NCBI GenBank assembly: GCA_017619935.1 | Contig: JAFZRJ010000032.1 | Span: forward strand, 1-38,895 | Length of the DNA stretch: 38,895 nucleotides | Origin: Muribaculaceae bacterium | GTDB taxonomy: Bacteria > Bacteroidota > Bacteroidia > Bacteroidales > Muribaculaceae | Direction: 5' to 3' | In this document: in pieces, positions 1-38,895 of the stretch | Layout: each line of letters starts with the position of its first letter | Numbering within the stretch: the stretch's first letter is position 1 | Translations under genes and position numbers: made by a program | Notes under the pieces: generated by a model | Databases searched by the model: none | What the model was told of the DNA's origin: nothing | Seen by the model: the letters and a program-made list of their open reading frames with translations, nothing else

Positions 1-426
1 CCCGGAAATATCGTACTGTCATTTCAATTTCATAGCGATGACATGGAAATGGTGATGGCGTCAGATGGTAAGGTGACGGCATTTTCAGGTGTGGCCAAAA
101 ATAGTTTCTTTACACTTCAAGATTCGCCCATCGATAGAGTTAAAGATTTATTGATTCGTGCGGTTAACAACAGGACTCGTGAGCGCAATTACTTCCAGTT
201 GTATAGCATGCTCTTGGACAACAAAATTTCGGATGACGAATTTGACAAGACCATCGAGAACAATGAGGACGACTATGTTGTGTCTCAAGATTGCGAAGCA
301 GATTTAAACGACATCAGATTGGCTCTATTCTTAGTTCAGGAGATTAAGGACATCAAGGATGTTGATGATATGGCTGCATTATTCTCGTTTAGTTACGGTT
401 CTATAAGAAAAAGCTTGAATTGTTGA
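1..426 (+). CDS. Hypothetical protein, 5' end outside the window
   Basis: The reading frame is open from the first base to a TGA at 424-426, so the gene probably begins upstream; the ATG at 43 has no ribosome binding site and the residues before it (PGNIVLSFQF...) read like protein. The product is acidic, with a charged helical C-terminal half (residues about 60-110, counting from the ATG). No family is recognised. It lies 3 bp ahead of the next gene and shares that gene's AT-rich composition, so the two are likely cotranscribed. Function unknown. Confidence 0.6.
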   Translation, partial: PGNIVLSFQFHSDDMEMVMASDGKVTAFSGVAKNSFFTLQDSPIDRVKDLLIRAVNNRTRERNYFQLYSMLLDNKISDDEFDKTIENNEDDYVVSQDCEADLNDIRLALFLVQEIKDIKDVDDMAALFSFSYGSIRKSLNC

Positions 427-429
427 CTT

Positions 430-870
430 ATGGCGAAGTATATTGCAGAAGGTGCGATGGTTGAAGGCAAGAAATGCCGAATTATGACCCGAAGATATGA
501 GTTCAAGCGCTTATCAAAAGACCCAATCACAAACAAGACTATGGTCATCTGTGATTTAGACCGTAATTGTGAGGTTGAAGTCCTTGAATCATTATCTTTG
601 GATGATAATGAGAAAGCCTTGAGAGAATCTCTGAATGTTCATGGCGAAGTAGGAGATATGCTTGAGGCTAAATCTATTTTGGTGTTCGTTGAGGGTGTAC
701 GCCCCAGTGTTCTGTCATTTACGGTGAAAGAAGGCCAAACAGGCAGGCACGGAGCAAATCTTGCATCCACTAATCGACGAACAATTGGTAAGATAAAATA
801 TGTCCTTGAAAATTTGAGGAAAGCGATTGAGCAAACCTCGAGTAATAACTACTTAACAGCAGAGACATGA
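430..870 (+). CDS. Hypothetical protein (146 aa)
   Basis: A 146-residue soluble protein with mixed charge, no signal peptide and no membrane segment. A central stretch (residues about 84-95, KSILVFVEGVRP) looks like a buried beta strand, and the C-terminus is basic and helical. No family is recognised. It starts 3 bp after the preceding stop, and its TGA overlaps the ATG of the next gene (ATGA at 867-870). This points to translational coupling and one operon running to the serine protease gene at 1500. Confidence 0.6.
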   Translation: MAKYIAEGAMVEGKKCRIMTRRYEFKRLSKDPITNKTMVICDLDRNCEVEVLESLSLDDNEKALRESLNVHGEVGDMLEAKSILVFVEGVRPSVLSFTVKEGQTGRHGANLASTNRRTIGKIKYVLENLRKAIEQTSSNNYLTAET

Positions 871-1271
871 ATTTTGATATTTTCACATTGTGCGACTCGG
901 CACAGGAATATGGAGGGCGAATGATAATAGTCGGCACGTTCAACACAATTAATGTGACAACACTGCCGACCGTTTACCCGGAGTTTGCGATAGCAGCAAA
1001 GATAACACTTGACCAAGAACAAAAGAAAGTTCAGAGTGAGCATACAGTCAAGTTTTATATCAAGAAATTTGATTCTGATTTGTATTTGCTCCCACCTTTT
1101 GAACATAAAATCAACACGGATAAAACTCCTGATTTCTCTGATTTGAATCTTGTTATGAGGTTTAACGGTCTTCCTATCAAAGAAGATGGTCGGTATATCG
1201 TGACTATGGAAATAGATTCACTCAAAAAAGAGACTAATCTGTTTGTAAGATTACATAAGCCAAATAACTAA
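867..1271 (+). CDS. DUF6941-like protein
   Basis: A 134-residue protein whose N-terminus (FTLCDSAQEYGGRMIIVGTF) resembles the DUF6941 family, in which short proteins begin with a 'CD.A....GK..ilG.f' pattern followed by a beta-rich fold. Family role is unknown to me. It overlaps the gene before it by 4 bp. The rest is predicted beta-rich with a conserved-looking 'EDGRYIVTMEID' near residue 110. The family assignment is from memory of the N-terminal pattern and is moderate; the gene itself is well supported by length, coupling and composition. Confidence 0.6.
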   Translation: MNFDIFTLCDSAQEYGGRMIIVGTFNTINVTTLPTVYPEFAIAAKITLDQEQKKVQSEHTVKFYIKKFDSDLYLLPPFEHKINTDKTPDFSDLNLVMRFNGLPIKEDGRYIVTMEIDSLKKETNLFVRLHKPNN

Positions 1272-1284
1272 AAAATGGACAACT

Positions 1285-1500
1285 ATGGAAATTTCCAATC
1301 AAAATGCTGTTGACCCTATTGTGAAAGATGATGAATTGCCGTTGAGCGAGCAATTCGCGCAATTTATGGGTGATAGTGATAAGGAGGCTATATCGGGAAG
1401 CGATTTGATGCGACCTTTTGAGATTTTCTCTCTGTATGACCATTCTAAGTATGAGACTCATGCATATTCTAATGTTCAACAAATTTCAATAGTACCATAA
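1285..1500 (+). CDS. Small hypothetical protein (71 aa)
   Basis: A 71-residue acidic protein with no recognised domain, no signal peptide and no membrane segment. An upstream ATG at 1275 in another frame gives only a very short peptide, so the ATG at 1285 is preferred. Its TAA (1498-1500) shares a base with the ATG of the protease gene at 1500. The stop-start overlap suggests it is translated together with the protease and may be its partner, but nothing in the sequence shows what it does. Confidence 0.5.
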   Translation: MEISNQNAVDPIVKDDELPLSEQFAQFMGDSDKEAISGSDLMRPFEIFSLYDHSKYETHAYSNVQQISIVP

Positions 1501-2393
1501 TGCCTGGATGGAGTGATATTTTTGAGCAAGTGAACACGCACACTCAGCCGCTTGCCAAATTGACCGAATTGCGTCATAATTATTTAGAATGCATTTCGAC
1601 TATTACAGGCAGGAATGTGATAACATATTATTCAGGTTGGCTCAAACACCCTGGAGCACCTAATGTAGATATAAACGACAACGATAAGAATGCTTTCATG
1701 AATGCGATTCACCAGTTGGATCGCACAAAAGGGCTTGACTTGATTCTTCATACACCAGGCGGTGAAATTGCAGCTACTGAGAGTATTGTTGCATATCTTA
1801 AGAAGATGTTCAATAATGATATTCGTGCAATCGTACCTCAAATTTCGATGTCTGCCGGGACAATGATAGCTATGTCTTGTAAAGAAATCATTATGGGCCA
1901 TCAATCCTCCTTGGGACCGATTGACCCGCAGCTGAATGGGGTGGCGTGTCAAACTGTTATTGATGAGTTTAGAAGAGCTGTGAGCGAAGTCAAAAGTAAC
2001 CCAGCATCCTTGGGTTTATGGCAAAAAATTTATGGAAAATTAAATCCAACTTTCTTGACAGCTTGTGAAGATACTTTAACTTGGTCTGAGACTTTAGCCA
2101 CAAAGTGGATTCAAGAAGTCAATCCAAATATCGATATAAATGTTATCAAAAGTACGTTCCTCGATCACAAGAATAGCTATTCGCACGCTCGTCATATATC
2201 TAAAGAAGACTGCAGGCAAGCAGGTCTCAATATCGTGGACTTGGAAGCGAACCAGAATCTGCAAGACAGTGTGTTGAGTCTACATCATTGTTATATGATA
2301 CTTATTGATATGTTAGACGTTTCAAAGATTGTGGAGAATCAAGAAGGCAAGTGCTATCTACAAAGGGCGTTATTAGCGAAACAACCAACATAA
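1500..2393 (+). CDS. SDH-type ClpP-fold serine protease
   Basis: A 297-residue protein resembling the serine dehydrogenase proteinase (SDH_sah) family, relatives of the S49/ClpP fold. Visible marks are a strand and oxyanion-type turn LILHTPGGE (residues 81-89), the serine segment QISMSAGTMIAMS (114-126, S118 the best nucleophile candidate) and GHQSSLGPIDPQ (133-144). There is no signal peptide or membrane anchor, so it probably acts in the cytoplasm. The C-terminal third is helical. It is the last and largest gene of the AT-rich cassette and is followed by a strong terminator. Substrate unknown; small proteins encoded just upstream are candidate partners by position only. Confidence 0.8.
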   Translation: MPGWSDIFEQVNTHTQPLAKLTELRHNYLECISTITGRNVITYYSGWLKHPGAPNVDINDNDKNAFMNAIHQLDRTKGLDLILHTPGGEIAATESIVAYLKKMFNNDIRAIVPQISMSAGTMIAMSCKEIIMGHQSSLGPIDPQLNGVACQTVIDEFRRAVSEVKSNPASLGLWQKIYGKLNPTFLTACEDTLTWSETLATKWIQEVNPNIDINVIKSTFLDHKNSYSHARHISKEDCRQAGLNIVDLEANQNLQDSVLSLHHCYMILIDMLDVSKIVENQEGKCYLQRALLAKQPT

Positions 2394-2433
2394 CACCTGA
2401 CTCCCATCTAAAAAAACAGTGTTCTACAACATA

Positions 2434-2460
2434 AATCCGCATTTTTGCGGATTTTTTTTT
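2434..2460 (+). terminator. Intrinsic terminator after the protease cassette
   Basis: An 8-bp stem AATCCGCA/TGCGGATT with a TTTT loop is followed by a run of nine T's. It closes the AT-rich cassette. Its T-run also supplies the TTTG of the next promoter. Confidence 0.85.
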
Positions 2461-2489
2461 GCGCAATCCAAAACTTTGTTCTAATTTTG
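2458..2489 (+). promoter_or_regulatory. Bacteroidota primary-sigma promoter
   Basis: TTTG (2458-2461), a 20-bp gap, then TAATTTTG (2482-2489) matches the Bacteroidota -33/-7 consensus TTTG-N19-21-TAnnTTTG. Transcription would begin near 2494, at the first copy of the leader repeat, and run into the small phage genes from 2702. Confidence 0.7.
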
Positions 2490-2491
2490 CT

Positions 2492-2700
2492 GTCGCTAAA
2501 CAAAGTGATGAGCGTTCTCATCCCGCTTGAGCATCGGATATTGCTCACATACTTTGCGGTGGGCTTTTTTTGTCCCCGCACCATAACAGCCATCGGCTGC
2601 CTTATCCAGTGATAAATGCTCTTCGGGGTAACGCATCACTTTGTTTAGCGACGGGATAACGGCAGCCGTTTCTCTGCCTAAACGCTAAACAAAGTGATGC
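2492..2700 (+). promoter_or_regulatory. Structured leader with three copies of an 18-19 bp element
   Basis: This 300-base gap holds no convincing gene. GTCGCTAAACAAAGTGATG occurs at 2492-2510, its exact reverse complement at 2634-2652, and 18 bases of it again in direct orientation at 2683-2700, ending one base before the ATG at 2702. The middle copy can pair with either outer copy, but not with both. A second inverted pair, 2594-2607 with 2654-2668 (one bulged base), and a short TGAGCA/TGCTCA stem add more structure. A competing-hairpin switch over the start of the downstream operon is an inference. Iteron-like or protein-binding sites are an alternative. Confidence 0.5.
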
Positions 2701-2701
2701 A

Positions 2702-2959
2702 ATGAAAACAGTTTCATTGACCCCGACCGAGAGCGTCGCCATTGGGCGACTGGCGAGAGTGCTTGCCACGAAAGCACTGGAGTTGTTAACCTCGATGCGC
2801 CTCAGTTGCGTGCTGGGCTGCTTGGCAGTCATCGCCGTGCTGCTTTATCAAGCCACCGGCGAGCACCCCGTGATGATGGCGACCCTCACACTGGGCTGGG
2901 CTCTGCACTTCGCAGTACTCTCCACCATCGACATCTGCAAGAAAGGAGGTGAGCTATGA
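2702..2959 (+). CDS. Small membrane protein, phage operon
   Basis: An 85-residue protein with two likely membrane segments (residues about 32-50 and 58-76) and an amphipathic N-terminal helix. It is the first gene after the structured leader; the third repeat copy abuts its start and no Shine-Dalgarno site is seen. Its 3' end carries the ribosome binding site of the next gene, which overlaps it by 4 bp. Size and topology would fit a holin, but there is no sequence evidence for lysis function, so it is left unassigned. Confidence 0.6.
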   Translation: MKTVSLTPTESVAIGRLARVLATKALELLTSMRLSCVLGCLAVIAVLLYQATGEHPVMMATLTLGWALHFAVLSTIDICKKGGEL

Positions 2960-3321
2960 AAGCCTGGAACCGTGAGAGCCGAGAGCTGAAGCTGCGCTAC
3001 CGTGAGCGCATCTCTACCGTGAATGTGGAATACACCCGCCGTCAGGTGCAGTTGAGCCACGACATTGAACAGGCACGCAACGAAAAGAGCCTCTACATCG
3101 CCAAGATCAAGATGCAGGAAGACGTTGACAACAATGCCGAAAAACTGACAGACATCACCGAGCGCATACGCCGCTACTCGCTGCGCAAGGTTGACCTTGA
3201 CCACGAGCGCAAGCTGGCTTTGCTCGCCATCGACCGAGAGCATGCCGCCGAGATAGACGCACTTGAAGCGAAGTATGGTGTGAACCTCGATGACAACGGA
3301 GAGGAGGTGCTTGCCGTATGA
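2956..3321 (+). CDS. Coiled-coil hypothetical protein
   Basis: A 121-residue, highly charged protein that is almost entirely alpha-helical with heptad-like spacing from about residue 5 to 108. It has no signal peptide. A perfect AAAGGAGGT lies 5 bp before its ATG, and both ends overlap neighbouring genes by 4 bp, so it sits inside a translationally coupled operon. A structural or chaperone-like role in virion assembly is possible from the setting, but no family is recognised. Confidence 0.6.
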   Translation: MKAWNRESRELKLRYRERISTVNVEYTRRQVQLSHDIEQARNEKSLYIAKIKMQEDVDNNAEKLTDITERIRRYSLRKVDLDHERKLALLAIDREHAAEIDALEAKYGVNLDDNGEEVLAV

Positions 3322-3596
3322 AACAGCACATCTGGTCTTTTGAGTTCCGCAAGGGCACTCAGGTGCTCGACCACTTCAACGCCACCTGCACCGAGTGTCA
3401 CCGCAAAGGTGATGAGCTGGCGACACGCGTCGGTAGCGTGGAGTGCTATGCATTCAATGAGCCGCTGGAACAGTGGCAGAAGATGGGCGTATATCGCGGC
3501 AACCGAGTCTTCACCGACTCTTTCGGAGAAGACCGTAGCATCAAGTGGGACTACAGCGGCATGGCTCCCATGGGAAAGGAGGTGGTTGCCCAATGA
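3318..3596 (+). CDS. Hypothetical protein (92 aa)
   Basis: A 92-residue soluble protein, with no recognised domain. A CTECHR segment near residue 25 looks like a haem or metal motif, but with no signal peptide and only one further cysteine (C43) this is probably chance or a weak metal site. AGGAGGT (3302-3308) lies 9 bp before the ATG, and the gene overlaps its neighbours by 4 bp on both sides (ATGA at 3318 and 3593). Confidence 0.55.
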   Translation: MKQHIWSFEFRKGTQVLDHFNATCTECHRKGDELATRVGSVECYAFNEPLEQWQKMGVYRGNRVFTDSFGEDRSIKWDYSGMAPMGKEVVAQ

Positions 3597-3829
3597 AAGC
3601 GAAGCAACTGATCACGACATTTGAGCGCGACAACGTTCGCATCATCTTCACCCGGCACACCGACCCCGACACCGAGGTGCCGACGGCGGTGGAGATCACC
3701 GTTCAGCACCGCAAGAGTTCGATCACCACCACCAGCCTGTGGCTCGACGACATCGCCGACCTGCCCACTGTGAGCGAGGCCATCGTGTCCTTCCTCGAGA
3801 TGCAGAACAAGAAAGGAGGTGCGCAATGA
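3593..3829 (+). CDS. Hypothetical protein (78 aa)
   Basis: The start is placed at ATG 3593 because AAAGGAGGT (3575-3583) lies 9 bp before it and it overlaps the previous TGA as ATGA; the longer open frame upstream has no such site. The 78-residue product is beta-rich in its first half and ends in KKGGAQ, which is simply the translation of the next gene's ribosome binding site. No family recognised. Confidence 0.55.
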   Translation: MKAKQLITTFERDNVRIIFTRHTDPDTEVPTAVEITVQHRKSSITTTSLWLDDIADLPTVSEAIVSFLEMQNKKGGAQ

Positions 3830-4068
3830 GCGAGACGAAGACCACCGACGCCGCGCTGCTCGCGCTGGAGGCGTGGCTGCAGAACTGGGAGCCTGACGAG
3901 AGCGGCGTGTGCCTGAAGACCACCGACGCGATATTGCGCGACCTTGACGACATGGTGGAGCTGGAGCCGAACGCCATCGCCGCCGTGATGGCAGAGCGCG
4001 GCTACGCCATCCGCTACGACGGCCACAGCGGCCGCCACGGCTGGGCGATGCGCCCCCGCCGCGAATAA
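3826..4068 (+). CDS. Hypothetical protein (80 aa)
   Basis: The start at ATG 3826 is chosen because AAAGGAGGT (3812-3820) lies 5 bp upstream and the ATG overlaps the preceding TGA. The 80-residue product has an acidic helical N-terminal half (AALLALEAWLQNWEPDES) and a basic C-terminus (residues about 65-80). No family recognised. It is the last member of the five-gene operon that begins at 2702. Confidence 0.55.
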   Translation: MSETKTTDAALLALEAWLQNWEPDESGVCLKTTDAILRDLDDMVELEPNAIAAVMAERGYAIRYDGHSGRHGWAMRPRRE

Positions 4069-4098
4069 TACGAGACATTTTTGACAATAACGTTGCAC

Positions 4099-4128
4099 GG
4101 GGCAGGCCGTCGCGAGACACCCTGCCCC
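4099..4128 (+). terminator. Terminator-like hairpin
   Basis: An 8-bp GC-rich stem GGGGCAGG/CCTGCCCC with a 14-nt loop follows the small-gene operon. There is only a weak T-tract after it (CTTACTGTT), so termination efficiency is uncertain. Confidence 0.45.
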
Positions 4129-4142
4129 TTACTGTTAAACTT

Positions 4143-4158
4143 TGGCACGGAATTTGCA
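4143..4158 (+). promoter_or_regulatory. Sigma-54 (RpoN) promoter
   Basis: TGGCACGGAATTTGCA matches the sigma-54 -24/-12 consensus TGGCAC-N5-TTGCA at every defined position. Transcription would start near 4169, leaving a 16-nt untranslated leader before the ATG at 4185. Such a promoter needs an enhancer-binding activator, and none is encoded in the window. A short hairpin lies just upstream. Confidence 0.65.
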
Positions 4159-4184
4159 GTCTAATTATAAAAAGCGACAAGATC

Positions 4185-4478
4185 ATGACATGGTTCATCG
4201 GCATATTCACTGACATCCTCGGCACCTGCGGCATTGTCCTCGGGGGTATCATCGTCGTGATTCTCGGTTTGCTGGTGATAGCCTTCTGGTTGATAGTGGC
4301 CGCCCTTGTGGGCATCGCCGTGTCGGCTTTGCTGCGTGCCGGATGGTTTTGGTTCTGCCGTGGCATGATGGCCATCACCCCCGAGACGAGCACGGTGCAT
4401 GAGCACTTCAAAAACAAGTGGCTCGACATGAAGCACCCGTCGCGAGTGAGGCGACGCAAGATGGCGGTATCGAAATAA
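4185..4478 (+). CDS. Small membrane protein ahead of the tail fibre
   Basis: A 97-residue protein with two long hydrophobic segments (residues about 4-32 and 33-55) and a basic C-terminal tail ending RVRRRKMAVSK. There is no Shine-Dalgarno site; the gene starts 27 bp after a sigma-54 promoter and is followed by an intrinsic terminator, so it looks monocistronic. No family recognised. A holin-like or superinfection-exclusion role would fit a single separately regulated phage membrane protein, but that is inference only. Confidence 0.6.
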   Translation: MTWFIGIFTDILGTCGIVLGGIIVVILGLLVIAFWLIVAALVGIAVSALLRAGWFWFCRGMMAITPETSTVHEHFKNKWLDMKHPSRVRRRKMAVSK

Positions 4479-4490
4479 GGCATCCAAAAA

Positions 4491-4526
4491 CAGGCGACGG
4501 CTACAGGCTGTCGCTTGTCTTTTTTT
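4491..4526 (+). terminator. Intrinsic terminator
   Basis: A stem of about 11 bp (4491-4501 with 4507-4517, wobble pairs included) around a five-base loop TACAG, followed by a T-run at 4520-4526. It isolates the membrane protein gene from the tail fibre gene. Confidence 0.75.
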
Positions 4527-4534
4527 GTTTTGGG

Positions 4535-4559
4535 CCTTGTCTCTACCTTTGTCACAAAA
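4535..4559 (+). promoter_or_regulatory. Phage promoter element, copy 1 (tail fibre)
   Basis: CCTTGTC-TCTAC-CTTTGTCACAAAA contains a -7 box TACCTTTG (4544-4551) with a TTTG at 4524-4527 (16-bp gap, shorter than usual). The same 25-bp element occurs before the tape measure gene (14080-14104) with 23 of 25 bases identical, so it is probably a phage-specific promoter or operator. The ATG follows 22 bp downstream. Confidence 0.6.
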
Positions 4560-4581
4560 GTTTCATTAAATCTTTTCACAA

Positions 4582-7500
4582 ATGGTAGATACAACTGAAT
4601 TGACAGGATTGATCTCGGCGTTGAGAGCCGAGACGGAAGCCGACAGCGTGTCGCCGGAGCGCGTGGGTTACGTGCTTCAACAGATTGTGAACTTCCTGCC
4701 GAGTCTTGACTCGAGCGGTCTGACCGACGATGTAGCGACTGCGTTGGCTACTGCTCGTCAGGCATTGACTTCGGCGCAGGGGGCAACCACGACGGCGAAT
4801 GCCGCCCAGACGGCTGCGACGAGTGCGCAGAACGTGGCTAACGCGGCGAGTTCGACGGCGAATGCGGCGAGCACGCTGGCCGGACAGTGCGAGAGCGCGG
4901 TTGCGGCACTGACCACGCTGGTGGGCCAGCTGCAGACGGCGAGTGAGACAGCGACCACGACAGCGAATGCGGCGAGTGCCGCCGTGGGCGCGTTGCATGA
5001 AGGGGCTAACCAAGCCGGCGGCATGGTGGTGCTGGACTCTAACGGCAAGGTGCCACATGGCCTGATACCCGACGACCTGGCGAACGTGCTGGAGTTCTCG
5101 GGCGTGCTGAACAGTGTGACGGTGACGAGCGGCCGCAGCGAGAGCAAGAGCAGCGACGGCGATGCGCAGGTGTTCTTCGTGGAGAGCCTGAACCAGTTTG
5201 TGCTTGGAGTGCGCACCGATGTGGCGGTGAGCACTGTGGCTCCTGACTTCGTCGCCGCACCGCAACACGCTCCGGGCGTGGGCGCGGTGGTGTCCACACG
5301 ATTGAGTGACCAAGCGGTGGCGGCATTGAAAGACATGCCATTGTTCAACACATTGTTCACCTACTATCTTGACTGGGCTGACCGCGAGCTGTACAGCGAT
5401 GCCCAGTACACTCCGCTGAGTCTGAAGGCGTATGTGTGCACGAGTACCGACACCTTGTATTACTGGAAAAGCGCGGAGCAGGAGCTGGCCTCTATGGGCA
5501 AGGACTACGGCTCGCAGCTGAATACGCTTGGCGAGCGGATGACCGCCGCGGAGTCGGCCGTCGGCCAGCGTCTGTTCCTGAACGGCAACAAGGTGGTGAA
5601 CCGTGTGGGCACGGCCACGTCGCTTGCACAGTTCCTCGCGTTGACCGACGGCAGCGCGTATGCCGGCATCAAGGTGCAGGGCGTGGTGGTGACTTTGTAT
5701 ACCGACGACGGCATGGAGACGTGGCAATGGGACGGCACGACATGGTCGAGCGCGGCGGCATGGTCGAAGTTCGGCGGCAGCGGGAGCGCGACGGGCAATG
5801 TGGTGAACGTGAACGAAATCGCTCCGCGTGCCGATGGATTCTATAACCGTGGCACAGCCGCAAATGCTGTACCCGAGGAGCTGCGCACCGGAGGCCGTAT
5901 CATCACCTTTGAATCGGCTGCAGGGGTGTGGCAGCGGTGGCAGTTCACAGGCACTTTGCTTGCCGACTGGGCTGACGAGACCTGCTGGGTGCCCGACGTG
6001 CGCGGCATCTCGTTCAACGATGCTGCGGCAGCGGTTCCCGACCGTAACGGCATCATCAACCTGAATTATCATGTGACGGTTGACGAAGTGCTGAACAGCG
6101 AGAGCAGTAACCCGATAGCGAACAAGACGGTGACGGCTGCGCTGGAGCAGTTGCGGCTGGGCTTGGCGGCCGGACTGAGCGTTGACCCGGTCAGCAACCA
6201 GTTGTCGCTGCTGGATGCCAACGGCGAGGTGATGAGCAGCGTCACTCTGCCTTCGGGCGGTGGCGGGGCCACGAATCCCACGGCCATCGAGCTGACCATC
6301 GACAGCGCGATGAGCGCGACCATCAAAGAGGGCACGCCTCACCTCGTGGAATACACTTGGCGTCACTACAATATCACCACGAACGTGGACACGCAGTACG
6401 GCGGCCGTGCCGACCTGATTGTGAACGGCAGCACGGTGACGAGCGTTGACGTGACACAGGGCATAGGCTCGTTTGACGTGAGCCCATGGCTGAGTGTGGG
6501 CACGAACAGTCTGCGCGTGCGCATCACGGCCGATGACGGCGTGGTGGCACAGAGTGCGTACATCAAGGTGACGGTGGTGACGCTGGGCCTGAGCAGCAGT
6601 TACTCGCTATCGACGGTGACGGAGGCGGGCACGCCGATTCCTTTCCGCTTTGTAGTGACAGGCAGCGGCGCGAAGGTGGTGAACTTCGAACTCGACGGCG
6701 CCGCGCTGCCGACAGAGACGGTGACCACCAGCGGCGGCACGAGCATCAAGAGCATACCGACGACAGGGCTGAGCCATGGCGCGCACAGCCTCGAAGTGTG
6801 GGCGGAGCGCGAGATTGCCGATGGGGTGATGCTGGAGAGCAACCACCTGTATTTCGACCTGATGATTACGCAGCAGGGCACGACCGACGTGATTGTGGCC
6901 ACCGAATATGACGGTGGCACGATTGAGCAGTACCAGACGCTGATCATCCCCTTCGCGGTGTATGACCCGTTGCACACCACCTGCGAGGTGGAAGTGACGC
7001 TGGACGGCATCCTGCTGACGAGCATGGAGGTCGACCGCACACGGCAGACATTGAGCTGGCGAAGCAAGGAAGCCGGCAGTTACACCTTCGTCATCAGCGC
7101 AGGCGGCACGAGCCGCACCATCGAGGTGACAGTGACAGCAGCGGCCCATCAGGTGACGGCGGAAACGGCAGGCTTGGCCTTGTGGCTGAGCAGCAGCGGC
7201 CGAAGTAATGCGGCGACAAACCGTGCCGACTGGAGTTTCACGCCTGAGGGCGGGGAGGCGTTGAGCGCGGTGTTCCATGATGTGGGCTGGGACGCGCAGA
7301 GCGGCTGGCTGCCCGACGAACACGGCTTGGTGAGCCTCCATCTTGCCGGTGGCGCGCGGTGCGAGATACCGCTGAACCTCTTTGCCTCGGACTGCAAGCT
7401 GGAGGGCAAGACCATCGAGGTGGAGTTCAAGGCAAGCAAGTGCTACGACGAGAGCGCGGTGCTTATCAGCTGCCTGAGCGACGGAGTGGGCTTCGCCATC

Positions 7501-10500
7501 ACGGCGCAGGACTGCTACCTGCAAAGCGCGTTGCGCAAGCGCGTGGGCAGCAAGTTCAAGCAGGACGAGCGAGTGCGTGTGAGCTTCGTGATTCAGCGCA
7601 CTGATGAGCGCCGCTTTATGATGATGTACCTTGACGGCATCCTGAGCGGCGTGGAGCAATATGACACAAGCGACTACTTCGTGCAGAACACGCCGGTGGG
7701 CATAACGCTGGGCAACGTCCTGTGCGAGCTCGACGTGTGGAATGTGCGCGTGTATGACACCTCGCTGAGCATGCGCCAGATGGTGAACAACTTCATCGCG
7801 GATATGGACGATACGGAGGTGATGTTCGCGAAGCTGGAGGCCAATGATGTGCTGAATGACGACAACGCCGACGCGGTGGACTATGACAAGGCTGTGCAGA
7901 TGATACCGTGCATCACGTTCATCGGCACGCTGCCGACGTACAAGGGCGACAAGAAAAAAGACACTAAGATCATCTTCGAGGACCGTCAGCACCCTGAATA
8001 CTCGTTCACCTGCGGCAAGGCACAGACGGACGTGCAGGGCACAAGCTCGCAGTACTACCCTCGCAAGAACTGGAAATTGAAGTTCCTCGAGGATATACAG
8101 ATGACGCAAAGCGGCGCGACGCAGAAGAAATATGCCTTGCGCGGTGTGGACGGCCAAGGCAATGCGGTGGCGCAGAAAGCGGTGAAGACATTCTGCCTGA
8201 AGGCGGATTTCGCGGAGTCGTCGGGCTCGCACAACACCGGCGCGGCGAACTTCATCAACGAGGTGCTGACGGGTGCGGGCATCCTCACGCCTCCGCAGCG
8301 TGTGGACGCAACGGTGCGCACGACGGTGTACGGTTTTCCGGTGCTGATGTTCCATCAGGAAACGGAGAACAGCCCCCGCACGTTTATCGGCAAGTACAAC
8401 TTCAACAACGACAAAAGTACGCAGGACACGTTCGGCTTCGAGAAAATCGCGGACTACAACGGTGCTATGGTGAACCGTGGCGACTGGCTGCTGTGGAACG
8501 GCACGCTGGCCTCGCTGCAGGGCGACTCCGACGCATTCGAGGCCTCGGAGGACGGCGAACTGATGTATCTCATCAACGACCCCGCCGACACGTCGCACTA
8601 CCGCCACTTGGCCGAGTGGAACGATGGCAGCGGAGCCTGGGTGGACAAAGGCGAGCTGTGGCTGTGGGACTATGCGAGCCGCACATGGAAGAACCGTGCC
8701 GGCGCGAGCATCACGGTGGCCAACGGCCTGACGGAGGCGCGTGGCGGCAAGCTGATTGAGAATAACGTGGAGTGCTGGGAGTTCCTGAACAACGCCCACC
8801 CGATGTGCCTGTTCCACAGCTCGGACTGGATCGGCACAGTGACGGGCGACTCAATCCCGAGCTGGTTTGACAGAGACCGTCTGCCAAACGACGGCGGCAC
8901 AATACATGCTCCTTACTGGGCGACGGCGTTCGAACCTCGCTATCCGGACAGCGATGACCTGAACGCGGCCTACGGCGCGGGCAAGATCCCAACCCAGCTG
9001 CGTGGAGTGGTGGACTGGCTGGTGAACCTTGACATCAGCGACGAGAATCTGAGCGCGTCACAGCTGGCCGACCGCAAGGCGGCATTCCTCGCCGGTTACC
9101 AGAGCTATTTCCACAAGGACATGATGCTGGCTTACGACAATATCCGCGAGGTGCTGATAGCCAGCGACCAAGGCGCGAAAAACATGATGTGGGTGATGTT
9201 CGACGGATTGTGTTATCCTATCTTCTACGATAACGACACGCTGTGGACGCTGAACAACGAGGGCCGCATACAGTTCCACCCCTATGTGGAACTCCATGAC
9301 AAGGACGCGCTGGGCAAGGACGTGTTCAACGGCGAGAGCAGCACGCTGTGGAACTTGATCGAGCAGACGCTGGAAACGGACAAATCGGCGAACTATGAGA
9401 GGTTGGTGTCGCAAGGCAACCTGACGTATGCACGCGCGCTGTACTGGTTCAACGAGCGTCAGAGCGACCGCTGGTGCGAGACAATCTACAATCAGGACAC
9501 GAAATATAAGTACCTCGACAGCTTCGGCGTGGTGGGAGGCGCGGACAACACCGCCCAGAACTACCTCGACATCGCTCAGGGCAGCCGCTCGCACCACCGC
9601 AAGTGGGTGATGAGCGAGCGTTTCGCCTATGTGAACGCCAAACGCTGCGTGGGCAGTTATCGCGAGAGCGCTGTGTACCTGCGCGCGAACACCGCGGGCG
9701 CCTCGACGGTTCCAAGCTCGGTGAGCGTGACGGTGACGGCGGCACAGGACTGGTACTTTGGCTTCCGCTTCAGCGGCAACGCCGGCTACAGTTCGCGTCT
9801 GATCAGAAAGAACGAGAGCTACACCTTCTCGGCTCCGGCGGGGAGCCAGCCCAATGACACGGAGACCTACATCTACCAGGCCGACCGCATCAAGAGTCTG
9901 GGTGACCTGAGCGCGTTGTACCCGACGAGCCTTGTGGTGGGCAACTGTCGATTGCTGGAGGAACTGATTGTGGGCAATTCGACTCAAGGATATGTGGGCA
10001 AACTGGCGAGCCTGACGCTGGGCACTCACCCGCTGCTGCGCTACATCAACGTGGTGAACTGCGCAACCTTGCAGAGTACGCTGGACGCGAGCGGATGCCG
10101 CGCGCTGGAGGAGATTGACGCGAGGGGCTCACGCATCACGTCGGTGCTGCTGCCGACGGCATGCACCATCGACACGCTGCGTCTGCCATCATCGGTGGTG
10201 CAGCTGCAGTTCGACCGTCTGCCGAACCTCACCTACGAGGGCTTGACCCTTGAAGGCTACGGCTCGATTCAGACATTGGACATTGTGGGTTGCCCGAACC
10301 TCGACGCGGTGCGCCTGCTGGGCGACATTCTCGCCACTGAAGGCAACGCACTGCAGTATGTTCGCTTGACCGACCTCGACCTGTCGGGTGACGGCAGCGC
10401 GCTGATAGCGCTGAAGGAGAAAGGCGTGCACGGAGCGGTGAACCGCACGGGAAACCCCGAGCTGTTCGGCACGTATTCGCTGACGACATACCTTGACCCG

Positions 10501-12240
10501 TCGCTGGTGGCGGAGTTGCAGGCATACTTCGAGCACCTGACTATATACAACGCGCAGTACACGGTGATAGAGTTTGACGACACACTGACCTATGACGGCA
10601 ACGTGACGAATATGGACAACGGCACGTATGACGGCAACGGCGGATTGGGCTATGTGCCGAGTGGCCACATCGTTACGCTGATGCGCCAGCTCCACGCCTA
10701 CCGTGGCGAGTTCCTGCCGTCGCGCGGTGTGATGCAGCTGAAGCAAATCAGCGATGACGACATCGAGCAACTTGTGGACGGCACGGCGAGCAACCTTGAC
10801 GACCAGAGCCTGAACGGGCACGACATCTTCGTGCGTTTCCCCCGTTACTGGTATAAGGGCGTGAACGACCATCTGAACCAGAAAAAGTACTTCTGCCTGA
10901 GCACTGAATTGAACGAGCCTCGCTCAAGCGCCCACCATGTGACGCGCCACACGCTCGGCAACCTGCTGGTGGCGGCTGACCGCAGTGTGTATATCGACGA
11001 TTTTGCCGTGGGCGACACGTTCGGCACCTCGCAGCTCGCTACGACGGAAGGCTTGAACAGCGTGTACCGCATGGACGTGACAGGCATGAAGCGAGTGCGT
11101 TGGCCGGGCATCAACAGCCAGACGGTGGGCTGCCTGTTCCTTGATGCCTCGGGCAAGGTACTGAGCAAGGTGTCGGGTTATATCGCCCACGCGCTGACGG
11201 ACTACATCCTGGGCGACTATGTGTTTGTCGCTGTTCCGTCGGGCGCGGCTAGCTTCGTGTTCACGAGCGTGCAGGGTCAGGACACGCTGGAGTGTATCGC
11301 CGTGGACAGCCTCCAGATAGAGGCGATGGAGCCGGACTGGGTGCTGCACGAGGAATGCCTGGTGGGCATGTACAAGGCGAGCCGCGACTCGCAGGGCCGC
11401 CTGCGCAGCGTGAGCGGTGTCACGCCGGTGTACGGCTCGAACACAAATGGCACGGCATCGTACTGGAACTATGACGAACAGGGCGAGCTGACGGTTGGAC
11501 AGCCTCAGACATCGGTGACGATGAACCGCTCGATGAAGGACTTGAGCAACTTGGCGAAATGCCGTGGCGCGGGCTACCAGCTGGTGGACTACGAGATGCA
11601 CAAGGACATCGCGAACTTGTGGATGGCGCTTTACGGCCGCCGAAACAGTCAGGCGATAAACGGCAGCGGCGTGAACTACGGCACGGCGACGGGCGGCTCG
11701 AACACGGCTACGGTGAGCGGTGTGACATACAAGAGCCCGATGCGTGAGAGCAGCGGCAGCCAGCGTCCTCGCTCGCTGGGCTTGGAGGACTGGGCTTGCA
11801 ACGGCCGCGAGTGGATGGACGGCGTGATGGTGAACGTGAGCAGCTTCGCCGGCTGGTACCGCAGTTTCAAGACGAACAAGCCCAACGGCGCGGCTCCGAG
11901 CGGCAGCATGGCGAATGCGGTGTGGCATGTGCTGATGCCTGACGGCACGGAGCGCGCGGTGCAGGGCGTGAGCGGCTCGACGGAGATTTGCCGTGTGCGC
12001 CACGGCCGTTATTGCGACGTGGTACCGAGCAAGCTGGTGACGAACTCAAGTTGGGACACCTACTACTGTGACCAGCAGGAGTACAATGCCAGCACCGCCC
12101 GTGCTGTTGCGCGCTCCGGCGTCAGCTTCAATGCGAGCAACGGTTTCGTGTACGTCTTCGCGAACAGCGACTCGTCGAATGCGTACAGCTACATCGGCTC
12201 GCGGCTAGCCTTCAGGGGCGAGTGCGAAATCGTTGAGTAG
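4582..12240 (+). CDS. Giant tail fibre/adhesin, DGR target protein
   Basis: A 2552-residue mosaic protein, the DGR target. An alanine/threonine-rich coiled coil (residues about 40-140) probably trimerises and attaches it to the tail. Then come several Ig-like beta segments (about 570-850), a LamG-like region (about 853-1073), a CotH-like region (about 1130-1640, with GTSSQYYPRKNWKLKF and DNDTLWTLNNE), a leucine-rich-repeat-like stretch (about 1766-1960) and a large C-terminal C-type-lectin/FGE-like fold (about 2000-2552). The final 47 residues are the variable repeat. It should bind a host surface receptor at the tail tip. Domain calls other than the variable repeat are by eye and approximate. 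GC content is much higher than in the cassette at 1-2393. Confidence 0.88.
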   Translation: MVDTTELTGLISALRAETEADSVSPERVGYVLQQIVNFLPSLDSSGLTDDVATALATARQALTSAQGATTTANAAQTAATSAQNVANAASSTANAASTLAGQCESAVAALTTLVGQLQTASETATTTANAASAAVGALHEGANQAGGMVVLDSNGKVPHGLIPDDLANVLEFSGVLNSVTVTSGRSESKSSDGDAQVFFVESLNQFVLGVRTDVAVSTVAPDFVAAPQHAPGVGAVVSTRLSDQAVAALKDMPLFNTLFTYYLDWADRELYSDAQYTPLSLKAYVCTSTDTLYYWKSAEQELASMGKDYGSQLNTLGERMTAAESAVGQRLFLNGNKVVNRVGTATSLAQFLALTDGSAYAGIKVQGVVVTLYTDDGMETWQWDGTTWSSAAAWSKFGGSGSATGNVVNVNEIAPRADGFYNRGTAANAVPEELRTGGRIITFESAAGVWQRWQFTGTLLADWADETCWVPDVRGISFNDAAAAVPDRNGIINLNYHVTVDEVLNSESSNPIANKTVTAALEQLRLGLAAGLSVDPVSNQLSLLDANGEVMSSVTLPSGGGGATNPTAIELTIDSAMSATIKEGTPHLVEYTWRHYNITTNVDTQYGGRADLIVNGSTVTSVDVTQGIGSFDVSPWLSVGTNSLRVRITADDGVVAQSAYIKVTVVTLGLSSSYSLSTVTEAGTPIPFRFVVTGSGAKVVNFELDGAALPTETVTTSGGTSIKSIPTTGLSHGAHSLEVWAEREIADGVMLESNHLYFDLMITQQGTTDVIVATEYDGGTIEQYQTLIIPFAVYDPLHTTCEVEVTLDGILLTSMEVDRTRQTLSWRSKEAGSYTFVISAGGTSRTIEVTVTAAAHQVTAETAGLALWLSSSGRSNAATNRADWSFTPEGGEALSAVFHDVGWDAQSGWLPDEHGLVSLHLAGGARCEIPLNLFASDCKLEGKTIEVEFKASKCYDESAVLISCLSDGVGFAITAQDCYLQSALRKRVGSKFKQDERVRVSFVIQRTDERRFMMMYLDGILSGVEQYDTSDYFVQNTPVGITLGNVLCELDVWNVRVYDTSLSMRQMVNNFIADMDDTEVMFAKLEANDVLNDDNADAVDYDKAVQMIPCITFIGTLPTYKGDKKKDTKIIFEDRQHPEYSFTCGKAQTDVQGTSSQYYPRKNWKLKFLEDIQMTQSGATQKKYALRGVDGQGNAVAQKAVKTFCLKADFAESSGSHNTGAANFINEVLTGAGILTPPQRVDATVRTTVYGFPVLMFHQETENSPRTFIGKYNFNNDKSTQDTFGFEKIADYNGAMVNRGDWLLWNGTLASLQGDSDAFEASEDGELMYLINDPADTSHYRHLAEWNDGSGAWVDKGELWLWDYASRTWKNRAGASITVANGLTEARGGKLIENNVECWEFLNNAHPMCLFHSSDWIGTVTGDSIPSWFDRDRLPNDGGTIHAPYWATAFEPRYPDSDDLNAAYGAGKIPTQLRGVVDWLVNLDISDENLSASQLADRKAAFLAGYQSYFHKDMMLAYDNIREVLIASDQGAKNMMWVMFDGLCYPIFYDNDTLWTLNNEGRIQFHPYVELHDKDALGKDVFNGESSTLWNLIEQTLETDKSANYERLVSQGNLTYARALYWFNERQSDRWCETIYNQDTKYKYLDSFGVVGGADNTAQNYLDIAQGSRSHHRKWVMSERFAYVNAKRCVGSYRESAVYLRANTAGASTVPSSVSVTVTAAQDWYFGFRFSGNAGYSSRLIRKNESYTFSAPAGSQPNDTETYIYQADRIKSLGDLSALYPTSLVVGNCRLLEELIVGNSTQGYVGKLASLTLGTHPLLRYINVVNCATLQSTLDASGCRALEEIDARGSRITSVLLPTACTIDTLRLPSSVVQLQFDRLPNLTYEGLTLEGYGSIQTLDIVGCPNLDAVRLLGDILATEGNALQYVRLTDLDLSGDGSALIALKEKGVHGAVNRTGNPELFGTYSLTTYLDPSLVAELQAYFEHLTIYNAQYTVIEFDDTLTYDGNVTNMDNGTYDGNGGLGYVPSGHIVTLMRQLHAYRGEFLPSRGVMQLKQISDDDIEQLVDGTASNLDDQSLNGHDIFVRFPRYWYKGVNDHLNQKKYFCLSTELNEPRSSAHHVTRHTLGNLLVAADRSVYIDDFAVGDTFGTSQLATTEGLNSVYRMDVTGMKRVRWPGINSQTVGCLFLDASGKVLSKVSGYIAHALTDYILGDYVFVAVPSGAASFVFTSVQGQDTLECIAVDSLQIEAMEPDWVLHEECLVGMYKASRDSQGRLRSVSGVTPVYGSNTNGTASYWNYDEQGELTVGQPQTSVTMNRSMKDLSNLAKCRGAGYQLVDYEMHKDIANLWMALYGRRNSQAINGSGVNYGTATGGSNTATVSGVTYKSPMRESSGSQRPRSLGLEDWACNGREWMDGVMVNVSSFAGWYRSFKTNKPNGAAPSGSMANAVWHVLMPDGTERAVQGVSGSTEICRVRHGRYCDVVPSKLVTNSSWDTYYCDQQEYNASTARAVARSGVSFNASNGFVYVFANSDSSNAYSYIGSRLAFRGECEIVE
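12097..12217 (+). repeat. DGR variable repeat (VR)
   Basis: 121 bp at the 3' end of the fibre gene align without gaps to the template repeat 278 bp downstream. All 16 differences fall at template adenines (8 A>T, 7 A>G, 1 A>C); the other 86 positions are identical. Changed residues are 2514-2516, 2519, 2526, 2529, 2535-2537 and possibly 2543-2545. They sit in AAC-derived codons, which can give 15 amino acids and never a stop. The first 24 bp and an ATCGGCTCGCGGCTA block (12193-12207) are invariant; the latter is the best candidate for the initiation-of-homology element. Confidence 0.96.
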
Positions 12241-12251
12241 CTTGCGCAAGC
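12240..12251. repeat. 12-bp palindrome just after the fibre stop
   Basis: GCTTGCGCAAGC is a perfect palindrome starting at the last base of the TAG stop. It lies between the variable repeat and the terminator hairpin and could form part of a cruciform recognised during retrohoming, by analogy with the BPP-1 DGR. Confidence 0.4.
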
Positions 12252-12256
12252 GTCGC

Positions 12257-12302
12257 AAAACGATAGTGGGAGAGCCCGCAAGGGCTGCTCCCACTCGTTT
12301 TT
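12257..12302 (+). terminator. Terminator / possible DGR cruciform with GCAA tetraloop
   Basis: A long hairpin: AAAACG pairs with CGTTTT, AGTGGGAG with CTCCCACT and GCCC with GGGC, closing on a GCAA (GNRA) loop, and a T-run follows. It ends the fibre transcript, keeping template and RT on a separate unit. In BPP-1 a stem-loop with a GNRA loop downstream of the VR aids target recognition, so a second role is possible. Another hairpin, ACCCCGC/GCGGGGT, follows at 12303-12319. Confidence 0.75.
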
Positions 12303-12337
12303 ACCCCGCGCAGCGGGGTCGATTTAGAAAAATTTCG

Positions 12338-12345
12338 TAATTTTG
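12338..12345 (+). promoter_or_regulatory. -7 box for template RNA and RT
   Basis: TAATTTTG matches the Bacteroidota -7 consensus TAnnTTTG. No clear TTTG lies 19-21 bp upstream, where the second hairpin sits. Transcription from here would begin near 12351, about 24 bases before the template repeat, and continue into the RT gene. Confidence 0.5.
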
Positions 12346-12350
12346 TCGCC

Positions 12351-12697
12351 TGTTAGGCGGAAGTTCCCATGGGGGCCCGTGCTGTTGCGCGCTCCGGCAA
12401 CAACAACAATGCGAACAACGGTTTCGTGTACGTCAACGCGAACAACGACTCGTCGAATGCGAACAACAACATCGGCTCGCGGCTAACAATCAAGGCACAC
12501 TGCCCCCATGTTCGGCATGGGTCGGCGGTTTTCATCGCAACACCTGCGCCGCCAACGTGTTTGGCAAGGCAAGGAGCGAGGGAACGGAGCCTCGGCAAAC
12601 CTCACTGTTGAGTTAGGCCGGAACAAAAGAATGTGGCTTGTGGTGGCTGGTAACCGCCAACGGTGAACGTCATGAAGCCACAGTGTCCTGAAGGCTG
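12351..12697 (+). ncRNA. Template-repeat RNA with structured spacer
   Basis: This gap between fibre and RT holds no protein gene. The inferred RNA carries the template repeat, then a 202-nt spacer rich in stems: CCCATG/CATGGG around TTCGG (12505-12521), GGCGG/CCGCC, GTTTG/CAAAC and a GTGGCT/AGCCAC long-range pair. In the BPP-1 DGR the spacer downstream of the template binds RT and primes cDNA synthesis. The same role here is inferred from position and structure. Confidence 0.5.
12375..12495 (+). repeat. DGR template repeat (TR)
   Basis: The invariant donor copy of the variable repeat, in the same orientation and 278 bp downstream. It holds 35 adenines, mostly in 11 AAC and 2 AAT codons when read in the fibre frame, so it is tuned for NNC diversification. 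Homology stops cleanly at 12495 (next bases GCA.. versus GCG..); the unambiguous core is 12375-12485, where 12 of 30 adenines and 0 of 81 other bases differ. The short open frame over it is not a gene. Confidence 0.96.
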
Positions 12698-14011
12698 ATG
12701 AAAAGACATGGCAACTTGATTGCCCGCATCGTGGAACAGGGCAACATGGAACAGAGCTTTGATGACGTAATCGGCAACCTCACCAATGACCGCCGAAAGG
12801 CGGAGTTCAAGCAGCGAAAGGCAGAAGTGGTGGCAAGGTTGCAGACTTCCATTGCCGACGGATCCTTCAGAATCACGCAGTATAACAACCTGCTGGTGAC
12901 CGACGGACCGAAGGTGCGCACGGTGCAGGCACCGCCCATCGTGGAGCGCGTGGGATGCCACGCCATCATGAACATCGTGGATGATGTGCTGTACCGCTCG
13001 GTGGTACCGTCGAGCGCGGCATCAATCAGAGGGCGAGGAATGCACTACCTGTTCAAGATGATGCAGCGTGACATCAGATGCGACACGGAAGGCACGAGCT
13101 ACTTCTACAAATGCGACATCAAAAAGTTTTACGAGAGTATTGACCAGGATGTGATGATGGACATCATTCACCGGCACATCAAGGATAATGTCCTGCTGCC
13201 CATGCTGGAGAACTTCGTCAGACTGATGCCTCATGGGTTGGCCATAGGGCTACGCTCGTCGCAATGCTTCGGCAACATCCTGCTATCGCCTGTTGACCAC
13301 TTCATGAAGGAGGTGGTCAAAGTGCGCTATTATTACCGCTATTGTGATGACATCGTGATGCTCGCAGGCGACAAGTCCACGCTGTGGCACTGGCGCGACC
13401 TGCTGCATGACCAACTCGAGACTTTACACCTGACCGTAAAAGAGAACGAGACGCTGCGGCCCCTTGCCGACGGCCTCGACTTTCTGGGATATGTCAACTA
13501 TGGCACGCACGCCCTGTTGCGAAAACGCATCAAACAGAGGTTCGCGAGGCACATGGCAGATGTCAAGAGCCGCAAACGTCGCATCGCGCTAATGGGCGCA
13601 TTCAAAGGAATGGCGGTACACGCTGACTGCAATCATCTCTATAAATCAATAACTCATAAAGAAATGAAACGATTCAGCGAACTGGGCATATCATTTGTGC
13701 CCGCAGATGGCAAGAAGCGCTTCCCCGGAAAAGTGATGCGCCTCGGTGCCATAGTGAACAAAGAGATCGAACTGCATGACTTCGAGACAGGACTGAGCAC
13801 GTCCTATGGCAGCGACCGCTATGTGGTCAGCTTCCGCGACCCGCAGACCGGCGAATGGGGCAAGTTCTTCACCACCTCGGAGGAAATGCAGAACATCCTC
13901 GACCAAATCGCCATGCAGGAGGATGAGAGCGGCGAGAAGATTTTCCCGATTCTCACCACCATCGTGAGCGAGGTGTTTGACGGCAACAAAGTGAAGTACC
14001 GCTTCACTTGA
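12698..14011 (+). CDS. DGR reverse transcriptase
   Basis: A 437-residue reverse transcriptase that copies the template RNA into adenine-mutagenised cDNA. Palm motifs are visible: CDIKKFY (139-145, catalytic D140), the DGR-type motif-4 variant AIGLRSSQCFGN (182-193), the active-site box YCDD (215-218) and GLDFLGY (259-265). A C-terminal extension of about 100 residues (about 330-437) is beta-rich (RYVVSFRDPQTGEWGKFF) and is not part of the usual RT core. No accessory avd-like gene is found nearby. The ATG at 12698 has no Shine-Dalgarno site. The gene is downstream of, and probably cotranscribed with, the template repeat. Confidence 0.96.
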   Translation: MKRHGNLIARIVEQGNMEQSFDDVIGNLTNDRRKAEFKQRKAEVVARLQTSIADGSFRITQYNNLLVTDGPKVRTVQAPPIVERVGCHAIMNIVDDVLYRSVVPSSAASIRGRGMHYLFKMMQRDIRCDTEGTSYFYKCDIKKFYESIDQDVMMDIIHRHIKDNVLLPMLENFVRLMPHGLAIGLRSSQCFGNILLSPVDHFMKEVVKVRYYYRYCDDIVMLAGDKSTLWHWRDLLHDQLETLHLTVKENETLRPLADGLDFLGYVNYGTHALLRKRIKQRFARHMADVKSRKRRIALMGAFKGMAVHADCNHLYKSITHKEMKRFSELGISFVPADGKKRFPGKVMRLGAIVNKEIELHDFETGLSTSYGSDRYVVSFRDPQTGEWGKFFTTSEEMQNILDQIAMQEDESGEKIFPILTTIVSEVFDGNKVKYRFT

Positions 14012-14021
14012 AAATCCCTGT

Positions 14022-14069
14022 AAAGACAGAAACGTCGGGCTTCAAAATAGCTCGGCGTTTTGTCTTTTT
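14022..14069 (+). terminator. Intrinsic terminator after RT
   Basis: AAAGACA-G-AAACG (14022-14034) pairs with CGTTTTGTCTTT (14056-14067), with one bulged base; an inner CGGGCT/AGCTCG stem is possible, and T's follow. It ends the template/RT transcript. Confidence 0.75.
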
Positions 14070-14079
14070 ATGTCTTGAT

Positions 14080-14104
14080 CCTTGTCACTAACTTTGTCAC
14101 AAAA
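14080..14104 (+). promoter_or_regulatory. Phage promoter element, copy 2 (tape measure)
   Basis: CCTTGTC-ACTAA-CTTTGTCACAAAA carries the -7 box TAACTTTG (14089-14096) and is identical at 23 of 25 bases to the element before the fibre gene. CCTTGTCA (14080-14087) and TGACAAGG (14108-14115) form an exact 8-bp inverted repeat around it, a possible operator. Confidence 0.65.
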
Positions 14105-14119
14105 TAATGACAAGGTAAT

Positions 14120-17100
14120 ATGAGCACAACAAGTAGCGCAACAACCACACTCTATGTCAATGGCCGACCCGCCGAAGACGAACTGCGTCGTCTCCGTGGC
14201 GAATTGGACCATTACAAGAAGCAGTTGATGGACATTGCCGCCGACCCAAGCAAAGGTCTCGGCTCTCAAGCATGGAACAGCACATTGAAGAAAGTCAAGG
14301 CTACGGAGAAAGAACTTGACAAGGTGCAAAGCAATGTGTCGAGCGTGACACAAGCCCTCTCTCGTCTTGACAAAGCCACTCCTGAGGAACTGCGCAAAGC
14401 CTTACGACAACTCAACAAGGAGTTGGCGAGCATCGAGCGCGGCTCAAAGGCTTGGGACGAGCAGGTCAAGAAAATCCGAGCCGTCAAAGATGAACTCGCT
14501 AAGGTTAGAGCAGAGACAAAGGAACACACTTCGCTGTGGGAACGCTTCGCCAAGAAAATGTTCGACTGGGGCGCGGCCCTGCAGGTAGTTTTCGCCGCAA
14601 TAACCGGAATCACCATGACCGCCCGCAGGGCTGTGGAAGCATTCGCCGAGATGGACCAGGAAATGGCGAATGTTCGCAAATACACCGGTATGACCGCCGA
14701 ACAGGTCGCGGACTTGAATGAGGAGTTCAAGAAAATGGATACTCGATCAAGTCGCGAGCAACTCAACAAACTCGCACAGGATGCAGGTCGTCTCGGCAAA
14801 CAGTCGAAAGAGGATGTGATGGGATTTGTGCGGGCAGCCGACCAAATCAATGTAGCTCTCGATGAACTGGGCGAGGGCGCCACACTGACTTTGTCGAAAA
14901 TTGCCGGAGCATTTGGCGATGAAGACAAATATGGCACCGAACAGGCTTTGCTGAAAACCGGTTCAGTAATCAACGAACTTTCCCAAAACTGTCGTGCTTC
15001 GGCCCCCTATCTAGCAGAGTTCGCCCAGCGCCTGACCGGTGCGGGCACAACGGCGAAGATGACCACGCCGCAGTTGATGGCTTTTGGAGCCGTTCTTGAC
15101 TCGAACGGTGCTCAATTGGAATCGTCGGCCACAGCACTAGGACAGTTGATTATAAAACTCTACCGCGACCCGGCGAAATATGCTGAGGCCGCGGGGATGG
15201 ATGTCATAAAGTTTACCAACCTCCTCAAGACAGATGCCAATGAGGCTGTCTTGATGTTCCTTGAAACGCTGCATAATGCAGGCAATTTGGATGTGTTGGC
15301 TCCGATGCTTGCCGACATGGGAGAGAAAGGTTCTCGTTCGGTGCAGACATTAACCATGCTTGCAGGAAAAATCGACGAGGTGCGGGCACAACAAGCGGCA
15401 GCAAACCAAGCCTTCGAAGAAGGAACTTCTATCACTAAGGAGTTCAACGTACAGAACAATACTGTACAGGCTGGATTGGAGAAGGCAAAGAAACACTTCA
15501 ACGAGATGGCTGTCCAACTTGGCGAGAAACTCGCTCCGGCAATGAAGTATGCCATCACCAGCACCAGTGCCATGATGAAAGTCCTTTCTGGCGTTATCAC
15601 TTTCATCAGTGAGCATAAGCTGCTTATCACCACGCTCACGCTTGCCATTATTGGCTATACGGCAGCAGTAAAGGCAAACACTATAGCCAAAGCCTCGGAT
15701 GCCGTATTTGACAAAATAGCTAATGCCCTTTTGGCCACACGACGTGTCGTGGTGCTTGCAGCCAGTGCTGCCTATAATGCGCTCACGGGTAACATGACCC
15801 GCGCACGCGCAGCCACCATGCTACTGAACAACACACTCAAACTTTCGCCCTGGGGACTCGCCATCGCTGGAGCAACCGCCCTTGTTGGCGCCCTTATCGG
15901 GTTGCTGCAGAAAATGGAGGCAAATAGGAAGGAGGCTAAGCGACTCGCCGAGGAACACCGAAAATGGATAAAATCAATTTCGGACATCGATGAAGCCTCG
16001 AATCGCTATTCATCAAACGAACTCACACGTCTGAAAGCGCTGTATAAGGCAGCCACCGACGAGGCTTCGGCACGAGAAAAGCGAGTGGAGGCAGCAAAGC
16101 AAATGCAGAACCTTTATCCAGCAGTTTTCTCCAATTTTTCCACCGAAGCAATCATGGCGGGGCAAGCCAAAGATGCTTACGACAAACTGACTCTCTCGAT
16201 TATTGCAAATGCAAGAGCGCGTGCCGCTGCTGAAAAAATACAAGAAAATGAGAAAAAACTGCTCGACATAGAGGACGAAATTCGCAGTAACGAAGCGTGG
16301 GCACATAATGCCGGAGTTCGTGCAGATAAGGCTCGTACGCAGCAGAGGCAGAATAACGATCGCAATTCATCTCAGCACGCCTTCATGCCCGCAGGAGTTC
16401 AGACTCATGCTGAGCAAGAACTGTCTGAGACAATTCGTGACAATACTAAGCAGCAGCAAATTGCCAATGATAACATCGCCCGCCTCGAAGCGCAACAAAG
16501 AGACTTGAATGCATCAAATGAACGTCTTGCGAAAATTCCGGGTGTATCAGAATTGCTTGCTGGTTCTGACACACCTGCAACACCGCCAAAGGTCACTTAC
16601 ACGCCTTCTGGGGGTGATGAAGACAAAAAAGGTGGTGGTAGCTCCAAATCGGAAGACAAGTTTAAAGCCGAAAAAAATTGGCGTGAGGAACAGATTGCGC
16701 TCGCCAAAATCTCCTACCTCAAGGGTGAGACCGACTACGAGCAGCACCAGCAGAGGCTGGAACAAATCGACATGCAGTATGCCGAGAAACTGATGGCACG
16801 CACCGACCTCACCGAGCAAGAGCGTCTTGACGCACAAGTGAAATTCTGGGAAGCGAAACAGAAACTCGACAAGCGCGCACAAGCGCAGACCATTGCCGAG
16901 GAGAATGCAGCCTATGAGGACCTGCGAATGCAGATACAGGAAGATTATCTCCAAAACCGCATTTCAAAGGAGGCTTACGATATGCAGATGGAGAATATCG
17001 AGTTTGCACATCTGCGGGCTATGACGCAGCTCACTAAGGAAGGCACTGATGAGCGTCGCCGTGCAGAGGATGCTTACCGACAGAAGCTCGTTGCCGACCA

Positions 17101-18259
17101 GCAGAAGCGGCAGAAAGAATATGCTGACAAGGAAAAGAAGCATCAAGAGCAGCTGAAACAAATGTGGGACAAATACTTTGTCACTGATGATGAATCCAAA
17201 AAACAACAATACCAAACGGCATTAACTTTACTTGATGAAGTCTATAAATCAGAATTGGCTAAATGTGCCGGCAATAATGAGAAGAAACTGGAGCTGGACA
17301 AGCGATATGCCAAGGCTCGAAAGAAACTCTACGACGAGATCTTCAAGAACGATAAGGATGGGCAGAAGTCGTGGAACGACTGGATTGGCGAAGCTCTTGA
17401 CAAAATCTTTGGTGACGGCACATGGGAGAAGTATGGCGATACCGTCAAGCAAGCCTTTGCCTCGATGACCGCGATGATGCAGAGCTTCAACCAAATGGCA
17501 CAGGCTGAAGCCGAGGCGAAGATTGCCCGTCTCGAAAAGCAGTACGACCGCGAGATCTCGATGGCGGAGGGCAACAACCGCAAGGTGAAAGCCCTCGAGC
17601 GCAAGAAAGAAAAGGAAACAGCCCGCATCAAGGCTGAGGCGCAGCGCAAGGAGTTCGCCCAGCAGGTGATGAACGCCATCTCATCGACCGCACTTGCTGC
17701 CATCAATGCCTATGCCAGCGCGTCGAAAATCGCTTGGTGGCTCGGTCCTGTGGCTGCCGGGCTCGCACTCGCTGCAGGTGCCGTGCAGATTGCCGCCATC
17801 AAGAAGCAGCAGGAGGCAAGTGAGGCGAAAGGCTTCGCGGAGGGCGGTTTCACCCCGAAAGGCCCGAAGGACAAACCGGTGGGTGTGGTCCATGCGGGCG
17901 AGTGGGTGGCTTCGCAGCGGCTGCTCGCCAATCCTGTCGCGCGTCCGATGATCGAGGCGCTTGACTACGCCCAGCGTAACAACACGCTCGGCTCGCTGCG
18001 CCCTGCCGATGTGTCGCGTTCGGTCACCGCCCCTGCCGTTATTGCCGGTGCGGCAACCGACGGACAGAACGAACGCCTGATGGTGGCCGTTGCCGCCGCC
18101 CTGGGCAACTACGACGGCACAATGGCAAGACTCACCGACCGACTGAACGAGCCGTTTGTCACCGTCAACACCGTTACCGGCGACATGGGAATCAAGGAGG
18201 CGCAGGACGAGTACCAACGGCTGATGAACAACACGCTCCCTAAATCGAAACGCAAATGA
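14120..18259 (+). CDS. Phage tail tape measure protein
   Basis: A 1379-residue tape measure protein, which sets tail length and lines the tail tube. The N-terminus (about 20-150) is coiled coil. A TP901-type core follows (about 160-460: MDQEMANVRKYTGMTAEQV, LIIKLYRDPAKYAEAAGM). Hydrophobic segments lie at about 495-515 and 565-600, long charged coiled coils run from about 610 to 1170, and the glycine-rich C-terminus has FAEGGFTPKGPKDKPVGVVHAGEW, typical of the family. It starts 15 bp after its promoter element and overlaps the next gene by 4 bp (ATGA). Confidence 0.92.
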   Translation: MSTTSSATTTLYVNGRPAEDELRRLRGELDHYKKQLMDIAADPSKGLGSQAWNSTLKKVKATEKELDKVQSNVSSVTQALSRLDKATPEELRKALRQLNKELASIERGSKAWDEQVKKIRAVKDELAKVRAETKEHTSLWERFAKKMFDWGAALQVVFAAITGITMTARRAVEAFAEMDQEMANVRKYTGMTAEQVADLNEEFKKMDTRSSREQLNKLAQDAGRLGKQSKEDVMGFVRAADQINVALDELGEGATLTLSKIAGAFGDEDKYGTEQALLKTGSVINELSQNCRASAPYLAEFAQRLTGAGTTAKMTTPQLMAFGAVLDSNGAQLESSATALGQLIIKLYRDPAKYAEAAGMDVIKFTNLLKTDANEAVLMFLETLHNAGNLDVLAPMLADMGEKGSRSVQTLTMLAGKIDEVRAQQAAANQAFEEGTSITKEFNVQNNTVQAGLEKAKKHFNEMAVQLGEKLAPAMKYAITSTSAMMKVLSGVITFISEHKLLITTLTLAIIGYTAAVKANTIAKASDAVFDKIANALLATRRVVVLAASAAYNALTGNMTRARAATMLLNNTLKLSPWGLAIAGATALVGALIGLLQKMEANRKEAKRLAEEHRKWIKSISDIDEASNRYSSNELTRLKALYKAATDEASAREKRVEAAKQMQNLYPAVFSNFSTEAIMAGQAKDAYDKLTLSIIANARARAAAEKIQENEKKLLDIEDEIRSNEAWAHNAGVRADKARTQQRQNNDRNSSQHAFMPAGVQTHAEQELSETIRDNTKQQQIANDNIARLEAQQRDLNASNERLAKIPGVSELLAGSDTPATPPKVTYTPSGGDEDKKGGGSSKSEDKFKAEKNWREEQIALAKISYLKGETDYEQHQQRLEQIDMQYAEKLMARTDLTEQERLDAQVKFWEAKQKLDKRAQAQTIAEENAAYEDLRMQIQEDYLQNRISKEAYDMQMENIEFAHLRAMTQLTKEGTDERRRAEDAYRQKLVADQQKRQKEYADKEKKHQEQLKQMWDKYFVTDDESKKQQYQTALTLLDEVYKSELAKCAGNNEKKLELDKRYAKARKKLYDEIFKNDKDGQKSWNDWIGEALDKIFGDGTWEKYGDTVKQAFASMTAMMQSFNQMAQAEAEAKIARLEKQYDREISMAEGNNRKVKALERKKEKETARIKAEAQRKEFAQQVMNAISSTALAAINAYASASKIAWWLGPVAAGLALAAGAVQIAAIKKQQEASEAKGFAEGGFTPKGPKDKPVGVVHAGEWVASQRLLANPVARPMIEALDYAQRNNTLGSLRPADVSRSVTAPAVIAGAATDGQNERLMVAVAAALGNYDGTMARLTDRLNEPFVTVNTVTGDMGIKEAQDEYQRLMNNTLPKSKRK

Positions 18260-20217
18260 TACTGCTTATTGACAACCGACCCGCCGTCATCAAGGACGGC
18301 TCGAGCTTCGAATACCACTCGGACAACCGTCTGTTCATGGATCGCGATGACTATTCGCTGTCGATTGAACTGCCGCTCGGCTGCCCCGAGAATGATGCCA
18401 TCTTCGGCAATATCAACCGCAAGGATGTGGACATCAACAACATCTACTTTGCGGCAGAAATTATCTGTGACAACTTCCACAAGCGCGGTGCTGCGGTCAT
18501 CACCGCCATCACCGATGATGTGGTGAAGGTGCAGTTCCTCGAGAAACGGAGTTATCAGAACTTCTACCCTGACTTTGACAATCGTTACATCGACGAGTTG
18601 GAACTGGGTTCCATGCCCTATTGGAAGCCTAACAACTATGCCGAAGCGAGCGGTGGCATGTCGGGTCGCCCGCGTCCGGGCTACGCCACCGGCGATGAGA
18701 CAACCGTGGAATACAAATCGCCCGCTCAGGCTTGGGGCGACGGCGACATCATCGCCCTGCCATGGGTGAACAACACGAGCGGCAACATTCAGAACCGTGC
18801 CGACTATGTGAACGGAGCATATAAATGGCACGTGGCACAGGACGATGACGATGACACCGAATTGGTGAGCGGGCTGTCGTGCCAAATACGCCTCTACAAG
18901 CTTGTGGAACTGATTTGTGACGCACTGGGGTATGATTTCGAGGCTGACGATTGGCGCAACAGCGAATATTACCACCTTTACTCATTCAATACGGCACCGT
19001 TCGCTTGGGGCTTGGGAACATGGCAAAGCACGTTGCCGCACTGGTCGCTCAACGAGTTCTTTGAGAACATCGAAAAGTTGCTGCTTTGTGAGTTTGACAT
19101 CGACCATGAGGCGCAGTGCATCACCTTCTCGTGGAGCAACGAGAACGTGGTTGCCGCCGGTGTCGTAGCACTGACCGAAATCATTGATGAGTTTACCGCC
19201 ACGGTGACCCGTGACGATGAGAGCAAATACAAGGGGGTGCGCAATATCGGCTATGCCGACGCAGGGCATGAGATGTGGAACTTCTATTCATGTTACTGGT
19301 TCTTCCATAAAGGAGCAAGGTATGCCTATTCTTACGATACTCTGCAGGAACTCATCACTGCACTGCGCAATATCTCGTCATCCACAGGACATCGAGGTTC
19401 GCCCTCGGCACAAAGTCTGTACTATGCCGCCGACGTGGACACCTACTTCGTTCTCTATGGTATCAAGCGGGAAAAGACTGGCGGCACCAGTCCGATTTAT
19501 GGCGACCTGTATGAAACAGTATATCGCCTGCTTCCGCTCAATATATTCGGCGACCGAATCAACGATGAGGAAAACTGGGAGGATAAAGAGGAAATCGGCA
19601 TTGTGCCTGTGTGGATTGACGACACGCTGACCGCTGAGGAAGATTCCTACAAGGGTGAGACTGTGTTCATGGATATGGGCACGACCGACAACACTTCGAC
19701 CAGCGGCGAGAGTTACACCTACGGCCGCCGACCGAACGCAACGACCGTGCCTTACTCCACGCTGCTGCAGTCGTCGCTCATCGAGAACATAAAAGCCGGA
19801 GATAATGACGGCGATAATGGCATCAGTTACCTACAAGTGGGATTTTGGTTCGGCAATTATCAGCAATTTGCGCCATACCTGCCTCACCCGTTTATCGACA
19901 GCTTCGACCTGAAAGTGACGTGGCAGGTGACCAATCAACACGTGGTGCACACATGGACGCGCATTGACAGCGGACATGACGTGTCGCTTCGGTTGAATAA
20001 TGACAGCTATGGGCAAGGTCAACTGCTCGCCGCTGCCATAGAGATTGAGCCACACCGCAAATACGAGTTCTCGTTCCTGAGCGATACGATGCCGGATGTG
20101 CGCTCGGTGTTTATCATTCGTGGCAAGAAGTATCTGTGCGCCCAAATAAAGACGGACATCAACCAGAACGGCATGAGCCAGCTTAAGAAAGGCACGTTCT
20201 ACCGCATATCAGAGTGA
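18256..20217 (+). CDS. Phage tail/baseplate protein
   Basis: A 653-residue protein coupled to the tape measure gene by an ATGA overlap. The N-terminus (MILLIDNRPAVIKDGSSFEY) and the bulk of the protein are beta-rich with no signal peptide. Position directly after the tape measure suggests a distal tail or baseplate-hub component, as is common in Bacteroidales prophages; no catalytic motif is visible. It ends 9 bp inside the integrase gene on the other strand, so the two stops overlap convergently. Function is inferred from position. Confidence 0.75.
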   Translation: MILLIDNRPAVIKDGSSFEYHSDNRLFMDRDDYSLSIELPLGCPENDAIFGNINRKDVDINNIYFAAEIICDNFHKRGAAVITAITDDVVKVQFLEKRSYQNFYPDFDNRYIDELELGSMPYWKPNNYAEASGGMSGRPRPGYATGDETTVEYKSPAQAWGDGDIIALPWVNNTSGNIQNRADYVNGAYKWHVAQDDDDDTELVSGLSCQIRLYKLVELICDALGYDFEADDWRNSEYYHLYSFNTAPFAWGLGTWQSTLPHWSLNEFFENIEKLLLCEFDIDHEAQCITFSWSNENVVAAGVVALTEIIDEFTATVTRDDESKYKGVRNIGYADAGHEMWNFYSCYWFFHKGARYAYSYDTLQELITALRNISSSTGHRGSPSAQSLYYAADVDTYFVLYGIKREKTGGTSPIYGDLYETVYRLLPLNIFGDRINDEENWEDKEEIGIVPVWIDDTLTAEEDSYKGETVFMDMGTTDNTSTSGESYTYGRRPNATTVPYSTLLQSSLIENIKAGDNDGDNGISYLQVGFWFGNYQQFAPYLPHPFIDSFDLKVTWQVTNQHVVHTWTRIDSGHDVSLRLNNDSYGQGQLLAAAIEIEPHRKYEFSFLSDTMPDVRSVFIIRGKKYLCAQIKTDINQNGMSQLKKGTFYRISE

Positions 20218-21426
20218 GCCTTCCCATGCAAGCACATCGCTGTTGGCTTTGCGCAAGTGGCGCGTGTAAAGCTCGGTGATGGCCAACGACGAGTGACGTG
20301 CCTGGTCGCGCACCGTGATGCTGGCGATATGGCTGTCGAGCATCTCGGTGATGCCGGTGTCCTTCAGCGAGTAGAATTGCCATTCCTTTTTCAAGTTCAA
20401 AGCCTTGCGCACCTTTTTCCAGTGATCGCGGAAAATCTTGGTGTCAATCTGTGTCGGTCCTGGGAGTAGTTTCTCGGAGAAAATGTAGTCGCTGTTCGGT
20501 GAGTTGAAGATGCCGAGGTCGATGGCATAGTGCAGCACCTTGGTGGGTAACGTCACCACCATCGTCTCGCGGTTCTTGCTCGCTTCGGCAGGAATGGTGA
20601 TGGTGCCCTCCTTGATGTTGATCCAACCGATTTTGAGGCGCGTCATTTCCACCGGGCGGATAAAGCAGTTATACAGCAGATGGCAAGCCAACAGAAAATG
20701 GCGGTCGTTCACCGCAAGCCATTCGCCTATGCGCTTGACTATATCGGTGGGAATGACCTCGCGTGTCTTGACGATGTGACGCTTGTCGATGGCAGCGATG
20801 CCGTCGGTCGGGCGCGACTTGAGGTAGTTGCGCTCGACACACCAGCCGCAGAACACCGAAATCCATGCGAGATAGTTGTTGCGTGTCTGCGCACCGTTGT
20901 CACGCTCGATGAAAATATGCTCGAGAAACTCCACGATATAGGCATGGTCAAATTGGTAGAGATAATAAATCGGCTGCTTGCCCTTGGCATAGTCGCGCAC
21001 ATTCTTCAGGTATGACTTGTAACCCGCCCACGTCTCTTTGCGATAGTAGCCGATGTTGAACATCTTGTCGATGTAAGCCTCGTATGTGTCGCACACCTCG
21101 GCGAAGATATGCAGCGTGCCCACGTCCTTTGCTATCCATGGATTCCAACCGCGTTGCAACTGGGTGTTGATGCGTCCGATTACCTCGCGGGCGTATGCGC
21201 GACGCTCCGTGATTTTCTTAATGCGGTTGATTTTGATTTTCTTGCGTCGAAGCCGTGCCAGAGCGGGGTCGTAGGCATAGAACTCGATGTACCACTCTTT
21301 CCCCTCGCGCAGCACCGCACGGGTGTACTGCTTGACGAATGCCACATTACTTGCCGTCGTGACCGGCGGCACCATTGTTTCAACCTTGTTTTTGCGTGGA
21401 CGGTATGCACACATTTTTTTTGACAT
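20209..21426 (-). CDS. int: Tyrosine recombinase / phage integrase
   Basis: A tyrosine recombinase of about 405 residues that would integrate and excise the prophage. Catalytic set (numbered from ATG 21426): R247 in CFIRPVEMTRL, K274 in EASKNRE, K345 in FYSLKDTG (replacing the usual H-x-x-R), H368 in ARHSSLAITELYTRH and the nucleophile Y377. An N-terminal SAM-like core-binding domain spans about 90-210. A GTG at 21456 would add 10 residues, but the ATG at 21426 is the more ordinary start. It faces the tail module and lies between it and tRNA-Pro, the usual place for an integrase next to its attachment site. Confidence 0.93.
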   Translation of the reverse strand: MSKKMCAYRPRKNKVETMVPPVTTASNVAFVKQYTRAVLREGKEWYIEFYAYDPALARLRRKKIKINRIKKITERRAYAREVIGRINTQLQRGWNPWIAKDVGTLHIFAEVCDTYEAYIDKMFNIGYYRKETWAGYKSYLKNVRDYAKGKQPIYYLYQFDHAYIVEFLEHIFIERDNGAQTRNNYLAWISVFCGWCVERNYLKSRPTDGIAAIDKRHIVKTREVIPTDIVKRIGEWLAVNDRHFLLACHLLYNCFIRPVEMTRLKIGWINIKEGTITIPAEASKNRETMVVTLPTKVLHYAIDLGIFNSPNSDYIFSEKLLPGPTQIDTKIFRDHWKKVRKALNLKKEWQFYSLKDTGITEMLDSHIASITVRDQARHSSLAITELYTRHLRKANSDVLAWEGSL

Positions 21427-21481
21427 TTCTTCGTGGGAAATGCCATAACGTTGCACGTTGTGGGACGCAGATTTTCAAGTC

Positions 21482-21601
21482 TTGTCCCGTTTTTGTCTCG
21501 TTTTTGCGCTTGAAAAACGGCTTGTAACTTGCCGATTTTCAGGCACTTGCCTTTATAGAGAAAATCGACGGGCAAAAAAGTTTTGTCCCGATTTTGTCCC
21601 G
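21482..21601. promoter_or_regulatory. Paired TTGTCCCG repeats upstream of the integrase
   Basis: TTGTCCCG/TTGTCTCG at 21482 and 21493, and TTGTCCCG at 21583 and 21594. Each pair has an 11-bp period, about one helical turn, and the two pairs are 101 bp apart. A related TTGCCCG lies on the opposite strand at 21569-21575. Such arrays beside an integrase usually bind the integrase N-terminus (arm sites), an excisionase or a repressor. The assignment is inferred. Confidence 0.5.
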
Positions 21602-21609
21602 GCAAAATC

Positions 21610-21653
21610 AAAAAAATGGGGATAACTTGCAGACTGACTGCTTGTTATCCCCA
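21610..21653 (-). terminator. Terminator downstream of tRNA-Pro
   Basis: On the minus strand a perfect 10-bp stem (TGGGGATAAC with GTTATCCCCA, 21617-21626 and 21644-21653) is followed by seven T's (21616-21610). It ends the tRNA transcript. Confidence 0.75.
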
Positions 21654-21659
21654 CTCGGG

Positions 21660-21733
21660 TCGGGGTGAGAGGACTCGAACTTCCGACCTCCACGTCCCGA
21701 ACGTGGCGCGCTAACCAACTGTGCTACACCCCG
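21660..21733 (-). tRNA. tRNA-Pro (anticodon CGG)
   Basis: A full cloverleaf reads on the minus strand: acceptor CGGGGTG/CACCCCG, D-arm with GTTGGTTAGC, anticodon stem CCACG/CGTGG with loop TTCGGGA (anticodon CGG), T-arm with GTTCGAGTC, discriminator A. CCA is not encoded. The 3' end points at the prophage and integrase, so it is the likely integration target. Confidence 0.92.
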
Positions 21734-21752
21734 AATCCATTATTTGAGACTG

Positions 21753-21783
21753 CAAAGTTACAAAATAATTGATAATTGACAAT
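21753..21783 (-). promoter_or_regulatory. Promoter of tRNA-Pro
   Basis: On the minus strand TAACTTTG (complement 21753-21760) is preceded after 19 bp by TTG, close to the Bacteroidota consensus. It lies about 20 bp before the tRNA. Confidence 0.55.
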
Positions 21784-21858
21784 GAGAAAATTCCAATTAA
21801 TCGTCATCAATTATCGGTAGATAGAATTATATAACTGATTATCAGACGAATAGAATTA

Positions 21859-23226
21859 TCACGCTTTTACCGTCCAGCGATTGATTTTGCGAATCTCCAC
21901 CACAAGCAGCACAATCGCAACGAGAGTAGCGGCAAGATCACTGAACGGGAACGACAACCACACTCCGTCAAGTTGCATCACACCTGGCAGGATGAACAAT
22001 AGCGGCAACAAGAAGATGACTTGGCGCGTGAGACTCATGAAAATGCTCTTGGTGGCCTCGCCCAGCGATTGGAAGAAGTTGGTAATCACTATCTGGAAAC
22101 CCACCACCCAAAACATCCACGTGGTCATACGCAAGGTGTGTTCGCTGGCTTGCAGCAATGGCATATCGGTCGTAAACATTCGTGAGATGGGATATGGTAT
22201 CACCTGACAGGCAACACTATAGAGCAGACACACCAGCGTACACACTGCCGACGTGAGCCAGAAGGTGCGTTTGAGCCGGTCGAAGCGACGTGCCCCATAG
22301 TTATATCCCACAATGGGCTGCATACCCTGGCACACCCCTATCACAAAACTGATAATCAGCCCCGTAGTGGCTGTAAAAATGCCAATGGCAGCCACCGCCG
22401 AGTCGCCCCCATAATGATACACTGTGTTGTTAATCACGGCGTTGACCACACATCCGGCAGTATTGACAATGCATGGAGCCGCGCCAATCGCCATGATGGG
22501 CCTCAACACCTTCCAGTCGAGGCGATAAGTTCCCGGCGTGAAATGCACTTGGCTCTGCTTGCTGAAGAAGTGGTGCATCACAAAGGCGGTGCTGGTCCCC
22601 ATTGAGATATCGGTAGCGATAGCGGCCCCCTTGATGCCCCACCCAAAACCAAAGATAAAGATGGGGGCAAGAATGACGTTCAGCCCGGCACCAATAAACA
22701 TGGTGTACATCGCCTTGGTGGGATAGCCCGTGGCGCGGATAAGGTTGTTGAACGAGTAACACAAGTTGTTGAACATCAGTCCGGGCAGCATCCACATCAT
22801 AAAATCGTAGGCATAAGGCAACGATGTGTCGCTGGCACCAAACAGGCGCAGGATGGGCTCCATGAACAGCGCAAACAAACCGATGTAGAACGTGCCAAAG
22901 ATGAGCGTCATTACGATGCTGTTGCCCAAGATTTCTTCAGCCCCACGATGGTTGCCCTGTCCCAGCACAATCGACGTGCGCGCACCGGCACCCACACCGA
23001 TGAGCACACCGAAGGCCGCACTGACGTTCATCACTGGAAAAGTGATGGCCAATCCAGCAATGGCATCCGGCCCAACGCCTTGACCGATAAAGATGCGGTC
23101 GATAACATTGTATATCGACATCACCATGATGCCCACCACCGCCGGCACGCTGTATTTCCACAGCAAACGGCCTACGGGCATCGTTTCAAATTCCTGTAAT
23201 CGTTCTTTTTTGTCTTTTGACGTCAT
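21859..23226 (-). CDS. MATE family efflux transporter
   Basis: A 455-residue inner-membrane protein with about 12 hydrophobic segments arranged as two MATE halves. N-terminal marks are MPVGRLLWKYSVPAVVG and the segment IDRIFIGQGVGPDAIAG; repeat-half marks are GVCQGMQPIVGYNYGARRFDR (about 305-325). Such proteins export drugs or cationic metabolites by H+ or Na+ antiport; the substrate cannot be told. It is the last gene of a minus-strand operon, 13 bp after the acyltransferase gene. Confidence 0.93.
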   Translation of the reverse strand: MTSKDKKERLQEFETMPVGRLLWKYSVPAVVGIMVMSIYNVIDRIFIGQGVGPDAIAGLAITFPVMNVSAAFGVLIGVGAGARTSIVLGQGNHRGAEEILGNSIVMTLIFGTFYIGLFALFMEPILRLFGASDTSLPYAYDFMMWMLPGLMFNNLCYSFNNLIRATGYPTKAMYTMFIGAGLNVILAPIFIFGFGWGIKGAAIATDISMGTSTAFVMHHFFSKQSQVHFTPGTYRLDWKVLRPIMAIGAAPCIVNTAGCVVNAVINNTVYHYGGDSAVAAIGIFTATTGLIISFVIGVCQGMQPIVGYNYGARRFDRLKRTFWLTSAVCTLVCLLYSVACQVIPYPISRMFTTDMPLLQASEHTLRMTTWMFWVVGFQIVITNFFQSLGEATKSIFMSLTRQVIFLLPLLFILPGVMQLDGVWLSFPFSDLAATLVAIVLLVVEIRKINRWTVKA

Positions 23227-23239
23227 TGGCGACAGTGCT

Positions 23240-24190
23240 TCATTTGCGTTCTATTACCCGGCCATTGACGACCTCAAACTTGCGGTTAAACTCCTCTCGA
23301 GTGCGTTTCCATCGGTTATGGCTCCACAACCAGTACTGCGGTGTCCGACGTATGGCGGCCTCAAGACGACGGAAGTAATCGTCGGTGATGGCAAACTCCG
23401 GCAGCGAGTTGGGGTCTCGGGTGATGACTTGTACCTCGGCTTCGTAGTAACCTCGCTTCACGCGTTGCATATCGACATATACCACCGCCTGATTCAATTT
23501 GCGGGCGATGCGCTCCACGCCAGTAAACACGGGAGTGTCCTGATTCATGAAGTCAATCCAGTGGTGTATGTTCTGCCAGGTGGGCACCTGGTCGCTGATG
23601 TATGCCAAAATGGTTGGGTGCCCTTCTGCACGCTCCTGGAGCAACCATCGTAGTGTCTCTTTCATGGCGATGGTCTGAGAACCGAACCGGTTCCGAACAG
23701 CGCATATTAGCCGTTCCATGACAGGATTCTCCAGCGTGTGAGCCACCTGTCCGAAACCCGCATCGGCACCCTCAAACCATAAGGGATAGCTAGTCATCCA
23801 CTCCCAGTTGCCACAGTGTCCCAACATCAGCGCCACGTCTTGCCCATCGTTGATGATGTCGCGCACCTGTTCTGCGCCGTGAAACACCATGCGGCGCTTG
23901 ATGTTATTTGGGTGCATGGTAGAAAACTTGACGAGTTCGGCGATGAAGTCGCAGAAAAAGTGGTAGAAACGGTTCTTCAGACGACGACGTTCGACATCGG
24001 AAAGTTCGGGAAAAGCATGGGCAAGGTTCTTGTCGATAACCCTGTGGCGGTAATGCACCACATGAGCCACCAGCACATAGAGGATGTCAGCCAAAATGTA
24101 ATGAAACCATAACGGCAACAGCGACAGAATGCACCACGTCCCGTATAAAACATAAAACAATATGTTTTGCAGAAACTTTTTCATCGTCAT
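23240..24190 (-). CDS. LpxL/HtrB-type lysophospholipid/lipid A acyltransferase
   Basis: A 316-residue membrane-anchored acyltransferase: one or two N-terminal membrane segments (about 8-42), the HX4E catalytic motif HCGNWE (H125, E130), and downstream LAYISDQVP and a FTGVERIARK block expected in this family. It would add a secondary acyl chain to lipid A or a related lipid at the inner membrane. Its ATG overlaps the TGA of the GH3-like gene (ATGA), so the two are translationally coupled. In-frame ATG at 24184 (MKKFL) is an alternative start. Confidence 0.9.
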   Translation of the reverse strand: MTMKKFLQNILFYVLYGTWCILSLLPLWFHYILADILYVLVAHVVHYRHRVIDKNLAHAFPELSDVERRRLKNRFYHFFCDFIAELVKFSTMHPNNIKRRMVFHGAEQVRDIINDGQDVALMLGHCGNWEWMTSYPLWFEGADAGFGQVAHTLENPVMERLICAVRNRFGSQTIAMKETLRWLLQERAEGHPTILAYISDQVPTWQNIHHWIDFMNQDTPVFTGVERIARKLNQAVVYVDMQRVKRGYYEAEVQVITRDPNSLPEFAITDDYFRRLEAAIRRTPQYWLWSHNRWKRTREEFNRKFEVVNGRVIERK

Positions 24191-25731
24191 CTTTCAACAT
24201 GAAGCCGCTCGCCACTCAATTCATCATTAATTTTGAGCACAGCATCCATGATTTCGCGCTTGTTGCTCAGGCGAGGCACCTTGCGTTGGCCGCCCAAACG
24301 TCCCGTGGTGGCCAGCCAGCGTTCGAAGACGCCCTCGTGCGCCACAATCAGCGTGGGCGGCTTTAAAAAGATATTTCCCGCGCGCTTGGCTTCATAATCA
24401 CTATTGATTTCCTTCAGGTGCCGGTCCAGCGAGGTAATGAATGCCCTAGAGTCGGTTGGGGGAACGGCAAATTCCACCAGCCACTGATGGCGCCCTTGCT
24501 CGGTATTGGTGGCGAAAACCGGAGCGGCTGTATAGTTGAGCACTTGCGCGCCCGTTTCCTCGGCGGCACGAGCGATGGCATAGTCGGCATTATAAACCAT
24601 CAGTTCTTCACCGAATGCGTTGATATAGTTGGTCGTGCGACCAGCGATGGTGATTTTCACGGGATGGGTCTGCGCGATGGTCACCGTGTCCCCCACACGG
24701 TATCGCCACAGGCCGTTGCAGGCGGTAATGACCAGTTCATAGGTCTTCCCCTCCTCCACTTCCCACACGGGAATAGCCTCGGGCTGTTCTTCCTCGACGT
24801 GCTCAAACGGGATGAATTCATAAAACACACCCGCATCCAGCAACAGCAACATGGCCGTGCTTTCCCAACTGCTTTGAACGGCAAAGAAACCCTCGCTGGC
24901 ATTATAGGTATCAAGGAAGTGCATCTTGCTCATGTCGCATATTGATTCATACTGGTTGCGATAGGCCCCGAAGTCAATGCCGCCATGGAAGAACACCTCC
25001 AGATTGGGCCACACCTCATGAATGCAGGTCGCGTTCTTGCGCCGCAACACTTCCTTGAGCAAGGTGAGGAACCATGAGGGCACCCCGCTCAAGTTGGTGA
25101 TATTGGCGTTCATCGAGGCTTCGACCAGCAAAGGCAATTTCTCGCTCCAATCTTCCATCAGCGCCACTTTCTTGCTCGGTATCCTGAACAAGTTGGCCAT
25201 CGGGTTCATGTATTCAATCAAACTGGCGCTTAGGTCTCCCACCCTCACTCCAGGAGGAGTCTGCAACTCGGTGGCGAAACTGCCACCCAAAATGAGGGCT
25301 TTGCCTGAGAAAAGGCGGGTGTCGGGATTCAAATTCATATAGTGCGACACCACATCGCTCGCACCCCGATAATGATTGCGCTTGAAAGAGTCGACCGTGA
25401 CTGGAATATACTTGCTCTTCCCTCCGCTTGTACCACTCGACTGCGCGAAATTACGCACACGCCCTGGCCACAACACGCCGCTTTCGCCCTTTATCATCCG
25501 CATCACTTTTGCGCGAATATCCTCGTAGGCGCACAAGGGCACCCGGTTTTTAAATTCCTGATATGTACGAACGGTAGAGAAATCGTAGCCACGGCCCACT
25601 TCGGTAAGGGCGGCTCGTTCCACCATCCACACCAGCTCTCCCTGTTGGACGGCATCGGCATGGTCAATGTAGCGCACCTGCTGCGGCAGGCGGCTCAAAA
25701 AGTGTCCTCGGGCTAGCGGCGTGAAATCCAT
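24187..25731 (-). CDS. GH3-like acyl-adenylating enzyme
   Basis: A 514-residue member of the GH3 (auxin-responsive promoter) superfamily, within the ANL adenylate-forming enzymes. The ATP-binding loop SSGTSGGKSKYIPVT (98-112) is clear, followed by further family blocks (FHGGIDFGAYRNQYES, YNASEGFFAVQ, LWRYRVGDTV). In plants GH3 proteins conjugate amino acids to hormones; bacterial substrates are mostly unknown. As first gene of an operon with a lipid acyltransferase and a MATE transporter, a role in making or exporting an acylated molecule is possible. A perfect promoter lies upstream. Confidence 0.88.
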   Translation of the reverse strand: MDFTPLARGHFLSRLPQQVRYIDHADAVQQGELVWMVERAALTEVGRGYDFSTVRTYQEFKNRVPLCAYEDIRAKVMRMIKGESGVLWPGRVRNFAQSSGTSGGKSKYIPVTVDSFKRNHYRGASDVVSHYMNLNPDTRLFSGKALILGGSFATELQTPPGVRVGDLSASLIEYMNPMANLFRIPSKKVALMEDWSEKLPLLVEASMNANITNLSGVPSWFLTLLKEVLRRKNATCIHEVWPNLEVFFHGGIDFGAYRNQYESICDMSKMHFLDTYNASEGFFAVQSSWESTAMLLLLDAGVFYEFIPFEHVEEEQPEAIPVWEVEEGKTYELVITACNGLWRYRVGDTVTIAQTHPVKITIAGRTTNYINAFGEELMVYNADYAIARAAEETGAQVLNYTAAPVFATNTEQGRHQWLVEFAVPPTDSRAFITSLDRHLKEINSDYEAKRAGNIFLKPPTLIVAHEGVFERWLATTGRLGGQRKVPRLSNKREIMDAVLKINDELSGERLHVER

Positions 25732-25758
25732 ACTCTATGCTTCTTGCCAATTCTTGTG

Positions 25759-25790
25759 CAAAGGTACTGCAACTTGCGGGAAAAGCCAAA
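25759..25790 (-). promoter_or_regulatory. Promoter of the GH3-acyltransferase-MATE operon
   Basis: On the minus strand TTTG (complement of 25787-25790), a 20-bp gap and TACCTTTG (complement of 25759-25766) match the Bacteroidota consensus exactly. Confidence 0.7.
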
Positions 25791-25854
25791 TAAATTTGAC
25801 TCAATCAATCTTTTTGGCATTGTTACGCTCATCGAATGACACGTTGATGAAATT

Positions 25855-25870
25855 TGGCATGATTCTTGCA
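25855..25870 (+). promoter_or_regulatory. Candidate sigma-54 promoter for yccF
   Basis: TGGCATGATTCTTGCA fits TGGCAY-N5-TTGCA. The predicted start near 25881 leaves a 13-nt leader, similar to the phage sigma-54 promoter at 4143. One mismatch to the strict TGGCAC form. Confidence 0.5.
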
Positions 25871-25893
25871 ATGCTGATGGAAAATAGGAAACA

Positions 25894-26265
25894 ATGAAAA
25901 CTTTAGGCAACATCATTTGGGTGGTTTTCGGCGGTCTAGGCATCGCCATAGAATACATCTTTTCCTCGCTGGTCATGATGCTTACCATCATCGGCATTCC
26001 CTTTGGCATTCAAACGCTGAAACTGAGCATGTTGGCACTGTGGCCGTTTGGCAAGAAAGTGGTGCGCAAACCCACCAGCGGATGCTTGAACACGGCGATG
26101 AACGTGATTTGGTTCTTTGTCGGCGGGTTGGGCATCGCCATCTCGCACTGGTTGTTGGGCCTTTTATTCTACATCACCGTCGTGGGCATCCCGTTTGGCA
26201 AGCAGCACATGAAATTGGCCCATATCGCCTTGACCCCGTTTGGACGTGAAATTATAGAATCATGA
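25894..26265 (+). CDS. yccF: YccF domain membrane protein
   Basis: A 123-residue inner-membrane protein with two tandem YccF repeats, each of the type NxIWxxxGGLGIAI...IIGIPFGxQxxKL...PFG: residues 7-50 (IPFGIQTLKL, LWPFGK) and 71-117 (IPFGKQHMKL, LTPFGR). Function of the family is not established. It overlaps the next gene by 4 bp (ATGA at 26262) and follows a possible sigma-54 promoter. Confidence 0.9.
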   Translation: MKTLGNIIWVVFGGLGIAIEYIFSSLVMMLTIIGIPFGIQTLKLSMLALWPFGKKVVRKPTSGCLNTAMNVIWFFVGGLGIAISHWLLGLLFYITVVGIPFGKQHMKLAHIALTPFGREIIES

Positions 26266-26849
26266 AATTTAAACTATCATTGATGTCGCTGCTGGTCGTG
26301 ACCATGGCCAGCGCACAAGATAATTCCACACTGTTGCACCCCGACTCGGTTTTCACCATCACCGACGACGAGGTGCAACAGGTGCGTACCGAGGCTAACC
26401 GACTCATCGCCGGAGAATGGAAATATGACGGCGCATGTATCGAAGCCAAAAGCTCCAGCGTGATGGCAAAAGTGGCAAAACCCATCGCGAAGTCGAAAAT
26501 CAAGAAAAAACTGGAGAAAGCCTTTAAAAAAATCAAACTCAAAAAGAAGGAGACCCGACTCACGCTACGCGAAGACGGCACGTTTGTCATGAAAATCATC
26601 GGACCCGAAATCAAAGGCAAGTATGACTATATTCCCGAAAAGGAACAACTCACGTTGCGATGGCTCGGCATTCGACTGAATGCGCGCCTGAAACGTGACG
26701 GAAAGAAAATCCACTTGCTTTTTGATGTGGACAAGTTTCTCACCCTGATGAAGTTTGCCAGTGGCTTTTCTAGCAGTAAAACCCTGCAACAAATTTCCTT
26801 CTTGAGCGAAAACTTCGATGATGTGCAAGTGGGCATGACTTTCAAGTGA
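26262..26849 (+). CDS. DUF4923-like secreted protein
   Basis: A 195-residue protein with an N-terminal signal peptide (about 1-19, ending ASA) and a lipocalin-like beta-rich body, similar to the Bacteroidales DUF4923 family (motif IAGEWKYDGACIEAKSS at about 49-65, basic helical linker KIKKKLEKAFKKIKLKKKE, then GTFVMKIIGPEIKGKY). Predicted periplasmic. Coupled to yccF by an ATGA overlap and followed by a strong terminator. Function unknown. Confidence 0.75.
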   Translation: MKFKLSLMSLLVVTMASAQDNSTLLHPDSVFTITDDEVQQVRTEANRLIAGEWKYDGACIEAKSSSVMAKVAKPIAKSKIKKKLEKAFKKIKLKKKETRLTLREDGTFVMKIIGPEIKGKYDYIPEKEQLTLRWLGIRLNARLKRDGKKIHLLFDVDKFLTLMKFASGFSSSKTLQQISFLSENFDDVQVGMTFK

Positions 26850-26886
26850 CACTCAACACCATTCCATTTTTGTCAATTATACTCAG

Positions 26887-26926
26887 CATCTAACCCCATT
26901 TCGACTTTGGGGTTAGATGTTTTTTG
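26887..26926 (+). terminator. Intrinsic terminator
   Basis: A perfect 12-bp stem CATCTAACCCCA/TGGGGTTAGATG with a 9-nt loop, then six T's. Ends the yccF-DUF4923 operon; its T-run supplies the -33 TTTG of the next promoter. Confidence 0.88.
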
Positions 26927-26954
26927 TGCTTGACGTATATTTTTGCTAATTTTG
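26923..26954 (+). promoter_or_regulatory. Promoter of the LTA-synthase-like gene
   Basis: TTTG (26923-26926), 20 bp, TAATTTTG (26947-26954): an exact consensus match 17 bp before the ATG at 26972. Confidence 0.75.
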
Positions 26955-26971
26955 CGAAAAATTAGGTCATT

Positions 26972-28942
26972 ATGATGAAACGACTCAAAACGAAAATAGC
27001 CGAATCACCGTTGGCGCCAGTGTGGGCGGTGTTGTGGAACTTGTTGCTGGTCTATGTCACCTACGCTCTGGCACGAGCCATCTATCTGGCTGAAAACTGG
27101 ACATTGTTAAGCGGCGCTCTCGACAATGGCGTGGGCAACCTGCTGAATGGCGCGTGGATGTTCGACACCTCGGCCATCCTCTACACCAACATCCTGTGGA
27201 TAGTACTGATACTTTTCCCGCTCCACTTCAAGGAGACGGCCGTCTATCACCGTGTGTGCCGATGGATTTTTGTGGTCATCAATGCCCTGGCGCTCATTGT
27301 TAACCTTTGTGACGCGGTGTACTTCCCGTTCACATTGCGGCGCACCACCAGCACGGTGTTCGACGAGTTCAGCCACGAGAGCAATCTAGGTTCTATTTTT
27401 GCTACCGAATTGATTCATCACTGGTATCTGGTGTTGGCAGCCGTTGTCATCATCTATGGCCTGTGGCGACTGTATCTCACCCCACGATTGCCCCGTCAAC
27501 GGCTTGTGTGGTGGCGATATGGCCTAACGATGCTTGCAGCCATTCTGGTGATAGCACCGCTCTGCATTGCAGGTATGCGTGGTGGTTTTGCTACCGCTGT
27601 CCGCCCCATCACCGTCAGCAATGCGGCGCAATACGTGTCACGGCCCACCGATGCGGCCCTCGTTCTGAATACGCCGTTTTCAATCTTGCGCACCATCGGC
27701 AAAAATGTGTTCAGCGACCCGGGATATTATCAAAACGAACAAGAACTGGCGACCATCTACACGCCATTGCATCAGCCTGCCGACACGTCCATCATGCAGA
27801 AACGTAACGTCGTTGTGCTAATTGTGGAAAGTTTCGGCCGTGAATACATTGGAGCGCTCAACCGCGACCTGGAAGAGGGCAAATACACAGGTTACACGCC
27901 TTGTATCGATTCGCTCATCAGCAAGAGCGTGACCTTTAAGTACAGTTATTGCAACGGACGCAAAAGCATCGACGGAATGCCTTCCATCCTGTCGAGTATT
28001 CCCATGTTTGTCGAACCGTTCTTCCTCACGCCGGCTTCGATGAACCATGTGTCGGGTATTGCCGCAGTGCTTGGCGGTGAAGGCTATGAAACGGCTTTCT
28101 TCCACGGCGCGCAAAACGGGAGCATGGGCTTCCAAGCCTTTGCACAGGCCACAGGATTCAAGCGCTATTACGGGCGTACCGAATTTAACGCCGACAAGCG
28201 ATTCCGAGGCGACAAAGACTTCGACGGCACCTGGGCGATATGGGATGAGCCGTTCCTGCAGTTCTATTGCGCAAAAATGAACGAAATGCACGAGCCGTTC
28301 ATGACCGCCGTGTTCACCGCATCTTCGCATCACCCCTTTGTCATTCCGGCCGAATATGAGAGCCAACTGCCCGCCGGCCCGCTGGAGATACACCGCTGCA
28401 TCCGTTACACCGACATGGCGTTGGGACGCTTCTTCGAGGCCGCCAGCCACCAGCCATGGTTTAAGAACACCATCTTCGTGCTCACAAGCGACCATGCCAA
28501 CATGAGCGACCATGCTGAATATCAGACCGATTTGGGCGATTATTGTTCGCCCGTCATCATCTACGATCCCAGCGGAGCATTACAACCGGAAATGCAGGAC
28601 AAAATAGCCCAGCAAATCGACATTATGCCCACCGTGATGGGGCTACTGGGCTACAACAAACCATACGTTGCCTTCGGCATTGACGTGCTGAACACCGAAC
28701 CCGACGACACCTGGGCGGTGAACTATCTCAACGGCATCTATCAGTATGTGAAGCATGGGTTGGTGCTGCAGTGGGACGGCTCTCACACCGTAGCCCTTTA
28801 CTCACTTGACGACAGGCTCATGAAAAACAATCTGGTCGGCCAGCGCACCGAGCAAGCGGCCATGGAGCGCGAACTCAAAGCCATCATCCAGCAATACATG
28901 AACCGAATGATGCATGACCGCCTCACCCCTGAGAATCCTTAG
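26972..28942 (+). CDS. LTA synthase family sulfatase-fold membrane enzyme
   Basis: A 656-residue protein with about five N-terminal membrane segments (about 15-195) and a periplasmic alkaline-phosphatase/sulfatase-fold domain (about 275-610). Metal and catalytic marks: VVVLIVESFGR (280-290, E286), nucleophile candidate S332 in NGRKSIDGMPS, FHGAQNGSMGF, and TSDHANMSDH. Members transfer phosphoglycerol or phosphoethanolamine to glycans or lipids; in Bacteroidota the acceptor is usually unknown. An in-frame ATG at 26975 is an alternative start. It has its own promoter and a terminator overlapping its stop codon. Confidence 0.9.
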   Translation: MMKRLKTKIAESPLAPVWAVLWNLLLVYVTYALARAIYLAENWTLLSGALDNGVGNLLNGAWMFDTSAILYTNILWIVLILFPLHFKETAVYHRVCRWIFVVINALALIVNLCDAVYFPFTLRRTTSTVFDEFSHESNLGSIFATELIHHWYLVLAAVVIIYGLWRLYLTPRLPRQRLVWWRYGLTMLAAILVIAPLCIAGMRGGFATAVRPITVSNAAQYVSRPTDAALVLNTPFSILRTIGKNVFSDPGYYQNEQELATIYTPLHQPADTSIMQKRNVVVLIVESFGREYIGALNRDLEEGKYTGYTPCIDSLISKSVTFKYSYCNGRKSIDGMPSILSSIPMFVEPFFLTPASMNHVSGIAAVLGGEGYETAFFHGAQNGSMGFQAFAQATGFKRYYGRTEFNADKRFRGDKDFDGTWAIWDEPFLQFYCAKMNEMHEPFMTAVFTASSHHPFVIPAEYESQLPAGPLEIHRCIRYTDMALGRFFEAASHQPWFKNTIFVLTSDHANMSDHAEYQTDLGDYCSPVIIYDPSGALQPEMQDKIAQQIDIMPTVMGLLGYNKPYVAFGIDVLNTEPDDTWAVNYLNGIYQYVKHGLVLQWDGSHTVALYSLDDRLMKNNLVGQRTEQAAMERELKAIIQQYMNRMMHDRLTPENP

Positions 28943-28961
28943 ACCATTAAGGCCGTTTTTT
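28937..28961 (+). terminator. Intrinsic terminator overlapping the stop codon
   Basis: CCTTA/TAAGG stem (28937-28941 and 28948-28952) that includes the TAG stop, followed by CCG and six T's. Confidence 0.6.
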
Positions 28962-28976
28962 GATTCAAATAAAAAA

Positions 28977-29003
28977 GGGTCATCTCAAAATTGAGGTGAA
29001 CCC
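28977..29003 (-). terminator. Hairpin with minus-strand T-run
   Basis: GGGTCATCTCA pairs with TGAGGTGAACCC (one bulge, one wobble). Read on the minus strand it is followed by six T's, so it can stop transcripts coming from the right, such as that of the GH2 gene. Confidence 0.6.
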
Positions 29004-29014
29004 TCACTAGTTAT

Positions 29015-29340
29015 CAGTCGTTGCGCCGGAGCGCAAGGTTCAAATTTTGGCGTGTTGCGTCGAAGACGCAGAATGCTTCGGAGAAGCTATTTGTCTTTAA
29101 GACCATGCAAGAGGGTCGAAGACCCTCGCAGCTTGGTCCTTGCGCTATCTAATGAAAAGGTGCCTCGGAGAGGAACTTCAACCAGTACACGCAGCGCCAA
29201 AGACAACGCAGAAGTTCGTCTTCGACGCACCACCCAGAGTCGCAGTTGTGAACCAAGCGTCGCACCCTTACTGGGTGCTCGCATGGTTTTTAACACGATG
29301 CCGGGCCTTCGACCCTCCCCAGCATCTTCGATGCTTCACC
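29015..29340. repeat. Hairpin-rich non-coding element
   Basis: No credible gene. At least seven short perfect stems with three- to five-base loops follow one another: TTGCGC/GCGCAA (29021-29036), TGCGTC-GAA-GACGCA (29056-29070), GCTTC-GGA-GAAGC (29075-29087), GAGGGTC-GAA-GACCCTC (29111-29127, inside a GACCA/TGGTC outer stem), CGTC-TTC-GACG (29217-29227), GCACCC/GGGTGC (29262-29278) and AGCATC-TTC-GATGCT (29321-29335). The recurring TCGAAGA/TCTTCGA centre suggests a dispersed REP- or MITE-like family. The open frame over it is low-complexity and judged spurious. Confidence 0.55.
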
Positions 29341-29456
29341 TCCTAATATTTTTGCGTGCCCATTGCGGAAAAACAGGAAAAAGCATAACAACCTTGAAAC
29401 AACTGAGGGCATGCCAGAATTTTGACACACCCTCCTTCGTTTATGCTTTTCGACTT

Positions 29457-31295
29457 TTATTTCAGGCAATGGGTTACCCTCCTGTTGATGTCGCTGAAAC
29501 GGTCCATCTCCATTTTCACCACTCGACGGTCATAGGTCATAATTCCGTTCACCTCGGTCTCGCAGTCGGTGGTCTGCGTGTAAATGGCACCAGAACAGCC
29601 TTGCTTAGCGAGATCGAGCAACATGGTGGCATATTCAACGTAGGTGTCGGTGACTTCACGCGAAGAATTGAACTTGATGTAGCCCCAGTTCTTGTCGCTC
29701 GTCACCCAGGTGTGTCCTTGCACAGGATAGCCTATGCCGCCATACTCGCCCACCACATTCACGCGGTCGGGGTCCCAAAGCATCTGCACCGGTTCGGGAT
29801 AGTGGTGTGCGTCAAGCACATCGCCCGTGCAGCAGAAGTTGCCTCCACTAGCGGGATTCACAAGGCGAGTGGGGTCTTTTTGATGAGTCCACGCAGCCAC
29901 ACTCCACGTGTTGAACTGTCCCCAACGCTCGTTGAACGGAATCCACGATGCGATGCACGGGAAGCCACGGAACTGGTCGATAATATCGTTCCACTCACGG
30001 TAATAATTGTCAATACTTGCTTGTGAACGCATATTCTGTGGGCCACGATAGTACGACTCACGTTGCCACTCCGGACTGGTGGAATAGTCACCACTGGGCA
30101 TGTCTTGCCACACGATGATGCCCACACGGTCGCAATGAGCATACCACAACTCTGGCTCCACCTTGACATGCTTGCGAATCAGGTTGAAACCCCATTGCTT
30201 GGTCTGGTCAATATCAAAGCGCAGGGCTTCGGGCGACGGGGCGGTATAGAGTCCGTCGGGCCACCATCCCTGGTCGAGCAAACCAAACTGGAATATGTTT
30301 TGCCCATTGATGGTGAAACGCATGTGTCCCTCGGCGTCGCGTTGCATACCGAATTCACGCATGGCCATATAACTGCTCACCTTGTCAACCACCTTCCCGG
30401 CGGCATCGCGCAGGGTGATGCGCAGGTCATAGAGATTAGGCGCTTCGGGCGACCATAACAACACAGGTTCAGGTATGCGTACATCAACTGTGGTTCCCGT
30501 TTGTCCTACCGCTGTGCGCTGCGTGGCCACACGCTTGCCCTTGCTCAAGGCTTCCACTTCAACGGTCATCCCGGGTGTGCCTCCCTCAATGGCCACATGA
30601 GCCGTTGAAGTCGACAGTTCAGCGGTGGTGCGCACCGACATAATCGCATGCTCGGGCACCGTCTCCAGCCACACCGTCTGCCAAATCCCGCTCACTGGAG
30701 TGTACCAAATGCCGCGAGCATTGCTGCGTTGCTTGCCACAGGGTTGGAAACCACTGTCGGTGCCATCAAACACACGCACCACAAGTTCGTTGGTGCCACG
30801 GTCGGCAAGGGCGTCGGTGATGTCGAGCGAGAAGGCTGTGTAGCCACCCTTATGATTGCCCATCTCACGGCCATTGACCCACACACGGGCTTCCCAGTCC
30901 ACGGCGCCAAAGTTCAAACGCACACGATGACCCTTGCCACGTTTGGGCGCTTGGAAGGTGAGGTGATACCACAGCGCCTGGTCGGCGGCAAAACTTTTTC
31001 CCACGCCCGAAAGCGACGACTCAAGGGCAAACGGCACCAAAATGCGACCCTCCCACGTCGTCGGACGAGCAGCATCGTGAGCCGTAATGGCATAATCCCA
31101 CAATCCGTTCAAGTTCACCCACTTGTCACGCACCAGCATCGGGCGCGGATATTCGTTCCACACTTGAGATGGATTCACTTTCGAAGCCCACTCGGTGGCC
31201 ATGCGATCACCCACTGGAGCATAACTCTGCGCGGTGGCCGTCACACACATCATGACCATTCCGCAAGACATTAAAATTCGGTTAAATAGTTTCAT
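29457..31295 (-). CDS. Glycoside hydrolase family 2 protein
   Basis: A 612-residue secreted glycosidase with a signal peptide (about 1-23, ending ATAQ). GH2 order: sugar-binding jelly roll (about 45-215, LNGLWDYAI, VWVNGREMGNHKGGYTAF), Ig-like domain (about 216-325), TIM barrel (about 326-610). Acid/base candidate E456 in WIPFNERWGQ and nucleophile candidate E517 in VVGEYGGIG fit the family. Likely beta-galactosidase, -mannosidase or -glucuronidase; substrate not resolvable. It is short, lacking the C-terminal domains of LacZ. It has its own promoter and is divergent from the phosphodiesterase-like gene. Confidence 0.9.
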   Translation of the reverse strand: MKLFNRILMSCGMVMMCVTATAQSYAPVGDRMATEWASKVNPSQVWNEYPRPMLVRDKWVNLNGLWDYAITAHDAARPTTWEGRILVPFALESSLSGVGKSFAADQALWYHLTFQAPKRGKGHRVRLNFGAVDWEARVWVNGREMGNHKGGYTAFSLDITDALADRGTNELVVRVFDGTDSGFQPCGKQRSNARGIWYTPVSGIWQTVWLETVPEHAIMSVRTTAELSTSTAHVAIEGGTPGMTVEVEALSKGKRVATQRTAVGQTGTTVDVRIPEPVLLWSPEAPNLYDLRITLRDAAGKVVDKVSSYMAMREFGMQRDAEGHMRFTINGQNIFQFGLLDQGWWPDGLYTAPSPEALRFDIDQTKQWGFNLIRKHVKVEPELWYAHCDRVGIIVWQDMPSGDYSTSPEWQRESYYRGPQNMRSQASIDNYYREWNDIIDQFRGFPCIASWIPFNERWGQFNTWSVAAWTHQKDPTRLVNPASGGNFCCTGDVLDAHHYPEPVQMLWDPDRVNVVGEYGGIGYPVQGHTWVTSDKNWGYIKFNSSREVTDTYVEYATMLLDLAKQGCSGAIYTQTTDCETEVNGIMTYDRRVVKMEMDRFSDINRRVTHCLK

Positions 31296-31326
31296 TTGGT
31301 TTTAGTTTTTTCATGATTTCTGATGA

Positions 31327-31357
31327 CAAAATTACGAAATAATTCTTGATGAGCAAT
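31327..31357 (-). promoter_or_regulatory. Promoter of the GH2 gene
   Basis: On the minus strand ATTG (complement 31354-31357), 19 bp, TAATTTTG (complement 31327-31334), about 32 bp before the ATG. Confidence 0.6.
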
Positions 31358-31456
31358 CAATTCAGTCATAATTATTACATCATCAGTTCTCAAATCGGGA
31401 AAATATATTTTTTGAAATATCTGGCGTTTGATGACAATCGGTCCAATTTTTTGTTG

Positions 31457-31464
31457 TATATTTG
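31457..31464 (+). promoter_or_regulatory. -7 box of the phosphodiesterase-like gene
   Basis: TATATTTG fits TAnnTTTG about 60 bp before the start; the nearest TTTG upstream (31427-31430) is 26 bp away, longer than usual. Confidence 0.45.
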
Positions 31465-31523
31465 CTTGTGGATAGCCGAAAGCCTTCCGACCACTTGAAT
31501 TCACAGTATTCATCTAAAATCAA

Positions 31524-33440
31524 ATGCATATGAAACGACTACTACTCATCTCCTTCGCTCTCGCTTGTGTGGCCAACACATGGGCATGGAAACCCACCTT
31601 CATCGGACACCGTGGCAGTTACACGGGCGTAATGAACACGGTGGAAGCCTACACCAATGGCGTGGAAAAATATGGTTATCAAGGGCTTGAATGTGATGTG
31701 CGTGTGACCAGTGACGGCTATTACGTCATCAGTCACGACGAGACCACCAATGCCGTGGGCGGAAATCTCACCGTTGCTAACGCCACACTCGCGCAACTCC
31801 AGGCCGAAAACTACACGCAGACGCGTGGCGGTGTGACCTATACCGGGAAAATTTGTACCGTCGCTGAGTATCTCGACATCTGCAATGAGAAAGATGTGAT
31901 TCCGGTGATTGAACTGAAATGGACGACCGGCATCAACAACAACGACATGAGCAAATTCCCAGGGCTCGCCGCACTCATCGAGGAAAAAGGACTCACCGAC
32001 AAAGCCTACATCCTCACCTCGATGCGCAATTCGCTGGAATATGTCCGCAGTAACTACCCGGCGCTTAAATGCCAGTTCCTGTGCAACAGCAACTGGGAGA
32101 CCTACTTCGACTGGATTGTCCAGTGGGGACTCATGCCGAGCATTGAGGCAGGATGTTTCGACAAATACACCGTGAAGAGATTCCACGACAAGGGTTTGGA
32201 GGTTGCGGTGTGGACTGTCAACTCGCTTGCCAACTACAAACTCTATGGCGAGATGGGCGTGGCTATGATGACTTGCGACTACCTCATGCCGAGTCAGATG
32301 CCCGAACTGGCCGACATCGACTGGGATGCCATCGTGGAGCCAAAAGAACCACTTGAAATCGTTGTTGAAGAACAGTTCTCCTACACCCGCAATCAGGGCA
32401 ACCTGCCCGAGAATTTTCCTTCGGGACTGGACACCGACAACTCGCCTTATAAGTCGGCTCAACAGGCAGCCATCACCGAGGATGGCGTGTTTTACGCCAA
32501 CAACTTCGCGACGAGCCAACTGGTCATCCTCAAGCCCAACGGAACACTGAGCGTGGCTCCCGGAACCAGCAGCCACGGCATCTGCTTTGACACGGCCGGT
32601 AATCTGATTCAGCGCAACGACGGCATAACGAAAACACCCAATAAAATCATCATTTACCCCGGTGGAAACCTCAACGCCACCCCCGTTGAGGTGGACATCA
32701 CGGTGAACGAGGGACAAACCAACTTCATCAGTGCCATCGGCGACGTGATGAGCGATGAGGGCGGCGTGGTATTTCACTTTCAGAACGGGCGGAGCGATGT
32801 GACCCTGATATATATTTCCAACGGAAACTTTGACGGCATCGAAACGACTCCCCCCACCTCGTTCTCAAGTTCAACGGCAGGAATGATTTTCCCCATTGAC
32901 GACGACCCGTATCATTTCATCTATCAGGTGCGTAACCAGGGTTACAACCTCTTCGACCAGACTGACCAAGGAAAGTATATCACCGGTTCGCTCAACACCA
33001 CCCCGCCCAACAGCAACACCTCGGTGGGTGGCGCGTTCTTCACCCTTGACGGACACGACATGTTTCTCTACACCAGCGGCACCAACTACAACGGCGGTTT
33101 CACCATCCGCGATATGAGCGCCAACGGAGAGGCGCTGAAGACGTTCCCGCCGATGGGCGACGGCGGTTATTCGGCCAACCCCTCATGCGGCTCGTTTTTT
33201 CGCGTGGTCCCGCTTGACGAAAGATGCGTGATGATTTATGAATACACCATGGGCAACGGCTATGCCGGATACCTGGTCCACCCCCTGGACTACTACACTG
33301 GAATCAACGATGTAAATTCCGACAAGATGCAGCGTCCCGCCGATGAGAACTACTATGACATCACCGGCCGCAAATGTGACGCCAACCGCCTCGCCGCCGG
33401 CATCTACATCCACAACGGCCAAAAAATCATCATCAAATAG
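31524..33440 (+). CDS. Secreted glycerophosphodiester phosphodiesterase-like protein
   Basis: A 638-residue protein with a signal peptide (about 1-22). A GDPD domain follows (about 25-275): FIGHRGSYTGVMNTVEAY with the HRG catalytic His-Arg, LECDVRVTSDGYYVISHDE with E and D metal ligands and second His, and VIELKW. It would hydrolyse glycerophosphodiesters or a related phosphodiester outside the cytoplasm. A 330-residue beta-rich extension, possibly propeller-like, ends in YDITGRKCDANRLAAGIYIH...IIIK, a Bacteroidales C-terminal sorting-like tail. ATG at 31530 is an equally good start. Confidence 0.85.
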   Translation: MHMKRLLLISFALACVANTWAWKPTFIGHRGSYTGVMNTVEAYTNGVEKYGYQGLECDVRVTSDGYYVISHDETTNAVGGNLTVANATLAQLQAENYTQTRGGVTYTGKICTVAEYLDICNEKDVIPVIELKWTTGINNNDMSKFPGLAALIEEKGLTDKAYILTSMRNSLEYVRSNYPALKCQFLCNSNWETYFDWIVQWGLMPSIEAGCFDKYTVKRFHDKGLEVAVWTVNSLANYKLYGEMGVAMMTCDYLMPSQMPELADIDWDAIVEPKEPLEIVVEEQFSYTRNQGNLPENFPSGLDTDNSPYKSAQQAAITEDGVFYANNFATSQLVILKPNGTLSVAPGTSSHGICFDTAGNLIQRNDGITKTPNKIIIYPGGNLNATPVEVDITVNEGQTNFISAIGDVMSDEGGVVFHFQNGRSDVTLIYISNGNFDGIETTPPTSFSSSTAGMIFPIDDDPYHFIYQVRNQGYNLFDQTDQGKYITGSLNTTPPNSNTSVGGAFFTLDGHDMFLYTSGTNYNGGFTIRDMSANGEALKTFPPMGDGGYSANPSCGSFFRVVPLDERCVMIYEYTMGNGYAGYLVHPLDYYTGINDVNSDKMQRPADENYYDITGRKCDANRLAAGIYIHNGQKIIIK

Positions 33441-33472
33441 CCCACCCCACAACACCCACACCTTAGAATAAC

Positions 33473-33501
33473 GGCCGAATGACACATCACTGCATTCGGC
33501 C
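33473..33501. terminator. Hairpin between the phosphodiesterase-like gene and the next gene
   Basis: A perfect 9-bp stem GGCCGAATG/CATTCGGCC with an 11-nt loop. No strong T-run follows, so it may be an mRNA-stabilising or weak terminator structure. Confidence 0.45.
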
Positions 33502-33536
33502 ACTTTCACTCACCGAAAACTAAAGAACGAGAAACT

Positions 33537-33998
33537 ATGAAACAAATCTTGACTTTCCTGTTTTTGATGTTGGGCATCACTGCCTTTGCCCAAAAAAACT
33601 ATGTGACTGTGACGGCCGATAATATGGCGTCCTATAGTCATCAAACCATTTATTTGACTGGAGATGTTCCGAGCGATATAAGAACGTATTACTATTACTT
33701 CAACGAGTATGATGAATGTGGTGGCAAGCCGACAATCGGCAGCGTATTGAACCTACTTTCAAAAAATGGATTCACCGTAGATCAAATGTGCCCTTTTGGC
33801 GACAATCATGTAACTTACCTGTTATCAAAAGCATCCACACCCAAAATGGACAGCGTGGAAGTGATTCCGTGCGATGATGGCGACGTAACAGAGGTGGCAC
33901 GCTACAACATCCAAGGATTCCCCGTCAATGAAGAAGAAAAAGGCATTCAAATCGTCGTTTACTCAAACTACACCACCAAAACCGTTATCGTCGAGTAA
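33537..33998 (+). CDS. Small secreted protein with C-terminal sorting-like tail
   Basis: A 153-residue protein with a signal peptide (about 1-18, ITAFAQ) and a tail ARYNIQGFPVNEEEKGIQIV...KTVIVE, a pattern common at the ends of secreted Bacteroidales proteins. The middle is rich in Tyr, Asp and Gly and shows no known domain. It lies 96 bp after the phosphodiesterase-like gene in the same direction. Function unknown. Confidence 0.65.
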   Translation: MKQILTFLFLMLGITAFAQKNYVTVTADNMASYSHQTIYLTGDVPSDIRTYYYYFNEYDECGGKPTIGSVLNLLSKNGFTVDQMCPFGDNHVTYLLSKASTPKMDSVEVIPCDDGDVTEVARYNIQGFPVNEEEKGIQIVVYSNYTTKTVIVE

Positions 33999-34103
33999 CC
34001 CCGCCCCCCAAAATCAGAAAATGGTGTATAAACTTATTTTGCCACGTCAAGTCTGCACTAATGTTGAATAAAACAGGCTGCGGCTAGGAAAAACTCAAAC
34101 AAT

Positions 34104-34135
34104 TTTGGTTTTTCGCTCGCCATGCAGTAATTTTG
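34104..34135 (+). promoter_or_regulatory. Promoter of the 34152 gene
   Basis: TTTG (34104-34107), 20 bp, TAATTTTG (34128-34135): exact consensus match, 16 bp before the ATG. Confidence 0.7.
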
Positions 34136-34151
34136 CAAAAAATTTGGAAGG

Positions 34152-34700
34152 ATGAACGACGATTTCAATGATTATTTTGAAAACGACCAGGTAGTGGAAT
34201 CCCCAAAACCTCATGTCGAAACCGAGCAGGAACGTGAAGATCGTGAGATAGCCGAGGCTACCATCGAGCGCCGACACAACACCGTGCGCTTGTTGCTCGT
34301 TGCGCTGATTATGATGCTGGCGGTATTCCTGTGTTGGTGGATATGGGCCCGCTATTTCCATCCGCACACCACCGGACAGGAACGGGGTTACGTGATGCAA
34401 GTCACGAGCGAGGGAACTCTGGTCAAGACGTTCGAAGGCAAACTTATGAGCGAGCGCTACGTGACCGACACCATCGTCTATGAATCAAACTTCGTCTTCA
34501 CCATCAGCGACGACTCGGTGGCCATGCAGGCCAAACGCTTTGAGGGCACCGGATTCCGCGTCGTGGTCAATTACGAAACTTACAGCGGCAACCTGCCCTG
34601 GCGGGGCAACAACACCACGGTAGTCACCGCCATTGCACCCGACACCATGCCGACTATCGACACCACGCACGTTGCCGTTCGTCGCCCATACACTCCGTAA
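34152..34700 (+). CDS. Single-pass membrane protein, unknown
   Basis: A 182-residue protein: a charged cytoplasmic N-terminus (about 1-45), one membrane helix (about 46-66, LLLVALIMMLAVFLCWWIW) and a beta-rich extracytoplasmic domain (about 75-165, GYVMQVTSEGTLVKTFEGKL, ETYSGNLPWRGNNTTVVTAI). No family name is certain, though small proteins like this are common in Bacteroidales. GGAAGG precedes the ATG closely. It lies upstream of the polyprenyl synthetase gene, which has its own -7 box. Confidence 0.65.
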   Translation: MNDDFNDYFENDQVVESPKPHVETEQEREDREIAEATIERRHNTVRLLLVALIMMLAVFLCWWIWARYFHPHTTGQERGYVMQVTSEGTLVKTFEGKLMSERYVTDTIVYESNFVFTISDDSVAMQAKRFEGTGFRVVVNYETYSGNLPWRGNNTTVVTAIAPDTMPTIDTTHVAVRRPYTP

Positions 34701-34738
34701 GCCCTACTAAACCGCCGCTTTGCGCGAGGGGCGACGAC

Positions 34739-34746
34739 TAATTTTG
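34739..34746 (+). promoter_or_regulatory. -7 box of the polyprenyl synthetase gene
   Basis: TAATTTTG with a TTTG at 34719-34722 (16-bp gap, short). Because transcription would start near 34752, it argues for translation from ATG 34765, not from the open frame starting at 34720. Confidence 0.5.
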
Positions 34747-34764
34747 AACAACTTTGAAACAACA

Positions 34765-35742
34765 ATGATCAATTTGGAGAACATACGAGCATCGGTCGCC
34801 GACGACTTAGTCAAGCTCAACGAAATCATCGCCACTACCCTGCGCAGTGATACCGAGCTGATGAACACCATCGTGACACGATACCTGCAGACCAAAGGCA
34901 AACAGCTGCGGCCACTACTGGTGTTGCTAAGCGGCAAATTGTTTGGCGGTATCAGCGAACGGGTGCTGTATGCCGGGGCCGCCATCGAGCTGCTGCACAA
35001 CGCCTCGCTCATCCACGACGACGTCATCGACCAGGCCAAAGAACGGCGCGGGGTGGAAACCATCAGCAGCGTGTGGACCAACCATGTGGCGGTGCTTGTG
35101 GGCGACTTTTTTGTAACGGCTGCCCTGCGATGCGCCGTGAAAACTCAAGACAACCGCATTCTGGAAACGCTGGCTTCGATGGGGGGCGAACTCTCGCTGG
35201 GCGAAATCCACCAATACGACAACGCCCGAAGCCGAAACATCGACGAGCAAACCTACCTCTCCATCATCAGCAAGAAGACGGCATCGCTCTTCGAGAGTTG
35301 TGTGGCGGTTGGAGGCTACGCCAAAGACGCCCCGCAAGCCGAGCTGGACGCCCTGCGCAAGTATGCCCGTTTGCTGGGCATCTGCTTCCAAATCAAGGAT
35401 GACACCTTCGACTATTACGACAACACCGAGGTGGGCAAGCCCACCGGAAACGACTTGCGCGAGGGGAAAATCACCTTGCCGCTCATCTACGCACTGCAAC
35501 GTGCCGATCTGGCCGAGCACGACGCCATGAACGCTCTGGTGCACAAGGAGCAACTCACCACACCCGAGATTGAACAACTGGTAAACTTCGCCAAGCAAGC
35601 CGGAGGCATCGACTATGCCTATGCCACCATGGAACGGCTCCGTAACGAAGCCAACGAAGTGCTTGATGCCACCTTCGCCCCATGCGACACCATCGAGGCC
35701 TTTAAGCTCATTTTCCACTACATCATCCAACGCAAGTTGTGA
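34765..35742 (+). CDS. ispB: Polyprenyl (octaprenyl-type) diphosphate synthase
   Basis: A 325-residue trans-prenyltransferase. First aspartate-rich motif SLIHDDVID (D85, D86, D89), substrate-binding KGKQLRPLLVLL, and second aspartate motif FQIKDDTFDY (D212, D213, D216). It would extend farnesyl diphosphate with IPP units to make the side chain of menaquinone. The start at 34765 is chosen over one 45 bp upstream because a promoter -7 box lies between. It precedes rnhB by 33 bp, probably in one operon. Confidence 0.9.
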   Translation: MINLENIRASVADDLVKLNEIIATTLRSDTELMNTIVTRYLQTKGKQLRPLLVLLSGKLFGGISERVLYAGAAIELLHNASLIHDDVIDQAKERRGVETISSVWTNHVAVLVGDFFVTAALRCAVKTQDNRILETLASMGGELSLGEIHQYDNARSRNIDEQTYLSIISKKTASLFESCVAVGGYAKDAPQAELDALRKYARLLGICFQIKDDTFDYYDNTEVGKPTGNDLREGKITLPLIYALQRADLAEHDAMNALVHKEQLTTPEIEQLVNFAKQAGGIDYAYATMERLRNEANEVLDATFAPCDTIEAFKLIFHYIIQRKL

Positions 35743-35775
35743 CGTTGTCCGTCAACGCTCACGCCAATTCTCATC

Positions 35776-36384
35776 ATGCTGCAACCATTTCTTGTTGAAG
35801 GACGCATTGAGGCCGGCTGCGATGAGGCCGGTCGAGGATGCCTGGCGGGGCCGGTCACAGCGGCTGCGGTGATTTTGCCGCCCGACTTCAGCAACGAACT
35901 GCTCAACGACAGCAAGCAACTCACCGAGCACCAGCGCGACCTCCTGCGGCCCATCATCGAGCGCGAGGCGCTGGCATGGGCCGTGGCGATGGTTTCACCA
36001 CAAGAGATTGACCGCATCAACATCCTTGCCGCATCCATTTTGGCCATGCACCGCGCCATCGAACAACTCGCCGTGCGCCCCGAAGCACTGCTCATCGATG
36101 GCAACCGTTTCCGACCCTACCCCGGCATTCCACACACCACCATCGTGAAGGGCGACGGCAAAATGATGAGCATCGCGGCGGCTTCGGTGCTGGCCAAGAC
36201 GCACCGCGACGAACTCATGCGGCAATTGGCGCACGACTATCCCCAATATGGTTGGGACCGCAACAAGGGCTACCCCACCCGCGAACACCGCGCCGCCATC
36301 GCAGCCCACGGCACCACCCCGCACCACCGACTCTCGTTCCAACTACTCGAGCAACCCACCCTCTTCGACAACCTCCCCGACTAA
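35776..36384 (+). CDS. rnhB: Ribonuclease HII
   Basis: A 202-residue RNase HII, which cuts the RNA strand of RNA-DNA hybrids and single embedded ribonucleotides. The motif [13 protein letters not shown] (D16, E17) opens the fold; D108 in LLIDGN and D145 in LAKTHRDE complete the DEDD metal site. [11 protein letters not shown] and HRLSF near the C-terminus are standard. Length is normal for the family. It follows ispB by 33 bp with no separate promoter. Confidence 0.95.
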
Positions 36385-36455
36385 CATAGTCTGGAGCGGT
36401 GCGGGCTTTTTTGCGAATAATCGGCGGCGAGGGGCAATAAGTGAAAAAAATGTGC

Positions 36456-36463
36456 TAACTTTG
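36456..36463 (+). promoter_or_regulatory. -7 box of the YifB-type gene
   Basis: TAACTTTG, 37 bp before the ATG at 36501. No TTTG at the usual distance; the -33 element is not evident. Confidence 0.45.
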
Positions 36464-36500
36464 CTACATAATAGCGAAAAACGCTCCTAAAGATAGAACT

Positions 36501-38042
36501 ATGCTTGCTCGTACGATTGCTGCCGCTGTGCAGGGCATTGACGCCATCAAAGTGGATATGGAAGTCTCGGTAGATTGGGGCTCGGGGTTTGTCATGGTCG
36601 GTTTGCCCGACACCGCCGTCAAAGAGAGCGGCGAACGCGTGCGCTGCGCCATCCAAGAGGCCGGATATGAGTTCCCCAACAAAAACGTGGTGGTCAACAT
36701 GTCGCCAGCCGACATCAAGAAAGAAGGGTCGGCCTACGACCTCCCGTTGGCGATAGGCATCCTCGCCGCCGATGAGAAAATCAGTAATGAGCGACTGGGC
36801 CGATACATGCTCATGGGCGAGCTGTCGCTCGATGGCTCCTTGCGTGCCGTGAAAGGCGCCCTCCCCATGGCCATCGTCGCACGAGCTATGCACCTCGATG
36901 GTTTTATCCTTCCCAAAGCCAACGCCATGGAGGCCGCCGTGGTGAACAATCTCAACATCTATGGCGTGGACTCGTTGCAGCAAGTGATTGCCTTCCTCAA
37001 CGGCGACATCACACTAGAAACTACAGATGTTGACACGCGAGCCGAGTTTGCGCGCGCACAGGGCCAATTTGACTACGACTTCGCCGAGGTGCGCGGGCAA
37101 GAAAACGTGAAGCGCGCCTTCGAAGTGGCTTGCGCCGGCGGACACAACATCCTGCTCGTGGGCAGCCCGGGCTCGGGAAAATCGATGATGGCGAAACGAT
37201 TGCCCAGCATTCTGCCGCCGCTGAGCCTAGCTGAAGCGCTGGAGACCACTAAGATTCACAGCGTAGCAGGCAAACTCCCCAGCGGTACCACCCTCATGAC
37301 CACCCGCCCCTTCCGTTCACCCCACCACACCATTTCGCCGGTCGCCCTGGTGGGTGGCGGCAGTTTCCCCACGCCGGGCGAAATCAGCCTGGCGCACAAT
37401 GGCGTGCTCTTCCTAGACGAACTCCCAGAGTTCCCGCGCTCGGTGCTGGAGGTCATGCGGCAGCCGCTCGAGGACCGCGTCATCAGCATCAGCCGTGCGA
37501 AATACGCCACCGAGTATCCCGCCTCGTTCATGCTCGTGGCGAGTATGAACCCGTGCCCCTGCGGTTACTACGGACATCCAAAGAAACAATGCATCTGCAC
37601 CGAATACCAGCGCAGCCACTATATGAACAAAATCTCAGGTCCGTTGCTTGACCGCATCGACCTTCAGATAGAAGTGCAACCCGTCGACTTCGATCAGATG
37701 TCAAGCAAGGCCCCTGGCGAGCCCTCCAGCGCCATCCGCGAGCGCGTCATCGCCGCCCGCGAGATTCAAGCCGAGCGATTCAAAGACGAAAAAGGTATCT
37801 ACTGCAACGCCCAAATGACAACAGCATTGTTGCACAAATATGCCGAACCCGACGCTGCCGGCCTTGAAAAACTCCGCGACGCCATGGAGCGCATGAACAT
37901 GAGCGCCCGCGCTTACGACCGCATCCTCAAGGTCGCCCGCACCATCGCCGACCTCGAAGCCAGCCCCCGCGTCCAGCAGCACCACATCATGGAAGCCATC
38001 GGCTACCGCAACCTCGACCGCTCCAGCTACTTTAACATGTAA
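36501..38042 (+). CDS. comM: YifB/ComM-family Mg chelatase-like AAA ATPase
   Basis: A 513-residue ATPase. An N-terminal ChlI-like domain (about 18-140, MVGLPDTAVKESGERVR) is followed by the AAA core with Walker A GSPGSGKS (221-228), Walker B VLFLDE (302-307), and the MNPCPCGYYGHPKKQCIC cysteine segment (about 351-368), then the C-terminal Mg_chelatase_C region (about 415-510). In Gammaproteobacteria ComM is a branch-migration helicase for natural transformation; the role in Bacteroidota is unproven. Length is typical. Confidence 0.92.
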   Translation: MLARTIAAAVQGIDAIKVDMEVSVDWGSGFVMVGLPDTAVKESGERVRCAIQEAGYEFPNKNVVVNMSPADIKKEGSAYDLPLAIGILAADEKISNERLGRYMLMGELSLDGSLRAVKGALPMAIVARAMHLDGFILPKANAMEAAVVNNLNIYGVDSLQQVIAFLNGDITLETTDVDTRAEFARAQGQFDYDFAEVRGQENVKRAFEVACAGGHNILLVGSPGSGKSMMAKRLPSILPPLSLAEALETTKIHSVAGKLPSGTTLMTTRPFRSPHHTISPVALVGGGSFPTPGEISLAHNGVLFLDELPEFPRSVLEVMRQPLEDRVISISRAKYATEYPASFMLVASMNPCPCGYYGHPKKQCICTEYQRSHYMNKISGPLLDRIDLQIEVQPVDFDQMSSKAPGEPSSAIRERVIAAREIQAERFKDEKGIYCNAQMTTALLHKYAEPDAAGLEKLRDAMERMNMSARAYDRILKVARTIADLEASPRVQQHHIMEAIGYRNLDRSSYFNM

Positions 38043-38177
38043 AACACGTCCAAAATAATATTTATATGGCGTGTAACTTCAGGTTTTCCCCGAAAAATTG
38101 AAGTATAGCTTCGGTTTTTCTGCAAATTTTTTGCGTATCTACACTTTCGGTAGTATCTTTGGAACAACAAATGCAGA

Positions 38178-38267
38178 ATGTCTATGCTTGCAAGGATATT
38201 AAAGTTAGAAGAGATTAAAGATGACAGTCTGTTCCTGTTGGGACTAACGGTTGATATTACTTTTTAA
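38178..38267 (+). pseudogene. 5' fragment of an AAA_14/DUF4143-type ATPase gene
   Basis: A 29-codon frame reads MSMLARILKLEEIKDDSLFL-LG then LTVDITF and stop. The first 22 residues match, from memory, the usual start of Bacteroidales AAA_14/DUF4143 ATPases, where the next residues are the Walker A loop (xRQTGKST). Here the similarity ends exactly before that loop, suggesting a deletion remnant. The gap 38043-38418 otherwise holds only AT-rich sequence and a hairpin. Confidence 0.4.
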
Positions 38268-38358
38268 TACTTGATGTAATATTTTAATGATTTTCAGAAG
38301 GTTATGAGTTTTTGATTAAAATGTCATATCAGCAACTATGCTTATTATATCACAAAAC

Positions 38359-38388
38359 GGGGGAATACAAAAAGGGGTTTATTCCCCC
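38359..38388. terminator. Hairpin terminator (bidirectional candidate)
   Basis: A perfect 9-bp stem GGGGGAATA/TATTCCCCC with T-rich sequence on both sides. On the minus strand it lies 31 bp after the YgbA-family stop and can end that transcript. Confidence 0.6.
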
Positions 38389-38418
38389 TTTGTCTTACGT
38401 AAACTGCTGACCTGCTCA

Positions 38419-38712
38419 TTACTTGTTTAATAGATGTCTAATTGCTTCTCGAGGTGAATAGAATATCATCCTTGGCCCGACCCAACGCATGACTTCGCGG
38501 ATTAGCTCACGCTCCTTCGGTGCGTAGCAATGTGTGGGACAGTCCTTGCAGGCCGTCTTATTCTCACCATACTTGCAGTGGTCGAGACGGTGACAAGCAA
38601 ACTCTGCCAGATGTTGATACTCTTCTGGCATCTTGTCGAGTCCCAAATGATGACGGCAATATAGCTCAATCATTTTTCGGACGGTCTGCTTTTCACGCTC
38701 TATTCTGCTCAT
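38419..38712 (-). CDS. YgbA-family (nitrous-oxide-stimulated promoter) protein
   Basis: A 97-residue cysteine-rich protein of the YgbA family. It has REKQTVRKMIELYCRHHLG at the start and cysteines in ACHRLDHCKYGENKTACKDCPTHCY (about 39-63), which could bind metal or an iron-sulfur cluster; family members are linked to nitrosative-stress regulation in enterics. Its ATG overlaps the TGA of the upstream gene (38709-38711), so they form an operon. The precise role is not known. Confidence 0.85.
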   Translation of the reverse strand: MSRIEREKQTVRKMIELYCRHHLGLDKMPEEYQHLAEFACHRLDHCKYGENKTACKDCPTHCYAPKERELIREVMRWVGPRMIFYSPREAIRHLLNK

Positions 38713-38895
38713 GCCATTCGACCATACTTCATCTCCTCTCCTTCCTTGTCGTACTGCTTCCGTTTGCCAGTAGGAGGTTCTGTCAAGGTGATTCTCACGA
38801 CGGCTGTTCGTTCCAGGCTGCGCTCGATGGCGGCATCAAAGGAATCCATGTGGTTGGGGAGAAAACGCTCGCAGATAGCCCTCATTGCTTCAATC
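38709..38895 (-). CDS. C-terminal end of a hypothetical protein (partial)
   Basis: An open frame of 61 residues enters from the right edge of the window (IEAMRAICERFLPNHMDSFD...) and ends at TGA 38711-38709, overlapping the YgbA-family start. The tail is basic then acidic (PPTGKRKQYDKEGEEMKYGR). Too little is present to name it; the overlap implies a shared operon with the YgbA-family gene. Confidence 0.55.
   Translation of the reverse strand, partial: IEAMRAICERFLPNHMDSFDAAIERSLERTAVVRITLTEPPTGKRKQYDKEGEEMKYGRMA

What the first reader, a model, noticed from the sequence alone, without database searches (positions are those of the whole stretch)
12097..14011. Diversity-generating retroelement acting on a giant phage tail fibre
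VR and TR align over 121 bp with 16 differences, all at template adenines (16 of 35 A's; 0 of 86 other bases), and a DGR-type reverse transcriptase follows. Eleven AAC codons in the template mean NNC outcomes without stops. Known: DGRs mutate adenines during cDNA synthesis and home to the VR (BPP-1, Bordetella). Inference: this prophage can vary its receptor-binding tip.
Basis: partly seen in the sequence, partly recalled or inferred. Interest (0 to 1): 0.93.

Follow-up and report, generated by a model that had tools for sequence, protein, structure and literature searches.

The report
Phage tail-tip mutating retroelement
A prophage in a gut-type bacterium carries a complete-looking diversity-generating retroelement that rewrites the tip of its giant tail fibre; the machine is a known kind, but comparing relatives suggests how its template RNA is folded.

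Summary
Confirmed: a diversity-generating retroelement (DGR). VR 12097-12217 and TR 12375-12495 differ at 16 sites, all template A. Twelve (of 30 A in the first 111 bases) are diversification; four lie in the initiation site (IMH), fixed in relatives (VR GCC-TTC, never seen in TR). The reverse transcriptase (RT, 12698-14011) models best on a solved DGR enzyme, the fibre tip (weaker model) on DGR variable proteins. Relatives point to activity: 15 distinct Hankyphage-type VRs over one TR differ from it only at A; two relatives in the window's genus share a TR and differ at 18 VR sites, all A.

Added here: the TR-RT spacer is Rfam orphan RNA RT-3; a box 5' of TR pairs with it (308 of 343 Watson-Crick cells, permuted 173 +/- 8), so a long-range helix brackets the template. 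No bAvd match was found in the 66%-complete genome, and the DUF4376 gene that follows the RT in 77 of 78 viral relatives (labelled Avd in Hankyphage) is absent at this locus.

A new member of the Hankyphage-like DGR clade. Activity of this prophage was not shown. Whether the helix is already in the BPP-1 cryo-EM paper could not be checked.

The parts
4582..12240 (+). giant tail-fibre gene (2552 aa), the DGR target; C-terminal tip modelled as a C-type-lectin-like DGR variable domain
   Evidence: phrog_14959 over 46-2552 and phrog_5302 'tail protein' over 2256-2544; Foldseek best matches TaqVP 5vf4 E 1.1e-7 (TM by query 0.42), then Mtd E 4.5e-3; no Pfam match
12097..12207 (+). variable repeat (VR), diversified part: 12 differences from TR, all at template A
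12208..12219 (+). IMH (initiation of mutagenic homing) core GCCTTCAGGGGC; encodes AFRG; GCC-TTC fixed in relatives, diverged from TR
12265..12295 (.). inverted repeat 3' of VR: 13-bp stem with one bulged G, loop GCAA, followed by CGTTTTT; candidate target hairpin and/or fibre terminator
   Evidence: (VR-TR region z -6.1, 60 shuffles), coordinates
12338..12345 (+). TAATTTTG, Bacteroidetes-type -7 promoter motif (motif recalled), inferred promoter of the template RNA
   Evidence: TAnnTTTG in 38 of 70 loci against 335 of 17141 control windows
12355..12368 (+). 5' box AGGCGGA-AGTTCCC; 12362-12368 is the 5' strand of the long-range helix
   Evidence: 60 of 70 loci, 0 of 70 before VR; helix
12375..12485 (+). 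template repeat (TR)
12486..12495 (+). IMH* side of the TR (differs from VR IMH)
12505..12521 (+). local inverted repeat CCCATG-TTCGG-CATGGG between TR and RT-3
   Evidence: coordinates; seen directly in sequence; not tested in relatives
12533..12680 (+). RT-3 RNA (RF03068), structured spacer of the template RNA
   Evidence: 54.5 bits, gathering 40.5, E 2.9e-11 (alignment)
12580..12599 (+). 3' strand of the long-range helix (GGGAAC 12580-12585; GCCT 12589-12592) and conserved anchor GAGCCTCGGCAAA
   Evidence: 6 of the 7 helix positions pair in the window
12698..14011 (+). DGR reverse transcriptase, 437 aa; GLRSSQ and YCDD motifs intact
   Evidence: PF00078 and phrog_1423; best fold match 8ub7
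13664..14008 (+). extra C-terminal domain of the RT (residues 323-437), mostly strands in the model; phrog_19665
   Evidence: best stretches of all 22 PDB sequence matches end by profile position 314 of 428
14029..14061 (+). terminator-like hairpin after the RT
   Evidence: 4 such sites found in the region, 2.5 expected from shuffles

Best explanation
It is a diversity-generating retroelement of the Hankyphage-like clade in a Bacteroidales prophage. A template RNA, probably starting from its own promoter (about 12350, inferred), runs through the TR and the RT-3 RNA. A 7-bp helix (6 pairs in the window) between the box just 5' of the TR and a loop of RT-3 brackets the TR as one large loop. The RT binds this RNA, copies the TR into cDNA with random bases opposite A, and the cDNA replaces the VR up to the IMH core (GCCTTC), changing up to 29 A positions (12121-12193) of the C-type-lectin-like tip of the tail fibre without creating stops. 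Shown by computation: the parts, the A-only pattern, the IMH constancy, the helix covariation in the clade, and VR variation in relatives. Inferred: activity of this copy, the promoter, priming from RT-3, the helix as end-stop or scaffold for the cDNA, and receptor binding by the tip.
For: VR/TR pattern. RT family, motifs and fold. Fibre-tip fold. VR-TR-RT order in 20 of 25 relatives (L057 lacked the upstream part) and in 62 of 80 viral loci, 55 of 64 with more than 1500 nt upstream. Hankyphage type: 15 distinct VRs from 16 records sharing a 112-nt TR, 194 differences at A (30 of them the two fixed IMH sites) and 0 at 82 non-A sites. L039/L042: TR identical, 18 VR-VR differences all at A, upstream 1500 nt 98.1% identical. 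RT-3 in the window and in 24 of 25 clade loci tested. Helix: 308 of 343 WC cells, 5000 permutations mean 173.5 sd 8.4 maximum 208. Hankyphage DGR activity was measured by others (PMC12135933, passages read).
Against: No second copy of this prophage: no exact match to a 24-base TR block in viral contigs, so activity here is not shown. No bAvd match in G000 (genome 66% complete), and the DUF4376 gene is missing at the locus; Avd is needed by the BPP-1 element (PMC12875486, passage) and PMC10743442 (passage) calls Avd or an analog essential. Gene order differs from a relative, so the prophage could be decaying. The VR/TR scans penalise non-A mismatches, so A-bias is partly built in; one search is the fairer test, from which L069 was left out because its VR does not fit its TR. 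The fibre-tip match is loose (TM by query 0.42, rmsd about 11) and has no sequence support in the PDB.
Confidence: 0.93

Rival explanations
1. A formerly active DGR that is now frozen: the prophage lost DUF4376 and was rearranged, and the VR is a fossil of past diversification.
For: DUF4376 follows the RT in 77 of 78 viral loci and 23 of 23 other loci but not in the window (the HMM was built from 20 of those 23 plus L057). Tape measure lies after the RT here, before the fibre in G100. No bAvd match in G000.
Against: RT reading frame and motifs intact. RT-3 still above its gathering score. 0 of 81 non-A sites changed in the diversified 111 bases, so little drift since the last homing. The genome holds another DUF4376 gene on contig C12.
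Confidence: 0.2
2. The RT belongs to another RT class (retron, group II intron or antiviral DRT) and the repeat pair is incidental.
For: NCBIfam gives sub-threshold Drt3a, group II, retron, Drt2, Drt4 and AbiA hits.
Against: All are far below their cut-offs. Best sequence and fold match is a DGR RT. The repeat pair travels with this RT in most relatives.
Confidence: 0.01
3. The repeat pair is an ordinary duplication that drifted apart, with A differences by chance.
For: None beyond the existence of the repeat.
Against: P 1.1e-10 for all differences at A; the same pattern in relatives.
Confidence: 0.005

Closest known systems
Hankyphage (Bacteroides phage p00, BK010646) DGR, Benler 2018 PMC6199706 and PMC12135933 (passages read)
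   Same: RT about 47% identical over all 437 residues, C-terminal domain included; fibre-VR-TR-RT order; RT-3 spacer; RLAFRG IMH; C-type lectin target (said by Benler)
   Different: Window lacks the DUF4376 gene after the RT that is labelled Avd in Hankyphage records and in a figure legend; in p00 the tape measure lies before the fibre, in the window after the RT
Bordetella phage BPP-1 DGR
   Same: A-specific VR/TR, DGR RT (8ub7, TM 0.86 by target length; that 8ub7 is the BPP-1 enzyme is recalled), structured spacer RNA between TR and RT (Rfam Phage_DGR in BPP-1), IMH/IMH*, tail target
   Different: No bAvd (PF22296) match in the window's genome; RT has an extra ~115-aa C-terminal domain; the spacer matches RT-3, not Phage_DGR; promoter motif before the TR; hairpin loop GCAA rather than GRNA and farther from the VR (Guo 2011, PMC3240598, passages read)
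Rfam RT-3 RNA (RF03068)
   Same: Window 12533-12680 is a member above the gathering score
   Different: Rfam's name and type line do not say DGR; here it is placed as the 3' part of DGR template RNAs, and one of its loops pairs with a box outside the Rfam model

Membership tests
Diversity-generating retroelement (DGR) | VR/TR pair with differences confined to template A | tested here: met
   16 of 16 at A, P 1.1e-10
Diversity-generating retroelement (DGR) | RT of the DGR class: GxxxSQ motif (motif recalled), YxDD, closest to known DGR RT | tested here: met
   GLRSSQ and CDD invariant or near-invariant; 8ub7 DGR RT best by sequence and fold
Diversity-generating retroelement (DGR) | VR at the 3' end of a target gene with a C-type-lectin-like (or Ig) fold | tested here: met
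   The fibre stop codon ends 23 nt after the VR; model of the last 353 residues (mean pLDDT 76) matches TaqVP and Mtd, loosely
Diversity-generating retroelement (DGR) | IMH in VR and non-identical IMH* in TR | tested here: met
   GCC-TTC in 63 of 64 readable VRs, 22 other hexamers in TR
Diversity-generating retroelement (DGR) | Mutagenic homing activity of this element | not testable with these tools
   No reads and no second copy of this prophage; signs of activity only in relatives
BPP-1-type DGR with Avd | bAvd gene beside the RT (usual, not required of all DGRs) | tested here: not met
   PF22296: 0 in G000 (66% complete); of the listed matches none within 10 kb of the window's RT or the 20 relatives' RTs, while 11 listed matches lie within 2 kb of more distant RTs (tables compared by hand; the list is cut)
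BPP-1-type target hairpin | 7-10 bp GC-rich stem, GRNA loop, 4-34 bp from VR | tested here: inconclusive
   Hairpin at 12265-12295, 13-bp stem with bulge, loop GCAA, 47-57 nt from VR end, followed by T-run
Rfam RT-3 (RF03068) | Covariance-model score above gathering threshold | tested here: met
   54.5 against 40.5 bits
Hankyphage-like DGR cassette | DUF4376 ('Avd') gene directly after RT | tested here: not met
   No HMM match in the window below E 1 nor within 1.2 kb of the RT

The most novel reading that the evidence does not exclude
The clade to which this element belongs uses a self-contained template RNA: own promoter, TR clamped between a conserved 5' box and the orphan RT-3 RNA by a covarying long-range helix that sets the cDNA end, and an RT whose C-terminal beta-rich domain replaces Avd, so that neither Avd nor the DUF4376 protein is needed. 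RT-3 (and probably RT-17) are then unrecognised DGR template RNAs, and GCCTTC is a DNA-level homing signature of the clade.
Probability: 0.4. Interest if true: 0.68.

Novelty: new member of a known kind. Interest (0 to 1): 0.5.

Why it matters
The element is a further case of phages of gut-type Bacteroidales that can rewrite their tail tips. More generally, the comparison gives testable structure for a large clade of DGRs (289 viral stretches encode a relative of the RT): it places an orphan Rfam RNA (RT-3) as the 3' part of DGR template RNAs, predicts a long-range helix bracketing the template, marks which positions of the VR belong to the homing site rather than to diversity, and questions whether the gene called Avd in Hankyphage is the accessory factor. 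That assignment was made on isoelectric point and molecular weight (PMC6199706, passage read).

Tried and rejected
Rejected: retron, DRT or group II RT; chance duplication; counting all 16 A differences as diversity. A search for a second copy of the window's TR in viral contigs found none, and a search of its genome gave no further VR. Searches for a DUF4376 gene in the window found nothing. The BPP-1 equivalent of the long-range helix (AGGGCAGG with TCTGTCCT) is not significant on its own: 196 of 500 shuffles reach it; L027, L028 and L022 singly give 53, 26 and 29 of 500, and in L027 and L028 the pairing site differs from the clade's. The hairpin 3' of the VR cannot be told from a terminator here. 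A sigma-70 scan gave no site at the inferred promoter (other promoter types are not covered).

Limits of the counts. In one search the own spacer is the best or tied best partner of its box for only 5 of 56 loci, because CCC/GGG is shared by most; the evidence is in the permutations and the anchored counts, which dropped 7 of 56 loci (L003, L148 too short; L112, L120, L142, L154, L170 no box by the pattern) and kept L109, whose anchor is probably misplaced. The second segment (AGGY with RCCU) pairs in 47 of 49 loci but mostly by G-U (30), so it shows pairing without clear covariation. Six of 70 loci gave no readable VR end (L126, L127, L131, L134, L145, L146), and the reading pattern itself asked for R-L/I-A/G-F/L, so only the codon choice, not the amino acids, is tested. 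P-values and permutations treat related loci as independent; some loci are near-duplicates (L004/L005; L041/L092). L126 gives 10 of the 22 non-A differences. The Hankyphage-type test used 18 of 118 phage records that matched the RT: 17 share the TR, L077 has another, L069 was dropped. The structure model of the RT C-terminal domain was not searched apart from the whole.

Paper searches: ten. No listing or passage I saw ties RT-3 to DGRs, but I opened only some of the papers listed; RF03068 appears in passages of PMC7657543 and PMC11701678 as a structure revision only. Weinberg 2017, Handa 2018, Naorem 2017 and Handa 2025 are not held, so priority is open.
Full report
Observation. All 16 differences fall on the 35 template A, none on the 86 other bases; P 1.1e-10. 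The VR is near the end of a 2552-aa fibre ORF (4582-12240), and a 437-aa RT ORF follows at 12698-14011. The first 111 bases of the template hold 11 AAC codons in frame, and no substitution at A creates a stop.

What it is. The RT matches PF00078 and phrog_1423. Its AlphaFold model (mean pLDDT 88.7, pTM 0.69) matches a solved DGR reverse transcriptase best (8ub7, E 6.2e-20, TM 0.86 by target length and 0.66 by query; that this is the BPP-1 enzyme is recalled). The fibre-tip model (pLDDT 76.3) matches the DGR variable protein TaqVP (E 1.1e-7, TM by query 0.42), then Mtd (E 4.5e-3) and, weaker, formylglycine-generating enzymes; sequence alone finds no fibre relative in the PDB or Pfam. The fibre lies in a prophage that occupies about the first 20 kb of the contig, with a head-protease-like and a tape-measure gene; from about 21.8 kb on, the genes identified are chromosomal in kind. 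The window is the whole contig, so the prophage is cut on the left.

Relatives. The RT is about 47% identical to that of Hankyphage, a DGR phage described in PMC6199706 and shown active in PMC12135933 (passages read). In the window's genus, 8 of 101 genomes including its own carry a close RT (E up to 1e-60). VR-TR pairs were found upstream of the RT in 20 of 25 other loci (276 A and 8 non-A differences summed from its table) and in 62 of 80 viral loci (963 A, 22 non-A). These scans favour A mismatches, so a fairer test was made on fixed frames. Of 18 Hankyphage-type records, 17 share a 112-nt TR. Leaving out L069, whose VR does not fit that template, the 16 VRs are 15 distinct sequences with 194 differences from TR, all at A (30 of these are the two fixed IMH sites), and 27 polymorphic columns, all at A. 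L039 and L042, from two genomes of the window's genus, share the TR exactly and differ at 18 VR sites, all A, while the 1500 nt upstream are 98.1% identical. The clade's DGR therefore works, or did so recently.

Homing site. In 70 distinct loci the VR 3' end could be read in 64. All 64 have GCC and 63 have TTC at the Ala-Phe of RLAF, although GCC is only 32% and TTC 75% of those codons elsewhere in the fibres, and the neighbouring Arg, Leu and Gly codons vary. The TRs have 22 different hexamers there, never GCCTTC. This is conservation at DNA level at the point where TR and VR part, as expected for an IMH.

Template RNA. The stretch between TR and RT is Rfam RT-3 (12533-12680, 54.5 bits, gathering 40.5). 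RT-3 lies just upstream of the RT in 24 of 25 clade loci tested (L022 missed); under stricter filters it matched 4 of 393 genomes of the order. RT-17 matched 2 of 10 more distant loci. In BPP-1 the stretch between TR and RT is Rfam Phage_DGR. So RT-3 is best read as the clade's DGR spacer RNA. A box GGYRGA followed by a pyrimidine-rich stretch lies 11-21 nt 5' of the TR in 57 of 70 loci and 38 nt in three more, before the VR in none, and in 0.85% of control windows. The seven bases after GGYRGA are complementary to the seven before a conserved GAGCCTCGGCAAC in the spacer. In 49 of 56 non-redundant loci that could be anchored, 308 of 343 cells are Watson-Crick and 12 are G-U. 5000 permutations of partners give 173.5 +/- 8.4, at most 208; sliding the partner by 1-2 bases gives 99-147. 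Permutations on freely searched pairings agree, 0 of 20000 each. In the window the pairs are GTTCCC (12363-12368) with GGGAAC (12580-12585). TAnnTTTG, the Bacteroidetes -7 motif (recalled), occurs in the 65 nt before the TR in 38 of 70 loci against 2.0% of control windows; in the window it is TAATTTTG at 12338-12345. I infer an RNA with its own promoter, in which the TR is a loop closed by this helix. PMC12875486 (passages read) says that in BPP-1 the spacer folds, recruits bRT-Avd and primes cDNA, and that a motif 5' of TR ends synthesis. The helix offers a simple structural reason for such an end-stop, but I have not shown it, and the possible equivalent in BPP-1 is not significant alone.

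Accessory proteins. bAvd (PF22296, which matches BPP-1 Bbp7) has no match in G000. None of the listed matches lies within 10 kb of the window's RT or the 20 relatives' RTs (the nearest is about 19 kb away, in G049), though 11 listed ones lie within 2 kb of other RTs (compared by hand; the list is cut). The DUF4376 gene labelled Avd in Hankyphage follows the RT in 77 of 78 viral loci but not in the window, where a terminator-like site and the tape measure follow. In the same genome a DUF4376 gene sits beside an endolysin on a contig where no RT was found, so it is not DGR-specific, but its tight link with this RT keeps a DGR role possible. Either it is a fibre-module protein, or the window's element borrows or lacks its helper. 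The RT's extra C-terminal domain (residues 323-437) is my candidate replacement for Avd; this is inference.

Verdict. A DGR of the Hankyphage-like clade acting on a fibre tip: confirmed as to anatomy, with activity inferred from relatives. New member of a known kind. The RNA findings concern the whole clade and raise the interest; their priority could not be checked.

Noticed in passing
L050 8590-8729, compared with L048: The template repeat itself is mutated: 13 differences from the TR of L048, all at A of L048, with the IMH* side unchanged; the RT of that locus is split between frames. It looks like homing or conversion into the template.
   Followed up: partly
L007 3853-11769 and 11768-11936: In Bacteroides phage BKO1-TP3 the fibre gene ends in an AAC-rich TR-like sequence that runs straight into RT-3: VR and TR seem to have collapsed into one.
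   Followed up: partly
L048, L051: TR-like sequence and RT present but no VR in the 20 kb held (RT-3 was tested only for the L048 site, as L018): the target may lie elsewhere or be lost.
   Followed up: no
L069 1805-1921: A Hankyphage-type record whose VR does not fit its own TR, as if the fibre tip came by recombination from a phage with another template.
   Followed up: no
window 14120-18259: The tape-measure gene lies after the RT; in G100 its relative lies well before the fibre. Rearrangement, or possibly an assembly join.
   Followed up: partly
L023, L028: Rfam RT-17 RNA lies beside the RTs of two more distant loci; in L028 it lies between a VR/TR pair and the RT, so it too may be a DGR template RNA.
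   Followed up: no
window 12265-12295 and equivalents between VR and TR: In 17 of 21 loci the VR-TR interval folds better than shuffles (z below -2), several with a bulged G in a long stem; a T-run follows in some but not all, so it may not be only a terminator.
   Followed up: partly
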